Part shown: positions 1 to 64,000 of the stretch, one piece after another | How the letters are laid out: each line of letters begins with the position of its first letter | Numbering within the stretch: the stretch's first letter is position 1 | Assembly: GCF_014192375.1 (NCBI RefSeq) | Contig: NZ_JACHXV010000011.1 | Span: forward strand, 1 to 64,000 | DNA: 64,000 bases | Source: Endobacter medicaginis | Lineage (GTDB): Bacteria; Pseudomonadota; Alphaproteobacteria; Acetobacterales; Acetobacteraceae | Direction: 5' to 3' | Position numbers and translations under genes: made by a program | The notes under the pieces: model-generated | The model's input: only the letters and a program-made list of their open reading frames with translations | Told to the model about the DNA's origin: nothing | Databases searched by the model: none

Positions 1-136
1 CCAGAAATGGTCTCGGTCCAACGGTGGTCTCCTTCCGGAGACTTTGAATCACGTCGAAGCCGTCGTGGGAATCTACTTTATGGGTCCCAGCCCTAGCCAG
101 GCGCTGGACCAGCACCTCGTCGAACCGAGCATACAT
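1..136 (-). CDS. Partial unknown ORF leaving the left edge
   Basis: An open frame starts at an ATG at 136 and runs off the left edge without a stop (45 codons seen). Its N-terminus begins MYARFDEVLVQRLA and includes KVDSHDGFDVIQSLRK. I do not recognise the family. Base composition is clearly less GC-rich than the rest of the window, which fits recently acquired or differently evolving DNA. It overlaps the 3' end of the cas3 remnant, so it may lie just beyond the point where cas3 was broken. There is no convincing ribosome-binding site. The open frame is seen directly; that it is a real gene is inference. Confidence 0.3.
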   Translation of the reverse strand, partial: MYARFDEVLVQRLARAGTHKVDSHDGFDVIQSLRKETTVGPRPFL

Positions 137-522
137 ATCCGCCGTTCGCCGCGATGTCCGCCGCGGCCCCCGCCTGTGCGAGCCGCCCATCCGGCTGCAG
201 CAGCCCGTCCCGCAGCCCGGTATGATGCCCCGCCACCACATGCGCGATCAGCCCGCCCCACGGGGCCGGCAACCTGTCGCGCGCCCACCGCGCCCCCGCC
301 GCCGCATGATCCATGCGCGGCCCGCCGTGCAGCCGGCGCTGGAACGCATCGAGATACTTGCCCAGATCATACAGCAGCCCGGCGATCTGTCCGACAGCCT
401 CGAGACCCAGCCGTCCCGCCAGCCGCCCGGCCTCCTCCGCCACCTCGCGCAGATGCACCCGCAGCAGCTCCCACTCGGCCTCCGGCCGCCCCGCGACGCT
501 GTGCGTGAAAGGGTGCCGTCAC
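93..522 (-). pseudogene. Cas3 HD-nuclease remnant, frameshifted and truncated
   Basis: The frame encodes THSVAGRPEAEWELLRVHL, then LLYDLGKYLDAFQRRL, MDHAAAGARWA and GHHTGLRDG. This is the order of motifs in the HD (Cas3'') domain of type I CRISPR helicase-nucleases. Three defects are visible. A GTG start overlapping the vapC stop gives MTAPF and then needs a one-base shift (near 506-508) to reach THSV. The central HD dyad reads YD (tat gat) instead of HD. The frame stops after roughly 140 residues, with no helicase domain. No CRISPR repeats or other cas genes are seen. It is best read as a dead fragment. A free-standing Cas3''-like protein is less likely given the frameshift and the lost histidine. 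Confidence 0.7.
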
Positions 523-878
523 TCAGCGCACCCTCTCGGCAGATTCGTGATCAACATCGCGCCTTCCGCCTTCGCCTGCGCCATCAGCACGTGAAAGAAC
601 GGGTCGCGATGCCTGACCGACACCTTCTGCAACCGCGCCAGATGTGTCATCTCCAGAGGCAGCACCCTGAAGCCCTCCGCCGGCAGCACGCCGATGATCT
701 CGTCGAGATCCGCCACCGCCGCGCCGGCCCGGATCTGCACCGCGATCTCCCACAATGACACCACACTGACCATCAGCTCGTTGGCCGGGCTGGCGATCAT
801 CGCCCTCGTCTTCGGGCCGAGGCCCTCGCCTCCCGCCAGCCACAGCAGCAGGGTATGCGCACCGACCAGGATCTTCAT
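519..878 (-). CDS. VapC-like PIN-domain toxin, active site degraded
   Basis: The 119-residue product has the length and layout of VapC PIN-domain ribonuclease toxins, with the central helix motif SLWEIAVQIR and the C-terminal HRDPF...AQAKAEG block. VapC proteins usually carry four acidic metal-binding residues. Here the first (DTH in the family) is Gly6 in VGAH, the one in DPFD is Phe95, and the late TAD reads TNL; only Glu44 remains. I infer it is not a working nuclease. The start is the ATG at 878 because it overlaps the antitoxin stop (ATGA), the usual coupling in toxin-antitoxin pairs; a longer frame upstream would run into the antitoxin gene. Its stop overlaps the GTG of the cas3 remnant. 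Confidence 0.75.
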   Translation of the reverse strand: MKILVGAHTLLLWLAGGEGLGPKTRAMIASPANELMVSVVSLWEIAVQIRAGAAVADLDEIIGVLPAEGFRVLPLEMTHLARLQKVSVRHRDPFFHVLMAQAKAEGAMLITNLPRGCAE

Positions 879-1120
879 GGCGCCTGCATCAGCGCGTCGA
901 GCAGATCCTGCGCCGTGTCCCACACCTCCGTCGACACCCCGATCCGCCCCGCCAGCGCCCCCGGCTGCCGCGCCGGCCGCATCGACCCTTCCGCCGGCCG
1001 CAGCTCCGCCACCACCGCCTCGTTCGACGTCACCAGCAACGTCTCGCCCGCCTGCACGCGACGTAGATAGCTGGTAAGATCACCCCTCAGGGCCCTGATC
1101 CCGACCCGTTCGCCCGCCAT
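875..1120 (-). CDS. Phd/YefM-type antitoxin
   Basis: This 81-residue protein begins MAGERVGIRALRGDLTSYL, followed by RVQAGETLLVTSNEAVVAEL. That is the N-terminal DNA-binding fold of the Phd/YefM (prevent-host-death) antitoxins. The C-terminal tail would bind and block the toxin. It is the first gene of a two-gene operon and its stop overlaps the toxin ATG by 4 bp. The start at 1120 is preferred over the in-frame ATG at 1174 because the longer form would cover the operator palindrome at 1146-1164. The family usually represses its own operon. The antitoxin looks intact although its toxin partner is damaged. Confidence 0.8.
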   Translation of the reverse strand: MAGERVGIRALRGDLTSYLRRVQAGETLLVTSNEAVVAELRPAEGSMRPARQPGALAGRIGVSTEVWDTAQDLLDALMQAP

Positions 1121-1145
1121 TTTGCCGACACAGCCCCATTTCAGC

Positions 1146-1164
1146 GTGTACACCCCATGTACAC
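1146..1164. promoter_or_regulatory. Antitoxin operator, paired TGTACA motifs
   Basis: GTGTACA and TGTACAC form a perfect 7-bp inverted repeat around CCCCA, placing two TGTACA cores 11 bp apart (about one helical turn). YefM antitoxins are known to bind operators built from TGTACA cores at nearly this spacing. The site lies 26 bp upstream of the antitoxin ATG, in the expected promoter position. The repeat is seen directly; its role as an autoregulatory operator is inferred from family knowledge. Confidence 0.65.
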
Positions 1165-1214
1165 ACTGTCCCAACCCGCCCCGAAAGGCCGTGTCGGACC
1201 CCGCAGCGCCCCCG

Positions 1215-1751
1215 TCAGACGGTCCGGTGCAGCCGCGTCAGCTCCAGCCCGTTGAGCTCATCCGCCCCCGCCTGGTGCAGTCTCGTGTCGGACACCCCAT
1301 AGGCGCGCAGCGCCGCCTGGCTCCACCCACCGCCCGCCGCCGGATCGGCCGCCGGCGTGGCAGTGGCTAGGGAAGGGGAAGACGCAGCGGCGGGGGCAGG
1401 GGTCTCGGCCGAAGTCGCGGTCGCCGCCTCGTGATGCATGTGGATGCCGAGCAGCTTGAAGGCGATCGCCTCGGGGTCGATGCCGGTGATCTTCTCGAGG
1501 ATGTTGATCCCCAGCCCGATCGGCCCGCCGGTCAGTCCGCTGACCGCCAGCGAGCCGAAGAACCGCACCGTCGGATCCCCCTCGTCGCCGGTCACCGCCC
1601 GATAGATCGACCCCACCACCGGGATCAGCTGCAGCGGGTTCAGGGCCGACAGGATGGAATGAAAGCTCAGCCCATGCGTCGTCGCCGCCGCCGCCGGCGG
1701 GTGCGGCGCGACGACGGTGATGTTGGTGGTGTCGCCGACGCTGCCGCTCAT
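1215..1751 (-). CDS. Conserved hypothetical protein, glycine-rich hydrophobic core
   Basis: This 178-residue protein is of unknown function. Its middle (about residues 29-100) holds SILSALNPLQLIPVVGSIYR and a hydrophobic SGLTGGPIGLGINILEK stretch. The latter is long enough to be a membrane-associated segment but is glycine-rich and interrupted by charge. The flanks are Ala/Pro/Thr-rich and look disordered, with a C-terminal region ending LNGLELTRLHRTV. It is divergent from the AAA+ operon starting at 1894. The 140-bp gap between them contains TTAACGCG and GAAATTAACG sequences that may hold promoters for both. I infer an envelope-associated role only from the composition. No enzyme motif is visible. 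Confidence 0.7.
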   Translation of the reverse strand: MSGSVGDTTNITVVAPHPPAAAATTHGLSFHSILSALNPLQLIPVVGSIYRAVTGDEGDPTVRFFGSLAVSGLTGGPIGLGINILEKITGIDPEAIAFKLLGIHMHHEAATATSAETPAPAAASSPSLATATPAADPAAGGGWSQAALRAYGVSDTRLHQAGADELNGLELTRLHRTV

Positions 1752-1893
1752 CAGGGGCTCCGACCAGGTTCGCGGCCAGTATCGCCGCAGCAGATGAGCA
1801 AGCGGTTAACGCGGTGACGCGAAATTAACGACATTTGCGCCGCTCCTGCGTTAGCCTCGCATCGCGCAGGCGGACGGGAGCAGCGGACAGCAC

Positions 1894-2466
1894 GTGCAGA
1901 CACCTCAGATGCGGCGCCGCGCGCGTCTCGCCCCCAGACGTGCGGCCACCCCCGGCAGGCTCGCCGCCGGCCTGTCGCTCGCCGCCGCCACCGGCTTCGG
2001 CGCCTGGGTCGCGGCCGACGCGATGCAGGCGCCGCCGCGGATCGCCGATCCCGAGCAGCCCCTTGCGCTGTCGGCGGTCGCGCAGGGCGATCTCACCTCG
2101 GCGCTGACCACCCTGTCGCATCGCGGCACCTTCGCGCAGAAGCTCGCCGAGAATGACCGCACCTGCCCGATGCATCTCGCCTACATCACGCTCCAGCGCG
2201 ATCCCGCCGCCCCCGCGCAGGGTGAGGCCGGCGCGCGGATCGTCTCCGGCGGCTATGTCTCGCCGCTATTCGCGCTCGGCCCGACCCCGCTGCGCGTGGC
2301 GATCCCCTATCCTGCTCCGTTCTCGACCGGCCACGGCACCATCTCGGTCATCGCCAGCGGCGGCGCGGTCGTCTCGCTGCTGCCGTCATGGCACGTGCTG
2401 CCCGACGGGCCGAACACGCAGGCGGTGAGCTGGACGCCCGGCCCCGACTGCGACAAGCCGTTCTGA
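1894..2466 (+). CDS. Membrane-anchored protein of unknown function (AAA+ operon, gene 1)
   Basis: The product is 190 residues from a GTG at 1894; an ATG at 1909 is an alternative start. A basic N-terminus (RRRARLAPRRAATPGR) precedes one hydrophobic segment (about residues 25-44), so the rest is probably periplasmic. The soluble part includes RGTFAQKLAENDRTC and a glycine/proline-rich beta region with two cysteines (about 90 and 186) that could form a disulphide. I recognise no family. It is followed after 16 bp by an AAA+ ATPase gene and then by another single-pass membrane protein, so the three probably act together. It could be a substrate or sensor partner of the ATPase. Confidence 0.6.
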   Translation: MQTPQMRRRARLAPRRAATPGRLAAGLSLAAATGFGAWVAADAMQAPPRIADPEQPLALSAVAQGDLTSALTTLSHRGTFAQKLAENDRTCPMHLAYITLQRDPAAPAQGEAGARIVSGGYVSPLFALGPTPLRVAIPYPAPFSTGHGTISVIASGGAVVSLLPSWHVLPDGPNTQAVSWTPGPDCDKPF

Positions 2467-2482
2467 GCGGCGGTCGCCCGAC

Positions 2483-3562
2483 ATGATGTGGATCCGCCGC
2501 GCCCTCGGCCCCTCGCCGGTGATCGGCGCCTCGATGGTGGTGATGACCGCCGTCTCGGTGCTCGTCGCCTTCCATGCCGTGCCGCGCGTCTCGCAGGCCG
2601 ACGCGCTCGGGCTGGTGGCCGTGCTCGGCCTCGCCGGCACGCTCTATGCCGGCTTTCGCCTCGCACGGCTCTGGCCGCGGATCGCCGGTCGCAGCGAACG
2701 CGCGCTCCATGTCCGCTCCGGCGACCCGCGCGAAGTCCCGCGCCTGCTCGCCGAGCTTGATGCGATGGTCGGGCTGGAACCGGTCAAGGCCGAGATCCAC
2801 CGCCTGGTCGAACGCCTGCGCGTCGAGGCGGCGCGGCGCGAGGGCGGCCTGCCCGTCGCGCCCGCCTCGCTGCACATGGTGTTCGCCGGTCCGCCCGGCA
2901 CCGGCAAGACGGTGGTCGCCCGGCTGTATGGCGAACTGCTCCGAGCCCTCGGCGTGCTGGAACGCGGTCACGTGATCGAGACCGACCGCTCCGGGCTGGT
3001 GGCGGGCTATACCGGCCAGACCGCGATCAAGACCCGTGAGGTGCTGGCCTCCGCGCATGACGGCGTGCTGTTCATCGACGAGGCCTATGCGCTGGCCGGG
3101 CGCAGCCCCGGCATGGCCGACCCATACGGGCTGGAGGCGATCGACACGCTGATGAAGGAGATGGAGGACCATCGCGACCGGCTGGTGGTGATCGTCGCCG
3201 GCTACCCGGGCCCGATGCAGCACTTCCTGCGCAGCAATCCCGGCCTGCCGTCGCGCTTCACCAAGTCTCTGGATTTTCCGCCCTACTCGGCCGACGAGCT
3301 GGTGGGCATCATCTACAACATGGCCCAGGACGACGGCCTGCACATCAGCCCCAAGGCCGCGCCCGAGCTGCGTGCCTGGTTCGACTGGGCCTCCGGCCTG
3401 CCGGATTTCGCCAACGCCCGCACCGCCCGCACCGTGCTCGAACGCGCCCGCGAGGCGCAGGCGGTACGCCTCGGCCCGTCGCTTGGCCAGCGCGATATCG
3501 ACCTGCAACTGATCGAGGTCGCCGATATCCGCGCCGTACTGACCGAGGACGCCGAGCCATGA
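2483..3562 (+). CDS. Membrane-anchored CbbX/SpoVK-type AAA+ ATPase
   Basis: The 359-residue protein has two predicted N-terminal membrane segments (about 13-33 and 40-60). A single AAA+ module of the CbbX/SpoVK/EccA type follows. Walker A is GPPGTGKT (136-143), Walker B is VLFIDE (195-200), the VAGYTGQTA pore-loop-like motif is at 173-181, and NPGLPSRF (252-259) is in the arginine-finger region. Key residues look intact, so it should form an ATP-driven remodelling ring. CbbX itself is a soluble Rubisco activase; here there is no Rubisco gene nearby and the protein is tethered to the membrane, so the substrate must differ. Its stop overlaps the next ATG (ATGA), implying translational coupling. 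The ATPase call is firm; its role is unknown. Confidence 0.85.
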   Translation: MMWIRRALGPSPVIGASMVVMTAVSVLVAFHAVPRVSQADALGLVAVLGLAGTLYAGFRLARLWPRIAGRSERALHVRSGDPREVPRLLAELDAMVGLEPVKAEIHRLVERLRVEAARREGGLPVAPASLHMVFAGPPGTGKTVVARLYGELLRALGVLERGHVIETDRSGLVAGYTGQTAIKTREVLASAHDGVLFIDEAYALAGRSPGMADPYGLEAIDTLMKEMEDHRDRLVVIVAGYPGPMQHFLRSNPGLPSRFTKSLDFPPYSADELVGIIYNMAQDDGLHISPKAAPELRAWFDWASGLPDFANARTARTVLERAREAQAVRLGPSLGQRDIDLQLIEVADIRAVLTEDAEP

Positions 3563-4416
3563 GGCTGCTGTTCGCCCGGGCGCGTTTCGCCCATGCCTGG
3601 CTGTGGCAGCGCGATGAAACCTACCGCATCGCCATCGTGCTTGGCCCGCCGGTGCTGCTCGGGCTCGGCCTCGCCCTGGGGGCCGCGCATGAGCTGACGA
3701 AACTGCGCGCCGGCACCGCGCCCGCCTGGCTCGCCCAGGCCTGGGCGGCGATCCCCTGGCCGGGTGCGACCCCGTCGGGTGCTGCCGGATGGGCGAAGCC
3801 GCTGCCCGGCGCCGGCCTGCCGCAGGACGGCACCGTCACCGCGATCGCCCCCGACGAGGCGATGCCGCCCGACGGCCCGGCGACCGCACTGTCGCGGCTC
3901 GCGCCCGGCTGGCTGGGACAGATCCTGTCCGTGCAGGGCCGCGAGGACCTCGATCTCGGTCTTGCCGAGCTGCCGCTCGGCACCGTCGATCTGCCGAAAA
4001 CCACCCTCGACATGGCCAGTCTCATCGCGGCTGCGCCCGGCCCCGGGCGGCACGTTCTCGCGGCGACCGGGGTCTGGCTGGTGCGCGATGGCGGACAGAC
4101 CGCCCTGTCTGTACGCATCACCCGGCCAGCCGGCCGGGACACCGCTCCGGCGAACTGCCTCTCGCGCGTCGGCATCGGCCATGTGCTGGCGATCTCCGAT
4201 GTCCAGCTCGGACTGCCTGCGGGCAAGGAGCTGGTCTACGAGCCGGTCCAGCTCGGCCTCAAGCAGGGTTTCTACCGCGTCGGATTTGCCTTCGGCTGCT
4301 GGCACGGCGACGGCACCCCGGCCGCGGCCAGCGCCTCCCTGGTGACCGGGCACCCGGGCAGCACCACACTTTCACCCCTCGGCCCGACCGCCCTTTATCA
4401 CCCGCGCACGTCCTGA
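3559..4416 (+). CDS. Single-pass membrane protein of unknown function (AAA+ operon, gene 3)
   Basis: The 285-residue protein has an N-terminal membrane segment (about residues 23-43, IVLGPPVLLGLGLALG) and a long outer portion with little charge. That portion includes LAELPLGTVDLPKTTLDMAS and VGIGHVLAISDVQLGLPAG, which resemble beta-sandwich strands more than an enzyme. Two cysteines lie in the C-terminal half. Its start overlaps the AAA+ stop by 4 bp, so it is part of the same operon. I recognise no family. A plausible reading is that it and the product of the gene at 1894 are membrane partners of the ATPase. It is convergent with the monooxygenase-like gene that follows. Confidence 0.65.
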   Translation: MRLLFARARFAHAWLWQRDETYRIAIVLGPPVLLGLGLALGAAHELTKLRAGTAPAWLAQAWAAIPWPGATPSGAAGWAKPLPGAGLPQDGTVTAIAPDEAMPPDGPATALSRLAPGWLGQILSVQGREDLDLGLAELPLGTVDLPKTTLDMASLIAAAPGPGRHVLAATGVWLVRDGGQTALSVRITRPAGRDTAPANCLSRVGIGHVLAISDVQLGLPAGKELVYEPVQLGLKQGFYRVGFAFGCWHGDGTPAAASASLVTGHPGSTTLSPLGPTALYHPRTS

Positions 4417-4421
4417 TCGTC

Positions 4422-4727
4422 TCAACCGACGCGCGTGCAGCTCCGCACGACCGGCGTTCCCACCGTCATCTCCGCCACCGCCTGCGCGAACCGAGCGTAA
4501 TGCGCCGTCGCCTTGTGCGCCGCGAACGCGGCTGCGCTGTCATAAACCTCATAAAGCACGACATGGTCCGGCGCGTCGTCCGGCACCACCGCGTCGAAGC
4601 TTCGGCAGCCGGGTTCGAGCCCGACCGAACTCGCCGCATCCGCCCGGCATTCGACCAGGAAATCGCCCATCCGCTCCGGCCGCGCCACGAACTCGGCGAT
4701 CACCACGAAAGCTGTGCGTTCACTCAT
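4422..4727 (-). CDS. ABM-domain protein, YgiN-like quinol monooxygenase
   Basis: The 101-residue protein has the ferredoxin-like antibiotic biosynthesis monooxygenase (ABM) fold. The evidence is FVVIAEFVARPERMGDFL at the start, a central EPGCRSFDAVV, HVVLYEVYDSAAAFAAHKAT, and HYARFA near the end. Relatives such as YgiN act as small dimeric quinol monooxygenases or heme-linked oxygenases. The ATG at 4727 gives the normal family length; a longer upstream frame is rich in Arg/Cys and unlike the family. It is monocistronic, convergent with the AAA+ operon and divergent from atpH. The substrate cannot be told from sequence. Confidence 0.8.
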   Translation of the reverse strand: MSERTAFVVIAEFVARPERMGDFLVECRADAASSVGLEPGCRSFDAVVPDDAPDHVVLYEVYDSAAAFAAHKATAHYARFAQAVAEMTVGTPVVRSCTRVG

Positions 4728-4893
4728 CGACCGATCCGCTCCTGTCTCGATGCCGCGACAACGCCTCCGGAAGGTGCGAGGTTTGCACCCGCGGAGATAG
4801 GTCGGCTTGTTGCGTATCTTCACCATGGCATGCTAGAGGCCGCGCGGAAGCGACCGGTCCGGTGATCCGGACGCAACAAAACAAGATGGAAAC

Positions 4894-5498
4894 GTGCGCG
4901 TGGCCCCGGGCGGAACAGAAGCGGCGATCTCGACCCCGACCAGCACTCTCGACCCGGCGAGCGACGGCCTCGCCGAGCGTTATGCGCGCGCGCTCTACGC
5001 CCTGGCTGACGAGCGCCGCGAGGTCGATGCCGTCGCCGACCAGATCGCCTCCCTCGGCCGGCTGATCGACGAGAGCGCCGACCTGCGCCGCCTGCTGGCC
5101 AGCCCCCTGGTCGATATCCGCGAAGGAGCGAAGGCGCTGGACGCCGTGCTCGCCGCGCAGGGCTTCGGCAAGACCGTCACCGATTTCGCCGGCGTCGTCG
5201 CCGCCAATCGCCGCCTGCCCGAACTGCGCCGGATCGTGAGCGCCTTCGCCGCCCTGCTCGCCGCGCGCCGCGGCGTGGTGGCGGCCGATGTCACCTCCGC
5301 CTTCCCGCTGACCGACCTGCAGCGCACCCAGTTGCGCGCCCGCCTCACCGAGGCCGGCTATTCGAAGGTCGATCTGCGCGAGACGGTCGATCCCGCCCTG
5401 CTGGGCGGGCTTTCCTTGCGCATCGGCGCCCGCCTCTACGACGCCACCATCAGATCGCGCCTGCAGCGCCTGCAACACGCCATGAAGGGAGCCGCGTG

Positions 5499-5499
<1 letters not shown>
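4894..5499 (+). CDS. atpH: ATP synthase F1 subunit delta
   Basis: The 201-residue product is the delta subunit, part of the peripheral stalk joining F1 to the Fo stator. Recognisable segments are [15 protein letters not shown], the conserved core ending [15 protein letters not shown], and the C-terminal [20 protein letters not shown]. It starts at a GTG; a second GTG two codons later is possible, and the N-terminal extension is slightly longer than usual. It is the first gene of atpHAGDC, the usual alphaproteobacterial F1 operon in which the Fo genes are elsewhere. Its TGA overlaps the atpA ATG (TGATG). Confidence 0.95.
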
Positions 5500-7037
<1,538 letters not shown>

Positions 7038-7038
7038 C

Positions 7039-7920
7039 ATGCCGAGCCTGAAGGAGCTCCGCGGGCGTATCAACTCCGTCAAGTCGACGAAGAAGATCAC
7101 TTCCGCGATGAAGATGGTCGCGGCGTCGAAGCTCAAGCGTGCCCAGGGCGCGGCAGAGGCGGCGCGTCCCTATGCGGAAGCGATGCAGCGGATGCTGAAC
7201 GCGCTGGCGAAATCGCTGGCCGGGCAGCCCAACGCCTCGCCGCTGCTTGCCGGCACCGGCCGCGATCAGACCCATCTGCTGGTGGTGGTGAGTGCCGATC
7301 GCGGCCTCGCCGGCGGCTTCAACTCCAATGTCGGCCGGGCCGCGCGCAACCATGCGCGCAAGCTGCGTGCCGATGGCAAGACCGTGAAGTTCCTGCCCAT
7401 CGGCCGCAAGGGTGCGGACTACCTCGAACGCGAGTTCCGCGGCGATCTCGTGCACCGCGAGCTGATCGGCAACAAGCCGACCGATTACGGCCAGGCGGCG
7501 TCGATCGGCGCCAAGATCAACGACATGCTGAGCAAGGGCGAGTTCGACGTCTGCACGCTGGTGTTCAACCGCTTCAACAACGTGATGTCGCAGACGCCGA
7601 TCACCGTGCAGCTGATCCCGCTGGCACTCGACGACGCCGAAGACGCGGCCGATGACGCCGACGCGCCGCAATACGAGTTCGAGCCCGACGAGGAGACCAT
7701 CCTCGCACGGCTGCTGCCGCAGAACCTGTCGATGCAGATCTATCGCGCGATGCTGGAGAGTGCGGCCGGCGAGCAGGGAGCGCGGATGACGGCGATGGAC
7801 TCCGCCACCCGCAATGCCGGCAAGATGATCGACCGGCTGACGCTGAACTACAACCGCACCCGCCAGGCCAACATCACCAAGGAACTCATCGAGATCATCT
7901 CCGGCGCCGAAGCCGTCTGA
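7039..7920 (+). CDS. atpG: ATP synthase F1 subunit gamma
   Basis: The 293-residue gamma subunit is the rotating central shaft of F1. The N-terminus [20 protein letters not shown] and the C-terminal pair [19 protein letters not shown] and [19 protein letters not shown] are the hallmark coiled-coil helices. Length is typical for alphaproteobacteria. It lies 1 bp after atpA and 36 bp before atpD. A short acidic insertion ([13 protein letters not shown], about 196-208) in the globular part is commonly variable in this family. Confidence 0.96.
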
Positions 7921-9404
<1,484 letters not shown>

Positions 9405-9405
<1 letters not shown>

Positions 9406-9809
9406 TGCCGGTCGCGCTCCAGATCGTCAGCCCCGCGAAGGAGCTGCTGGCCCGCGATGTCGACATGGTCGTCATTCCGGGCTCGGAGGGCGATCTCGCC
9501 GCGATGGAGGGCCACGCGCCGCTGATCACCCTGCTGCGCGGCGGCGTGGTCGAGCTGCACGAGGGCGGCTCGGTGACCGACCGGTTCTTCGTCTCCGCCG
9601 GCTTCGCCGAAATCACCCCCGAGCGCTGCACGGTGCTGGCCGACGAGGCGACCCCGCTCGCCGAGCTGTCCCGCGCCGAGGGCGAGACGCGTCTTGCGGC
9701 GGCCCAGAAGGCCTATGACGACGCCGACAAGTCCGACATCACCACCTTGCTGCCGTTGCAGGACGCGGTCCTGTCGGCGCAGGCCTGGGTCGAGACCGCG
9801 CAGGCCTGA
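9405..9809 (+). CDS. atpC: ATP synthase F1 subunit epsilon
   Basis: The 134-residue epsilon subunit has an N-terminal beta-sandwich. The evidence is LQIVSPAKELLARDVDMVVI, PGSEGDLAAMEGHAPLITLL and FFVSAGFAEITPERCTVLADEA. A helical C-terminus follows. It completes F1 and modulates ATP hydrolysis. It is the last gene of the operon; two strong stem-loops follow directly. Start ATG overlaps atpD. Confidence 0.95.
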
Positions 9810-9811
9810 TC

Positions 9812-9828
9812 GCAGGGCGCCGCCCTGC
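9812..9828 (+). terminator. Stem-loop after atpC
   Basis: GCAGGGC and GCCCTGC make a perfect 7-bp stem around a 3-nt loop, beginning 2 bp after the atpC stop. There is no T-run after it, so it may be a rho-assisted end or an RNA-stabilising hairpin. Confidence 0.5.
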
Positions 9829-9851
9829 ACCTCCCCGACATTGATGCAGGT

Positions 9852-9872
9852 GCAGGAGCCTCAGGCTCCTGC
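9852..9872. terminator. Strong hairpin between atp operon and tRNA-Leu
   Basis: GCAGGAGCC and GGCTCCTGC form a perfect 9-bp stem with loop TCA. It lies between the convergent atp operon and tRNA-Leu gene, 28 bp past the tRNA CCA end. It could end transcription in both directions, though there is no T-tract on either side. Confidence 0.5.
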
Positions 9873-9900
9873 CGGGGCGCGCGGCAGAGCCCCGCAAGTC

Positions 9901-10223
9901 TGGTGCGGACGGCGGGTTTCGAACCCGCACTTCCTGTCGGAAAGCAGATTTTCATCCCACTTCGGCTTTCGCCGCCGCCACCCGAAGGCAGCGTTCGTGG
10001 GCTGGACTGTCCCTTCGCCATCACCCGGAATCCGGGCCCCAGGCGCCACCCGTCCAGTCTCTACACCTTCCCGCCATGGCGACGGGCTTGGCTCGGGATC
10101 GGCATCGGACCACCGGCCCGGAAGCGTTCCCCGACTTTGAGCGGTTCTACGTCGCGCGTTTCCGCGCGCGCACTCCAATTGGGTCGTTAAAGTCTGCTGC
10201 GTCTACCGTTTCGCCACGTCCGC
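9901..10223 (-). tRNA. tRNA-Leu(UAA), split by a group I intron
   Basis: On the minus strand the 5' exon (10223-10190, 34 nt) begins GCGGACG and holds the D arm GCGAAACGGTAGACGC and the anticodon stem strand GCAGA followed by CTT. The 3' exon (9952-9901) begins AAAATCTGC, has a long variable arm (TTCC/GGAA), the T arm GCGGGTTCGAAACCCGC, then CGTCCGC, A and an encoded CCA. Acceptor strands GCGGACG/CGTCCGC and anticodon strands GCAGA/TCTGC pair perfectly. Joining the exons gives loop CUUAAAA with anticodon UAA and an 86-nt class II leucine tRNA. It starts 24 bp after the YgjP-like gene and could be cotranscribed with it. Confidence 0.93.
9953..10189 (-). ncRNA. Group I intron in the tRNA-Leu anticodon loop
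   Basis: The 237-nt insert splits the anticodon as U/AA. Group I hallmarks are present. The 5' exon ends in U and the intron ends in G. A guide sequence GAGU (at 10175-10172) pairs with exon ACUU through a G-U at the splice site. A CGCGCG-GAAA-CGCGCG hairpin follows (10168-10153). The R-like GAGACTGGA and S-like GACAGTCC segments form P7 through GACUG (10059-10055) and CAGUC (10009-10005). No open frame suggests a homing endonuclease, so it should be a self-splicing ribozyme only. The position matches the tRNA-Leu(UAA) introns known from cyanobacteria and plastids. Subgroup (probably IC3) is inference. Confidence 0.88.
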
Positions 10224-10247
10224 ACTTGATCTGAACGTGCCCCAGGG

Positions 10248-10982
10248 TCAGCCGATTCGCAACAGGGCCGGCCCCTGTTCGCGCAGCCAGCGTTCGGCCA
10301 TCAGCCGATTCGGGGTCAACCGGTCCACCAGCCGCCAGAACGCCTCGCCATGGTCCATGTGCGACAGATGCGCCATCTCGTGCGCCACCACATAGTCCTG
10401 CACCGTGGGCGGCGCCATCACCAGTCGCCAACTCAGCATCAGGGTGCCATCTGCGGTGCAACTCCCCCAGCGCGACCGCACATCCTTGATCGACAGCCGC
10501 CGCGGCCGCCGCTCGAGACCCGCGCCAATCCGGCCGACATGCACCGCCAGCCGCCGCCGCGCCTCGGCACGCAGGAAATCCGACAGCCGGCGCGGCAGGA
10601 ACTGCGCCTCCCCGCTGACCACCAGCATGCCGGCGTCGACCCGCACCCCGCCGCGCGACAGCGGATCGTGACGAATCCGATGCGTCAGCCCGTCGAGGGG
10701 GATGCACACGCCGTCGGCGAAATCGATCCGGCTCGGCAGCGCCGCCAGCCGGCCGGCAATCCAGTCCGAATGCCGTCCCAGCAGCGCCCGGCCCGTGGAC
10801 CGCGATGCCCGCGGCGGCAGGGTGACCACCACATGCCCGCCGCTCGGATCGATGCGCAGCGACAGCCGTCGCGCCCTGCGGCTGACCCGCCAGCGCACCG
10901 GCACCGGTCCGCAGCCCAGTTCGATCACCTCGACGGCATCGTCGGCATCCCGTCGCAGCGGTGTTGCCGGCGGGCGGCTCAC
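10248..10982 (-). CDS. YgjP-like metallopeptidase-fold protein (DUF45/M48-type)
   Basis: The 244-residue protein ends with the zinc signature [16 protein letters not shown] and, before it, the conserved block [22 protein letters not shown]. That is the C-terminal pattern of the YgjP/DUF45 family of predicted metal-dependent hydrolases. The N-terminal half ([18 protein letters not shown]) also fits. The GTG start at 10982 overlaps the stop of the upstream cysteine-cluster gene (GTGA); a much longer upstream frame would only overlap that gene. The substrate is unknown in the family. Confidence 0.85.
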
Positions 10983-11464
10983 CGCGCGCTGGCCGGCTTG
11001 CGTGCGCGCAGTCCCACACCCTTCGGCGTGCGTGCCGGCCAGGCGACGATATGGTCTTCCAGCATCCCGGCCTCGCGTTCGTCGATCGCGCGGCCGCGCA
11101 CCGAGACCCCGGCCTCGTGCACGCTCTCTGCCCGGCCGGACACCAGCGGGTGCCACCAGGCCAGCCCGCGTCCTTCGGCGACGCACCGGTAGGCGCAACT
11201 CGGCGGCAGCCAGTCGATGGTGGCGAGCTCCGCCGGGGTCAGCCGCACGCAGTCCGGGACCTTCGCCTGACGGTTGGCATAGTCCGAACAGCGGCAGCTC
11301 TGCGTATCGAGCAGGCGGCAGGAGACCTCGGTGTAGAGGATGTCGTCATCCTCGTCGCGCAGCTTGTGCAGGCAGCAGCGCCCGCAGCCATCGCACAGCG
11401 ACTCCCACTGCGCATCGGTCATCGCGTCGAGCGGCGTCGTCCGCCAGAAGGGAAGGTCGACCAT
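10979..11464 (-). CDS. YcgN-family cysteine-cluster protein
   Basis: The 161-residue product has the CxxCxxCC metal-binding signature ([12 protein letters not shown]), a further [17 protein letters not shown], and the C-terminal [17 protein letters not shown] typical of the YcgN (UPF0260) family. These proteins are thought to bind iron or zinc through the cysteine cluster. Length is normal. It overlaps the YgjP-like gene downstream, and the two are often neighbours in alphaproteobacteria as far as I recall. Confidence 0.85.
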
Positions 11465-11470
11465 GACTCC

Positions 11471-11881
11471 TTATAGAGGGCGCGGTGGATGCGGGTGCAA
11501 GAATTGTGCGGGCAGCCATCGCGACAGCGGCGGGGCGAGCGCAGCCGCGCCCAGCCACAGCGCGGCCAGCCCGATCCCGAGCAGCAGTCTCGGCGCATAG
11601 ACCGGCCCCCACAGCAGACGCCAGCGCGCCATCCGGCTCGCCCCCAGATCGCGCAGCAGCCGCGCCTCGCCCAGCGCATTGCGCCGGGCGCGCGCCAGTC
11701 CCGGCAGCACGATCACCGGCAGCAGGAACACACAGGCCAGCCCCACCGCCCGGCCCGACGAGATGTCCCCGATGCCATGTCGGACCAGCCATCCACCCAC
11801 CGCCGCGCCCGGGAGGGCCAGCGTCAGCGCGAGGCTCCAGCCGGCCTCGATCCATGCCTGGCCGGCGGGCATCCGTTTCAT
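11471..11881 (-). CDS. Short ABC-permease-like membrane protein
   Basis: The 136-residue protein has about three hydrophobic segments (about 15-35, 44-62, 95-117). A short motif, NALGEARLLRDLGASRMARW, recalls the EAA-type loop by which ABC permeases contact the ATPase. It is far shorter than a normal polyamine-type permease (about 280 residues with six helices). It overlaps the stop of the solute-binding protein gene (ATGA) and is the last gene of a three-gene operon with a PotA-like ATPase. It may be a trimmed permease or a remnant. No other permease gene lies in the operon. Confidence 0.5.
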   Translation of the reverse strand: MKRMPAGQAWIEAGWSLALTLALPGAAVGGWLVRHGIGDISSGRAVGLACVFLLPVIVLPGLARARRNALGEARLLRDLGASRMARWRLLWGPVYAPRLLLGIGLAALWLGAAALAPPLSRWLPAQFLHPHPPRPL

Positions 11882-12789
11882 CCGGCGGCCAGCCAGGCGT
11901 CGAAGCGTTGCCGCAACACCGTGTAACGGGCGCGCCAGAACGCGGTCGAGACTTTCGCATCCAGCCCTCGGGACGTCGGGGCGGAGTCAGACAGCGCCTT
12001 GGTGGCACCGTCGAGCCGGTCCAGCAATGCCAGGGCCTGTCGTCGCAAGGCCGGCGTCTGCGCGGCCGGGATCGCCCAGTCGGCCGCCAACGGCACCGCG
12101 GGCCCGGCCATCACGCGGCCCTCCGCGTCCCGGGCAGGGGCTGCGACCATCACCACATCGCCGCGCCGCAGCAGCTCCATCGCCTGCGCCGGGCTGCTCC
12201 ACCAGGCGATATAGGGCCGGAGCTGATCGAGCCGGCGGAACGCCCGGTCGAGCCCGGCGGGCGTCTCGAGCTGTCGGTAGATGTCCGACGGCGGCACCCC
12301 GTCGGCCAGCAGGGCAACCTCCAACGTGCCGCGCGGATCGCGTGGCAGGCCGCGCCGTCCGGGAAAACGCACAGGGTCCCACAGGCTCGACCACCCTTGC
12401 GGCGCAGGCGATCGACGCGGGTGGGCGGCGGGAACCAGGCTCTGACCGGGTGCTGCACGCAGGCATCCATCCTCTCCGGGGTGCAGGGCCAGCAGCAACC
12501 GGTTTCGACAGGCGAGGGTTGCGGAGCTGTCGGCGAGGTAGACCACGGCAAAGGGCGACGGCGCGCCCGCGCCGCTCCCGATCCCGGACGGATCGCCCTC
12601 CCAGCTCGCCATCCGGGCCCCGCCGCCGGACATCGCCTGACCCACGAGCCTGCTGAGCTGCCCTGCCGGCATGCCGATCCGCGGCGCCGGCACACGTCCC
12701 GCCCTGGCCGGTGCCGGGTGTGCGCCACAACCGAGCGCAGTGGCCAGCAGCGCGGCAGGCCAGACGGGGGCGAACCTGATCGGGGACAC
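11878..12789 (-). CDS. PotD-like solute-binding lipoprotein
   Basis: The 303-residue protein begins with a signal peptide whose end (LLATALGC) is a good lipobox, so it should be a lipoprotein. The body contains RGTLEVALLADGVPPSDIY, AFRRLDQLRPYIAWW and QAMELLRRGDVVMVAAP. This is the core of polyamine-type (PotD/PotF) family 1 binding proteins, somewhat shorter than the usual 350 residues. It lies between a PotA-like gene and a short permease-like gene. The ligand is uncertain; binding residues typical of putrescine or spermidine cannot be confirmed by eye. Confidence 0.7.
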   Translation of the reverse strand: MSPIRFAPVWPAALLATALGCGAHPAPARAGRVPAPRIGMPAGQLSRLVGQAMSGGGARMASWEGDPSGIGSGAGAPSPFAVVYLADSSATLACRNRLLLALHPGEDGCLRAAPGQSLVPAAHPRRSPAPQGWSSLWDPVRFPGRRGLPRDPRGTLEVALLADGVPPSDIYRQLETPAGLDRAFRRLDQLRPYIAWWSSPAQAMELLRRGDVVMVAAPARDAEGRVMAGPAVPLAADWAIPAAQTPALRRQALALLDRLDGATKALSDSAPTSRGLDAKVSTAFWRARYTVLRQRFDAWLAAG

Positions 12790-12841
12790 GTCTCGCAGCT
12801 AACCCATCGCGCCGTATCGGGCAACGGCCGCCCCGCCTCGC

Positions 12842-13960
12842 TCAGTCCTGCGGGAAGGCGATCGCGTCGCTGGACCGGCAGGCGAGCAGGGCGGGCCGGT
12901 CGCGCTCCAGCGCACCGCGGATCGCCTGGGCCGGCCGCAAGGCCACCAGCTCCGTGCCGTCGGCGAGCCGGAAACGCAGCCGTACGCGCTCGCCCAGCGG
13001 CTGCGCATCGAGCAGTGTCGCGGCGAGATCGCCGCGCTCGGTCTGCTCCGGCAGCCGGTCGACGAAGGCGACCGCCAGTCGGTCGGGCCGGATCGCCACC
13101 TCGCAGGGCGATCCTTCCGCCAGCGCCCCCGCCCCGGGCCGGCGCGGCGCCATTGCCCCGATCCGCGCCCCACAGGCGAGCCGGACGTCGAGCATGTCGT
13201 CCAGGTCCAGCACCTGCCCGGGCAGCAGGTTGGCATGGCCGAACGCCTCGGCCACCGCCGCGTGCCACGGTTCCTCGAGCAGCGTGCGCGCGCGCCCCTC
13301 CTGCCGCAGGCCGCCTGCCTCCAGCAGCCCCGCGCGTGCCCCGAAAGCCAATGCCTCGTCGGGATCGTCGGTCGCCAGCATCGCCGTCAGCCCGTGCGCC
13401 AGGATCAGTCGCCGCAGCCGCGCCAGCAGGGTGCTGCGTTCGGGCGGTGCGAGGCCGCCGCCCGGATCGTCCAGCAGCAGCAGGCGCGGCCGGCAGGCGA
13501 GGGCCCGAGCGATATGGGCCCGCACGCGCTCGGCGGCCGAGACCTGCGTCGGTCGCAAATGTGCCACCGCGTCCAGCCCGAGCCAGGCCAGCATCTCCGA
13601 GGCGCGTGCCAGTGCCCGGTCCCGGTCATGGCCGATGATCCGCAGCCCGAGCGCGACATTCGCAGCCAGGTCGAGATGCGCCAGCAACGGATCCCGTGCG
13701 CTGGCGAGTCCCACCAGGCGCGGATCGGGCCGTGGTGTCGAATCGCGCCGGATGGTTCCCAGCCCGGGGCCTGCGATCGGCCGTCCGTCGATGCAGCCAA
13801 GTCCCGCGATCGCCGCCTGTCGCCCCGACAGTGCGGCGAACAACTCGCTGCCCGACGACAACGGACGGCACAGCAGGGCGACTGCCTCCCCACGGCCCAG
13901 CTCGAGGCTCACCGGACCGCATCCGCAGGTCGCCAGTCCGCTCAGGGTCAGCATCGCCAC
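12842..13960 (-). CDS. PotA-like ABC protein lacking nucleotide-binding motifs
   Basis: The 372-residue protein has the length and TOBE-type C-terminus (CEVAIRPDRLAVAF...RVRLRFRLADGTELVAL) of PotA/UgpC-class importer ATPases. The catalytic motifs are degraded. The Walker A position reads CRPLSSGSEL (31-40) with no GKS/GKT. The signature reads VSAAERVR (140-147) instead of LSGGQ. Walker B is LLLLDD with Asp165 where the catalytic Glu belongs. The switch His is Asp198 in ATDDPDEAL. The frame is intact over its whole length, so this is not simple decay by frameshift. ATP hydrolysis is very unlikely. It is the first gene of the operon with the binding protein and the short permease. Confidence 0.7.
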   Translation of the reverse strand: MAMLTLSGLATCGCGPVSLELGRGEAVALLCRPLSSGSELFAALSGRQAAIAGLGCIDGRPIAGPGLGTIRRDSTPRPDPRLVGLASARDPLLAHLDLAANVALGLRIIGHDRDRALARASEMLAWLGLDAVAHLRPTQVSAAERVRAHIARALACRPRLLLLDDPGGGLAPPERSTLLARLRRLILAHGLTAMLATDDPDEALAFGARAGLLEAGGLRQEGRARTLLEEPWHAAVAEAFGHANLLPGQVLDLDDMLDVRLACGARIGAMAPRRPGAGALAEGSPCEVAIRPDRLAVAFVDRLPEQTERGDLAATLLDAQPLGERVRLRFRLADGTELVALRPAQAIRGALERDRPALLACRSSDAIAFPQD

Positions 13961-14025
13961 CGCTCCCGCGGACGGGATACGGAAACCCGCCCGGCCGGAT
14001 CACGTTCGTATCGGTCACAACCATC

Positions 14026-14053
14026 ACCCGTGCCATGCCGGCACGGCACGGGT
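14026..14053. repeat. 9-bp inverted repeat in a divergent promoter region
   Basis: ACCCGTGCC and GGCACGGGT are perfect inverted arms around a 10-nt centre that itself can pair. It lies between the divergent ABC locus (start 13960) and the DUF883-like gene (start 14109). It could be an operator or the folded leader of either transcript. Role is unknown. Confidence 0.4.
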
Positions 14054-14108
14054 ATCGCAGGCAGGCAGACCTCGGTAGACATCGGTCGGGTCATAGGTGG
14101 AGGATAAC

Positions 14109-14411
14109 ATGGGCTGGTTCAGCAAGGCGAAATCGGCGTCTGCCGAGGTGATCGACGATCCGAAGGGCAAGGCCGACGAAATCGCGGCACAGGTCAGTTC
14201 GCTGCGCGAACAGGTCGAACAGCTCCTGAACGAACGCGTCACGCCCGCCGTCGCCGATGCGGCCGATCGCGCGGAGAGTGCGCTGAACACCGCCCGTGAT
14301 TTCACCAGCGAGAACCTCGCCACGGTGACCGAGCAGGTCCACGGTCAGCCGCTGGTGGCTCTGGCCCTGGCCGCAGCGGCCGGCTATCTCATCGGTCGCG
14401 TGGCGGGCTGA
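14109..14411 (+). CDS. YqjD/ElaB-like (DUF883-type) membrane-anchored protein
   Basis: The 100-residue protein has an amphipathic helical body (DEIAAQVSSLREQVEQLLNE) and one C-terminal membrane helix with a glycine motif (ALALAAAAGYLIGRVAG). This is the layout of YqjD/ElaB, which in E. coli are inner-membrane proteins that associate with ribosomes in stationary phase. The ATG at 14109 is preferred over the GTG at 14097 because GGAGG lies 7 bp upstream of it. It is followed 4 bp later by a YqjE-like gene, the usual partner. Confidence 0.75.
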   Translation: MGWFSKAKSASAEVIDDPKGKADEIAAQVSSLREQVEQLLNERVTPAVADAADRAESALNTARDFTSENLATVTEQVHGQPLVALALAAAAGYLIGRVAG

Positions 14412-14415
14412 GGGC

Positions 14416-14847
14416 ATGCGCGGCATCGAACTCGGCAAGGTCGCAGCGCAGGCCGAACTGCTTCGCGTCAAACGCATCGTTCGCCGGACCGGGACGCAGG
14501 TCGCAGCCTTCGTCGTCGCCGGGCTGTTCGGCCTGTTCGCGCTGGCGTTCCTGCACGTGCTCGGCTGGGAGGCGCTGGCGCGTCCTGACGCGGTCGGCCC
14601 GATCTGGGCGTCGGTCATCATCCTTGCGGTCGATCTGGTCATCGCCCTGATCGGGCTGATGCTGGGGCGGGGCAAGGTGGCCGATCCGATCGAGATCGAG
14701 GCCCGCATCACCCGTGACCGCTCCCTGACGGAGATGCGCAACGCCTTCGCGCTGACCGCGCTCACCGCCGCCCTGACCGGCCCGATCGGGCGCCGGGCGG
14801 GGATGGCGCTGGTGGGGCTGATCCGCCGCTCGGTCAGACGCCGCTAA
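14416..14847 (+). CDS. YqjE-like phage-holin-family membrane protein
   Basis: The 143-residue protein has two membrane helices (about 28-50 and 62-84), a short basic N-terminus and an amphipathic C-terminal part ending in RRSVRRR. This matches the holin-superfamily YqjE proteins that follow yqjD-like genes. Despite the family name there is no phage context here. It is probably an envelope stress or general membrane protein cotranscribed with the gene upstream. Confidence 0.7.
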   Translation: MRGIELGKVAAQAELLRVKRIVRRTGTQVAAFVVAGLFGLFALAFLHVLGWEALARPDAVGPIWASVIILAVDLVIALIGLMLGRGKVADPIEIEARITRDRSLTEMRNAFALTALTAALTGPIGRRAGMALVGLIRRSVRRR

Positions 14848-14890
14848 AACACGGGCCCGGCGCCGTCGGTCCAGCCCGGTCCGCACGGCG

Positions 14891-15304
14891 CTACAGGGCC
14901 CGGCGACGCAGTTCGTCGATCTGTGCCTGTTCGCGCCGTATCGCCTGTCGCGCCTCCGCCTCGGCACGGCTCGCGATCAGCCTTTCGACCACTTCCACCG
15001 CCGCCCTGGCGAGGCCGAGCGCTGCCCGAGCCCGGTCGACCGCCCCGCCGGCCTCGCGCTCGGTGTCGCGGCATCGGGTAATCTCGGCCTGACCGATGTG
15101 CAGCCAGCGGGCGAATGCTTCCACCGCGCCGTCGCCGGCGTCCAGGGCACTGGCCGCCCGCGTCTCCCGTTCGAGGTTCTCCTCGGCCAAATGGAGGCGA
15201 TGCTGGGCGACATGATGGGCATCGAGACTCTCGGCCACCATGCGCCGTGCATCGTCCATGGCCTGTTTGCGTAGCCGCAACAGCGACAGTAGCGGGTCCT
15301 TCAT
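14891..15304 (-). CDS. fliJ: FliJ-like flagellar export chaperone
   Basis: The 137-residue protein is almost entirely charged alpha-helix/coiled coil with low sequence identity, as is usual for FliJ (LLRLRKQAMDDARRMVAESL through QAIRREQAQIDELRRRAL). It overlaps the fliI stop and follows fliI, the canonical fliI-fliJ order. FliJ is the central stalk of the export ATPase, recycling chaperones and helping energise export. The call rests mainly on context and helical character. Confidence 0.75.
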   Translation of the reverse strand: MKDPLLSLLRLRKQAMDDARRMVAESLDAHHVAQHRLHLAEENLERETRAASALDAGDGAVEAFARWLHIGQAEITRCRDTEREAGGAVDRARAALGLARAAVEVVERLIASRAEAEARQAIRREQAQIDELRRRAL

Positions 15305-16725
15305 CAGCTGTTCCCTCCTGGTGCGGCCGAGGCCGGGTCGAGTGCCAAGCGAAGCTGTGCAAAGGCGTCGAGACGCGACATGTGCTCGTCGCGTCCCTGC
15401 CGGAGCACTTTCTCGAGCCGCGGCATCAGCACGATCGCCTCGTCGACATCCGGATCGCTGCCGGCCTTGTAGGCCCCCAGCCGGATCATGTCGGACATCT
15501 CGGCATGCGTGCTCATCACCCGGCGTGCGCGCGAGGTCAGGGCGTTCTCGTCGGCGTCGTTGCAGCGCGGCACGCTGCGCGACAGCGAGCGCAGGACGTC
15601 GATGGCCGGATAGCGTCCCGCCTCGCCGAGACGGCGGTCCATCACCACATGTCCGTCGAGGATGCCGCGTACCGCGTCTGCGACCGGCTCGTTGTGGTCA
15701 TCACCCTCGACAAGCACGGTGAACAGCGCCGTGATCTGCCCCGCGGCGCCGGCCGGTGTCACCGGCCCCGGCCCGGCACGTTCCAGTAGCCGAGGCAGTT
15801 CCGCGAACACGCTCGGCGGGTAGCCGCGCGTCGCCGGCATCTCACCCGCCGACAGGGCGATCTCCCGAAGCGCCAGACAGAACCGCGTCACGCTGTCCAT
15901 CAGCAGCAGGACCGACAGGCCCTGGTCGCGGAAATGCTCGGCCACGGTCATCGCGGCATAGGCCGCCTCGCGCCGCATCAACGGCGGACTGTCCGAGGTG
16001 GCGATGACGGTCACCGACCTGGCCACGCCATCCGGGCCAAGGTCGTCCTCGAGGAATTCGCGCACCTCACGGCCGCGTTCTCCCACCAGGGCGATGACGG
16101 CGACGTCGCAATCCGCATGCCGGGCCAGCATCGACAACAGGGTCGACTTGCCTACGCCCGAGCCCGCGAACAGCCCGAGCCGCTGTCCCGCCCGACAGGT
16201 GGTGAACAGATCCAGCGCCCGTACTCCAAGGTCGATCCGCGGCCCCAGCCTGGCGCGGTCGGTGGCCTGCGGCGGTGCGGCGCGCGCCGGGCGCACCACA
16301 TCGCCGCTGACAAGTGACCCCTTGCCGTCGACAGGACGGCCGAGCGGATCAATGACCCGTCCGAGCCAGCTCTCATGCACCGCCAACCCTGGTCGCCGGT
16401 CGCGAAAGCACGCATCGGGGCTGCCGGGCTCGAGCCAGAGATCGAGGCGGGCCTGTGTGCCAGGCCCGATCCCGTCGAGCGACCCGAACACCATGGCCTG
16501 TGCCACCGGCGGCGCGTCCGCCTCCTGAAGGGTGAAGCCGACGACTTCCGCCGCGATGCCCTCGCCGCCGCGACTGCGCAGGTCAAGCCGATCGCCGATC
16601 GCGACATGACCGCCGAGTCCCTCCACGGCAACGGCAAGGCCCGAGACACCCGTCACCCGCCCGCAGACCTCGCCAAAGGGCATTACGGAGATGTGATGAC
16701 GCGCCAACACAACCTCAGGATGCAT
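15304..16725 (-). CDS. fliI: Flagellar export ATPase FliI
   Basis: The 473-residue ATPase of the flagellar type III export apparatus has a P-loop AGSGVGKST, the block RAGQRLGLFAG before it, ALVGERGREVREFLED and LLLMDSVTRFCLALREIAL. It closely parallels F1 beta and other FliI proteins. The ATG at 16725 is chosen; a GTG at 16740 would add five residues and neither has a strong ribosome-binding site. It is transcribed away from the CtrA-like gene, sharing an AT-rich 148-bp intergenic region. Confidence 0.93.
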   Translation of the reverse strand: MHPEVVLARHHISVMPFGEVCGRVTGVSGLAVAVEGLGGHVAIGDRLDLRSRGGEGIAAEVVGFTLQEADAPPVAQAMVFGSLDGIGPGTQARLDLWLEPGSPDACFRDRRPGLAVHESWLGRVIDPLGRPVDGKGSLVSGDVVRPARAAPPQATDRARLGPRIDLGVRALDLFTTCRAGQRLGLFAGSGVGKSTLLSMLARHADCDVAVIALVGERGREVREFLEDDLGPDGVARSVTVIATSDSPPLMRREAAYAAMTVAEHFRDQGLSVLLLMDSVTRFCLALREIALSAGEMPATRGYPPSVFAELPRLLERAGPGPVTPAGAAGQITALFTVLVEGDDHNEPVADAVRGILDGHVVMDRRLGEAGRYPAIDVLRSLSRSVPRCNDADENALTSRARRVMSTHAEMSDMIRLGAYKAGSDPDVDEAIVLMPRLEKVLRQGRDEHMSRLDAFAQLRLALDPASAAPGGNS

Positions 16726-16791
16726 TATCAAGAGCGACACCTACCCAAAAAAACATGGTTTTTCATAACATTAACCAACATGACACGAATT

Positions 16792-16810
16792 ATTCGCTTC
16801 GCAAGCGAAT
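16792..16810. repeat. Palindrome between fliI and the CtrA-like gene
   Basis: ATTCGCTT and AAGCGAAT are perfect 8-bp arms around CGC. It lies in the most AT-rich stretch of the flagellar region, between divergent promoters. It could be a regulator binding site or a cruciform-prone marker; no known consensus is matched. Confidence 0.5.
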
Positions 16811-16836
16811 TTACCTCGCTTTCATACACGCAAAAG

Positions 16837-16855
16837 TGGTACCAAAAGGTTACCA
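16837..16855. promoter_or_regulatory. Imperfect inverted repeat upstream of the CtrA-like gene
   Basis: TGGTACC and GGTTACCA flank AAAA and are inverted copies except for one extra base. The repeat ends 18 bp before the ATG at 16874, so a bound protein would block transcription or translation. A ribosome-binding site GGAAG lies between. A possible autoregulatory operator; this is inference. Confidence 0.35.
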
Positions 16856-16873
16856 AGCCAAAGGAAGTTGGTG

Positions 16874-17611
16874 ATGCGTGTACTTATGGTTGAAAATGAC
16901 CTGCACAATGCACGGATGATGAGTGCCCTGTTCGAGAGCGCCAGGCTGACGGCCGATGTGGCTGAAAGCGGCGACGACGCACTCGAGATGGCACGCCATT
17001 ACGACTACGATATCGTCGTGACCGCGTCCGATCTGCCCGACATGGATGGGGTGGAACTGCTGCGGCGCCTGCGTCTCGCGCGCAATCTGGCGCCGGTGAT
17101 GATGATCGGCGCCCCCGCGCGCAGCGACCTGCGTCTGCGCGCTTTCGCGACCGGCGCCGATGACGTGATGGCGGCTCCGGTCGACCCTGCCGAATTCCTT
17201 GCCCGGCTGCGCGCCATCGTCCGCCGCAGTCGCGGCTACAGCAACGCCGCACTGAGTGTCGGCAACATTACCCTGCACATGGAAACGCGCGAGGCCGCGG
17301 TCGCCGGCCGGCCGGTCCACCTCACCGGCAAGGAATATGCGATCCTCGAACTGCTGGTGCTGCGCAAGGGCATGGTCCTTACCAAGGACGCCTTCCTCAG
17401 CCACCTCTATGGCGGTCTCGACGAGCCGGAAATGAAGATCATCGACGTCTTCGTCTGCAAGCTTCGCAAGAAGCTCGCCCTGGCGGGGGCCGACAATCTC
17501 ATCGCCACCCTGTGGGGACGTGGCTACATGCTGCGTGAGGAAACCCGCGCGCCCGTCGCGGCGTCGGCGGCATCCATTCTGTCGAAAGCGCCTGTCGCCG
17601 CTGCGGCCTGA
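16874..17611 (+). CDS. CtrA-like response regulator with a dead receiver site
   Basis: The 245-residue protein aligns without gaps to CtrA, the alphaproteobacterial cell-cycle and flagellar regulator. The DNA-binding half is very close: VHLTGKEYAILELLVLRKG, FLSHLYGGLDEPEMKIIDVF, CKLRKKLA and LWGRGYMLRE. The receiver half has lost its phosphorylation chemistry. Position 51, the phosphoaccepting Asp of CtrA, is Ala (VVTASDLPDM). Position 101 (Lys of TKPF) is Ala, position 79 (Ser/Thr) is Gly and position 8 (Asp) is Asn. I infer a phosphorylation-independent paralogue that can still bind TTAA-N7-TTAA sites. The ATG at 16874 follows GGAAG by 6 bp. It lies next to flagellar genes, so it probably regulates them. 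Confidence 0.85.
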   Translation: MRVLMVENDLHNARMMSALFESARLTADVAESGDDALEMARHYDYDIVVTASDLPDMDGVELLRRLRLARNLAPVMMIGAPARSDLRLRAFATGADDVMAAPVDPAEFLARLRAIVRRSRGYSNAALSVGNITLHMETREAAVAGRPVHLTGKEYAILELLVLRKGMVLTKDAFLSHLYGGLDEPEMKIIDVFVCKLRKKLALAGADNLIATLWGRGYMLREETRAPVAASAASILSKAPVAAAA

Positions 17612-17622
17612 GGCCGCAGCGG
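17598..17622. terminator. 11-bp hairpin over the stop codon, bidirectional
   Basis: CCGCTGCGGCC and GGCCGCAGCGG are perfect 11-bp arms whose loop is the TGA stop codon of the CtrA-like gene. The nadK stop on the other strand is 1 bp away. It probably ends both convergent transcripts; no T-run is seen. Confidence 0.55.
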
Positions 17623-17623
17623 C

Positions 17624-18385
17624 TCAGGTCGTGAACTGCTCGATCGCAATCCGCTCGGACAGCCCCTGTTCCGGATCGAACAGGACCGTCACTCCGAGCT
17701 GGCGATCTTCCGCGACCTCGACCTCCTCAACGTCGCGCACCTCGGTGAAGTCCGCGACCGCCGCGGCAGGCCGCTTGTCCGCCTCGCCGATGCGGAAACG
17801 CACCCGGGCGGTGCTGGGCAGCAACGCGCCACGCCAGCGCCGCGGCCTGAAGGCGCTGATCGGTGTGAGCGGCAGCAGATTGGCCGAAAGCGGCACGATC
17901 GGCCCATGCGCGGAAAGGTTGTAGGCCGTCGACCCGGCCGGGGTCGCCACCAGCACCCCGTCGCAGATCAGCTCCTCCATCCGCACCTTGGCGTCCACGG
18001 TGATCTCGATCTTGCAGGCCTGCCGGGTCTGGCGGAACAGGAAGACATCGTTCAATGCGAGGGCCTCATGGCGCTGCCCGTCCAGCGTGGTGGCCAGCAT
18101 GCGCAGCGGGTGCAGCACCGCCGCCTGGGCCCGGGCAAGCAGGTCCGGCACATCGTCGAGATGCACGCCGTTCATCAGAAACCCCACCGATCCGCAGTTC
18201 ATCCCGTATACGGGCGTCCCGGTGCGCAGCGCCCTATGCAGGGTCTCCAGCATGAAGCCGTCACCGCCGAGGCAGACGATGTATTCCGCCGCCTCGAATC
18301 CAACGTCGCCATAACGGGCGACGAACTGCCTCAGCAGGGCTTGCGCCGACTCGGTGGCCGATGCGGTGAAGGCGATGCGGCTCAC
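17624..18385 (-). CDS. nadK: NAD kinase
   Basis: The 253-residue enzyme makes NADP from NAD and ATP (or polyphosphate). It has the diagnostic GGDG motif ([14 protein letters not shown]), the [10 protein letters not shown] motif and the [21 protein letters not shown] segment of the NAD site. The GTG start at 18385 overlaps the nitrilase stop (GTGA); the longer upstream frame only reads through that gene. Length fits alphaproteobacterial short NadK. Convergent with the CtrA-like gene. Confidence 0.92.
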
Positions 18386-19221
18386 GCGGACAACTCGCGC
18401 CGGTGCTCGACCACTGGCATGTCCGCCCGGACGCGGCGGGTGAGTGCGCGGTCGATCCGCGCGCTGGCCCAGCCCGGCCCGCGCGAGGCCTCGGCCACCA
18501 CCGTTCCCCATGGGTCGACGATCAGCGAATGGCCGAAGGTCATCCGCGTCGCGCCCTGTTCGTTGGCATGCGGCCCGCACGTTCCGGCTGCCGCGATCCA
18601 GCATTGCGTCTCGATCGCCCTGGCCCGCAGCAGTGTATGCCAGTGGGCCGCTCCGGTTTCGGCCGTGAAGGCCGCCGGCAACACGATCAACTCGCTTCCT
18701 GCGGCCCTCAGCGCGGAAAACAGGTAGGCGAAGCGCAGATCGTAACAGATCGCGCAGCCTGCGATCAGCCCCCCCGCGTCGAACGTCGCAAGCCGGCTGC
18801 CGCATGCATAGGTGTCGCTCTCGCGATAGCTGTGGCCGCTCGGCGAGACGATGTCGAACAGATGCACCTTCCGGTAGCGCGCCAGCTCCATTCCGTTCGG
18901 ACCAAACACCAGCGAGGTATTGAAAAGCCGATCCGGGCGCTGAGGGTCACGCTCACCGATCGATCCGCCATGCAGCACGATGCGATGCCTGCGCGCTGCG
19001 TCCGACAGTGCCTCGTATGTCTCGCCCGGTTCGCGGCCGGCCAGCGGTTCGGCATTCGCGAACTTGGTCTCTCGTGTCCCGCCGAGGCTGTTCCACACTT
19101 CCGGCAGCACCACCAGCTGCGGACGGTCCGCATCGACGGCCTCGTCGATCAAGCGGATCGTGGTCGCGATATTGGCCTGCTTGTCCGTCCCCGGCGAAGT
19201 CTGCACGACGCTGACGCGCAT
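18382..19221 (-). CDS. Carbon-nitrogen hydrolase, Nit1/Nit2-like
   Basis: The 279-residue nitrilase-superfamily amidase has the Glu-Lys-Cys triad in place: [16 protein letters not shown] and [10 protein letters not shown]. The YRKVHLFDI region and overall length fit the NIT1/NIT2 branch, whose known roles are removal of deaminated glutathione or omega-amides. It overlaps nadK and probably forms an operon with it. Which substrate it uses cannot be told. Confidence 0.85.
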
Positions 19222-19326
19222 GGATCTGATCGCTCCCGCCTCAATTCCGCCGCATGTCCGGCCGGGGCAGTCCTATCTCAATTGCGCGCGTCGTGCACCT
19301 CGATGCCGATTAGGGAAAGATGGGCC

Positions 19327-19524
19327 TCAGTGGCCGTCGGTACCCCCGGATATGCGAACCGGAAGGCGTGATGCGAGCGTCAGCCACTCCTCGGGAAGAT
19401 CTTCGGCGAGGGAGCCGGTAAACCGTCCGGCAAGCGAGCGCTCGACCCACAGATCGAAGGCAGAACCATCGATCGGGCCGCGTGGTGTCACAGATCCTGT
19501 GAAACGCTGGGTCATCATACTCAT
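19327..19524 (-). CDS. Small protein, faintly NepR-like
   Basis: The 65-residue product begins MSMMTQRFTG. Its core AFDLWVERSLAGRFTGSLAE, followed by DLPEEWLTLASRLP, places an aromatic, then E-x-LP, then L-x3-L at the spacing seen in NepR anti-sigma factors of the alphaproteobacterial stress response. The match is short and could be chance; no PhyR or EcfG gene is nearby. It lies 81 bp after flhG in the same direction, so it may instead be a small flagellar-operon protein. The start at 19524 is the first of two usable ATGs. Confidence 0.45.
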   Translation of the reverse strand: MSMMTQRFTGSVTPRGPIDGSAFDLWVERSLAGRFTGSLAEDLPEEWLTLASRLPVRISGGTDGH

Positions 19525-19605
19525 CACATCGCCTTGCCGTTGGCGCGGTTGCATGGCGGGTCCGGATTTCAGGTCCGGGCTGTCATGTCGGCCGCGCCTG
19601 TCCGC

Positions 19606-20463
19606 TCAGCCCAGCGTCGTCAGCACACGCTGCATGTCACGTGCGGCGAGGCTGCCCGGATGTCGTACCGGCAGCGGCACCTGGTGGCGGATCGCATCCT
19701 TGACGCGCTCGTCGCGACGGATCACCCCCGCCAGCGGCGGTTCCTTGCCCAGAAAGGTCCGACAGGCCCGTGCCAGGATCGCGTGGGTCTTCTCGCCACT
19801 GCCGAGCGTGCTGGCCTGGTTGATCACGATGCGTGCATCGGCGGCGGCTCCGCGACGGAGGTGACGGTGGTCGCGATCCAGCAGCTTGAGCACCGCATAG
19901 GCATCGGTGAGCGAGGTTGGCTCGTCGGTCGCGAGCACCAGGCTGATATCGGCCGAGGCCGCCAGCCGTCGCATCGCAGGATCGATCCCGGCGCCGAGAT
20001 CAAGCAGCACGGTATCGTACTGGGAGGCGCGGCGCATGCCGTCGAGCAGCCGTTCGAGACTGCGCGCATCCATGCCGGCCAGTGTCCCCGCCCCGGACCG
20101 TCCGGCCAGCACGTCGAAACGCTGGCCGGGCTCCGTGCCATAGCGCGTCACCGCCTCCTCGAGCGGCACGTCGCGGCCGATGACGCTGGACAGGTCGCGT
20201 TCCGGCAGCAGGCCGAGCTGGATATCGACATTGGCCAGTCCCAGGTCGCCGTCGAACAGCAGCACACGTTGCCCGGCGCGGGCCAGCAGGCAGGCCGCAC
20301 TTACCGAGAACCATGTCTTGCCGACGCCGCCCTTGCCGGAGGCAATGGCAATCACCCGCGACGTGGGTTCGGAGGCCGGCGTCCGCACGGTCGTCGCGGC
20401 CGGGCGCTCGACGGCATGCGCGGCTGCCGGGGCTCGGGAGGGCAGGGTGTTGATGGAAACCAT
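19606..20463 (-). CDS. flhG: FlhG-like MinD-family ATPase
   Basis: The 285-residue protein has the deviant P-loop SGKGGVGKTWFSV (43-50 core), DGDLGLANVDIQLGL and VLLDLGAGID. These are hallmarks of FlhG/FleN/YlxH, the MinD-like ATPase that limits flagellar number and works with FlhF. The C-terminus ends SLAARDMQRVL, as in other FlhG proteins. It lies 20 bp after flhF, the standard order. Confidence 0.9.
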   Translation of the reverse strand: MVSINTLPSRAPAAAHAVERPAATTVRTPASEPTSRVIAIASGKGGVGKTWFSVSAACLLARAGQRVLLFDGDLGLANVDIQLGLLPERDLSSVIGRDVPLEEAVTRYGTEPGQRFDVLAGRSGAGTLAGMDARSLERLLDGMRRASQYDTVLLDLGAGIDPAMRRLAASADISLVLATDEPTSLTDAYAVLKLLDRDHRHLRRGAAADARIVINQASTLGSGEKTHAILARACRTFLGKEPPLAGVIRRDERVKDAIRHQVPLPVRHPGSLAARDMQRVLTTLG

Positions 20464-20483
20464 CGGGGTTGTCCTTGTCTCGG

Positions 20484-21506
20484 TCAGCGTCTTGCCTGCT
20501 GGGCGGCGATGTGAGCGCTAATCAGGGCTGCATGTCGGTCATTGAAGGTGCGGGGTGTCGCGTCGGGCACGATGTTGATCGGCGCGCTCTGTGCGAGCGG
20601 TCGGCGTTGGGCCAGCCGCCGGGCGAGCAGGTCCGGACCCAGATCACTGATGCCGGCGGTCCCGAGCAGGGCAGCGGCCAGCGAGAATTCGCCGGCGAGG
20701 CAGCCGGCCAGCGGTCCGCCCAGGCGTCCCGAACTGGCGAAGCGGGTGATGATGAGCCTGTCCAGCTCGTCCAGAGCCTGTCGCGCGGCACAGGCGAACT
20801 CGGCCGCCTCCAGCGGATCGGTCCCCGCGGCGATCGTCATCATGGGTCTCGCCCCGGCGGTCTCGGCCAACGCTCCGATGCTTTCGGCCGAATCGGGGCT
20901 GAACGGATCCAGAGGTGGGGTGTCGATCAGCAATACCGTCTCGGCATCCTGCCGCGCGAGAGCGCGCCGCAGCGTGTCGGGCCGGTCGGCAACGATGAGC
21001 GTCAGCCCGAGCGCGCGCGTCGCCGCAGCCAGGGTCTCGGCAGCGCCGGGGCGCCGGTCGGCGGTGATGACCATCGGCAGGCCGCCGGCAAGAAGATGTC
21101 GCCGCGCGAGGGCAACGATGCTGCTCGTGCGCCCGCTGCCGGCAGCGCCGCAGACGAGGAGAGCCTGTCGGGCGCGATCGTCGCTTGCCGGGCGGAAGAC
21201 GAACCGTCGTGAACAGGCATCGGAAAGGCTTTCCCCGGTTCGAGGGCTGAGCGCATCGACCAGGATCGGTGGCAGATTGTGCCACACGAAGCTCGCCATC
21301 AGCGCCGGATCCGGTGGCGGCGCGGGCACGTCGTCGAAACGCTCCAGCTCGTCCTGCGCGGCGTCTTCCGGGTCGATGGCCGCAGTCACCTCCACGCCGC
21401 CCGCGATCTCGCGCGAGGACAACAGCAGAGCGTCCGCACCAAGCTCCTCGCGCAGCAGCGAGATCGCCCCGCGCAGGGTCGGAGCGGAAAACACCTTGAC
21501 CCGCAT
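20484..21506 (-). CDS. flhF: FlhF-like SRP-type GTPase with divergent G motifs
   Basis: The 340-residue protein sits between flhA and flhG, the place of flhF, and begins [20 protein letters not shown] like FlhF. The GTPase motifs have drifted. G1 reads GAAGSGRTSS (from 120), with Arg126 where Lys is expected. G3 reads IDTPPLDPF rather than DTAG. G4 reads ITRFASSG rather than TKLDE. The SRP-GTPase backbone (SGRLGGPLAGCLA, SDLGPDLLA) is still recognisable. FlhF sets flagellar position; here GTP hydrolysis may be weak or absent. It overlaps flhA by 1 bp (TGATG). Confidence 0.85.
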   Translation of the reverse strand: MRVKVFSAPTLRGAISLLREELGADALLLSSREIAGGVEVTAAIDPEDAAQDELERFDDVPAPPPDPALMASFVWHNLPPILVDALSPRTGESLSDACSRRFVFRPASDDRARQALLVCGAAGSGRTSSIVALARRHLLAGGLPMVITADRRPGAAETLAAATRALGLTLIVADRPDTLRRALARQDAETVLLIDTPPLDPFSPDSAESIGALAETAGARPMMTIAAGTDPLEAAEFACAARQALDELDRLIITRFASSGRLGGPLAGCLAGEFSLAAALLGTAGISDLGPDLLARRLAQRRPLAQSAPINIVPDATPRTFNDRHAALISAHIAAQQARR

Positions 21507-23644
21507 CAGATGGTGGCCAGCGTGCGGATGCGGACCCGGGGTGAGATCTCGTTCTGGGCCAGCACCGGCGTGTGCGGACGGATGCGCTCGACGATGGCGC
21601 GAATCTGAGGCCGGATCGATCCGCTCACCAGCACCACAGCCGACTCTCCCGTTGCCGCTACCTGGTCAAGTGTCGCACGCAGACGGTTAATGAAGTCCGA
21701 AAGACGGCTCGGCGCCATCGCGAGATGCCGGTCGTCGGCCGGACCGACCAGACTCTCGATGATCGCGGCTTCCCATTCCGGCGAGAGCGTCACGAGTGGC
21801 ACATAGCCGCCTGGCCCGACATGGCTGTCGCTGATCTGTCGCGCCAGCCTGGCTCGGACGTGTGCGACGATGGCAGTGGTGGCGCGCATGCCGACGCTGC
21901 ACGCATCCTGCACGCCCTCGAGGATCGTGGTCAGGTCGCGGATCGAGACCCGCTCGGCCAGCAGGGCCTGCAGGACACGCTGCACGCCGCCGACGCTGAT
22001 CTGTGTGGGGATCATGTCAGCAACGAGTTTCTGCTGTTCGCGGGGCAGTTCGTCGAGAAGCTTCTGCGTCTCGCTGTAGGACAACAGCTCCGCCATCATC
22101 TGCCGGACCATCTCGGACAGATGCGTGGTGATCACACTGGCCGGATCGACGACGGTCAGCCCGCGGAACAGGGCATCCTCACGTTGCGCGGTATCGATCC
22201 ACAGCGCCGGCAGGCCGAAGGCGGGCTCGACGGTCGGCTCGCCGGCCAGATCGGGCGTGCCGCCTTTCGGGTCCATCACCAGCAGGCGGGCAGGATGCAC
22301 CTCGCCGCGACCCGCCTCGATCTCCTTGAGACGAACGACATATTGCGAGGCGCCGAGCTGCATGTTGTCCTGGATGCGCACGGGCGGCAGGACGAAGCCC
22401 ATTTCAGAGGCGAAGCTGCGCCTCAGGGTGCGGATCTGTTCGGTCAGGCGTGGACTGTCGCCGCCCGCCATGGGCAGCAGGCCAAATCCGAGCTCGAGGC
22501 GGATCATGTCGATGCGCATTGCCTCTGCGATCGGCGGCTCGCTGCTGGCGGCAGGCGCGATCACGCTCGCATCGTCGTCGTCGGTCGCCGCGCGCACCGG
22601 ATGACGCCGACGCAACCAGGCAGCGCCACCCGCAAGCGCGGCCAGACCCAGAAACGGGATCGCCGGCAGTCCGGGCATCAGGGCAAGGATCGCGGCGGCG
22701 GCAGCGGCGAGGGCCAGAGGCTTCTCGCTGCCGCCGAGCTGTCGCATCAGGGCCGCATCCGCGGTACCTTCGATACCGCCCTTCGTGACCACGATGCCCG
22801 CGGCGGTGGAGACGATCAGTGCCGGGATCTGTGACACGAGCCCGTCGCCGATGGTCAGGGTGGTGAAAGTGGATGTCGCATCGGCGAACGGCATGCCATG
22901 TCGGAGCAATCCGATCGCCAGTCCACCGACGATATTGATCGCGGTGATCAGCAATCCGGCGATCGCATCCCCGCGGACGAACTTCGCCGCGCCATCCATC
23001 GCGCCGTAGAAGGCGCTCTCCTGCTCGAGCTCGCTTCGCCGCAACCGAGCAATCTTTTCGGTGATCGCGCCGGCGGAAAGTTCCGCGTCGATAGCCATCT
23101 GCTTGCCGGGCATGGCATCGAGGCTGAAGCGCGCGGCCACCTCGGCGATTCGGCCCGAACCCTTGGTGATCACCATGAAGTTGACGATCATCAAGATGGC
23201 GAAAAGGATGACGCCGATCACCACGTCACCGCCCATCAGGAAGCCGCCGAACGCCGCCACGATGTGACCGGCAGCGAGTGGCCCTTCATGGCCGTGCCCG
23301 AGGATCAGACGCGTCGTCGCGACCTCGAGAGACAGCCGCAGCAGGGTGGTCAGCAGCAGAAGGGTCGGAAAACTGGTGAAATCGAGCGGACGACGCAGGA
23401 ACAGGGCCACCATCAGCACCAGCACGGAGGACGTGACCGATACGGCGAGTCCGAAATCCAGCAGCAGGGTGGGCAGCGGCAGGATCAGCAGCGACAGCAG
23501 GCACACGACGCCGATGGCGAGGCCGATATCGGCGCCGGGCGCGAAACGGCGCCACCGACGGGCCATGTCGCCAAGGCCGCCGAGCGCGAGTGTTGCGCGC
23601 TGGCCGGCGGCGACCTGAGGGGCGGGCAGGACCGCGCCGGTCAT
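21506..23644 (-). CDS. flhA: Flagellar export gate protein FlhA
   Basis: The 712-residue protein has eight predicted membrane helices in its first half, the FHIPEP-region block with [16 protein letters not shown], and a C-terminal cytoplasmic domain ending near [10 protein letters not shown]-like [12 protein letters not shown]. FlhA is the export-gate platform that receives substrate-chaperone complexes. Start ATG at 23644 overlaps the flbD stop (ATGA). Length is normal. Confidence 0.95.
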
Positions 23645-24966
23645 GCGGATCTCATTTCAGGTGACGGCACCCTGACCCCCTGTGCTGCATAGTCGCGCAG
23701 CTTGTTGCGCAGTGCGCGGATCGAGATCCCAAGCAGGGTCGCCGCATGTGTACGGTTGCCGAGCGTATGATGCAGGGTTTCGATGATGAGTTTCTGTTCC
23801 AGACCGCCCACGGTCTGGCCGACCAGATTGTGGACCGGCATGGGTGCTGTGACGGCAGTGGCGCTCGTCAGACCCAGCGCGTCAGCATCGATTTCCTCGC
23901 CCTCGGCGAGCAGCACGGCGCGATGCACGAGGTTCTGGAGTTCGCGGATGTTCCCCGGCCAGGCATGCCTCGCCAGCGCCTGGAGCGCCGAAGGTGCGAG
24001 CCGGCGCGGTTCCAGACCATTCAGGCTGGCGTAGTGCTGGGCATAATGGTGCGCAAGCGGTCCGATATCGCCGGGCCGTTCCCGCAGCGCGGGGAGTCTG
24101 AGATTGACGACATCGAGTCGAAAATAAAGATCGGCCCGGAACCGACCCGCCGCGACCTCGTCGGCGAGGTCGCGGTTGGTGGTGGCGATGATGCGGGTGT
24201 CGACGCGCACCGGCCCGCTGCCGCCCAGCCGGTCGATCTCGCGCTCCTGGATGGCACGCAGAAGCTTGGCCTGCAGTCGCAGGTCCATCTCGCTGATCTC
24301 GTCGAGCAACAGCGTGCCGCCGGAGGCGGCCTCGAATTTGCCGATGCGTCTGGCGACAGCGCCACTGAACGCGCCCTTCTCGTGTCCGAACAGCTCCGAT
24401 TCCAGCAGTGCCTCGGGAATCGCGGCGCAGTTGATCGCGACGAACGCCGCCGGCGCACGCCGGGAGTGTCGGTGGAGGTAGCGCGCCATCACCTCCTTGC
24501 CTGTGCCGGACTCGCCGCAGATCAGCACGGTCGCTTCCGATGCTGCGATTTTTTCGGCCTGACGCAGAAGCTGGCGCATGCGTGGATCGACCGCGACCAT
24601 AGGATCACTGCGTTCGACAAGCCCTGTCAGAATGGCCGCGATGGCTTCCGCATCAGGCGGCAGTGCGATGAATTCACGTGCCCCGTCGCGGATCGCGCGT
24701 CCGGCCGCCACCGGATCGAGCCGGCTGCCGCACGCCACGACAGGCAGCGCGATACGCTCGCTCGCCATTGCGCTGCCGAGCCTGCCCACGCTGTCCGGAT
24801 CGCCGTCGATGTCGCAGATGACGATATCAAAGCGGCCTTCCTCGCGAAGACGCGCGATACCCGCAGCGACCGAGGCCACGCGCGTGAACGCGGTGCCGCG
24901 CTGCGCGGCGACCGCGCTGCCGAACGTCAGCGCCACGTCATCGGGTCCGATGACCAGAAGATGCAT
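23641..24966 (-). CDS. flbD: FlbD-like sigma-54-dependent activator
   Basis: The 441-residue activator has an N-terminal receiver-like domain (1-115), a sigma-54 AAA+ domain and a Fis-type HTH ([18 protein letters not shown]). Walker A is GESGTGKE (151-158). The sigma-54 contact loop reads GAFSGA (198-203) rather than GAFTGA. In the receiver an Asp is at the phospho position (D52, CDIDG), but the conserved Lys is Leu (FIALPPD) and the acidic pocket is weak, as in FlbD of Caulobacter. FlbD turns on sigma-54 class III flagellar genes; two such promoters lie at 30.8-31.0 kb. It lies in the flagellar operon between fliN and flhA. Confidence 0.9.
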
Positions 24967-24983
24967 CTGCGACCTCCCTCAGT

Positions 24984-25322
24984 TCAGACGGCGCGATCGG
25001 CCTTGACGATCTCGGTCATCGTCACGCCCAGGCGGCTGTCGTCGACCATCACGACCTCGCCGCGCGCGACAAGGCGATTGTTGACGTAGATGTCGATGGC
25101 CTCGCCGAGCTTGCGGTCGAGCTCGACAACGGCGCCCCGCCCCAGCTTGAGGAGCTGGCTGACCTGCATCGTGGTCTTGCCCAGTACCGCGCTTACGGTG
25201 ACCGGGATGTCGTAGACGGCGTCGAGATCCTGGGCGGCGCGGCTGCCATGGCCCGATCCGAGATCGCTGCTCGCGGATCCCGCAAATCCCTTCGCGTCGA
25301 TCACATCGAATTCCTGTGTCAT
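24984..25322 (-). CDS. fliN: Flagellar switch protein FliN
   Basis: The 112-residue protein contains the SpoA/FliN domain: YDIPVTVSAVLGKTTMQVSQ, LLKLGRGAVVELDRKLGEAI and DIYVNNRLVARGEVVMVDDS, then LGVTMTEIV. With FliM and FliG it builds the C-ring. The ATG at 25322 overlaps the fliH stop and gives the correct family length; the longer frame upstream is noise. fliM is not in the window. Confidence 0.93.
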   Translation of the reverse strand: MTQEFDVIDAKGFAGSASSDLGSGHGSRAAQDLDAVYDIPVTVSAVLGKTTMQVSQLLKLGRGAVVELDRKLGEAIDIYVNNRLVARGEVVMVDDSRLGVTMTEIVKADRAV

Positions 25323-25963
25323 GCTTGATGTCCTCGGATTGTGGTCGTGGTGGAGAGATCGGCGAGGCAGGCCATCAGCGTCTGCAGGATGGTCTGCCCG
25401 CTGCGCGTGAAATGCCCATGGCGCCAGTGAACCCTGACGTCCCCCGGCCCCAGCGTGTCGCTGCACGACCACTCCGCGTTGGGCGGCAGGTCGGCCAGCA
25501 GCCCGGCCAGTCGTCGATGTGTCTCCGCACTCGTCTCGATCACCAGCCGGCAGGCCGGGTCGATACCGGCGCGCAGTGCCGTCAGTGCGGCCTGCACATC
25601 GAGATGACCATGCTCGCGCAGCAAGGACGGCAGGATCGCACGCAATGCCTCGCCGACCAGCCCCACGACCTCGCTCGCAGTCGCAGAGAGCGACGCCGCG
25701 AGGGCGGTGTCGGCGCTGTCGATGGCCTGGCGCAGCATCGCGACCATACGGACAGTCTCGGCGGCCTGCGACGCGGCGATGGAGACGCTCGCTTCATGTT
25801 GGCCGGCTGCGAATCCTTCCTGCCAGGCCGCATCGAGCGCCGTCGGATCAGGGATGGCGACCGCCATGGGTTCAGGCGGCGGCGCGACCCGTGGCGGCTC
25901 GTCGAAATCCTCGGCGTATAGAATGTCGGGCAGCTGACAGGCCCATGCAGCATGATGGGTCAC
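25319..25963 (-). CDS. fliH: FliH-like export ATPase regulator
   Basis: The 214-residue protein has an N-terminal Pro-rich part, a middle helical region (ALDAAWQEGFAAGQHEASVS) and a C-terminal stator-like domain (GDVRVHWRHGHFTRSGQTIL). The GxxxG-like and short-range pattern plus position between fliG and fliN identify it as FliH, which holds FliI at the export gate. Sequence conservation is weak, as usual for FliH. Confidence 0.8.
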   Translation of the reverse strand: MTHHAAWACQLPDILYAEDFDEPPRVAPPPEPMAVAIPDPTALDAAWQEGFAAGQHEASVSIAASQAAETVRMVAMLRQAIDSADTALAASLSATASEVVGLVGEALRAILPSLLREHGHLDVQAALTALRAGIDPACRLVIETSAETHRRLAGLLADLPPNAEWSCSDTLGPGDVRVHWRHGHFTRSGQTILQTLMACLADLSTTTTIRGHQA

Positions 25964-26970
25964 TCCACCATCTCCTCGTCCTGTCGACCCGAGATCTCGA
26001 TCTCACCCTGTGCTGCAAGCTCCTTCGCGTTGGCGACGATCTTCATCTGGGCGTCGTCGACGTCGCGAAGCCTGACCGGACCGAGGGAGGCGATGTCATC
26101 GCGCATCATCTTGCCGGCGCGTTCGGACAAGCAGGAGAGAAAGGTGTTCCGGACCTGTTCGGATGCACCCTTCAGTGCGAGGGGCAGGAGTTCCTTGTCT
26201 ACGGCCCGCATGAGGGTCTGGATCGCCGACATCGACAGACGACCGAGATCCTCGAAGGTGAACATCAGCGATCTGACCCGGTCCGCCGATTCCCGCGAAC
26301 GGGATTCGAGCGACGCCATGAAGCGGGCCTCGACCGACCGGTCGAGGTTGTTGATGATCTCGGCAATCAGCTCATGACTGTCGCGACGCGCGCTGCGGGT
26401 CAGGTTCGACATGAACTCGGCCCGCAGGGTTTTCTCGATGCCCGTGAGGACATCCTTCTGAATGCTCTCCATGCGCAGGATGCGCATGACGACGTCGCTG
26501 GCGAGGGCCTCGGGCAGCAACGCCAGAACTCTTGCGGAATGTTCTGGCTTGATCTTCGACAGGACGACGGCGATGGTCTGCGGATACTCGTTCTTGAGAT
26601 AATTCGCGAGCAGCGATTCGTTGACGTTGCCGAGCTTGTCCCACATCGTGCGGCCCGCGGGGCCGCGGATCTCCTCCATGATCTGGGTGGCCCGATCGCG
26701 AGACAGAGTCTTCTGCAGCAGGCGCTCGGTGCTGTCGAGCGTACCGAGAAGCGCGCTCGACTGACCCATCATCTGAGCGAATTCGCCACAAAGCTGCTCG
26801 ACGAGTGTGGCATCGATGCTGCCAAGCTGCGACATCGCGAAGGAGATGTCGCGGATTTCCTCCTCATGCAGCATCGAGAAGATCTGTGCGCACTGCTCCT
26901 CGCCGAGCGCCAGCATCAGGACGGCAACCTTCTGCGGACCGTTGAGCACGCGGGTTTCATTGTGTGTCAT
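25960..26970 (-). CDS. fliG: Flagellar motor switch protein FliG
   Basis: The 336-residue rotor protein starts MTHNETRVLNGPQKVAVLML and has three armadillo-like domains. The middle region has HSARVLALLPEALASDVVMR and the C-terminal torque domain has FTFEDLGRLSMSAIQTLMRA and FLSCLSERAGKMMRDDI. The start at 26970 is 1 bp from the fliF stop and gives the normal length. FliG couples stator force to C-ring rotation. Confidence 0.95.
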   Translation of the reverse strand: MTHNETRVLNGPQKVAVLMLALGEEQCAQIFSMLHEEEIRDISFAMSQLGSIDATLVEQLCGEFAQMMGQSSALLGTLDSTERLLQKTLSRDRATQIMEEIRGPAGRTMWDKLGNVNESLLANYLKNEYPQTIAVVLSKIKPEHSARVLALLPEALASDVVMRILRMESIQKDVLTGIEKTLRAEFMSNLTRSARRDSHELIAEIINNLDRSVEARFMASLESRSRESADRVRSLMFTFEDLGRLSMSAIQTLMRAVDKELLPLALKGASEQVRNTFLSCLSERAGKMMRDDIASLGPVRLRDVDDAQMKIVANAKELAAQGEIEISGRQDEEMVE

Positions 26971-26971
26971 G

Positions 26972-28624
26972 TCAGCCTGCCTCATGTCCGAGCCAGCCGC
27001 GAACGATGCTGAGGCTTTCCATCGGATGGGTTCGGACCAGATCGCTGATCTGGCGAAGTGACGATGCGCGGAGCTGTCCATCCACACGGGCGAGGTTGAT
27101 CATCGTATCGACGCTGTTCGACGCCTCGACCCCCAATGCGGGCAGATCCTCCGGCGTGGCGGCGTTCCCTTCCGGTCCGGGCAGACGCGCGAGCGCACTG
27201 GCTGGCGGGAGGTTCGCCGGCGACTGGTCGCCGGGAGGCGCGGCGAGTCGCAACATGGTCGGACGCACCACCAGCAGCAGGGCGAGCAGGACAAACACGC
27301 CAAGAAGCGCCGTCTGCACAACATGCATGAGATCCGGGCTGCCGAAAGAAAGCCACCGCGAGGGTGCTGTCGCTGTATCGGCGCCGATTGCCGCGTCGCC
27401 GGTGGAGAAGCGCATGCTGACCACGGTGACGGCATCGCCGCGCTTGGGGTCGAAGCCGATCGCGGTCTTGACCAGGCTGGTGATCTGGTCGAGCTCCGCC
27501 TGCGATCTCGGCTTGAAGACTGCATTCGGCCCACCCGTGGTCTCGTCGGCGCCATTGACAAGCACCGAGACGGTCACACGCCCGATCCTGGGCTCGTCGT
27601 CGATGACGGTGCGGACGGTCTTGCCGATCTCGTAGTTGTTGGTCTCTTCCTCACGGTCGGCCTGGCTGCCATTGGCGGGCTGACCTGCATTGGCGTTGGG
27701 CAGGTTGTTCGAAACAGAGGTGGTCTGTGTCGCTTCGCTGTTGCGGGACTTGTCCGAACTGGTCTTCTGGCTGCGCAGGACCTGCTGGTCGGGGTTGAAG
27801 CTCTCCTGCGTCTCGCGGCGCTGCTGCATGTCCATGGTGACCGAAGCCTCGGCGCGGACATTGCCGGCGCCGAGCGAGGGTGCGAGCAGATCCTCGATGG
27901 TCCGCTCGAGCCGAAGCTCGGTCTGCTGGCGCAGATCGGCGATCGAGCCGGCGCCGTCCAGCCCGGGCTGCGCGACACCCGCGCGGGCCAGGACATTGCC
28001 GCGCGTGTCGATAATGGAGATGTTCTGTGCCTTGAGCTCGGGGACCGCGGCAACCACCAGCGTCTGGATCGCCTGGGCGGCCTCCGGATCGAGCCGGGCC
28101 GCACCGCTGAGCGACAGCAGCACGCTCGCCTGTGCCGGCTGGGTGTCGGAAGCGAACGGCGCGCGATGAGGCAGCACCAGATGCACCCGAGCGGTGCGAA
28201 CGCCGTGCACCAGGCTGATCGAGCGGACCAGCTCGCCCTCCAGGGCGCGGGTCTGGTTGATGGTCTGTTCGAACTGCGTCTGTGTCAGGTTGTCGCCGCG
28301 ATCGAAGATCTCGTAGCCAACCGAGCCACCGGACGGCAGCCCGGATTTCGCCAGCAGCAGCCGTGCCTGGAGCACCTGGTTCTCGGGAACCTCGATACGG
28401 TCACCCTGTCCGCCGAGCCGGTTCGGGATATGCGCCTTGTCGAGCGCATCGACCATCTGCCCGGCCTCGCGAAGGTCGAGATCACCGTAGAGCAACGCCA
28501 TCGCGGGGTGTGATCCACCGCTGGCGAGCACAACCAGCATGGCAAGCATGCCGATCGCCACCGCACCCATCGCCCCCAGCCGTGCCGGGCCAAGTGATTT
28601 GAGGCTGTCGAGCAGCGGCTTCAT
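26972..28624 (-). CDS. fliF: Flagellar MS-ring protein FliF
   Basis: The 550-residue MS-ring protein has two membrane helices (about 16-34 near the N-terminus and about 440-460) around a large periplasmic part. It contains YGDLDLREAGQMVDALDKAHI, the ring-building block EGELVRSISLVHGVRTARVH and DNTYEIGKTVRTV-like NNYEIGKTVRTVI. The C-terminus (TMINLARVDGQLRASSL and the last residues) should bind FliG. It is first in the fliF-fliG-fliH-fliN-flbD-flhA-flhF-flhG run. Confidence 0.95.
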   Translation of the reverse strand: MKPLLDSLKSLGPARLGAMGAVAIGMLAMLVVLASGGSHPAMALLYGDLDLREAGQMVDALDKAHIPNRLGGQGDRIEVPENQVLQARLLLAKSGLPSGGSVGYEIFDRGDNLTQTQFEQTINQTRALEGELVRSISLVHGVRTARVHLVLPHRAPFASDTQPAQASVLLSLSGAARLDPEAAQAIQTLVVAAVPELKAQNISIIDTRGNVLARAGVAQPGLDGAGSIADLRQQTELRLERTIEDLLAPSLGAGNVRAEASVTMDMQQRRETQESFNPDQQVLRSQKTSSDKSRNSEATQTTSVSNNLPNANAGQPANGSQADREEETNNYEIGKTVRTVIDDEPRIGRVTVSVLVNGADETTGGPNAVFKPRSQAELDQITSLVKTAIGFDPKRGDAVTVVSMRFSTGDAAIGADTATAPSRWLSFGSPDLMHVVQTALLGVFVLLALLLVVRPTMLRLAAPPGDQSPANLPPASALARLPGPEGNAATPEDLPALGVEASNSVDTMINLARVDGQLRASSLRQISDLVRTHPMESLSIVRGWLGHEAG

Positions 28625-28753
28625 TGCAGGCCGATGCCCGAGGGGTAAATGGCGATCTGCGGCGTTGGAACAGGCGAGGGTCTCGATCGCATGGTTGGAT
28701 ATCCCGGACTGACCGGCATCCTGCCGGCAGCAACCATCTTGCGCCCGAGTTGG

Positions 28754-28768
28754 TGAATGAGCCCTTAA
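28754..28768 (-). promoter_or_regulatory. CtrA-type box upstream of fliF
   Basis: On the minus strand TTAA-N7-TTCA matches the CtrA consensus TTAA-N7-TTAA at seven of eight bases. It is about 130 bp upstream of the fliF start in a 176-bp gap with no other evident promoter. In Caulobacter CtrA directly activates fliF-class early genes. Its regulator could be CtrA or the CtrA-like protein at 16874. Confidence 0.5.
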
Positions 28769-28771
28769 CGA

Positions 28772-28790
28772 CCCGGCAAATCATGCCGGG
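28772..28790. terminator. Stem-loop after flgD
   Basis: CCCGGCA and TGCCGGG form a perfect 7-bp stem around AATCA, 10 bp past the flgD stop. It probably ends the fliK-flgD transcript; the run of T expected after a classical terminator is missing. Confidence 0.5.
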
Positions 28791-28800
28791 ATGGCCGTCC

Positions 28801-29535
28801 TCAGCTGGTCGATTTGGTCGTGATCGTGCTCACGCTGGAGAGTGGAATGGTTGCACTGCCGAATTGGGCCTGCGTGCTGCCGTCAGTGGCGCGCGTGATG
28901 CCGGTCACCTTGGCGGTGCTGCCGAAGGTGAGTGGCGTGGTTGAGGTGCCGCTGCCCTGGGCGACGAGAGCGGCCGTGTAGGTGCCGTCGGGCTCGGCGA
29001 CGCCATCGTCGCTGGTTCCGTCCCATGTCCAGGTGTTGGCGCCCTTGGTGGCGTTCACCTGTTCGGTCCGGATCACGTTGCCGCTGCTGTCGGTGATTGC
29101 GATGGCGACCGGCTCGGCGCCGGTGGTCGAGAACTGCAAAGTCGCGGCGGAATTCTGCAATGCGAATTGACTGCCGGAGACGCTGACGGTGTCGCCGATC
29201 AGCGACTGTGCGGAAGTCAGCGTGCTGGACTGGCCGGCGGTGATGAGCTGGGTGAGATTGGTGTTGGTCTTGACCTGCTGCTCGACGCCGGCGAATTGCG
29301 CGAGTTCGCTTGTGAAGCTGTCCGAACTCATCGGACTGGTCGGGTCCTGATTCTGCAGCTGCGTCGTCAGCAAGGTCAGAAATGTGTTGAAATTGCTGGT
29401 CAGTGACGACAGCGCGCTGCTCGAACTCGCTGCCGTGGCGGACGTGTCCGCGCTGGCGGCGGTGGTTGCGGCCGTACGGGCGCTGGCGATGGCGGCTTGG
29501 GTGAGGCTGTTTGTCGAAAGGGTCGACTGGCTCAT
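28801..29535 (-). CDS. flgD: Flagellar hook-capping protein FlgD
   Basis: The 244-residue protein has the conserved FlgD N-terminus (NFNTFLTLLTTQLQNQDPTS followed by SDSFTSELAQFAGVEQQ) and the C-terminal FNIII/tudor region with TWTWDGTSDDGVAEPDGTYT. FlgD caps the growing hook. A Ser/Ala-rich leader of about 45 residues precedes the domain. It follows fliK by 33 bp, likely in the same transcript. Confidence 0.93.
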   Translation of the reverse strand: MSQSTLSTNSLTQAAIASARTAATTAASADTSATAASSSSALSSLTSNFNTFLTLLTTQLQNQDPTSPMSSDSFTSELAQFAGVEQQVKTNTNLTQLITAGQSSTLTSAQSLIGDTVSVSGSQFALQNSAATLQFSTTGAEPVAIAITDSSGNVIRTEQVNATKGANTWTWDGTSDDGVAEPDGTYTAALVAQGSGTSTTPLTFGSTAKVTGITRATDGSTQAQFGSATIPLSSVSTITTKSTS

Positions 29536-29568
29536 GGCAAACTCCGTGGTGCAATCGGTGCGGTCGGG

Positions 29569-30816
29569 CTAGACGGTGATGTTGACGGGTCTGGACCCGG
29601 CTGCCAGCGCGGTGGCGCGATCTGGCCAGGTGACAGACATCCCCTCGCCCATGCCGGGCATGCGCGACCGATCTCTCTGCGTCCGGTCCGGCCGCCCAAA
29701 CGACCCATGCTCGCTCCCGCCGGAATTATTCCCGCTGGAAGTGAAAGCATCGTTAAGACCCGCTGAGTGTTCGGTGGCCTGGGCATGATGCTGCTGCCTG
29801 TCGTCGAAGGACATCGACAGCGTGTTGTCTGTGTCGACCGGTCGGACAGGGGCAATCGATTCCTGCCGGAACGTCACCTCGACCGGGCTGTGCTCGCCAA
29901 GTCCGGCCTCATTGACGGCGTGTCGGAGTTGTCCGACCTCCCCCGCCAGGGCGTGCAGGGTTTCGGGCCGGCCCGCCTCGAAGGTCAACGTCGTATGCCC
30001 GGCCGCATCCCGCGACAGGGTCACGCGCACCGTTCCGAGTGTGTCCGGAGACAGATGCAGCACGATCTGACCCGGCTGCCCCGAGCCGCCGACGAGCGTC
30101 ATGATCGCAGGCGCGACCTGCGACGTCAGCGGGGTGGCTGTGGAAGCATGACCGGTGGCGGCCGTCTCGTGTGTGGCAGCAGGCTCCGACGCCCGGGTCT
30201 CGACCGGCACGGTCTGTGCGACGATCAGGTCGAGGGCTCCGCCGGTGTCCGCGGGGTGTGACAGCAGCGTCTGATCATTGGTCGTGGCGGACGGTTCGTC
30301 CTGTCCCGACGGGCCGGATGCGGCTGGCGGGGGTTGGGAGGCCGGCGTGTCATCGTTCGTGGCTGGGCCGGTCTGCAGCGGCGAATCGCCTGGAAGAGGC
30401 GGCGTGACCTGCGGGCCGCGCTGCGACACGTCACGGCCCGGCGCGACGGGGCCGGTCTCTCCCGCTGCCGACCCGCCGCCGGCGTGCCGAGGCTGCGACG
30501 GATCGGGAAGCGAGGGCAGCGTTGCCGGCGGCTGGAGGGCGAGTGTCGTGCCGGTAGTCTGTGCCGGCTGGCCTGACGCATCGTCATCGGCGGATGTGAC
30601 GGTGTCGCGGTGCGGATGCGCATCGTCGGACCTGGTTCCGTGCGCAGGCCGTGTGTCGGCGTGCCGTGAAGGGGAGCCGGTCTGCGCTTGCGGATCCATC
30701 CCGGCCAGGGCCTCGGCAAACGGGTTGGCCTTCGACGTCACGGCCGGTGATGTCGAGGACTGTGCGCCGGTCGCCTGGACGGCTGTGGCGGGGGAACTTG
30801 CGATAACGAGCGTCAT
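29569..30816 (-). CDS. fliK: Flagellar hook-length control protein FliK
   Basis: The 415-residue protein is Pro/Thr/Gly-rich and disordered for about 260 residues. It then has the Flg_hook domain: PGQIVLHLSPDTLGTVRVTL, LTFEAGRPETLHALAGEV, LRHAVNEAGL and VEVTFRQ. FliK measures hook length and switches export specificity. A clear sigma-54 promoter lies 12 bp upstream of its ATG, oriented toward it, and flgD follows. Confidence 0.88.
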   Translation of the reverse strand: MTLVIASSPATAVQATGAQSSTSPAVTSKANPFAEALAGMDPQAQTGSPSRHADTRPAHGTRSDDAHPHRDTVTSADDDASGQPAQTTGTTLALQPPATLPSLPDPSQPRHAGGGSAAGETGPVAPGRDVSQRGPQVTPPLPGDSPLQTGPATNDDTPASQPPPAASGPSGQDEPSATTNDQTLLSHPADTGGALDLIVAQTVPVETRASEPAATHETAATGHASTATPLTSQVAPAIMTLVGGSGQPGQIVLHLSPDTLGTVRVTLSRDAAGHTTLTFEAGRPETLHALAGEVGQLRHAVNEAGLGEHSPVEVTFRQESIAPVRPVDTDNTLSMSFDDRQQHHAQATEHSAGLNDAFTSSGNNSGGSEHGSFGRPDRTQRDRSRMPGMGEGMSVTWPDRATALAAGSRPVNITV

Positions 30817-30827
30817 GACTGACTCTC

Positions 30828-30843
30828 AGCAAGAAGCGGGCCA
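30828..30843 (-). promoter_or_regulatory. Sigma-54 promoter of fliK
   Basis: On the minus strand TGGCCCG-CTTC-TTGCT matches the sigma-54 consensus TGGCACG-N4-TTGCW at 11 of 12 informative bases, with the invariant GG and GC 10 bases apart. It lies immediately upstream of the fliK ATG (transcription would start only a few bases before it). FlbD is the natural activator. Confidence 0.75.
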
Positions 30844-30984
30844 GAGGGATTTCGCCATAACGCCGCCGCTCCGCGTCATCGAACATCGCGCGACGGCAGT
30901 TTCTGCCCGGCACATCCGGCGTGCCCGGCAGAAAATGCCGGGTCAGTTGCTCCACAAATGCCGGCGGATCCTGCGTCGCCGCTC

Positions 30985-31000
30985 TGGCATGGCTTGTGCA
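30985..31000 (+). promoter_or_regulatory. Sigma-54 promoter of flgE
   Basis: TGGCATG-GCTT-GTGCA matches the sigma-54 consensus TGGCACG-N4-TTGCA with two changes and correct GG-N10-GC spacing. Transcription would start near 31012, about 29 bp before the flgE ATG. It is divergent from the fliK sigma-54 promoter; the 140 bp between them is the place to expect shared FlbD enhancer sites. Confidence 0.75.
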
Positions 31001-31040
31001 TCGCACTCGCCATCAGCGTCTTGCAACCGGAGTGTCGAGC

Positions 31041-32306
31041 ATGTCGATCTTTTCTGCCATGGGTACCGCCGTCAGCGGACTGAGCGCGCAGTCCGCCGCC
31101 TTCACCAACATCAGCGACAACATCGCCAACAGCCAGACGACCGGCTTCAAGTCCACCGGCACCAGCTTCACCGATTATCTCACATCGAGCAGCGCGCGGC
31201 AGAACGATTCCGGCAGTGTGGTCGCCACCCCGGATTACGAAAACGATGTCCAGGGCAGCATCACGCAGAGCAGCAACAAGCTCGCCCTTGCCATCTCCGG
31301 CTCGGGCTTCTTCAACGTCGCCGAGGTCTCGGGTTCGTCGAGTGGCAAGACCACCAGTTTCCAGAATCAGCAATTCTATACCCGCAACGGCGATTTCTCG
31401 CAGAACCTCCAGGGTTATCTGGTCAACACCTCCGGCGATTATCTCGAAGGCTACATGGCGAATGCCAGCACCGGGGCGCTGTCGTCGACCCTGCAGCCGA
31501 TCAATGTGAGCGACGTTGCATTCCGTCCGGTCCCGACCTCGACGATCTCGGCCACCGTCACGCTGCCGCAGAGCCAGGGCACCACCACGCCGAGTTCAAG
31601 CGTCAGCGTGTATGATTCGGCCGGCAATGCGCATAGCGTGGCGTTGAACTGGCAGCAGAGCGCCAGCAATGCGAACCAGTGGACGGTCACCGCCACTCCC
31701 GATGGCAGCAGTGCGGCCGCGACGCAGGCCACCGTGACCTTCAACAGCAGCGGCACGATCGCCTCGATCGCGTCGGGCGGCACGACCACCTCCACGCTGG
31801 GCGGCACGGCGTCGTTCTCCGTGCCGGTCAACGGAGCCAGCGTGGCGATCGATCTCGGCAAGATCGGCGTCAGCGGCGGTACCACGCAGGCGACCGATTC
31901 CACCACCGGCTACAGCGCCACGGAACTCTCCCAGGACGGTGTCGCCACCGCCAACTACACGGGCATCGCGATGGGCACCAACGGCGACGTCTCGGCGGTG
32001 TTCGACAATGGCTCGACGCAGGTGATTGCCCATGTCCCGCTGGCGAAGTTCGCCAATCCGGACGGCCTGCAGCGACAGAACGGGCAGGCCTTCACCGCGT
32101 CTGCGCTGTCGGGCAGTGCGCGGCTCTACGATGCCGGCACCTCCGGCGCCGGAACCTTGCAGACCGGTGCGACCGAGGCGTCGAACGTCAATATCGACAC
32201 CGATCTCACCAGGCTGATCGTCGCGCAGCAGGCCTACAGCGCCAATGCCAAGGTCGTCACCACCGCCGACCAGATGCTTCAGACGACGCTTCAGATGAAG
32301 CAGTGA
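31041..32306 (+). CDS. flgE: Flagellar hook protein FlgE
   Basis: The 421-residue rod/hook family protein begins MSIFSAMGTAVSGLSAQSAA and contains NISDNIANSQTTGFKSTGTS, the hallmark N-terminal helix of FlgE. The C-terminus has NVNIDTDLTRLIVAQQAYSA and TADQMLQTTLQMKQ. The ATG at 31041 follows CCGGAG by 7 bp. It is the hook monomer and is transcribed alone from a sigma-54 promoter. Confidence 0.95.
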   Translation: MSIFSAMGTAVSGLSAQSAAFTNISDNIANSQTTGFKSTGTSFTDYLTSSSARQNDSGSVVATPDYENDVQGSITQSSNKLALAISGSGFFNVAEVSGSSSGKTTSFQNQQFYTRNGDFSQNLQGYLVNTSGDYLEGYMANASTGALSSTLQPINVSDVAFRPVPTSTISATVTLPQSQGTTTPSSSVSVYDSAGNAHSVALNWQQSASNANQWTVTATPDGSSAAATQATVTFNSSGTIASIASGGTTTSTLGGTASFSVPVNGASVAIDLGKIGVSGGTTQATDSTTGYSATELSQDGVATANYTGIAMGTNGDVSAVFDNGSTQVIAHVPLAKFANPDGLQRQNGQAFTASALSGSARLYDAGTSGAGTLQTGATEASNVNIDTDLTRLIVAQQAYSANAKVVTTADQMLQTTLQMKQ

Positions 32307-32321
32307 TCACGATCTCGTATG

Positions 32322-32336
32322 TTAACGTCCCCTTAA
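32322..32336 (+). promoter_or_regulatory. Perfect CtrA-type box upstream of flgK
   Basis: TTAA-CGTCCCC-TTAA is an exact TTAA-N7-TTAA match to the CtrA consensus. It lies 75 bp before the flgK start, and the stretch after it has no clear sigma-54 motif. It suggests that flgK-flgL is controlled by CtrA or by the CtrA-like protein, not by FlbD. Function is inferred. Confidence 0.6.
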
Positions 32337-32410
32337 CCAAGCCTGTCGACACTGGCGCCTGCAGCAAGGAGGCATGCGAGGATGTCGACAAGCACCGGTA
32401 GGATCGTGCC

Positions 32411-33904
32411 GTGAGTCTGACCTCGGCCCTTTCGATCGCATCGAGTGGCCTCAACGGTGTGCAGTATGCGCTCACCGTCGCGTCGCAGAATGTCTCGAAT
32501 GCGAACACGTCGGGCTATGTCCGCGAGAGCGCCAGCCTCGTCGCTGTCGAGGGTCAGGGCGTCGGCAGCGGTGTACGTGCCGGCCTCACCCTGCGCGCCA
32601 GCGATCCGGGGCTTCAGAAACAGGTCTGGGCGCAGAGCGCGACGGTCGCCGGTCTGCAGACGACCGACAATGCCCTTGGCGCCATCGACAGCCTGCTGGG
32701 CACGACCTCGGCCGATACGGGTACGGCGTCGAAGGGCTCGGGGACGCTGTCGGACCTGCTCGGCTCGGTGCAGGCTGCCTTCGTCACCCTCAGCAGCGAT
32801 CCCTCGGGTGCGGCGGCGCAGCAGGGGGTATTGTCCGCGGCCAAGCTCTTCACCACCAGGGTCAACGGGCTCTCCGGGGCCTACCAGGCGCAGCGGCAGA
32901 CCGCACAGGACACCATCGCCGACGGCGTGCAGGCGGCAGCGAGCGATCTGTCGACCATCGGCACCCTGTCGGACCGCATCGTGCTGCTCAAGGCGCAGGG
33001 AAGCGACACGGCCGATCTCGAGAACCAGCGTGACGCGGCGATGAGCGATCTCGCGCAGTTCGTCTCGGTCCAGTTCCAGCAGACCCCCACCGGCGACATG
33101 CTCGTTCGCACGGCCAGCGGACTGTCGCTGCCGACCCGCGGTACGGCCACGCTGTCGACGCCGGCGGGTGTGACCATCGATCTCCAGAACGCCTATCCCG
33201 GGACCATCGCGCCGATCACGCTCGGCGGCCGTGACGTCACCAGCCTGCTCACCGGCGGCAAGATCGGTGCGGCACTGACGCTGCGTGATACGACCCTGCC
33301 GACGATGCAGGCCCAGCTCGATTCCCTCTCGGGCGCGGTCGCCAATCGCTTCGACGCGGCGGGGCTCGATCTGTTCTCCACGGCATCCGGCACCTTGCCC
33401 GGTGCGTCGGGGAGCGAACCGGCGCCTGCCGGACAGCTCGGCTTTTCCGCGCAGATCAGCGTCAACCCCGCGGTGATCGCCGACCCGTCCAAGTTGCGTG
33501 ACGGCACGTCCGGTGCCGCCACCACAGGCACCGCCGACGACCAGACCGTGATCGACGCCGTGCTCAACACCACGTTCGGCACGTCCGGCGCGTCTGCCAC
33601 CTCGTCGGGCCTCGGCGTCGGCGGCTCGCTGTCGACGGGCTACAGCGGCAGCGGCTCGCTGACGGCGCTGGCGAGCAGTCTGGGGGCATCGCAAGGATCG
33701 GTCATCTCCTCGGCGAGTTCGCAGCTCACAACCGAACAGGCGGTGCAGACCAAGCTCGACACCTCGCTGTCCAGCGCCGTCGGCGTCAATGTCGATGACG
33801 AGATGGCGTCCATCGTCTCGCTGCAGAATTCCTATGCCGCCAATGCCAAGGTGATTTCCGCCGTGCAGAGCATGTTCCAGTCCCTTCTCGCGGCGGTGCA
33901 GTGA
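32411..33904 (+). CDS. flgK: Flagellar hook-associated protein FlgK
   Basis: The 497-residue hook-filament junction protein starts (GTG) with MSLTSALSIASSGLNGVQYA and NVSNANTSGYVRESASLVAV, and ends with VNVDDEMASIVSLQNSYAAN and AVQSMFQSLLAAV. Both terminal heptad regions are intact. FlgK sits between hook and filament with FlgL, which follows with a TGATG overlap. Confidence 0.93.
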   Translation: MSLTSALSIASSGLNGVQYALTVASQNVSNANTSGYVRESASLVAVEGQGVGSGVRAGLTLRASDPGLQKQVWAQSATVAGLQTTDNALGAIDSLLGTTSADTGTASKGSGTLSDLLGSVQAAFVTLSSDPSGAAAQQGVLSAAKLFTTRVNGLSGAYQAQRQTAQDTIADGVQAAASDLSTIGTLSDRIVLLKAQGSDTADLENQRDAAMSDLAQFVSVQFQQTPTGDMLVRTASGLSLPTRGTATLSTPAGVTIDLQNAYPGTIAPITLGGRDVTSLLTGGKIGAALTLRDTTLPTMQAQLDSLSGAVANRFDAAGLDLFSTASGTLPGASGSEPAPAGQLGFSAQISVNPAVIADPSKLRDGTSGAATTGTADDQTVIDAVLNTTFGTSGASATSSGLGVGGSLSTGYSGSGSLTALASSLGASQGSVISSASSQLTTEQAVQTKLDTSLSSAVGVNVDDEMASIVSLQNSYAANAKVISAVQSMFQSLLAAVQ

Positions 33905-34950
33905 TGATCAGCGCTCTGGGCAATGGCGGCGGTCTGGCAATCCTGATGGCGGGCGTGCAGCGCATGCAGGGCGAGCAGCAGACCCTCGCCGCACAGGCAT
34001 CCAGCGGGCTGATCAGCGACGACATCTCCGGTCTGGGGGCGCGTGCCGGCAGCGTGTTGCGGCTGCAACCGCAACTCTCCGCGCTGTCGGCCTGCCAGGG
34101 CGCGATGACCCAGGCGCAGGCGGGGCTGTCCGTCTCGGCCACCGCGCTCACCGGCATGCAGGACATCGCGACCTCGCTCTCGACCTCGCTCGTCGCCTTG
34201 CAGTCGGATGGTTCGACCGACAAGTTGTCTGCCGTCACAGGTGCTGCCCTTGCCGGGCTGAGCAACATCAAGTCGCTGCTCAACACACAGAGCGCCGGGC
34301 GGTATGTGTTTTCGGGTACCGCGTCGGATACGCCGGTGATCGAGAGTGGCGCGGACCTCTCGAGCGGCACGCTCGCCGACGCGGTCCAGTCCGCCCTCAA
34401 TGACAACCCCGAAGACGCAAGTGCCGCGATGTCGGCGATCCTCGCCGCAGTCGGCAGCGATATCCCGTTCTCCTCGCCCCTGACATCCGTGCCGGCCACC
34501 GCGCTGCAATCCTCGACGGTGACCGGACCGCAGGCGCGGCAGGCGACCGGCTATGTCGCGACGTCCGCCGGCACGTCGAGTGATGTATCGACCGGCTCGC
34601 CCGTGCGCGACCTGATCGCTGGACTGAGTGTGCTTGCCGGTCTGTCACCGACACAGTTGCAGGCGGCCCAGTCGAGCGGATTGCTGTCGAAGCTCGGCCA
34701 GATGGTCTCGTCGGCGGCCAGCGGGCTTGTCGATGCCAACGCCGGGATCGGCGCGCAGCAGCAGGCGCTGACGGCGCAGTCCTCGGTCAGCCAGATGATG
34801 TCGACCGCGTTGAGCACCCAGTATGGCGACCTGACCGATGTCGATCTGGCGACGGTGGCGACGCAGCAATCTGCGGTGCAGTCACAGCTGACGGCGTCCT
34901 ACAGCCTGATCGCCGACATGAAGAATCTCTCGCTCGCCGCCTATCTGTGA
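33904..34950 (+). CDS. flgL: Flagellar hook-associated protein FlgL
   Basis: The 348-residue flagellin-like junction protein has an N-terminal helix with MQGEQQTLAAQASSGLISDD and a C-terminal helix with LTDVDLATVATQQSAVQSQL, then YSLIADMKNLSLAAYL. This is the usual FlgL arrangement. The ATG at 33904 overlaps the flgK stop. The central region (AGRYVFSGTASDTPVI) matches the hallmark FlgL/flagellin strand. Confidence 0.88.
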   Translation: MISALGNGGGLAILMAGVQRMQGEQQTLAAQASSGLISDDISGLGARAGSVLRLQPQLSALSACQGAMTQAQAGLSVSATALTGMQDIATSLSTSLVALQSDGSTDKLSAVTGAALAGLSNIKSLLNTQSAGRYVFSGTASDTPVIESGADLSSGTLADAVQSALNDNPEDASAAMSAILAAVGSDIPFSSPLTSVPATALQSSTVTGPQARQATGYVATSAGTSSDVSTGSPVRDLIAGLSVLAGLSPTQLQAAQSSGLLSKLGQMVSSAASGLVDANAGIGAQQQALTAQSSVSQMMSTALSTQYGDLTDVDLATVATQQSAVQSQLTASYSLIADMKNLSLAAYL

Positions 34951-34975
34951 TCCGCTCGATACGCGGACGGTAGAG

Positions 34976-34990
34976 TTGACCGGGTCTTAA
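34976..34990 (+). promoter_or_regulatory. CtrA-type box upstream of flbT
   Basis: TTGA-CCGGGTC-TTAA matches TTAA-N7-TTAA at seven of eight bases, 43 bp upstream of the flbT ATG. It is the third such site in the flagellar region. Role is inferred. Confidence 0.45.
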
Positions 34991-35032
34991 CCATTTTCGC
35001 CCAGAATGGGGCCCGGATTTAGGAAAGACAAT

Positions 35033-35473
35033 ATGTCCAATCTGGTTCTTGAGTTGCGCGCTGGCGAGATGATGGTGGTCAACGGAGCCGCGATCCGTTT
35101 TCGCTCGCGAAGCCGGATCGAACTCGCCTCCCGCGCGCGTTTCCTGTTCGGCAAGCAGATCATGGCGCCGGAAGAAGCCACGACGCCGGCGCGACGGATC
35201 TATTCGGCGCTGCAGACGGCCTATATCGGGTCGGACGAGGAGCGCGAGCAGGCCCGTGGCATCGCCAGCCGGCTGATCAGGATGTTTCGCGACGCCACCA
35301 CCTCGGCTGCCGCCCGCCTCATTCTCGATGAGGTGGAGCAGGCCGTGACGGTCGACGACTGCTACCGCGCGCTGCGCCTGACCCGCAGGATCATCCGGCA
35401 CGAGGATGCGGTCCTCGGCGTGGCGGACAATGGGGGCGGCGTTCGGCAGGACTGCGAGATCGCGGCATCCTGA
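35033..35473 (+). CDS. flbT: Flagellar biosynthesis regulator FlbT
   Basis: The 146-residue protein has the FlbT signature LVLELRAGEMMVVNGAAIRF, FLFGKQIMAPEEATTPARRI and YSALQTAYIG. FlbT binds flagellin mRNA 5' ends and helps its decay in Caulobacter. The ATG at 35033 follows AGGAAAG. flaF, its usual partner, is not seen next to it, and no flagellin gene lies in the window. Confidence 0.9.
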   Translation: MSNLVLELRAGEMMVVNGAAIRFRSRSRIELASRARFLFGKQIMAPEEATTPARRIYSALQTAYIGSDEEREQARGIASRLIRMFRDATTSAAARLILDEVEQAVTVDDCYRALRLTRRIIRHEDAVLGVADNGGGVRQDCEIAAS

Positions 35474-35494
35474 TGCTTGGGCCTGCGTCGCCGC

Positions 35495-38400
35495 TCAGGC
35501 CAAGCTGAGCAGCGTGACGTCGCCGCCAATGGCTGCCGTGTTGATGCTCTCGCTCCGTTCCGACACCAGCAGCTCGCCGGGGTAGTGACCGGTGTCATCC
35601 GGCGCGAAGAGGGGAACGATCCGGTGTGCGCCCGTGGCCAGCTCCTGCAATGTCTGCCAGGGGGTGCCGGGTTCGACGAGGGCGAAATCGGCGGCCGCGA
35701 ATGCTGCCTTGCGCGACATGCGGCGGATTTCGCCGTCGAGAAAGACAGACAGGCGGTCGAGGCCGCCCAGGCGCTGCGCATCGTCCTCCGTCACGATCGC
35801 GCGGCTGCCGGCGGCAAGCACGGCGCCGATCTGCCGATAGAGGCCGGCACGATCCGTGGCCAGGCACAGGCCGGCGCCGCGCGGCACCAGCCTGTAGACA
35901 TTGCGTTCGCCGACCGGCGCGGGCAGCGTTTCGGCCGCGCCGAGAGCGGTCTGTTCCTGGCCGTCCGTCAACTCGACGAACTTGTTGCCATGCAGCCACG
36001 AGCGCCAGATCACGAACGCGCCCGGCAGGCTCTTCGCCCGCGGCAGTCGTGGCGCCGCGGGCGCGTGTGCCATCAGGCGGCGCAGGATCAGCGGGCCGCC
36101 GGCTTTCGGGCCGGTGCCCGACAGGCCATGGCCGCCGAAAGGCTGCGCGCCGACCACAGCGCCGATCGTGTTGCGGTTGACATAGGCATTGCCGGCGCCG
36201 GAGCGTTCGACCAGGGCGGCGGCCCGCTCGCGCAGCCGGGACTGCACACCGAAGGTCAGCCCGTAGCCCAGGGCGGCGATCCGGTCGACCAGCGATTCGA
36301 GCTCGCCCTCGCCGTAGCGCACCACATGCAGCACCGGGCCGAACACCTCGGCGCCGATTTCCTCGACCGAGGCGATCTCGATCAGGGTCGGCGACAGGAA
36401 ATGTCCGCCCGAGGGTGCGAACGGGGCCGTGTAGACCGGGCGCCCCCAGCCATGCAGGCGGCCGACATGGGCTGCGACACGGTCGACGGCAGCGGCGGAG
36501 ATCATCGGCCCGATATCGCTCGACAGCCGTTCGGGCGGCCCCAGGCGCAAGGCCGACATCGCGCCGCGCAGCAGGCCCAGCACATGCTCGGCCGTGGCTG
36601 TCGGCAGGCACAGGATGCGCGCCGCGGAACAGCGCTGCCCGGCCGAATTGAAGGCGGAGGTCAGCACGTCGATCGCCACCTGCTCGGGCAGGGCGGAGGA
36701 GTCGACCACGATGGCGTTCTGGCCGCCGGTCTCGGCGATCAGCGGCACCGGGCGACCGTCTGCGGCCAGCCGGCCGGCCAGGGTGATGGCGATCTGGCGG
36801 CCGACCGTGGTGGAGCCGGTGAACATCACACCGTCGCAGCGCGGGTCGGCGGTCAGTGCCTGGCCGGTTGCCGCGTCGCCGGGCAGCACCCCAAGCACGT
36901 CCCGCGGCACACCGGCCGCGTGCAGCAGCGCACCGGCGGCCAGGCCGCAGAGCGGCGTCTGCACCGCCGGTTTGGCCAGCACCGCATTGCCCGCGGCGAG
37001 GGCCGCAGCGATCTGGCCCACGAAGATGGCAACGGGAAAATTCCACGGGCTGATGCACACCACCCGTCCGAGCGGCGTGCTGCCCGGGCCGGCATCGAGC
37101 CCGGCTGCGTCGGCGTAATAGCGCAGGAAATCGATCGCCTCGCGCAGCTCGCCGATCGCGTCCGGCAGCGTGCGGCCGGCCTCGCGCACCACCAGGGCCA
37201 GCAGCACCGGAGGTGCGGCACCGGTGATCTGGGCCTCGAGCCGGTCGGCCGCGCCGCGCAGGACTTCGGCGCGTTCGGCTGCCGTCGCCGCCCATCCGGA
37301 GGCGGGTGCCGCCTCGAAGGCCGCGGCGACCGAGGCCGGCGTGGTGTCCGCCACCCGCCCGAGGCGACGCGACGGGTCGGCGGGCTCGGCGATGACCCGG
37401 GCGCCCTCGCCGTCATCGACCAGCGGCAGCTCGCAGCCGGCAAGGGACTCGGCCAGCCGATGCAGCGTCGGCTCATGGGCCAGATCGAGCCCGGCGGCGT
37501 TGCGCCGGGGGCCGAACAGCGCGTCCGGCGCGACCACGAAGGGCGACGGCGCGCCCGGCTCGTCGGCCGCCGCGATCCTGGCCTGCGGCGCGCGGGTGAG
37601 CTCCGCCTCGCTGGTCTGCGGGTCGGCGATGCGGTTGACGAAGGCCGAGTTGGCGCCGTTTTCCAGCAATCGGCGCACCAGATAGGCGAGCAGCGCATCA
37701 TGTCCGCCGACCGGGGCGTAGATGCGGGCTGGACGATACAGCCGGTCGGGCGGCACCACCTCGTCATAGAGCGGCTCGCCCATGCCGTGCAGGCACTGGA
37801 ACTCGTAAGCCGTGCGCGGCGCCTCCGGCCCGCCGGCCATGCGCCAGATCGCGGCCACGGTCTGGGCGTTGTGGGTGGCGAACTGCGGATAGACCGCCCC
37901 ACCCGCCGCCAGCAGGCGCTGCGCGCACACCAGATAGCTCAGATCGGTGTGCTCCTTGCGGGTAAACAGCGCGAAATCGGCCAGCCCGGCGAGCTGCGCG
38001 CGCTTGATCTCGCTGTCCCAGTAGGCGCCCTTCACCAGGCGCACCATCAGTCGCCGCCCGCTGCGCTGCGCCAGATCGACGAGATGGTCGATCAGCTCGG
38101 GTGCTGCGCGCTGATAGGCCTGCACCACGATGCCAAGTCCGTGCCAGTCGCGCGTGACCTCGTCGGCGCACAGCGCCTCGAACAGGTCGTGGGTCAGGTC
38201 GAGGCGGTCGACCTCCTCGGCATCGATGGTGAGCCCGATATCGTAGCGCGCCGCCAGCCGTGCCAGCCCGGTCAGGCGCTGCAACAGCACGCTCATCACG
38301 GTCGCGCGCTGGGCGCGGACGAAGCGCGGGTGCAGCGCGCTGAGCTTGACCGACACGCCGGGACCCTCCACCGGCCGGTCGGCGAAGCGTGCCACCAGCC

Positions 38401-39124
38401 CGTCGGACGCCGCCGCGCCCACGGCGTGGATGGCGTTCTGGTAGAGATCGAGATAGCGCGCCGCATCCGCCTCGCAGACCGCCGCCTCGCCGAGCATGTC
38501 GAAGGAGTGCCGATACCCCAGCGCCTCGCGCCTGGCCGCGTGGCGCAGCGCGCTCTCGATGGTGGCGCCGGCGATGAAGTGCCGTCCGATGCGCCCGATC
38601 GCCGCCGACAGGCCGACGCGCAGCGCCGCCTTCGCCCCCGGCAGCATGTCGGACGCCGCCCGGCCGGTGCCGACCGCCTCCGCGATCACCCGGCGCAGGC
38701 CGAACCGGCCGCCCTCGGCGCCGAGCGCGTTCCAGTCCACCGACGACAGCATCTCCTCGATCATCGCCTGCCGGGTGGTGGCATCGGGGATGCGCGGCAG
38801 CGCCTCGGCGAGGCTCATCAGCGCCAGCCCGGCCGGCGTGCCGATCGGAAAGGCGCGCATCAGCGCCTCGACCGGCCCGGGGCGGTGCGCGCGCAGCTTG
38901 CGGACCAGGAAACCGGCCAGCGCCTCCGCCGCCTCCGACGCGGTTGGAGCCTCGGCCAGCAGGGCGGCGACGCGCTCGCGCTCGCCCACGAAGCGTGCCG
39001 CACTCACCGCCGCGCGCAGCGGCGACTGTGTCTGCGTCTCGGCGCGCAGCGCGGCGAAGGCGTCGGCGTTGCAAATCGGGCCGGAGACCGGATCGGCGAT
39101 CGGGTCGGAAATCGAGTCGGGCAT
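35495..39124 (-). CDS. putA: Bifunctional proline dehydrogenase / glutamate semialdehyde dehydrogenase
   Basis: The 1209-residue PutA oxidises proline to glutamate in two steps. The proline dehydrogenase barrel (about 130-450) has VSVKLSALHPRF, LTIDAEEVDRLDL and RLVKGAYWDSEIKRAQLAG. The P5C dehydrogenase (about 540-1000) has CISPWNFPVAIFVGQIAAAL, FTGSTTVGRQIA and the catalytic cysteine in AGQRCSAARILCL. A C-terminal extra domain follows. The N-terminus starts MPDSISDPIADPVSGPI and lacks the ribbon-helix-helix DNA-binding domain, so it should not repress its own gene. No separate regulator or proline transporter is adjacent. Confidence 0.95.
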   Translation of the reverse strand: MPDSISDPIADPVSGPICNADAFAALRAETQTQSPLRAAVSAARFVGERERVAALLAEAPTASEAAEALAGFLVRKLRAHRPGPVEALMRAFPIGTPAGLALMSLAEALPRIPDATTRQAMIEEMLSSVDWNALGAEGGRFGLRRVIAEAVGTGRAASDMLPGAKAALRVGLSAAIGRIGRHFIAGATIESALRHAARREALGYRHSFDMLGEAAVCEADAARYLDLYQNAIHAVGAAASDGLVARFADRPVEGPGVSVKLSALHPRFVRAQRATVMSVLLQRLTGLARLAARYDIGLTIDAEEVDRLDLTHDLFEALCADEVTRDWHGLGIVVQAYQRAAPELIDHLVDLAQRSGRRLMVRLVKGAYWDSEIKRAQLAGLADFALFTRKEHTDLSYLVCAQRLLAAGGAVYPQFATHNAQTVAAIWRMAGGPEAPRTAYEFQCLHGMGEPLYDEVVPPDRLYRPARIYAPVGGHDALLAYLVRRLLENGANSAFVNRIADPQTSEAELTRAPQARIAAADEPGAPSPFVVAPDALFGPRRNAAGLDLAHEPTLHRLAESLAGCELPLVDDGEGARVIAEPADPSRRLGRVADTTPASVAAAFEAAPASGWAATAAERAEVLRGAADRLEAQITGAAPPVLLALVVREAGRTLPDAIGELREAIDFLRYYADAAGLDAGPGSTPLGRVVCISPWNFPVAIFVGQIAAALAAGNAVLAKPAVQTPLCGLAAGALLHAAGVPRDVLGVLPGDAATGQALTADPRCDGVMFTGSTTVGRQIAITLAGRLAADGRPVPLIAETGGQNAIVVDSSALPEQVAIDVLTSAFNSAGQRCSAARILCLPTATAEHVLGLLRGAMSALRLGPPERLSSDIGPMISAAAVDRVAAHVGRLHGWGRPVYTAPFAPSGGHFLSPTLIEIASVEEIGAEVFGPVLHVVRYGEGELESLVDRIAALGYGLTFGVQSRLRERAAALVERSGAGNAYVNRNTIGAVVGAQPFGGHGLSGTGPKAGGPLILRRLMAHAPAAPRLPRAKSLPGAFVIWRSWLHGNKFVELTDGQEQTALGAAETLPAPVGERNVYRLVPRGAGLCLATDRAGLYRQIGAVLAAGSRAIVTEDDAQRLGGLDRLSVFLDGEIRRMSRKAAFAAADFALVEPGTPWQTLQELATGAHRIVPLFAPDDTGHYPGELLVSERSESINTAAIGGDVTLLSLA

Positions 39125-39259
39125 CGGACCTCTGGCTGCTGCTGCTGCTGCGCGATCGCTGCGGATCGCCCCCTATACCACCACCGCCGCGCCGCACGCA
39201 GGTGGCTCCCGCCTGCGTGAGCGGCTATGACGGCCCTCGGCCCGTAACGCGGAGGATCG

Positions 39260-39931
39260 ATGGACGGGGACAGCGCCGACACGGCCCGCTTCATCGCGGC
39301 TCATACCGCGCCGAGCCATGCGCCGCTGGTCGGCGAGATCATCCTGCGGCTGGCCACCGAGATCACCCCGATCTGGCAGGCCTCGGAAGACTGGCTGGCC
39401 CGCGCGGGTGTCGCACCGCCGTTCTGGGCGTTCGCCTGGCCGGGTGGGCAGGCGCTGGCGCGGCACGTGCTGGACGGGCACCTGCCGGTCGCCGGCCGAC
39501 GCGTGCTCGATTTCGCCTCGGGGTGCGGTCTCGCCGCCATCGCCTGCGCGCAGCGACAGGCCGCCTCGGTCGAGGCCAGCGAGATCGATCCGCTGGCGAT
39601 CGCGGCGATCGGGATCAACGCGCGCGCCAATGGCGTCGATGTCATCGCACTGCCGGATGACATCGTCGGCGCCGCCTGCCGCTGGGACGTCATCCTGTGC
39701 GGCGATGTCTGCTACGAGGAGCCGATGACCCGACACATCATGCCCTGGCTGCGGCGCATGGCCGAGACGGCCGAGGTGATCGTCGCCGATCCGGGCCGCA
39801 CCTACCGCCCCGGACAGGGGATGGTCGCCCTCGCCGCCTATGACGTGCCGACCAGCCGCGAGCTCGAGGACCGTGACCAGCGGCATACCGTGCTCTACCG
39901 GGTGGAACCTCACGCGGCGGCCGCCCGATGA
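39260..39931 (+). CDS. SAM-dependent methyltransferase, ETF-beta lysine-methyltransferase-like
   Basis: The 223-residue class I methyltransferase has VAPPFWAFAWPGGQALARHV, then VLDFASGCGLAAIAC as the SAM motif I, and DVILCGDVCYEEPMTRHI. This pattern is that of METTL20-type enzymes that methylate lysines on the electron transfer flavoprotein beta subunit. The exact target is inference. Its stop overlaps the start of the CorC-like gene (ATGA). Confidence 0.8.
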   Translation: MDGDSADTARFIAAHTAPSHAPLVGEIILRLATEITPIWQASEDWLARAGVAPPFWAFAWPGGQALARHVLDGHLPVAGRRVLDFASGCGLAAIACAQRQAASVEASEIDPLAIAAIGINARANGVDVIALPDDIVGAACRWDVILCGDVCYEEPMTRHIMPWLRRMAETAEVIVADPGRTYRPGQGMVALAAYDVPTSRELEDRDQRHTVLYRVEPHAAAAR

Positions 39932-41262
39932 GTGCTGCCGCGCTGCTCTCGGTCGGGCTGCTGCTGATGATCGCGTTGCTGGGCTTCAGCGTCGTGATCT
40001 CGCTGTCGGAGATGTCGTTCGCTGCCGCGCGCGAGGCGCGCATCCGCGGCCTCGCCCGCACCGACCGAAGGGCGGCGCGCTTCCTGGCCCTGCGACGCGA
40101 TTCCGGCCGGGTGGTGACCGCGCTGCAGATCTGCCTCAACGCCGTGGGCATCCTGGCCGGCATGCTGTCGGACCGCTTCATCGCCGCACCGCTGACCGAG
40201 CTTCTGCAGCACGCGGGGGCGGGCGACTGGGCGCGGCAGGCCGGCATCATCCTCGGCTTCTGCCTGGTCACCGGCAGCTTCGTGCTGCTGTCGGACCTGG
40301 TGCCCAAGCGGGCCGCGCTGATCGCGCCGGAGCGCGTGGCGCTGTCGGTGGCTTGGTTCCCGTCGCTGGCGATCGGCGTGCTGCGGCCGGTCGTGTGGCT
40401 GTTCGCGAAATTGTCGAACGTGATCCTGCGCCTCCTGCGGCTGCCGACAGGGGTGGTCGCCGATCCGCTCACCGCGGAGGATCTGCGCGCCACCCTGGCC
40501 GCCGGCACCGCCTCGGGCGCGCTGCTCGAGCAGGAGCACAGGCTGATCACCAACGTGCTGGGCATGCAGGACCGTTCCGTCACCTCGGCGATGACCCCGC
40601 GCGACGAGATCGTCTATCTCGATCTCGACGAGACGCCGGAGGCGCGGCGCGACAAGGTGCGCGCGCGGCCCTATTCGCGCTATCCGCTCTGCCGTGGCGG
40701 CATCGACAACGTGGTCGGCGCGATCCGGGCCGAGGACGTGCTCGCCTCCACCGTGCAGGACGGCTCGGTGCCGGACGATTTCGCCCGCATGCGGCGCGAC
40801 GTGCTGTCGATCCCCGACACGCTGAACCTGTGGGAGGCGCTCGCCCAGTTCGAGGCGTTCGGTGCCGGCTTCGCGGTGGTGGTGAGCGAATACGGGCTGG
40901 TGGTGGGGCTGCTGACCTTCAAGGACGTGATGGGCGCGGTGATGGACGGGCTCGCCAACCCGTTCGACGAGCAGGTGATCGTGCGCCGCGACGACCGGTC
41001 CTGGCTGATCGACGGGCTCGCCCCGCTCGCCGATGTCGCGCGCGCCCTCGAGGTCGACGCGTTCGAGGCCTCGGGCCTCTACGAGACCATCGGCGGCTTC
41101 GTCAGTCACCGGCTGCGGCGGATGGCGCGCAAGGCGGACCGGGTCGAGTATGAGGGATTGCTGTTCGAGGTGGTGGATGTGGAAGGCTTCCGCATCAACC
41201 AGCTGCTGGTGACGCGGCGGACCCCGGCGCCTCTCAGCGCGGAGGCGTCAGCCAGCGGCTGA
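39928..41262 (+). CDS. CNNM/CorC-family membrane transporter (hemolysin-like)
   Basis: The 444-residue protein has a CNNM (DUF21) membrane domain of about four helices (1-180), with ISLSEMSFAAAREARIRGLA at its start. Two CBS motifs follow (about 210-340), with DRSVTSAMTPRDEIVYLDLD and FAVVVSEYGLVVGLLTFKDV, then a CorC/HlyC domain at the C-terminus. The family is linked to Mg2+/Co2+ efflux. It overlaps the upstream methyltransferase by 4 bp, and its 3' end overlaps the convergent hydrolase gene by 29 bp. Confidence 0.88.
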   Translation: MSAAALLSVGLLLMIALLGFSVVISLSEMSFAAAREARIRGLARTDRRAARFLALRRDSGRVVTALQICLNAVGILAGMLSDRFIAAPLTELLQHAGAGDWARQAGIILGFCLVTGSFVLLSDLVPKRAALIAPERVALSVAWFPSLAIGVLRPVVWLFAKLSNVILRLLRLPTGVVADPLTAEDLRATLAAGTASGALLEQEHRLITNVLGMQDRSVTSAMTPRDEIVYLDLDETPEARRDKVRARPYSRYPLCRGGIDNVVGAIRAEDVLASTVQDGSVPDDFARMRRDVLSIPDTLNLWEALAQFEAFGAGFAVVVSEYGLVVGLLTFKDVMGAVMDGLANPFDEQVIVRRDDRSWLIDGLAPLADVARALEVDAFEASGLYETIGGFVSHRLRRMARKADRVEYEGLLFEVVDVEGFRINQLLVTRRTPAPLSAEASASG

Positions 41263-41986
41263 GATGGGCGAGTGCCCAACCCATCGACAGCCGTGCGAGG
41301 GCGGCATCGAAGCGCGGCGCGCCGTCGCGCAGGAAGGCGTGCTGCGCATTGACCTCGAACCAGGTGTAGGACCGGCCCGCCTCTTCCAGCCGCTCGCGGA
41401 TCGCGCTGCGGCCGGCGAACGGCACGTGCGGGTCCTGACGGCCGAACACCAGCATCGCCTCGCCGCGCAGTTCGTCGATCCGGGCCATGGTGTCGTCGCC
41501 GCCGGCGTCGCGGCCGAGCGTGCGCGTGTGCAGGTCGGTCGGATAGAAGCACACCGCAGCGCGCACGCGTGGGTCGAGCGAAGCGCGCAGGGCGAGATGG
41601 CCGCCGAGGCAGACGCCGAAGGTGCCCAACGCCCCGGTGCAGGCCGGATGGGCTTCGAGCCAGTCGAACAGCGCGCGTGCGTCGGTATCGTGCGCCGTGG
41701 CCGGCTTGACGAATTTCAGCGCATTGCCGCGCTCGGTGCCCGGCGTGTCGTAGGCCAGCACCGTGCCGGGGGGTTCGTGCTCGTGATAGACTTCCGGCAT
41801 CGCGACGAGGAATCCCTCGCCGGCGAGCTGGGCCGCGAGGCGCCGGATCGGATCGGTGATCTGGTAGATTTCCGAATACAGCACGATCGCCGCGAAGCGC
41901 CCCTCTGCGGTCGGCCGGGCGAGATGCACCCGCATCTCCCCGGTGGGCGTGCCGATATCGGCCTGTTCATCGGTGCGGATCAGCAT
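41234..41986 (-). CDS. Dienelactone hydrolase family protein
   Basis: The 250-residue alpha/beta hydrolase has the cysteine nucleophile motif GVCLGGHLALRA, typical of dienelactone hydrolase, with the acid in a DPHVPF region and His in NAQHAFLRD. The family hydrolyses lactones and related esters. There is no aromatic degradation cluster around it, so the substrate is uncertain. Convergent with the CorC-like gene. Confidence 0.85.
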   Translation of the reverse strand: MLIRTDEQADIGTPTGEMRVHLARPTAEGRFAAIVLYSEIYQITDPIRRLAAQLAGEGFLVAMPEVYHEHEPPGTVLAYDTPGTERGNALKFVKPATAHDTDARALFDWLEAHPACTGALGTFGVCLGGHLALRASLDPRVRAAVCFYPTDLHTRTLGRDAGGDDTMARIDELRGEAMLVFGRQDPHVPFAGRSAIRERLEEAGRSYTWFEVNAQHAFLRDGAPRFDAALARLSMGWALAHLSRWLTPPR

Positions 41987-42022
41987 CTGCGCCCCTCGCG
42001 TTGTCTGCGGGAACGGAGAAGA

Positions 42023-42823
42023 TCACCCTCTCGGCGTCTGCACCACCCGTGTGCGGGTCAGGATCGCCCGCGCCACCGGCCCCGGCAGCAGCGCCTGTGC
42101 CGCGCGCAGCACCGAGAACGGCCACGGCAGCACCAGATGCGCACGGCCGGCATCGACCGCCCGTGCGATTCGCGCCGCCGCAGTCTCCACGTCGAGCAGG
42201 AACGGCTTGGCGCAGTCGAGCCGCCGGCTCATCGGCGTGTCCACGAAGCCCGGCGAGGCCAGCGTAACCGAAACGCCATGGTCGCGCATCCCGAGCCTCA
42301 GCGCGGCCGCGAAGCGGGTCAGCCCCGCCTTGCTGCCGGCATAGGCCGGGGCATAGGGCAGGTCGTGGAAGGCGGCGACCGAGCCGAGCAGCCCGATCCG
42401 GCCGCCGCCGCGTGCCGCCATGTGGCCGGCGAGCAGGGTCGCCATCATCGCCGGCGTGGTGAAGTTGACGCAGCCGAGTTCGATGACCAGCTCCGGCCGC
42501 TCGGTCAACGCGCCGTCGGGACGGATGTCGCCCAGGCCCGCGGCGAGGATCGCAAGGTCGAAGGCGAACGCATCGTCATCCAGCGCGAGTGCGGCGCGGG
42601 CCGCCTGGGGGTCGGCGAGGTCGATCGAGCGGGTGGCGACCTGCGCGCCGAGCGCGCGGCACTCCGCCGCCACCGAATCGAGTCGCGTCCGGTCGCGCCC
42701 CCACAACATCAGCCGGCGTCCGGAACCGGCGTAATGCCGCGCCAGGGCGGCGCCGATGCCGCTGGACGCCCCGGTGACGAGGATGCGGGAGGCGCCGCGC
42801 TTGCGGCCGGGCAACGATTGCAT
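42023..42823 (-). CDS. Short-chain dehydrogenase/reductase
   Basis: The 266-residue SDR has the nucleotide motif TGASSGIGAAL, catalytic serine in LLGSVAAFHDLP and the YxxxK motif in YAPAYAGSKAGLTRF. A C-terminal extension (LPWPFSVLRAAQALLPGPVA) could touch the membrane, as in DltE/YqjQ-type SDRs. The start at 42823 is 15 bp from the divergent GNAT-like gene start. Substrate unknown. Confidence 0.85.
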   Translation of the reverse strand: MQSLPGRKRGASRILVTGASSGIGAALARHYAGSGRRLMLWGRDRTRLDSVAAECRALGAQVATRSIDLADPQAARAALALDDDAFAFDLAILAAGLGDIRPDGALTERPELVIELGCVNFTTPAMMATLLAGHMAARGGGRIGLLGSVAAFHDLPYAPAYAGSKAGLTRFAAALRLGMRDHGVSVTLASPGFVDTPMSRRLDCAKPFLLDVETAAARIARAVDAGRAHLVLPWPFSVLRAAQALLPGPVARAILTRTRVVQTPRG

Positions 42824-42838
42824 CTTTATCTTCCACCG

Positions 42839-44044
42839 ATGACGATCTCTGCCGCCCTCGACTCGCCCGCCCCACCCCCCGATAGCACCGGGGTCGAGAT
42901 CGTGCCGGTCGCGGGGCGGCGGGCGTTGAAGCAGTTCATCCAGCTTCCGCGGCGTCTGTATCACGGGCTGCCCGGCTTCGTCCCGCCGCTGGATTTCGAG
43001 CGCCGCGGCATGCTCGCCCCGGGCAAGTCGGCCTTCTACGAAGAGGGTCGCGCACAGTTCTTCCTCGCCCTGCGCGACGGCCGGCCGGTGGGACGGATCT
43101 CCGCGCAGGTCGATCCGGTCACGCAGTCGGCGTGGGACCCCGAATCACGCGAGCCGGTCGGGCTGTTCGGCGCGCTGGACGCGATCGACGATGCCGGGGT
43201 GGTCGCAGCACTGATCGACGCGGCAAGGGGCTGGCTGGCAGCCCAGGGTATGCGCCGGATGGTCGGGCCGTATGTGCTCAATCCGAACGGCGAGCCCGGA
43301 CTGCTGATCGAGGGGCAGACCGAACGCGCGATGCTGATGTCGCCGTGGCATCCGGCCTGGCTCGGCGCGCATGTCGAGGCGTCCGGGCTGCGCAAGGTGA
43401 AGGACCTGCTCGCCTACGAGCTGGCGGTGGGGCCGAAGGCGGAGGCGGCGCTGTCGCAGTCGCGCACACGGCTGGAGTCGTTCGGCGGCGGCATCTCGGT
43501 GCGGCGGATGCGCACGCGCGGCCCGGGCCTGGCCGAGGACGCGGCGATCATGGCCGAGATCTACAACGATGCCTGGCACGACAACTGGGGTTTCGTGCCG
43601 ATCACCCGGGCCGAGACGAGGGCCATGGCGCGCGAGCTCAAGCCGCTGATCCGTCCGGAGCACATGGTGCTGGTCGAGCGCGACGGCCGTCCGATCGCGG
43701 TGACGCTGGTGCTGCCCAATCTCTATGACATCGTCGGCGATCTCGGCGGCAGCCCGTCGCCGATCGGCTGGCTGCGGTTCGCCCGCCGCCTGCTCGGCCA
43801 TCGTTTCCGCTCGGGGCGGGTGATCCTGCTGGGTGTGCGCGCCGAGCTGCGGGGCAGCGTGCTGGGTGCGGTGCTGCCGTCGCTGATGATCGGCGAGCTG
43901 ATGACCCGCGGTCGCGAGATGCCGCTGCGCAGCGTCGAGCTCGGCTGGATTCTCGAAGACAACGTCGCCATGCGCCGGCTGATCGAGCAGCTGGTGCCCA
44001 GGCCCTCGAAGAGATTCCGCCTCTACGAGGGCACGACCGGCTGA
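42839..44044 (+). CDS. Conserved protein with a GNAT-like fold
   Basis: The 401-residue protein contains QFIQLPRRLYHGLPGFVPPL, EGRAQFFLALRDGRPVGRIS, the block YVLNPNGEPGLLIEGQTERA and SVELGWILEDNVAMRRLIEQ. The overall layout looks like two acetyltransferase-like halves, and homologues are widespread in alphaproteobacteria as hypothetical proteins. Function is not known to me. It starts 15 bp from the divergent SDR gene, so their promoters overlap the coding starts. Confidence 0.65.
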   Translation: MTISAALDSPAPPPDSTGVEIVPVAGRRALKQFIQLPRRLYHGLPGFVPPLDFERRGMLAPGKSAFYEEGRAQFFLALRDGRPVGRISAQVDPVTQSAWDPESREPVGLFGALDAIDDAGVVAALIDAARGWLAAQGMRRMVGPYVLNPNGEPGLLIEGQTERAMLMSPWHPAWLGAHVEASGLRKVKDLLAYELAVGPKAEAALSQSRTRLESFGGGISVRRMRTRGPGLAEDAAIMAEIYNDAWHDNWGFVPITRAETRAMARELKPLIRPEHMVLVERDGRPIAVTLVLPNLYDIVGDLGGSPSPIGWLRFARRLLGHRFRSGRVILLGVRAELRGSVLGAVLPSLMIGELMTRGREMPLRSVELGWILEDNVAMRRLIEQLVPRPSKRFRLYEGTTG

Positions 44045-44078
44045 CGCCCGGGCCGCGCCCCCGAAGGGCGGGTCCCTG

Positions 44079-45491
44079 TCAGGCGCCGATGTCGCGCAGC
44101 TTGCGGCCCGACATCAGCCGGCTCTCGATATGTTCGAGCGAGACGCCCTTGGTCTCCGGCACCAGGGCGAGGGTGAACAGGATGAACGCCACGTTGAAAG
44201 CCGCATAGAGCCAGAAGGTGTGCGCGGCCCCCAGCGTGCTGATCAGGGTGAGGAAGGTCGCCCCCACGATCGCGTTGGCGACCCAGTTGGTCAGTGTCGA
44301 GGCGGCGATGCCGAAATCGCGGCCCTTGAGCGGCTGGATCTCCGAGCACAGGATCCAGATCACCGGCCCGGCGGCCATCGCGAAGCCGACGATGAACACC
44401 AGCAGCATCACCACCGTGGCGAGCTGCATCGCGTGGGTCGGCGTGCCGAGGCCCAGCAGCGTGCCGACCGCACCGAGCCCGATCGCCATGACCACGAAGC
44501 TGATGACGAGCAACGGCCGCCGGCCGAGCCGGTCGACCAGGGCGATGGAGATGAAGGTGGCGAGCACGTTGGTCAGCCCGACCAGGGCGGTGGCCCAGAG
44601 GGCTGCATTGGCGCCGAAGCCGGCAAGGCCGAACACCTTGGGCGCATAATACATCATCACGTTCATGCCGGTGAACTGCTGCACCACCTGCAAGGCGATG
44701 CCGAGCATCACCGCGCGGCGGAAATTGGCATTGGCGAGGAACATCGACAGGCCCTGCTGCTTGACCCGGATCTGCTCGGAGATCTCGGAGATCTCGCGCT
44801 CCACCTCCTGGTGATCCTGACGCAGGGTCAGCAGCACGTGCCGTGCCTCGTCGGTGCGCCCGCGCATCATCAGCCAGCGCGGCGAGTTCGGCACGAACAG
44901 GATGCCGGCGAGGAACAGCGCGCCCGGCACGGCGACGATGCCGAGCATCCAGCGCCAGGCGGAGATTTCGGCCATCTGCGAGAAGGCGAGGTCGGAGAGG
45001 AGGGCCAGCAGGATGCCGATGGTGACCATCAGCTGATACAGCGAGATCATCGCGCCGCGCACGTGCTCGGCGGAGATTTCCGACAGATACAGCGGGGCTG
45101 CGAAGGTCGCGACGCCGATCGCCAGCCCGAGCACGAAGCGCGCCACCACCAGCGAGGGGATCGACCAGGCGAAGGCGCAGAACAGCGAACCGGCGACGAA
45201 CAGGACCGCCGCCAGCACAAGCGACTTCTTGCGCCCGAGCCGGAACGACAGCCAGCCGGCGGCGAGCGCGCCGATCGCGGCGCCCACCATCATCGCGCTC
45301 ACGATGGTCTGGATGGCGTCGTCGTCTGCGGCGAATTGTTTCGCGATCAGGCTCTGCGCCCCGGAGATCACCCCGATGTCGAGACCGAACATCAGCCCAG
45401 CGAGCGCTGCGAGGAGGCCGGTGAAGAAGGCCTGTCCGTTGCGGCCGACCTCGGCGAGCGAGCCGGCTTGCGGCTCCGTTGTTGCATCCAT
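44079..45491 (-). CDS. Sugar-porter MFS transporter (GalP/XylE-like)
   Basis: The 470-residue protein has twelve membrane helices and sugar-porter motifs: GLMFGLDIGVISGAQ, RLGRKKSLV, FVPNSPRWLMMRGR, QVVQQFTGMNVMMYYAPKVF, DRLGRRPLL and PETKGVSLEHIE. It is probably a proton-coupled galactose or hexose/pentose porter. The ATG at 45491 follows a GGGGGAGA site. It is the last gene of the galactose/galactonate run. Confidence 0.9.
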   Translation of the reverse strand: MDATTEPQAGSLAEVGRNGQAFFTGLLAALAGLMFGLDIGVISGAQSLIAKQFAADDDAIQTIVSAMMVGAAIGALAAGWLSFRLGRKKSLVLAAVLFVAGSLFCAFAWSIPSLVVARFVLGLAIGVATFAAPLYLSEISAEHVRGAMISLYQLMVTIGILLALLSDLAFSQMAEISAWRWMLGIVAVPGALFLAGILFVPNSPRWLMMRGRTDEARHVLLTLRQDHQEVEREISEISEQIRVKQQGLSMFLANANFRRAVMLGIALQVVQQFTGMNVMMYYAPKVFGLAGFGANAALWATALVGLTNVLATFISIALVDRLGRRPLLVISFVVMAIGLGAVGTLLGLGTPTHAMQLATVVMLLVFIVGFAMAAGPVIWILCSEIQPLKGRDFGIAASTLTNWVANAIVGATFLTLISTLGAAHTFWLYAAFNVAFILFTLALVPETKGVSLEHIESRLMSGRKLRDIGA

Positions 45492-45573
45492 GATCCCGTC
45501 TCCCCCTGGCGTTTCTTGTTGTTCGGCCGATATGGCCAAACACCGGTGCATGACATGAGTTCGTGCGGCGGGG

Positions 45574-46335
45574 CTAGACCCAGCCGGCATCGACGATCAG
45601 CGACTGCCCGGTGATCATCGCCGCGTCGTCGGAGGCAAGGAACAGCGCCGCGCGGGCGATGTCGTCGGGTTGCAGGCGCGCGCGCAGGCACTGCATGCGA
45701 TCGATCGTCGCCTCGCCCTCCGCATCGAGCCACAGCGTCTTCTGCTTCTCGGTCATCACCCAGCCGGGCACCAGCGCGTTGATGCGGATGGCGCTCGCGC
45801 CGAGTTCGCGCGCCAGGCCGCCGACCAGCCCGTGAATGGCGGCCTTGGCAGTGGCATAGACCGGATAGCCGGCATTCTTCTGCATCCAGCCGACCGAGCC
45901 GAGACAGATCACCGCGCCGCCGCCGAGGCCCCGCATGTCCCCGGCCACGGCCTGGGTGGCGAAGAACTGATGGCGCAGATTGACCGCGACGAGCTGGTCG
46001 AACCGCTCCGGCGAGACATCGGCAAAGCCGTGGCGGACATCGTTGGCGGCATTGTTGACCAGCACGCCGATCGCGCCCAGCCGCGCGCGGAACTCGTCGA
46101 TCGTCGCGCGCAAGGCCGCCGTATCGGTCAGATCGCAATGGCGGTAGAGCGGCGAATGTTTCACGTGGAACAGATCCGCAACCAGAGCCTCGGCGGCGGC
46201 GTCGTCGAGGTCGATGAACCCGACCTTCGCACCCTGTGTCGCGAAGCCGCGGACCAGTGCCGCACCGATACCGCTCGCACCCCCGGTGATCAGCACCACC
46301 CGGTCCGCCAGCGACGGATAAGTGTTGTTCACCAT
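45574..46335 (-). CDS. SDR sugar dehydrogenase, probable galactose 1-dehydrogenase
   Basis: The 253-residue classical SDR has [24 protein letters not shown], the catalytic serine in CLGSVGWMQ and YxxxK in [14 protein letters not shown]. The operon holds the later De Ley-Doudoroff genes, so the expected missing first step is galactose to galactonolactone; SDRs of this type do that in other bacteria. No lactonase is seen, so spontaneous opening or an unlinked gene is needed. The SDR call is firm; the substrate is inferred. Confidence 0.8.
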
Positions 46336-47477
46336 TCGGCGACACTCCCGTCCGCGTGACGCCAGACCGGGTTGCGCCAGCGATGCCCCTGCGCTGCGCG
46401 CTCGACGACGTAGTCCTCGTTCACCTCGATGCCCAGGCCCGGTCCGCCGGGGATCGCGACGAAGCCGTCAGCGTAGTCGAACACCGATTTGTCCGCGATA
46501 TAGTCGAGAAGATCGTTGCCCTGGTTGTAGTGGATACCGAGCGACTGCTCCTGGATGAAGGCGTTGTGGCACACCGCGTCCAGCGCGAGATTGGCGGCCA
46601 GTGCGATCGGCCCGAGCGGGCAGTGCAGGGCGACGGCCACGTCATAGGCCTCCGCCATCGCCGCGATCTTGCGTGTTTCGGTGATCCCGCCGGCATGCGA
46701 CGGATCGGGCTGGATGATGTCCACGACGCCGGCCTCGAGGATGCGCTTGAAGTCCCAGCGCGAGAACAGCCGCTCGCCCAGCGCGATCGGCGTCTTCACG
46801 CTGCCGGCGATGTCGCGCAGGGCTTCGAAATTCTCGCTCAGCACCGGCTCCTCGATGAACATCAGATTGAACGCATCGAGCTCGCGGGCCAGAATCTTCG
46901 CCATCGGCCGGTGCACGCGGCCATGGAAATCCACGCCGATGCCGAAATCCGGCCCCAGCGCCGCACGGATCGCCGCCACCCGCGCCACCGCCGCATCGAT
47001 GCGCGCATGGCTGTCGACATACTGCAGTTCCTCGGTGGCGTTCATCTTCACCGCCGTGAACCCGCGCCCCGCCACCGCCTGCGCCGCTTGCGCGGTATCG
47101 GCCGGGCGGTCGCCGCCGATCCAGCTATAGACACGGATCTTCTCGCGCACCCGCCCTCCCAGCAGCTCGTGCACCGGCACGCCGAGCGCGCGTCCCTTGA
47201 TGTCCCACAGCGCCTGGTCGATGCCGGCGATCGCACTCATGTGCACGGCGCCGCCGCGATAGAATCCGCCGCGATACATCACCTGCCAGTGGTCCTCGAT
47301 CAGCCTGGGATCACGCCCGATCAGGTAGTCGGCAAGCTCCTCGACCGCGGCTGCGACCGTATGCGCGCGTCCCTCGACCACCGGTTCGCCCCAGCCGCTG
47401 ATCCCGGCATCGGTCTCGATCTTGAGGAACAGCCAGCGCGGCGGCACCATATAGGTGGTCAGCCGGGTGATCTTCAT
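46329..47477 (-). CDS. dgoD: D-galactonate dehydratase
   Basis: The 382-residue enolase-superfamily enzyme starts [20 protein letters not shown] and has [22 protein letters not shown], the metal region [21 protein letters not shown] and the histidine base in [18 protein letters not shown]. This is the DgoD pattern. It makes 2-keto-3-deoxygalactonate from galactonate. It overlaps dgoA by 4 bp and the SDR by 7 bp. Confidence 0.93.
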
Positions 47478-48100
47478 CGCCAGTCTCCTGCCTGAGCGAA
47501 CCGCCGCGCGTTGCGCTCGAGCTCGTCCATCTTCATGCCGGCCCGGTAGAGCGCCGAGCCCAGCCCGAATCCGGCAGCTCCCGCGTCCCGCCAGGCCGGA
47601 ATGTTGTCCGGCGTGATGCCGCCCACCGGCAGGAAGCGCGTCGCGCGCGGAAACACGCTCCGCCAGGCCGACAGCGTCGCCATTCCCAGTGATTCGGCCG
47701 GAAACAGCTTGATGGCCGCCGCCCCGGCCCTCAGCGCCGCGAATCCTTCCGTGGCCGTCGCCGCCCCGGGCAGGCAGACCATCCCCCGGGCCACCGCCCG
47801 GCCGATCACCGCCACGTCCGAATGCGGCATCACCAGCAGCCGCCCGCCCGCATCCGCCACCCGGTCGACATCCGCCACATCGGTCACCGTCCCCGCCCCG
47901 ACCAGACAGGTGTCGGCATATTGCCTGGCCAGATGCGCGATGCTGTCAAACGGCCGCGGCGAATTGAGCGGCACCTCGATCATCGCGAACCCCGCTTCGG
48001 TGAGGATCTCGCCCGCGGCGGCGATCTCCTCCGGCGTGATGCCGCGCAGGATCGCCACCAGCGGCAGTCGCGCCAGACAGTCCTCGAACGTCACGCTCAT
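47474..48100 (-). CDS. dgoA: 2-dehydro-3-deoxy-6-phosphogalactonate aldolase
   Basis: The 208-residue class I aldolase has [41 protein letters not shown] and the Schiff-base lysine in [12 protein letters not shown]. It cleaves KDPGal to pyruvate and glyceraldehyde-3-phosphate. Length fits the KDPG/KDPGal aldolase family, and the operon makes it the galactonate form. Start at 48100 overlaps dgoK. Confidence 0.92.
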
Positions 48101-48987
48101 CGTCCAATCCCCGCCGCCTGCGCGATCCGCCACAGCCCGGACGCCGCCGCGTCCTCGACCTCGCGCGCCGCCGGCGCGCCGAACAGCTTCAGCCCCGTGC
48201 GGTAGCGCTCGACGAGGGCCGCACTGCCAATCAGTGTGCAGGGCGCGCGCCCTCCGGTCGCCAGCCCGGCGCGCAGCTCGTCGCCGATCAGCAGCCCGGA
48301 CAGGTAGTCGAGACTTTCCTCCGCCCGGATCTGCCGGCTCAGCACCAGCGCGCGGGTCGAGAACAGCAGCGGCGCGATCCCCTGATGCGAGGCACGCGCC
48401 GCCGCCAGCCCGCGGGTGAACGCATCGCGACACAGGGGCGCCGTCGCGCCATCCGCCGGGACGGCCCGGCCCAGGATCGAATGCCCGCGTAATACCGCGA
48501 ACAGCTCGCCGGTCATGAAGGTGTCGAACCCGGTGATGCGCCCGCCCTCCAGCCGCACCCATTTGCTGTGCGTGCCGGGCAGCAGCACCAGCCCCGTCTC
48601 GACGCCGGCCCCCGCCACCTGCGTCTCCTCGCCGCGCATCACGTTGGGTGCGCCGGCCGCGTCGCGCCCGCTCACTCCGGGCACCAGATGCAGCACCGGC
48701 CCGCCCGCCGGTGCGATCCGCACCAGCCGCGACGCGATCGCGTCGATCCCGGCGGGTGCGGCGACATACGGCACTTCGCGCCAGCCCTGCGCGCTGCCGA
48801 CCATGCCGCAGGCGATCGCCGGCACCGCCGGCCAACCTTCGGTGATCGCCGCACAGGCCCCGGCAAACCCGCCCTGAGGCAGCGACAGGATGCCCCAGTC
48901 GCGCTCGCGCCGTTCCACCACCGCCCCGCCACCATCGAGCAGCATCGCGCGCAGCGACGACGTCCCCCAGTCCAGCGCGATCAGCAT
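48097..48987 (-). CDS. dgoK: 2-dehydro-3-deoxygalactonokinase
   Basis: The 296-residue kinase begins MLIALDWGTSSLRAMLLDGG, the phosphate motif of DgoK. It has ACGMVGSAQGW, LLPGTHSKWVRLEGGRI and TFMTGELFAVLRGHSILG. It phosphorylates 2-keto-3-deoxygalactonate before the aldolase. The ATG at 48987 overlaps the regulator's end by 7 bp. All expected motifs are intact. Confidence 0.92.
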   Translation of the reverse strand: MLIALDWGTSSLRAMLLDGGGAVVERRERDWGILSLPQGGFAGACAAITEGWPAVPAIACGMVGSAQGWREVPYVAAPAGIDAIASRLVRIAPAGGPVLHLVPGVSGRDAAGAPNVMRGEETQVAGAGVETGLVLLPGTHSKWVRLEGGRITGFDTFMTGELFAVLRGHSILGRAVPADGATAPLCRDAFTRGLAAARASHQGIAPLLFSTRALVLSRQIRAEESLDYLSGLLIGDELRAGLATGGRAPCTLIGSAALVERYRTGLKLFGAPAAREVEDAAASGLWRIAQAAGIGR

Positions 48988-49748
48988 GCGCCTGCTCCTC
49001 CATGCCCGAGCTGTGCCGCGATCGCACCGGCGGCTTCCAGCACCCGCCCGGACAGCGCCCGCATCCGCACCTCCGGCATGAACTGCACCGCACCCGCCAC
49101 AGAGATCGCCGCCACGATCGCGCCGTCCGCATCGCGGACCGGGGCTGCGACGCAGCGTATCCCGGTCTCGTTGTCCTCGAGGTCGAACACCGTCCCGCGT
49201 CCGCGCGCCGCCTGCATCGACGCCTCGTACTCCGTCCAGCCGCTCCGCCGCCCATGCGCGGGCACCGCCCCCGCATGCAGCGCCTGCCAGCGCGCCGGTG
49301 CCGCGTCGAGCAGCAGCGCCCGCCCCACCCCGGTCAGCGCCAGCGGCAGCAGCGACCCGATGCGCGACCGCATCTCCAGCCCCCGCCGCGCACCGATCTT
49401 GTCGAGATACAGAACCTGGTCCCCGGCCTCGATGCCGAGATGCACGGTGTCGCCGGTCTCTGCGGCCAGACGCTCCAGCTCCGGCCGCGCCAGGGAAGCG
49501 AGCGGCATCTGCGTCCGTGCCGCCGCGCCGAGCCGGATCAGCGCCGGCCCGAGCCGATGCAGGCCGCCCGCCACGCGCAGATAGCCCGCCCGCACGAGGG
49601 CCGCCGTCAGACGCTGCGTGGTGCTGCGCGTGCATCCGATGGCCTCGCCGATCGCCGCCAGCGTCTCCGCCCCGGCCGCCACCGCCTCGACCACTGCGAG
49701 TCCTCGCGACAGCGCCTGCGTGCCCGGATGTGGCTGGGAGAGCGACAT
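48981..49748 (-). CDS. IclR-family regulator of the dgo operon
   Basis: The 255-residue protein has an N-terminal winged helix (TLAAIGEAIGCTRSTTQRLT) and the IclR effector domain (GDTVHLGIEAGDQVLYLDKI, AAISVAGAVQFMP). It is first in the galactonate operon, so it most likely represses it and responds to galactonate or a product of it. In E. coli the comparable regulator DgoR is a GntR protein, so the regulator family has changed. An inverted repeat 36 bp upstream of its start is a candidate operator. Confidence 0.88.
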   Translation of the reverse strand: MSLSQPHPGTQALSRGLAVVEAVAAGAETLAAIGEAIGCTRSTTQRLTAALVRAGYLRVAGGLHRLGPALIRLGAAARTQMPLASLARPELERLAAETGDTVHLGIEAGDQVLYLDKIGARRGLEMRSRIGSLLPLALTGVGRALLLDAAPARWQALHAGAVPAHGRRSGWTEYEASMQAARGRGTVFDLEDNETGIRCVAAPVRDADGAIVAAISVAGAVQFMPEVRMRALSGRVLEAAGAIAAQLGHGGAGAC

Positions 49749-49783
49749 GCGCCGATCATCACCCCGGCCTCGCAGATGTCAAT

Positions 49784-49804
49784 ATATGGGATGCAAACCC
49801 ACAT
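49784..49804. promoter_or_regulatory. Candidate IclR operator upstream of the dgo operon
   Basis: ATATGGG and CCCACAT are inverted arms around ATGCAAA, matching at six of seven positions. The site lies 36-56 bp upstream of the regulator's ATG, in an AT-rich promoter-like stretch. A related CCCATAT lies at 49843. Binding is inferred. Confidence 0.4.
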
Positions 49805-49820
49805 CGTGAGCAATACAGAG

Positions 49821-49842
49821 AAAAGGGGGCCCGTGGTCCCCC
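49821..49842 (-). terminator. Rho-independent terminator of degP
   Basis: On the minus strand GGGGG and CCCCC form a stem around an 8-nt loop, followed by TTTT. It starts 26 bp past the degP stop. A good intrinsic terminator with GC stem and U-tract. Confidence 0.7.
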
Positions 49843-49867
49843 TCCCATATGTCCCTCGAGACGCGAC

Positions 49868-51472
49868 TCAGCCGTTCTGATCGTCGTCCGACCCGCCACC
49901 GGCGCTGCCGCCATCACCATTGCCACCGCCCGGCGTGATGGCGATGAACGCCATCTGTCCCTGATGCAGCACCCGCAATGCGACCGTACCGGTGCCTTTC
50001 AGCGCGGCATGCACCGCGGCCACCGTCTCGGAGGGATCGTTCACGCTCTTGTTGTTCACCCCCACGATCACGTCGCCGGCGCCGATCCCGGCCTGGTCCG
50101 CCGGCGAGCCGGGGGTCACGCCGCGCACCACCGCGCCATGCACGGAGCCGCTGATGCCGAGCTGCTGGCGGATCTGCGGCGTCAGTTCGGTCAGCGACAC
50201 GCCAAGGCTCTTGCCGCCGGCGGTGCTGCCGCCCATGCCCTCGCTGCCCTTGTCCTTGTCGGCATCGGCGAGATTGCCGATCACCGGCGAGAGGTTCAGT
50301 GTCTTGCCGTCGCGGATCACCGTCAGCGCCAGCGTGTTGCCGGGCTTCACCGATCCCACCTGGATCTGGAGGTCGTGCGGGGTATCGATCTTCTTGCCCT
50401 GCACCTCGGTGATGACGTCACCCGGCTTCACACCGGCCTTCTGGGCGGGACTGTCATTGCTCACCGAGGCGACCAGCGCGCCCGAGGCCGGCCCCGAGGC
50501 CGGCTTCGGCAGCCCCAGCGCGCTGGCGATGCCCGGGCTCACCGGTTGGGCCAGCACGCCGAGATAGCCATGCACCACATGCCCGGTCTTGAGGATCTGT
50601 TCCTCGACATTGCGCACGGTGTCGGACGGGATCGCGAAGCCGATGCCGATGGAGCCGCCCGAGGGCGACAGGATCGCGGTGTTCACCCCGATCACCTTGC
50701 CGTCCTGGGTCAGCAGCGGACCGCCGGAATTGCCGCGGTTGATCGGCGCGTCGATCTGCAGGAACGAGGAATATTTTCCATCGCCGATGTCGCGACCGCG
50801 CGCCGAGACGATGCCGGCCGTCACCGTGCCACCGAGGCCGAACGGGTTGCCGATCGCCACCACCCACTGGCCCGGCTCGACATCGTCGCTCTCGCCGAGT
50901 TCCACATAGGGCAGCGGCGTCTTCGAGCTCACCTTGAGCACGGCGAGGTCGGTGCCGGGATCGCGCCCGACCACCTTGGCCGGCAGCACGGTGCCGTCAT
51001 CGAGCGTCACCTTGATCGAGGTCGCGCCCTTGACGACGTGGTTGTTGGTGATGACCGTGCCGTCCGCCGAGACGATGAAGCCCGACCCGCGCGCCTCCAC
51101 CATCTGCGAGGAGCGGCCCTGCGGCTGCATCTGGAACGGAAACGGGAAGGGGAACGGAAATCCCTGTCCGCCGCCGAACTGCTGGCCGCCGAACTGCTGC
51201 CCGCCGCCCTGGTCGTCATCGTCCGGGTCGGGCATCTTCGAGGTGATCGACACCACCGCCGGCTTCACCTGCTTGACCAGGTGCGAGAAGTCCGGAAGCC
51301 GCTCGCTCGGCCCGACCGGCTTGATCGGCGCCGCATTGGCCGTCGGCTCGGCATGCCCGGCCGGGACGAACTCGTAGGTCGCGAATGCCGTGCCGCCGCA
51401 CAGCAGGGCGGCAAGGGCGATGCGGGACAGTGCGCGGTGCATGGCGGGGCGGGGGGTCGGCTGGTTTGGCAT
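49868..51472 (-). CDS. degP: Periplasmic serine protease DegP/HtrA
   Basis: The 534-residue Do-family protease has a signal sequence (IALAALLCGGTAFA), then a protease domain with the triad His (ITNNHVVKGA), Asp (PGTDLAVL) and Ser (NRGNSGGPLL). Two PDZ domains follow (about 300-390 and 430-510). It degrades or refolds envelope proteins. A linker near residue 90 is rich in Gly/Gln with a (Phe-Pro) repeat (GFPFPFPFPF), the LA-loop region. Start at 51472 is chosen; a later ATG at 51442 would keep the signal peptide. Confidence 0.93.
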   Translation of the reverse strand: MPNQPTPRPAMHRALSRIALAALLCGGTAFATYEFVPAGHAEPTANAAPIKPVGPSERLPDFSHLVKQVKPAVVSITSKMPDPDDDDQGGGQQFGGQQFGGGQGFPFPFPFPFQMQPQGRSSQMVEARGSGFIVSADGTVITNNHVVKGATSIKVTLDDGTVLPAKVVGRDPGTDLAVLKVSSKTPLPYVELGESDDVEPGQWVVAIGNPFGLGGTVTAGIVSARGRDIGDGKYSSFLQIDAPINRGNSGGPLLTQDGKVIGVNTAILSPSGGSIGIGFAIPSDTVRNVEEQILKTGHVVHGYLGVLAQPVSPGIASALGLPKPASGPASGALVASVSNDSPAQKAGVKPGDVITEVQGKKIDTPHDLQIQVGSVKPGNTLALTVIRDGKTLNLSPVIGNLADADKDKGSEGMGGSTAGGKSLGVSLTELTPQIRQQLGISGSVHGAVVRGVTPGSPADQAGIGAGDVIVGVNNKSVNDPSETVAAVHAALKGTGTVALRVLHQGQMAFIAITPGGGNGDGGSAGGGSDDDQNG

Positions 51473-51643
51473 CGGTGTGTCTCGGTGTCCTGTTCCTGGG
51501 CGACGACCCTGACAGAAGGCCGCCCGTGGCCCGTCCGTTTCGTCATCGCGTCCATGTTTTACGCGGCACGCCCTCTGCCGGCCACTGACGGGCCGATGAA
51601 ACTGTGTCCATGCAGCCACAAACCAGCGAAATCGACGCCGGAT

Positions 51644-52117
51644 TCAGCGCCGCTGCCGAAAGAAATCCCGCAGTAACGTTGCGGAAACGTCTTGTTCGAA
51701 CCCGCCCGCCCAGTCCGGCCGATGCAGACAGCCGGGCTGGTCGAACAGCCGCGGCCCGTGATCCACCGCGCCGCCCTTGGGGTCCCAGGCGCCGAACACG
51801 ATCCGCCGGATGCGGAAATGCCCCGCCGCGGCCGCACACATCGCGCACGGCTCCAGTGTCGCCACCAGCGTGCAGTCCGCCAGATGCCGGCTGCCGCGCA
51901 GGGCTGCGGCCGCCCGCATCGCCAGCAGCTCCGCATGCGCGCTCGCATCCGCCCGCTGCTCGATCTCGTTGCCGTGCGCCGCCAGCACCGCACCATCCGG
52001 CCCGACCACCACCGCGCCCACCGGTACCTCGCCCCGGGCGGCCGCCGCCCGCGCCTCGTCGAGCGCGCGCGTCATCGCCATAACGCCGAGGGCTGCCGAA
52101 TCCGGCGTCTCAGCCAT
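51644..52117 (-). CDS. tadA: tRNA-specific adenosine deaminase TadA
   Basis: The 157-residue zinc deaminase has ADASAHAELLAMRAA (His and catalytic Glu) and TLEPCAMCAAAAGHFR (two Cys). The GEVPVGAVVV and FGAWDPKGGAVDHG segments match TadA. It makes inosine at A34 of tRNA-Arg. Divergent from the amidotransferase gene. Confidence 0.92.
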   Translation of the reverse strand: MAETPDSAALGVMAMTRALDEARAAAARGEVPVGAVVVGPDGAVLAAHGNEIEQRADASAHAELLAMRAAAALRGSRHLADCTLVATLEPCAMCAAAAGHFRIRRIVFGAWDPKGGAVDHGPRLFDQPGCLHRPDWAGGFEQDVSATLLRDFFRQRR

Positions 52118-52155
52118 CGCATCCGCCCGGTGTTTGGGCTAGCAGTACAGGCGTC

Positions 52156-52875
52156 ATGACCAAATCCCGCCCCCTGATCGGCGTCACTCTCGATGCCGAG
52201 CCGCCTGCCACGGAAGACGCGCCCGGCTACTCGAAATACCCGTGGTATGCGCTGCGCGCCAACTATCTCGGCGCGCTCGCCGCCGCCGGCGCGCTGCCGG
52301 TCGCCCTGCCGCACGAGCCCGATCTCGCCATCGACTTCATCGAACGCCTCGACGGCCTCGTCGTCACCGGCGGCGCCTTCGACGTCGATCCCGCCCTCTA
52401 TGGCGACGACGTCTGGCACGGCAAGACGCAGGTCAAGCCCCTGCGCACCACGGCCGAATTCGCCCTGCTCAAGGCCGCCATCGCGCGCGACATCCCGGTC
52501 CTCGGCATCTGCGGCGGCGAACAGCTCCTGGCCGTGGCACTGGGCGGTACGCTGCATCAGCACGTCCCCGACGCGATCGAGGACGCGCTCGAACACGAAG
52601 GTCACATGCCTGGTCACCCGGTCGCCCTGGTGCCCGACACCCTCCTCGCCGACATCGTCGGCGCCCCGACCATGTTCGTGAATTCCTCACACCACCAGGC
52701 GGTGCGCGATCCCGGTACCGCCACGGTCAGCGCCTTCGCCCCCGACGGCGTCATCGAGGGCATCGAGGCGCGCGGCCGGCGCTTCTGTGTCGGCGTGCAG
52801 TGGCACCCCGAATTCGAGACCGATCCGGGCGATGCACGCCTGCTCGCCGCTTTCGTCGCGGCGTGCGCGGCATGA
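52156..52875 (+). CDS. Class-I glutamine amidotransferase-like, gamma-glutamyl-GABA hydrolase family
   Basis: The 239-residue peptidase C26 family protein has DGLVVTGGAFDVDPALYG, the nucleophile elbow VLGICGGEQLLAVALGG and the His-Glu pair in VGVQWHPEFE. The family (PuuD-like) hydrolyses gamma-glutamyl-GABA or related compounds. No putrescine genes are adjacent, so the substrate is uncertain. Its stop overlaps the rluB start (ATGA). Confidence 0.85.
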   Translation: MTKSRPLIGVTLDAEPPATEDAPGYSKYPWYALRANYLGALAAAGALPVALPHEPDLAIDFIERLDGLVVTGGAFDVDPALYGDDVWHGKTQVKPLRTTAEFALLKAAIARDIPVLGICGGEQLLAVALGGTLHQHVPDAIEDALEHEGHMPGHPVALVPDTLLADIVGAPTMFVNSSHHQAVRDPGTATVSAFAPDGVIEGIEARGRRFCVGVQWHPEFETDPGDARLLAAFVAACAA

Positions 52876-53666
52876 CCGACACCCCACCCGACGCTGCGCC
52901 TGACGCGCCCCGCGGCGACCGCATCGCCAAATACCTCGCCCATGCCGGCGTCGCCAGCCGCCGCGACGTCGAGCGCATGATCGCCGAGGGCCGCATCCGC
53001 CTCAACAACGCCCCCGTCGAGACGCCCGCCACCTTCGTCACCGAATCCGACCTCGTCACCGTCGACGGCCAGCCCGTCGAGCCGCCCGGCCGCGCGCGGC
53101 TGTGGCGCTACCACAAGCCCGAGGGCCTGGTGACCACCCATCGCGACCCGCAGGGCCGCCCGACCGTGTTCGAGAAGCTCCCCGCAGCCCTGCCACGCGT
53201 CATCAGCGTCGGCCGTCTCGATCTCAACAGCGAGGGCCTGCTGCTGCTCACCAACGATGGCGGCGTCGCACGCATGCTCGAGCTGCCCGGCAATGGCTGG
53301 CTGCGCCGCTACCGCGCCCGGGTCTGGGGCGTGGTCGACGAGCGCCGTCTCGCCGCGCTCGCCGATGGCTGCGAGGTCGAGGGCGTGCGCTACGGCCCGA
53401 TCGAGGCCGGGCTCGACAGCCGCAAGGGCGACAATGCCTGGCTCACCGTCTCGCTGCGCGAGGGCCGCAACCGCGAGGTCCGCCGTGTGCTCCAGGCGCT
53501 CGGCCTGCACGTCAACCGGCTGATCCGCGTCGCCTACGGCCCGTTCCAGCTCGGCACCCTCGGCCGCGGCGAGCTGGAGGAGGTGCCTGGCAAGGTACTG
53601 CGCGACCAGCTCCCCACCGCCTCGCGCGCCCAGGTCGCGAAAGACCGCCCCGCGAAACGCGGCTGA
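52872..53666 (+). CDS. rluB: Ribosomal large-subunit pseudouridine synthase RluB-type
   Basis: The 264-residue protein has an S4 domain (AKYLAHAGVASRRDVERMI) and a synthase domain with the catalytic Asp in SVGRLDLNSEGLLLLTNDG and the motif LREGRNREVRRVLQALG. The RsuA/RluB branch is clear. It is the middle gene of a tight run ending in rsmD, both rRNA-modifying. Confidence 0.9.
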   Translation: MTDTPPDAAPDAPRGDRIAKYLAHAGVASRRDVERMIAEGRIRLNNAPVETPATFVTESDLVTVDGQPVEPPGRARLWRYHKPEGLVTTHRDPQGRPTVFEKLPAALPRVISVGRLDLNSEGLLLLTNDGGVARMLELPGNGWLRRYRARVWGVVDERRLAALADGCEVEGVRYGPIEAGLDSRKGDNAWLTVSLREGRNREVRRVLQALGLHVNRLIRVAYGPFQLGTLGRGELEEVPGKVLRDQLPTASRAQVAKDRPAKRG

Positions 53667-54241
53667 TGGCGCGCGCCGCCTCGCTGCGCATCGTCGGCGG
53701 CGTCTGGCGCGGCCGCGCCCTCGTCGCCCCCGACGGCCAGACCACCCGCCCCACCGCCGAGCGCGTCCGCCAGGCGCTGTTCGACATGCTCGCCCACGCC
53801 CCCTGGTCGCCCGGAATCGAGGGTCGCATCGTGCTCGACGCCTTCGCCGGTTCCGGTGCACTGGCTCTTGAAGCCCTCTCCCGGGGAGCTGCCCACGCTA
53901 CCCTCTTCGATACCGACCGCGCCGCCCAGGCCGCGATCCGCGCCAACATCGCTGGCCTGCCCGGCGCCGCCGCCCGTGCCACATGGCTCGCCGCCGACGC
54001 CACCCGCCCGCCGCGCTCGGCTTTCGCGTGCGATCTGGTGTTTCTCGACCCGCCCTACGCTGCCGGGCTGATCGATCCCGCCCTCGCCGCCCTGTCCGCC
54101 GCCGGTTGGTTGGCCCCCGGCGCGCTGATCGTCGCCGAGACCGGACGCGAGGCGCCGGCACCGGCAGGCGCGCTGCTGGCCGAACGCACGCACGGTGCGG
54201 CGCGGCTATGGGTATGGCGCTACGAAGAAGTTCTTTCTTGA
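53666..54241 (+). CDS. rsmD: 16S rRNA guanine-N2 methyltransferase RsmD
   Basis: The 191-residue enzyme has LRIVGGVWRGRALVAP, TRPTAERVRQALFDML, motif I VLDAFAGSGALALEALSRGA and catalytic DLVFLDPPYAA. It methylates G966 of 16S rRNA. Start ATG overlaps the rluB stop (TGATG). Its last codons (YEEVLS and stop) lie inside an AT-rich inverted repeat, unusual next to the otherwise GC-rich coding sequence. Confidence 0.92.
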   Translation: MARAASLRIVGGVWRGRALVAPDGQTTRPTAERVRQALFDMLAHAPWSPGIEGRIVLDAFAGSGALALEALSRGAAHATLFDTDRAAQAAIRANIAGLPGAAARATWLAADATRPPRSAFACDLVFLDPPYAAGLIDPALAALSAAGWLAPGALIVAETGREAPAPAGALLAERTHGAARLWVWRYEEVLS

Positions 54242-54262
54242 AAGAAAGAATCAAAGAACTTC
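54227..54262. repeat. AT-rich nested inverted repeat over the rsmD stop
   Basis: GAAGTTCTTT and AAAGAACTTC are perfect 10-bp outer arms. Inside, TTCTTTC and GAAAGAA form a second hairpin with a 2-nt loop. The element spans the stop codon and differs strongly in composition from its surroundings. It may be a terminator or a copy of an interspersed repeat. Confidence 0.6.
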
Positions 54263-54390
54263 CGGAATCTGCCTTCGGGATACGATGTCTTACGACAGAG
54301 GCGAGGGTGCGTCCCTGGACCTGGCCGCGATGTCGAGCCTGTCGCTGCCGGACAGGGGGCCCGCGCCTGCTGGCGCTTCCGGGCAACGCG

Positions 54391-55395
54391 CTAGAATTCC
54401 AGACAGATCTTGCCGAAATGCCGGTTGCTTTCCTGATACCGGAACGCGTCGGCGATTTCCTCGAGCCCGAAGCTGCGATCGATCACCGGCCGCAGCCCCG
54501 ACGCATCGATCGCGCGGATCATCTCGATCTGCTGTGCCCGGCTGCCGACCAGCACGCCCTGCAGCCGGATCTGCTTGGCCAGCGCAGGCATCAGGTCGAG
54601 TTCGCCGCTGGTGCCGGAGAGAATGCCGATCACCGAGATGTGGCCGGCGACCCGCACCGCCACCATCGACTGCGCCAGCGTGCCCGCGCCGCCCACCTCC
54701 ACGACATGATCCACCCCGCCGCCGCTCAGCCTGCGCGCCGTCGCTCCCCATTTCGGATCGCTGCGATAGTTGAGGGTCTCGTCGGCGCCGAGTTCGCGCA
54801 GCCGTGCGAGCTTCTCGTCGCTCGACGAGGTGGCGATCACCCGCGCGCCGGCCATCTTCGCGAACTGCAGCGCGAAGATCGAAACTCCGCCGGTCCCCTG
54901 CACCAGCACGCTCTGTCCGGGCTTGAGACGGTCGTCGCCGAACAGCGAGCGCCACGCCGTCAGGGCCGCGGTCGGCAGGGTGGCGGCCTCCAGCGCCGAC
55001 CAGCCCTTCGGCGCGTGGGTGAACGAGGTCGCGGGCGCGGTGACCGCCTCGCGCGCATAGCCGTCGACGCCGTCGCCCGGCACCTCGCCGAACGCATAGA
55101 CCTGCGGCGTACCGTCGAGCCAGGTCGGAAAGAAGGTGCTGACCACGATGTCGCCGACGGCGAAGTCACCGACGCCTTCGCCGATCGCCGTCACCTCCCC
55201 GGCGCCGTCGGCCATCGGGATGCGCGGCTCCTTCGGACCCCATGTGCCGCTGACCACCACATAGTCGTGATAGTTCAGCGAACAGGCATGCAGGCGCACG
55301 CTGATCTCGCCCGGGCCGGGCGGCGGGGCAGGGCGGTCCTCGACGGTGATGCGGTCATAGCCGCCGCCCGGGCCGACGATGATGGCTCTGGACAT
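54391..55395 (-). CDS. Zinc-type alcohol dehydrogenase / quinone oxidoreductase family
   Basis: The 334-residue MDR protein has LNYHDYVVVSGTWG, ADGAGEVTAIGEGVGDFAVG and the Rossmann motif VLVQGTGGVSIFALQFAKMA. It lacks the cysteine-rich structural zinc lobe, so it is nearer the quinone-oxidoreductase-like NAD(P)-dependent branch. It is 12 bp after a secreted propeller gene in the same direction. Substrate unknown. Confidence 0.85.
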   Translation of the reverse strand: MSRAIIVGPGGGYDRITVEDRPAPPPGPGEISVRLHACSLNYHDYVVVSGTWGPKEPRIPMADGAGEVTAIGEGVGDFAVGDIVVSTFFPTWLDGTPQVYAFGEVPGDGVDGYAREAVTAPATSFTHAPKGWSALEAATLPTAALTAWRSLFGDDRLKPGQSVLVQGTGGVSIFALQFAKMAGARVIATSSSDEKLARLRELGADETLNYRSDPKWGATARRLSGGGVDHVVEVGGAGTLAQSMVAVRVAGHISVIGILSGTSGELDLMPALAKQIRLQGVLVGSRAQQIEMIRAIDASGLRPVIDRSFGLEEIADAFRYQESNRHFGKICLEF

Positions 55396-55407
55396 GGACG
55401 TGTCTCC

Positions 55408-56586
55408 TCAGTCGTGCGCGGAAGATGGCGCCGTGATCGGTATCCGCGCAACCAGGTAGGGCGGCTTGCGCAGGTCATGCCCGCCATTGAACCCGGGCAG
55501 GCGCGACCATTGCCCGAGCACGACATAGACGAAATGCGCGTCTGCAAAGATGCCGTCCGGCCAGACGAACCGAGCATCGCGCGCGACGATGTCGAAGCTG
55601 CCGTCGGTGTTGCGGCGCATCACCGCATCCAGATCGCCGGCGGTGGTGTAGATGCGGCCCCATGGATCGTTCGCGAGACCGTCGGCTGTGCCTTTCGGGC
55701 CCTCGTCTCGTACCGCTTCGGCCAGGTGCGCGTCGGTGGCATCGAAATCCGCCGCCAGCGCAGTCGGCAGGCTGTACAACTCGCGGCTCGCCAGCGGCGA
55801 GTAATACAGCGTCTTCGAATCCGGGCTCAGCGTGATGCTGTCCACGCCGCCGGACGGGTAATCCGGCTTGCGGCCGTCGAGCTTCACGCGCGGCCTTCCG
55901 TCCAGCACGGTCATGAAATGCGGATCGGCGACGATCGAGTGATGACCGGCCAGGATCCGGCGCTGCCGTCCGGTGGCGAGATCGACCACCACCAGCGCCG
56001 GATCGTGTCCGAACGAGCTGTCGGCGACGAAGGCGGTGCCCTTCGCGCCGTGGGTGAGGTCGACCCGCAGGTCGTTCATGTGGCTGTCCGGTCGCAAGGC
56101 GGCGTCGAGCACCACCGAGGCGATGATCTGCCCGGTCCGGGGGTCGATTCCCACCACTTTCGCCCCACCGGGCGGGATCGGGTGGCCCTTCACCTTGCCG
56201 TCGTCGATCACCCAGATCCGGCCGAGGCTGTCGGTGGTCATGCCGTGCGGCGACACCAGCCGCTGCGAGGGCGGCGCATCGGTCGCCTGCGCATACGCGA
56301 CCGAGGGGAACGCGACCGGCTTGCCATCGCGCAGTTCCGCCAGCACCGGGCCGGCATGATCCACCGCGTGCCTGGGGAAGGTCAGGAAGATACGCCCCTC
56401 GGTGACCGCGATCCCCGAGGGATCGAGTGACGGCAGCGACGCGACGATGCTGACATCACCGAAACCGCCGAATGCCGGATCGACATTCGTCGTGATCGGC
56501 GCCGGACCCGCCGCGTGGGCGCACGGCGGCACCAGAATCCAGCTCATCGCGAGCCATGCGCCCAGAGCGGTCCTGCTGGCGTGCAT
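55408..56586 (-). CDS. Secreted beta-propeller of the royal-jelly (MRJP/yellow) family
   Basis: The 392-residue protein has a signal peptide (TALGAWLAMSWILVPPCAHA) and repeats typical of MRJP/SMP-30-like propellers: HGMTTDSLGRIWVIDDG, VVGIDPRTGQII, MNDLRVDLTHGAKGTAFVAD, ADGLANDPWGRIYTT. Such bacterial proteins may act as lactonases or sugar-binding proteins; activity is not proven. Start 56586 has a GGA site 10 bp upstream. Downstream lies an MDR gene. Confidence 0.8.
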   Translation of the reverse strand: MHASRTALGAWLAMSWILVPPCAHAAGPAPITTNVDPAFGGFGDVSIVASLPSLDPSGIAVTEGRIFLTFPRHAVDHAGPVLAELRDGKPVAFPSVAYAQATDAPPSQRLVSPHGMTTDSLGRIWVIDDGKVKGHPIPPGGAKVVGIDPRTGQIIASVVLDAALRPDSHMNDLRVDLTHGAKGTAFVADSSFGHDPALVVVDLATGRQRRILAGHHSIVADPHFMTVLDGRPRVKLDGRKPDYPSGGVDSITLSPDSKTLYYSPLASRELYSLPTALAADFDATDAHLAEAVRDEGPKGTADGLANDPWGRIYTTAGDLDAVMRRNTDGSFDIVARDARFVWPDGIFADAHFVYVVLGQWSRLPGFNGGHDLRKPPYLVARIPITAPSSAHD

Positions 56587-56719
56587 GTCATGATGTCCTT
56601 CGCCGAGAACGCCCATCCTTCGTGCAACGCGAAAGGCGCGCACGGCGTTGCCATACGCGGCCGTCAACGCGAATGCCAGATTCGCCACGCTCCGTGACGA
56701 TGTTTCCGAGGTATGCGAG

Positions 56720-57244
56720 ATGTTACCTGCCAGGACAGCGATGTTGCTGATTGTGTCGTCTCTGTTGGCCGTGCCCGCAGCCGCGGCACCGTCGCCTCCC
56801 GAAATGACCTATCGCGACCTGTGGACCGATGCGTCGGGCAAAAGCCATTTTACCTTGTGCAAGCTGCATGACTTCGATCTCAAGAGCATGTCCAAGCCCG
56901 CCGGTCCGCAATGGCAGGACCGTCTCGCCCCAGGCAATGCCACGGTGATCGCAACGGTGCAGCCGGACAAGTGGGACGGCGCCTGGCACGAGGATCCCGA
57001 GCCGCAATGGATCATTCCCCTGTCGGGCACCTGGTTCATGCAGGCGATGGACGGAACACGCTTCGAAATGGGGCCGGGAGACATCGCCCTTGGCGAGGAT
57101 CAACAGACCGTTCCCGCGACCAGCGGTCCGATGGCTGGCAAGAAGGGGCATCTGGCCGGCAATGTCAGCTCCGGCGAGGTGAAGCTGCTGGTCATCCAGC
57201 TCGCCGACCTTCCCCCAAGCCACAACCCCTGCAGGTTCAAATGA
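56720..57244 (+). CDS. Secreted cupin-domain protein
   Basis: The 174-residue protein has a signal peptide (MLLIVSSLLAVPAAAA) and a single cupin barrel (EPQWIIPLSGTWFMQAMDGT, FEMGPGDIALGEDQ). Only some of the usual metal-binding His/Glu are visible, so its metal site is unclear. Start at 56720 follows GAGG. It overlaps the VOC gene (ATGA), implying a shared role, perhaps in handling a small molecule in the envelope. Confidence 0.7.
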   Translation: MLPARTAMLLIVSSLLAVPAAAAPSPPEMTYRDLWTDASGKSHFTLCKLHDFDLKSMSKPAGPQWQDRLAPGNATVIATVQPDKWDGAWHEDPEPQWIIPLSGTWFMQAMDGTRFEMGPGDIALGEDQQTVPATSGPMAGKKGHLAGNVSSGEVKLLVIQLADLPPSHNPCRFK

Positions 57245-57783
57245 GCGCCTCTTCCGCCGGCCTCCCCAGAGGCATCGACCATATCGGCATGACCGTGCCG
57301 GACCTCGAGGCGGCAGCGCGCTTCCTCACCGAGGCCTTCGGTGCCGTTGCCCTCTATGACAATGTCACCGAAGACGACCCGCAGCAGGGTCCCGACGCGG
57401 AAGAGACCCTGGGCCTGCCCCCCGGCACCAGCGTGCAGCACATGCGCATGATGCGGCTGGGCAACGGGCCTTCGATCGAGCTGTTCGAGATGCGCAGCCC
57501 GGCGTCGCGCCAGAAGGCGGCGATCGCCAGCGATTACGGTCTGCAGCACTTCGCCGTCTATGTCGACGATGTCGATGCCGCGGTCGCGCGATTCGAAGCC
57601 GCCGGTGGACACGTGCTCACCGCGCCCAAGGAACTGCTCGGCATCGAGAAGGGTGCGGGCAATGCGTTCTGCTACGGGCGTACACCCTGGGGCGGCCTGG
57701 TCGAGCTGATTTCCTGGCCCGGCGAGGCGCCGTGGGAACGGACCGCGCCTGCCCCCCGCTATCGCCCGCCGCCGCGGGACTGA
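57241..57783 (+). CDS. VOC-family (glyoxalase-like) protein
   Basis: The 180-residue protein has two betaalphabeta modules: GIDHIGMTVPDLEAAARFLT and GLQHFAVYVDDVDAAVARFE, with an ELFE metal-type ending and FCYGRTPWGGLVELISWPG. It could be a dioxygenase or glyoxalase-like enzyme. It is translationally coupled to the cupin gene. Substrate unknown. Confidence 0.82.
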   Translation: MSASSAGLPRGIDHIGMTVPDLEAAARFLTEAFGAVALYDNVTEDDPQQGPDAEETLGLPPGTSVQHMRMMRLGNGPSIELFEMRSPASRQKAAIASDYGLQHFAVYVDDVDAAVARFEAAGGHVLTAPKELLGIEKGAGNAFCYGRTPWGGLVELISWPGEAPWERTAPAPRYRPPPRD

Positions 57784-57797
57784 GACCGAACCGTTTT

Positions 57798-57823
57798 CCC
57801 CGGCCGGAACTGTCCGGCCGGGG
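57798..57823. terminator. 11-bp hairpin between convergent genes
   Basis: CCCCGGCCGGA and TCCGGCCGGGG are perfect arms around ACTG, between the VOC gene and the convergent PfpI-type gene. It likely ends transcription from both sides; TTTT lies only on the upstream side. Confidence 0.55.
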
Positions 57824-57834
57824 AGGGGCGTAGG

Positions 57835-58362
57835 TCAGGCGATCTCGAACAGCTCGACGATCCCCTTGCAGAACGCGGGCAGGTCCTTGGGATTGCGCGA
57901 CGAGGCAAGCTTGCCGTCGCGGACGTATTCCTCGTCCACCCAGGTCGCCCCCGCCCGCACCAGATCGGTCTTCAGCGACGGCCACGAGGTCAGCGTGTGT
58001 CCGGCGACCCCGTCCGCCTCGAGCAGCGTCCATGCGCCGTGGCAGATGGTGGCGATCGGCTTGCCGCTGGCGACGAAATCACGCACGAACGCCACCGCAT
58101 CGGCATCGATCCGCAGCTTGTCCGCATTGACCGTCCCGCCCGGCAGCACCAGCCCGTCGAAATCCGCCGCCTTCGCCCGGCCCAGCGCCAGATCGGCCTT
58201 GTAGCTTTCCGACGGGTGGATATCACCCTCGGTAGACAGGATCTCGTCCTTCGGCGAGACCAGAACGGCCTCCGCTCCGGCCTGCACGAGCGCATCGCGC
58301 GGCTTGGTGAACTCGACTTCCTCGACGCCATCGGTGGCGAGGAGCGCGATCTTCTTGGTCAT
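57835..58362 (-). CDS. DJ-1/PfpI family protein (YhbO-like)
   Basis: The 175-residue type-1 amidotransferase-like protein has LLATDGVEEVEFTKPRDALV, FDGLVLPGGTVNADKLR and the nucleophile elbow TICHGAWTLLEADGV. The family includes stress proteins acting on glyoxals or damaged proteins. Start is at the ATG at 58362; the longer frame upstream is non-homologous. Confidence 0.9.
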   Translation of the reverse strand: MTKKIALLATDGVEEVEFTKPRDALVQAGAEAVLVSPKDEILSTEGDIHPSESYKADLALGRAKAADFDGLVLPGGTVNADKLRIDADAVAFVRDFVASGKPIATICHGAWTLLEADGVAGHTLTSWPSLKTDLVRAGATWVDEEYVRDGKLASSRNPKDLPAFCKGIVELFEIA

Positions 58363-58427
58363 CTGGCATGTCCCGTATGATGCAACCGCTCGCCAACACC
58401 CCGCGCGGCGGAATGTTTCCGCACAAC

Positions 58428-59804
58428 TCAGCGTGAGCGTCCGCCCGGCAGCAGCGGCCGCGACAGGCTCAGCCCCGCCGAGAGGAACGCCGTCGCCGCC
58501 GCCAGCGTCAGGCACAGCCGCGGCCCCGCCGCCGCGGCGCGGGCCAGCACCAGTGCCACCAGCATCGCTCCCACCGTCTGGCCGAGCAGCCGGGCCACCG
58601 AGATCATCCCGCTCGCGCCTGCAGTGCGCTCGCGCGGGGCGGCCAGCAGCATGGCGCGGTTGTTGGGCGGTTGCAGCAGCCCGAACCCCGCCCCCGCCAG
58701 CCCGATCCGCCAGGCGATGTCGAGATTGTCCGGATGCGCCGGCAGCAGCCGCAGCGCGATGAACCCCACCCCCGCCACCGCCATGCCGAGCGCCGACAGC
58801 CACGCGGCCGACACCCGGTCCGACAGCCGCCCCACCCAGGGGGCGACCAGCACGATCGCCACCGGCCAGGGCGTGATCAGCAGCCCGGTCTCCACCGGCG
58901 TGCGGGCAAACAGGCCCTCCAGCGCGAACGGCATCGAGATGATGAAGAAATTCGACGCGATGAAGCCGATGAACCCGACCGCGAACGCGATCGCGAAGGC
59001 CGGAATCCCCAGCAGATCGACCGGCAGCAGCGGCCGCTCCTGACCGAGCTCACGCCGCACCAGCCCGACCATCGCCACCAGCCCCACCCCGAGCAGGCCG
59101 GCGGTGAGCGCGTCGACCCGCGCATGCGCGATGCGGTCGCCGCCGACGATCAGCCCGCCAAGGCCCAGCGCCAGCAGCCCCGCTGCCCGCGCATCGAACC
59201 GACGGTCGCTGCGCGGGCTGTCGGGCAGCGAGGCCTGTCCGAGCAGCCACGCCAGCAGCCCGAGCGGCACGTTGAGGTAGAACAGGTACGGCCAGGGTGC
59301 CACCGACAGCACGCCGGCCGCCACCGTCGGCCCGATCGCCACCCCGAGCGCGATCACCAGCGCATTGCGCGCGATTCCCTGCCCGAGGATGCGCTGCGGG
59401 TAGATCAGCCGGATCAGCCCGGCATTGACGCTCAGGATGCAGCTCGCGCCGAGCCCCTGCAGCCCGCGTGCCGCGGCGAGCTGCGGCAGCGTGCGCGAGA
59501 CCGCGCACAGCACCGAGGCGACCACGAAGACCAGCACGCCCGTCTGTGCCATCCGCCGATAGCCCCAGCGCTCGCCGAGTGCCGCCAGCGGCAGCACCGC
59601 CACCACATTGACGAGCTGATAGGCGTTGATCACCCAGATCGCGTTGGAGCTGTCGGTGTGGATGTCGCGCGCGATCGTCGGCAGCGCGACATTGGCCAGC
59701 GCATAGTCCAGCGTCGACAGCATCACCGCCAGCGACACCGCCGCCATCGCCCGGCCGCGCGCGGCGCCCTCCAGCCCGTCACCCGCCTGCTGCGCCTGGC
59801 TCAC
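58428..59804 (-). CDS. MFS drug-efflux transporter, DHA2-like
   Basis: The 458-residue protein has about fourteen hydrophobic segments, the motif LSTLDYALANVALPTIARDI, ALGERWGYRRM (motif A variant) and GLQGLGASCILSVNAGLIR (motif C-like). It is likely a proton-coupled multidrug exporter. The DHA2 call rests on helix count and motifs; the substrate cannot be told. Divergent from ftsK. Confidence 0.82.
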   Translation of the reverse strand: MSQAQQAGDGLEGAARGRAMAAVSLAVMLSTLDYALANVALPTIARDIHTDSSNAIWVINAYQLVNVVAVLPLAALGERWGYRRMAQTGVLVFVVASVLCAVSRTLPQLAAARGLQGLGASCILSVNAGLIRLIYPQRILGQGIARNALVIALGVAIGPTVAAGVLSVAPWPYLFYLNVPLGLLAWLLGQASLPDSPRSDRRFDARAAGLLALGLGGLIVGGDRIAHARVDALTAGLLGVGLVAMVGLVRRELGQERPLLPVDLLGIPAFAIAFAVGFIGFIASNFFIISMPFALEGLFARTPVETGLLITPWPVAIVLVAPWVGRLSDRVSAAWLSALGMAVAGVGFIALRLLPAHPDNLDIAWRIGLAGAGFGLLQPPNNRAMLLAAPRERTAGASGMISVARLLGQTVGAMLVALVLARAAAAGPRLCLTLAAATAFLSAGLSLSRPLLPGGRSR

Positions 59805-59932
59805 CGAAGCATTCCCCTCGCCGTAAAGAAAGGTCGTGAATCAAGCCCTTGTGCTGTATAGCTGAGGGACCGAGGCAAAGCCCGACAGGGAACTGCCGGG
59901 GTGTTTTTAACAGCGGCAGGAGTCAGCGCCAG

Positions 59933-62749
59933 ATGCCTTTCGCCAGGCCGCGTCGCGGTGCCACCCGCAAGGCGGGTGCCGCCGCCGGCGTCGATCCGCG
60001 CATCGCCGCCGCCGGCGGCGTGGACCCTCGTATCGCCGATCCCGTGCTGCGCCGTCGCTTCGGCGCCGAGGCGCTGCGCGAGGGCGCGCGCCGACGCGCC
60101 ACCGAGCTGTTCGGTCTCGCCCTCGGCGCGCTCGCGCTCGCCTGGCTCGCCGCGCTGCTCACCTACCACGCCTCCGATCCCTCGCCGGACACCGCCTCGT
60201 CCGGTCCGGTCCGCAACCTGCTCGGCCATGCCGGCGCCTGGTTCGCCGACCAGTCGCTGCAATGGCTCGGCCTCGCGGCCGTGATGCCCGCGCTGGCGCT
60301 GCTGGCCTGGTGCTGGCGCATCGCCTCGCATCGCGGCCTGGGCAATCCGCTGCTGCGGCTGACCGCGACCGTGCTGCTGGTGCCGGCGGTGGCGGTGGTG
60401 TTCGAGGGTTTCGGTGCCGCGCCGGCCGCCTGGCCCACCGCCTCCGGCCCGGGCGGCGAGATCGGCGCCTGGCTGTCGGGCGAGCTGCTCGGCATGGGCC
60501 GCAGCCTCGGTGGGACCGGTGGCGCGATCGGCGCCTGGGCGCTGGCCGGCCTGCTCGCCGCCCTGCTGCTGGTGCTGTCCTTCGGCCTGTCCTTCGGCGA
60601 GTGGCGCGCGGCCGGGCGCGGGGCGCAGCGCGCCGCGATCGTCTCCGCCGCCTCCAGCCGCCGCCTGGTCTCCTGGCTCCAGCGCCGTCAGGGCACGGTG
60701 CCCGCCGTGGCCGATGGGCCGCGCGGCTGGGAGGAAATCGCCCGCGAGGAGCAGTTCCATCATCCCGATCCCGTGGAGCCGGCCCGGCGCGAGCCGATGT
60801 CCGCGCCGCCTCGCGAGCGCAGCGTTCGCCGCGGCCGCATCGAGATCCCCGACACCACCCGCGTCACCCCCGGCACGCGCTATGTCATGCCGCCCGGCCT
60901 GACCGACCTGCCCGACGATGTCGGCGAGGACTACGCCCGGCGCGCACCCGCCCGCGAGACGCTGCCGGCGCTGGCCGGCCCGGTGGCCGTGGCCGAGCGC
61001 CCGCAGGCCCGCGCCCGGACCGCCGACCCCTCGGCCCCGCCGCCGGGCACTGTCGGCGGCGCCGTCCTCGCTCCGCCGCCGGCCGAGGAGTCCGGCATGC
61101 TGCGCCGCCTGCTCGGCAATCGTGGCGGCGAGAACGGCCGCGAGCCGCCGCGTCCGACGCCGCCCTCCACGCCGCCCGGGGCCCCGCCGGGCCGCACGCC
61201 CCGCAGCCCGGCTGGCGCCCCGAGCCACTGGCAGCTTCCCTCGCTCTCCCTGCTCGCCGCCGCCCCGCGTCCCGGCGATGCCGGCCGCGATCCCGGCCCG
61301 TCCGAAGCCGCGCTGCAGGCCAATGCGCGCCTGCTGGAGACCGTGCTCGCCGATTATGGCGTGATGGGCACGATCGGCGACATCCATACCGGCCCGGTCG
61401 TCACCCTCTACGAGCTGATTCCCGCGCCCGGCATCCGCAGCGCCCGCGTCATCGGGCTGGCCGACGACATCGCCCGCTCGCTGTGCGTGACCGCGGTGCG
61501 CATCGCCACCGTGCCGGGGCGCAACGTGATCGGTATCGAGGTGCCGAATGCGAAGCGCGAGACGGTGCTGTTCTCCGAGCTGCTGTCCGGCGGCGAATGG
61601 TATTCCACGCCGTCGCGCCTGTGCCTTGCCCTGGGCAAGGACATCTCCGGCGCACCGATCTACGCCGATCTCGCCCGCATGCCGCATCTGCTGATCGCCG
61701 GCACCACCGGCTCGGGCAAGTCGGTCGGTGTGAACGCGATGATCCTGTCGCTGCTGTATCGGCTGTCGCCCGACGAATGCCGGCTGATCCTGATCGACCC
61801 CAAGATGCTGGAGCTGTCGATCTATGACGGCATCCCGCATCTGATGGCCCCCGTCGTCACCGAACCGGCCAAGGCCGTCACCGCGCTCAAATGGACCGTG
61901 CGCGAGATGGAGCGCCGCTACCGTCTGATGAGCCAGCTCGGCGTGCGCAATATCGGCGGCTTCAACGAGCGCGCGGCATCGGCCCGCGCCACCGGCGAGA
62001 CCCTCGCGCGTCGCGTGCAGACCGGCTTCGACCCCGAGACCGGCCGCCCGATCTTCGAGGAACAGGCGCTGTCGCTGGAGAACCTGCCCTACATCGTGGT
62101 GGTGATCGACGAGATGGCCGACCTGATGATGGTCGCCGGCAAGGAGATCGAACAGGCCGTGCAGCGCCTCGCGCAGATGGCGCGCGCGGCCGGCATCCAC
62201 GTCATCGCCGCCACCCAGCGCCCCTCGGTCGATGTCATCACCGGCACCATCAAGGCCAACTTCCCCACCCGGATCAGCTTCCAGGTGATCTCCAAGTTCG
62301 ACTCCCGAACCATCCTCGGCGAACAGGGCGCCGAACAGCTCCTCGGTGCGGGCGACATGCTCTACATGGCCGGCGGCGGGCGCATCACCCGCATCCACGG
62401 CCCGTTCGTCGACGACAAGGAGGTCGAGCGCGTGGTCGGCTTCCTGCGCAGCCAGGGCGAGCCCGCCTATCTCGACGACGTCACCGCCTCGCTCGAGGAC
62501 GAGGGCTCCGGCAGCAGCGGTGGCGGCGGCGGCAATGGCGGCGACGACGTCAACCTGCTCGACCAGGCGATCGCGCTCGTCGCCCGCGAGGGCAAGGCCT
62601 CCACCAGCTTCATCCAGCGCCACCTCTCGATCGGCTACAACCGTGCCGCCAAGCTCATCGAGCAGATGGAAAAGGAAGGCGTCGTCGGCCCGGCCAACCA
62701 TGTCGGCAAGCGCGAGATCCTGGTGCGGAGAGACCGCGATCTCGACTGA
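59933..62749 (+). CDS. ftsK: DNA translocase FtsK
   Basis: The 938-residue motor has four N-terminal membrane helices (about 60-230), a Pro/Arg-rich linker (to about 440) and the RecA-like motor. Walker A is GTTGSGKS (about 590-597), with [40 protein letters not shown] and the C-terminal gamma domain ([15 protein letters not shown]-like, then [20 protein letters not shown]). FtsK moves DNA to dif and activates XerCD at division. The ATG at 59933 follows AGGAG by 11 bp; the longer upstream frame is unlikely. Confidence 0.95.
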
Positions 62750-63434
62750 GGCACGACGCGCCGCCCGAGGCTCGCCTCCTGCACCTCGCCTCCTGTTCTC
62801 GGATCAGCGTTTCGTCGTCATCGACAAGCCGCAGGGGCTGAAGGTGCATTCCGGCCCGGGCGGCGGGGCGAGCGTGGAAGACCTCTTCCCGCTGCTGTCA
62901 CGCCGCAAGGACGGGCCGTGGCTCGCGCACCGGCTCGATGCCGACACCGCCGGCTGCCTGCTGATCGCGCTGCGCAAGCAGGCCCTGATCGACGCGCAGT
63001 CCTGCTTCGCCGAAGGCCGCGCGCGCAAGACCTACTGGGCCATCGTCCACGGCCGCCCCGACGCCGACCGCGGCACCATCGACGCCCCGCTGCGCCGCAT
63101 CACCGATGCGGCGAACGGCTGGCGCATGACCGTCGATCGCCCGGACCATCCCGACAGCCAGCCCGCCCTCACCGACTGGCGCCTGCTCGGCAGCACCGAC
63201 ACGCTGTCCTGGCTCGAACTGCACCCCCGCACCGGCCGCACCCACCAGATCCGCGCCCATTGCGCCCATCTCGGCTGCCCGCTGCTCGGCGACCCCCGCT
63301 ATGGCGGCGAGGGCAGGGTGCTGCACCTGCTGTCGCGCGCGCTGCATCTGCCGCTCACCCCGCCGGTGGAGGCCACCGCCACACCCCCGCCCGCGATGGC
63401 TGCGACGTTCCATCTCTGCGGCTGGACGCCGTGA
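62700..63434 (+). CDS. RluA-type pseudouridine synthase
   Basis: The 244-residue protein has [18 protein letters not shown], the catalytic Asp in [29 protein letters not shown] and the [20 protein letters not shown] motif. It is an RluA-family synthase for rRNA or tRNA. No ATG/GTG lies close to the domain, so the nearest start is the ATG at 62700, overlapping the last 50 bp of ftsK in another frame. A rare start (CTG/TTG) further in is an alternative. Confidence 0.82.
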
Positions 63435-63443
63435 CTGCCCGCG

Positions 63444-63686
63444 TCAGCCGACGGCTTCCGTATCCACCGTCTCCTCGCCGATGCGGCGGGCGCGGATCGC
63501 CTTGTAGGGGATGTTCTCGCGATCGTTCTGGATCAGGATCGCCTCGATCTCGTCGAACTCGTCGAGTTCCAGCGCATCGGCAATCCCGGGCGGTACATAG
63601 ACCGACCGGTCGTCATCGGTGGTGATCCCGTAAGCCGCCTTGCCCTCCTCCGAGGAGGTGATGATGACAAATGCTTTCTTGGCCAT
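63444..63686 (-). CDS. Small conserved hypothetical protein
   Basis: The 80-residue acidic protein begins MAKKAFVIITSSEEGKAAYG and has YVPPGIADALELDEFDEIEA, then ILIQNDRENIPYKAIRARRI. I do not know a family. The pattern of alternating beta-type and short acidic stretches suggests a small beta-barrel. It lies convergent with the RluA-type gene and has its own AT-richer promoter region upstream. Confidence 0.7.
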   Translation of the reverse strand: MAKKAFVIITSSEEGKAAYGITTDDDRSVYVPPGIADALELDEFDEIEAILIQNDRENIPYKAIRARRIGEETVDTEAVG

Positions 63687-63791
63687 TGTGATAGGTCCTT
63701 GCAGCCAGGTACGTAGATAATCAGAGCCGGCAGTCTACATCCGGACCGTCGCGAAAGACAGGCGCGGCTCATTTCCTCCAGCCGAACTGCG

Positions 63792-64000
63792 CTACAGGCC
63801 GGTCTGCGCGCGGTGCCTGAGCTTGTGATCGGCCAGCACGCAGGCCAGCATCGCCTCGCCCACCGGCACCGCGCGGATGCCCACGCACGGATCGTGCCGC
63901 CCCTTGGTCGCCAGCGTGGTCGGCAGCCCGTCGGCGGTGATGCTGCGCATAGGGGTCAGGATCGAGCTGGTCGGCTTGACAGCGAAGCGCAGGGTGACCG
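63792..64000 (-). CDS. aroC: Chorismate synthase, C-terminal part
   Basis: The frame at the right edge reads [13 protein letters not shown], then [20 protein letters not shown] and [15 protein letters not shown], ending QTGL and TAG. This is the end of AroC, the FMN-dependent last enzyme of the shikimate pathway. Only 69 codons are present; the rest is beyond the window. The stop is at 63792-63794. Confidence 0.92.

Follow-up and report, generated by a model that had tools for sequence, protein, structure and literature searches.

The locus raises the question of whether two short tRNA-like pieces in a 64-kb window (the whole stretch of DNA that was analysed) are the halves of a single gene and, if so, what separates them and where it came from. 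The best explanation, to which we give a probability of about 0.93, is a self-splicing group I intron in a tRNA-Leu(UAA) gene, inherited together with the gene, with relatives that relocated to other sites. The sequence, boundaries, fold, covariation, relatives and guide/exon match reported below were computed, and no second copy of the gene was found.

The split tRNA-Leu(UAA) gene and the fold of its intron

Read from the sequence, a tRNA-Leu(UAA) gene lies on the minus strand (10223..9901) and is split by a group I intron. The features of the locus are as follows:

10223..10190, minus strand: 5' exon of tRNA-Leu(UAA), nucleotides 1-34, the last being U34 (34 nt; from sequence)
10189..9953, minus strand: group I intron, first base U, last base G (237 nt; R1 195.3 bits, RF00028 22.0 bits)
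9952..9901, minus strand: 3' exon of tRNA-Leu(UAA), A35 first, CCA encoded (52 nt; from sequence)
10175..10172, minus strand: internal guide GAGU (G15-A16-G17-U18), pairing with exon A31-C32-U33-U34
10144..10139, minus strand: 5' strand of P3, CCGCUC, partner 10051..10046 (model alignment)
10051..10046, minus strand: 3' strand of P3, GGGUGG (model alignment)
10059..10055, minus strand: 5' strand of P7, GACUG, partner 10009..10005 (model alignment)
10009..10005, minus strand: 3' strand of P7, CAGUC (model alignment)
10248..11198, minus strand: neighbouring YgjP-like metallopeptidase gene (Pfam PF01863, E=7e-47)
9405..9809, plus strand: atpC (ATP synthase epsilon), convergent with the tRNA gene (Pfam PF02823)

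As the preliminary description had warned, the gene is easily missed: ARAGORN without introns found no tRNA in the 64-kb window, and Rfam at gathering scores found nothing there. Under relaxed Rfam settings, a partial tRNA match appeared at 9904-9966 (22.1 bits, below cut-off), together with an Intron_gpI match at 10190..10039 (22.0 bits, E=0.0019 for the 500 nt searched), which starts at most one base from the 5' end of the intron and stops at 10039. The latter score stays below the curated 50-bit cut-off of RF00028, which is the cut-off of one model and not a defining property of the RNA. A covariance model, R1, was built from an alignment of 60 related introns from which the window's own was left out. 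It scored the window intron at 195.3 bits (E=2.8e-67), and its only other match in the 64 kb up to E=10 reached 4.1 bits, so that the covariance-model check proposed beforehand came out in favour of a group I intron. The intron-aware tRNA search, proposed as well, was successful in part: ARAGORN in intron mode (-i) returned the right span and the length of 237 nt, but with the wrong anticodon, tRNA-Phe(GAA), and the junction in another register. As the annotation tools used here miss both intron and tRNA at their usual settings, genomes can appear to be without essential tRNAs. According to the tRNAscan-SE 2.0 paper, 36 genomes seem to lack an fMet or Ile2 gene owing to group I introns (PMC8450103).

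The junction was examined by excision, allowing registers with a U before the insert and a G at its end, and the restored tRNA was read by ARAGORN. Removal of 237 nt restored Leu(UAA) with 5/5 stem pairs, the best standard reading, the runner-up being His(AUG) (233 nt, 4/5 pairs). The joined tRNA-Leu(UAA) measures 86 nt, with an anticodon stem of 5 bp and, as originally claimed, UAA in a 7-nt loop (CUUAAAA). Insertion is between U34 and A35, the site of Leu(UAA) introns; position 9953, the last of the intron, is G on the minus strand, as in group I introns, and P1 contains the U.G pair (U34.G15). By eye, intron positions 1-3 add three further exon-guide pairs. The start after U34, the terminal G, the guide with its U.G and the R and S elements pairing as P7 had all been part of the preliminary description, and were recovered in the sequence and in the covariation of P7.

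Covariation was assessed on the 60-intron alignment without the window intron, with P3 written as a pseudoknot. Standard pairs filled 96.5% of 3,039 cells, against 83.5% in shuffled alignments, and changes on both sides were found in 35 of 51 pairs, a number as high in 0/500 shuffles. When the structures were slid by 1-3 columns, 29-46% were paired. P3 was paired in 99.7% of cells and showed changes on both sides in 4/6 pairs, with C-G in 30 and U-A in 29 of the 60 sequences at column 49/177. P7 was paired in 100% of cells, its sole variable pair being A-U in 39, G-C in 19 and U-A in two. In addition, P4, P6 and P8 were paired in 100% of cells each and distal P6 in 91.9%, the least-paired helix being distal P2 (84.3%). 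A helix proposed by RNAalifold (columns 48-51 with 296-299) was replaced by P3. The intron has the P3/P7 pseudoknotted core with P4-P6 and P8 by which group I is recognised, and its putative subgroup is IC3.

In such a fold, the transcript of the window gene would form the ribozyme core, with guide GAGU holding exon ACUU through U34.G. An external guanosine bound in P7 would cut after U34, and U34 would then attack behind the terminal G, joining the halves into the 86-nt tRNA-Leu. We infer this reaction, its rate in the cell and the way in which the introns moved, and the window intron is probably self-splicing. It is too short for a homing endonuclease gene, its open frames reaching at most 79 codons. 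As for the surroundings, a YgjP-like neighbour was also detected by tblastn near the intron-bearing tRNA-Leu L002 of genome G008, a comparison that concerns one locus among those examined, some of the others being cut by contig ends.

The tRNA complement of the window genome (3.63 Mb, rated 100% complete with 0.64% contamination) was searched for other copies. At E up to 10 it gave 45 tRNA matches, one of them the window's half, and 39 uninterrupted anticodon types by ARAGORN on 30 + 14 matches. The uninterrupted Leu genes were CAA, UAG, GAG and CAG, and the Arg genes ACG, CCG and UCU; no Leu(UAA) or Arg(CCU) was present among the 39 types, and the second such intron of this genome interrupts its Arg(CCU) gene. 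Since Ile(GAU) and Ala(UGC) were likewise absent, the list is incomplete, and a second Leu(UAA) gene may lie in an assembly gap. Across seven window genes, UUA accounted for 0/243 Leu codons and UUG for 13; demand for tRNA-Leu(UAA) may be low, and selection for splicing could thus be weak. That disuse of UUA would agree with a pseudogene whose intron has decayed into a relic. In the model alignment, however, the core helices are preserved; the two tRNA halves pair, the gene encodes its CCA, and the search of the genome brought up no further Leu(UAA) gene, all of which makes a relic very improbable.

Relatives and origin of the window intron

The window gene found some match in 28 of 60 genomes. 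Leu(UAA) with an intron across the query was present in eight of the 60, seven of them from the window's own family, and others had intronless Leu(UAA) genes. A pattern search of a named genome collection returned at least 118 stretches. Among the matches listed, 109/118 stretches (110 introns) were assigned to Leu(UAA) with both exons, and nine were left unused as incomplete, without a convincing 5' site or due to chance (L047, L071, L102, L108, L125, L131, L140, L145 and L146). With the class taken from the record name, the 110 introns among the matches listed comprised 62 from Alphaproteobacteria (at least six orders), 25 from Cyanobacteria, 11 from Acidobacteriota, seven from other Pseudomonadota, two from Vulcanimicrobiota, one from Chloroflexota and two without class. 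One of the seven from other Pseudomonadota is a cyanobacterial-type tRNA-Leu intron on a MAG contig binned as Tatlockia (L091:2553-2788), which is probably misbinned. Also, two tRNA-Leu(UAA) genes with introns lie some 3 kb from each other on a single acidobacterial contig (L139:1750-1984 and 4881-5119).

The class was surveyed with R1 under stricter filters (E<=1e-6) in 385 evenly drawn alphaproteobacterial genomes, of which 49 gave matches. The wider distribution offered in the preliminary description as one of two possibilities agrees with these counts, with Leu(UAA) introns in at least 62 listed Alphaproteobacteria and in 20/385 evenly drawn genomes. On the other hand, its view that such an intron is exceptional in proteobacteria is not supported: they are present in at least six orders of Alphaproteobacteria, and Vepritskiy et al. 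reportedly described a gammaproteobacterial tRNA-Leu(UAA) intron of about 231 nt in 2002. The latter, likened to the window intron by description, lies in the same gene of a proteobacterium, but of another class. The listings and abstracts searched, which leave out most subscription journals, contained no account of Leu(UAA) introns from Alphaproteobacteria, nor of introns with this core in Thr, Lys or Leu(CAA) genes; within that literature, both could tentatively be considered new.

The window intron adds a member to the known tRNA group I introns, which PMC4033280 describes from cyanobacteria and a few alpha- and betaproteobacteria. The tRNA-Arg(CCU) introns of Alphaproteobacteria (Agrobacterium, Bartonella BbgpI) are of the same family, 16 of 22 Arg rows falling in the window's 46-row clade, but interrupt another tRNA after U36 and carry guide GGG, not GAG. 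BbgpI, likened to the window intron by description, is shown to self-splice in PMC7717549. The tRNA-Ile(CAU) intron of Azoarcus and other betaproteobacteria, likewise compared by description, is also a small anticodon-loop group I intron, but in another tRNA; crystal structures exist, according to PMC3984707. Two further reports concern neighbouring subjects: tmRNA introns occupy four T-loop sites in 21 phyla (PMC11915505), and 'group I introns' of 22-49 nt are claimed for cyanobacterial Arg, Gly and Lys tRNAs in PMC5733544, inserts that at such lengths are far too short for this group I core.

A tree was computed from 164 introns, the P1 columns being removed; the second tree kept 8 of the 25 cyanobacterial rows and L091, labelled a gammaproteobacterium but with a cyanobacterial intron, and left out L247 and duplicates. 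The window intron fell in a clade of 46 rows (99/90, with a bootstrap that had not settled). It holds 30 Leu(UAA) and 16 Arg(CCU) introns, every one from Alphaproteobacteria, and the Arg rows form one group inside it (99/99). The anticodon stem GCAGA was present in 30/30 Leu genes of this clade and in 1/87 outside, so exon type and intron travel together. The window intron would have been passed down along with its tRNA gene, within a lineage that is widespread in Alphaproteobacteria.

Recent acquisition of the intron by horizontal transfer, with a cyanobacterium or plastid as donor, was considered, as cyanobacterial tRNA-Leu(UAA) introns are like the window's in gene, U34/A35 site, core and compactness. 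An AU test of a clade joining the window intron and the cyanobacterial ones gave p=0.413, at a log-likelihood 13 lower, and with 201 columns this test has little power (even a set worse by 56 log units had p=0.176). However, among the introns compared, core identity of the window intron was 84% to the best alphaproteobacterial Leu intron and 77% to the best acidobacterial one, against 57% to the best and 54% on average over 8 cyanobacterial rows. Cyanobacterial introns mostly form a separate clade, the main one with a support of 100/99 and a long branch, and, among the matches listed, their S element was GUGCAGAGACU in 24/25, whereas GUGUAGAGACU was found in 62/62 alphaproteobacterial introns. 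In the comparison with cyanobacteria suggested at the outset, identity set the two apart, and the AU test did not reject a joint clade. The window intron is not rare, and we give hardly any weight to a recent cyanobacterial origin, which core identity disfavours. The idea of transfer in the preliminary description survives for the whole tRNA gene, given the exon type that goes with the intron and the plasmid copy described below, and not for a recent import from cyanobacteria.

As a further alternative, the intron may recently have jumped between the tRNA-Leu gene and the tRNA-Arg(CCU) gene of this genome, in either direction. This would be in line with the presence of both introns in the genome, with the clade shared by Leu and Arg introns of the class (99/90) and with the identity of the own Arg intron to Leu intron L033 (79.6%), close to that to its best Arg relative (79.9%). 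Nevertheless, the two copies are 72% identical in the core, whereas the window intron reaches 84% with Leu introns elsewhere. This comparison speaks against the own Arg intron as the source, which we consider most unlikely. Inheritance of the intron with its tRNA-Leu gene remains the preferred reading.

Host tRNA genes and guides of the family

The host of each intron found in the survey was established by excising it and asking ARAGORN which tRNA returned. ARAGORN often gave several readings per intron, among which an order of preference was set; five assignments were corrected and five junctions set by hand, and cut loci were judged by eye. Of 59 places in the 49 genomes, 55 were assigned (three of them, cut by a contig end, by eye), one was the second half of a 693-nt intron, and L242, L249 and L250 were left unassigned. 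Hosts and insertion sites were distributed as follows, the guide matches being those of the 70 introns in the guide test described below:

Leu(UAA), after 34: 20 of 49 genomes, one cut by a contig end; guide match 24/24
Arg(CCU), after 36: 10 of 49 genomes; guide match 21/21
Thr(GGU), after 36: 7 of 49 genomes, two cut; guide match 7/7
Lys(UUU), after 35: 5 of 49 genomes; guide match 5/5
Leu(CAA), after 33: 4 of 49 genomes; guide match 2/4
Lys(CUU), after 35: 4 of 49 genomes; guide match 2/4
Lys(UUU), after 34: 3 of 49 genomes; guide match 3/3
Thr(CGU), after 36: 2 of 49 genomes; guide match 2/2

Six of the 49 genomes had introns in two different tRNA genes. Intron length ranged from about 200 to 430 nt in the assigned alphaproteobacterial set, with one of 693 nt. 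This long intron, in a tRNA-Leu(UAA) gene (L247:300-992, genome G273, rated 8% contaminated), contains, on the opposite strand, an HNH-like frame (Pfam HNH_3, E=6e-4, below cut-off). Two other places were peculiar: L254:267-471 (G023) matched R1 at 196.9 bits without an assigned host tRNA, and its ligated loop would be non-standard; L242:301-530 (G044) was a second Leu-type match (116.5 bits) in which no 5' exon could be recognised, the other one in that genome being intact.

The guide test compared the guide, in the register of the model, with exon positions -1, -2 and -3 in 70 of 81 model matches; the 11 left out were two duplicates and nine that were unassigned, cut or second halves. The guide fitted the last three exon bases in 66/70 introns at eight sites, and the result was the same with typed exon ends and with exons read from each locus. 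The guide base opposite -1 was G in 70/70 assigned introns, U at -1 having been a requirement of assignment. The GAG guide of Leu(UAA) can also form three pairs with either Lys(UUU) exon. The GGG guide of Arg fits the Leu(UAA) exon by means of G.U, whereas GAG and the Arg exon do not match. As some guides fit other hosts, the direction of moves should be read from the tree alone with caution.

Eight sites, each reached once, imply seven moves as the logical minimum; the fewest host/site changes on the 164-intron tree were 15. This tree placed Arg in three groups (16, 4 and 2 rows) and split Thr(GGU), Lys(UUU)-35, Lys(CUU), Leu(CAA) and Lys(UUU)-34 into two or more groups each, which suggests repeated moves to one site. 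In AU tests, a single clade was not rejected for Arg (p=0.516, with a slightly better likelihood) or Thr(GGU) (p=0.53, likewise better), nor for Lys(UUU)-35 (p=0.412) or Leu(CAA) (p=0.176). Several independent invasions of one host gene were therefore not retained, and, as single host clades are not rejected (p 0.18-0.53), no number of moves per site is claimed.

On balance, we lean towards a wider history in which one family would have come to occupy at least eight anticodon-loop sites in seven tRNA genes through reverse splicing and re-tuned guides, and an Enterovirga-like tRNA-Leu gene would have been caught beside aac(3)-IId and carried onto gammaproteobacterial plasmids. Reverse splicing would be the most likely route by which relatives of the window intron moved to other anticodon loops, their guides being re-tuned to the new exons. 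By its title, a paper of Paquin et al. from 1999 is said to deal with horizontal transmission and transposition of alphaproteobacterial Arg(CCU) introns. With one ribozyme in eight host sites and matching guides, guide re-targeting and reverse splicing become directly testable. The surprise of the locus is a wide multi-host intron family that usual annotation misses, with one member on plasmids near a resistance gene.

Copies on plasmids and viral contigs

With the window gene as query, 1,276 of 72,556 plasmids gave matches of about 78%, which spanned no less than 80% of the gene in 1,261 plasmids. Among 5,426 complete E. coli genomes, 626 had a match, with 577 places lying on plasmids and 80 on chromosomes. 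The pCTX-M3 copy plus 60 bases matched 1,280/72,556 plasmids, 1,255 over at least 80% and 1,273 at no less than 99% identity. By genus, the copy was present in Escherichia (493), Klebsiella (365), Salmonella (117), Acinetobacter (79) and others. R1 scored the plasmid copies at 215 bits. No feature was annotated at the copy in 15/15 E. coli RefSeq rows listed, nor in one RefSeq region read; the plasmid gene table holds no RNA genes, and its blank at the copy carries no meaning. Literature containing both 'tmrB' and 'group I intron' was not found among the sources searched.

Four plasmid regions were read, with the copy at L270:6001-6299 (pCTX-M3), L271:4001-4300, L272:5001-5299 and L309:4001-4299. 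In three of the four, a small hypothetical gene flanks it on one side and a tmrB-like ATPase gene plus aac(3)-IId on the other, with ISCfr1 or IS26 nearby in two regions and unnamed transposases in the third; in the fourth, its surroundings are cut by the start of the record. The aac(3)-II gene alone was found in 2,340 plasmid records (1,550 at 99% identity or above). An attempt to show that aac(3)-IId came from the same donor as the tRNA was unsuccessful: relatives were present in 4 of 397 genomes from the order of Enterovirga, at 68-73% DNA identity, and no tRNA-Leu was found within about 1.5 kb on each side of them.

Among the loci compared, the nearest relative of the plasmid copy was the chromosomal Leu(UAA) gene of Enterovirga aerilata (Hyphomicrobiales, Methylobacteriaceae; 95.4% over 302 nt), followed by those of a Bradyrhizobiaceae MAG (95.0%) and a Novosphingobium MAG (93.4%). 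Judged by these identities, the whole tRNA-Leu gene on the plasmids is alphaproteobacterial, and its closest counterpart is the gene of Enterovirga. In Enterovirga's family, 40/298 genomes gave matches at E<=1e-30, one of them (G888) over 467 nt at 91%, up to about 165 nt upstream of the tRNA. In most of the listed matches that span the 3' exon, similarity ends within a few bases of the tRNA 3' end. Joins at tRNA 3' ends are a product of integrase-borne islands, and by analogy the join seen here may stem from such an island. The plasmid copy is a molecular tag: it shows that a tRNA gene with its intron passed from the Alphaproteobacteria into the Gammaproteobacteria, and it indicates which lineage supplied one or more flanks of the aac(3)-IId segment.

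Finally, ARAGORN in intron mode read a tRNA-Leu(UAA) gene with an intron of this kind in viral contigs L262, L267, L260 and L258, the second of which showed three model matches, one of them in tRNA-Arg(UCU), and a partial match was present in Gordonia phage Daredevil.
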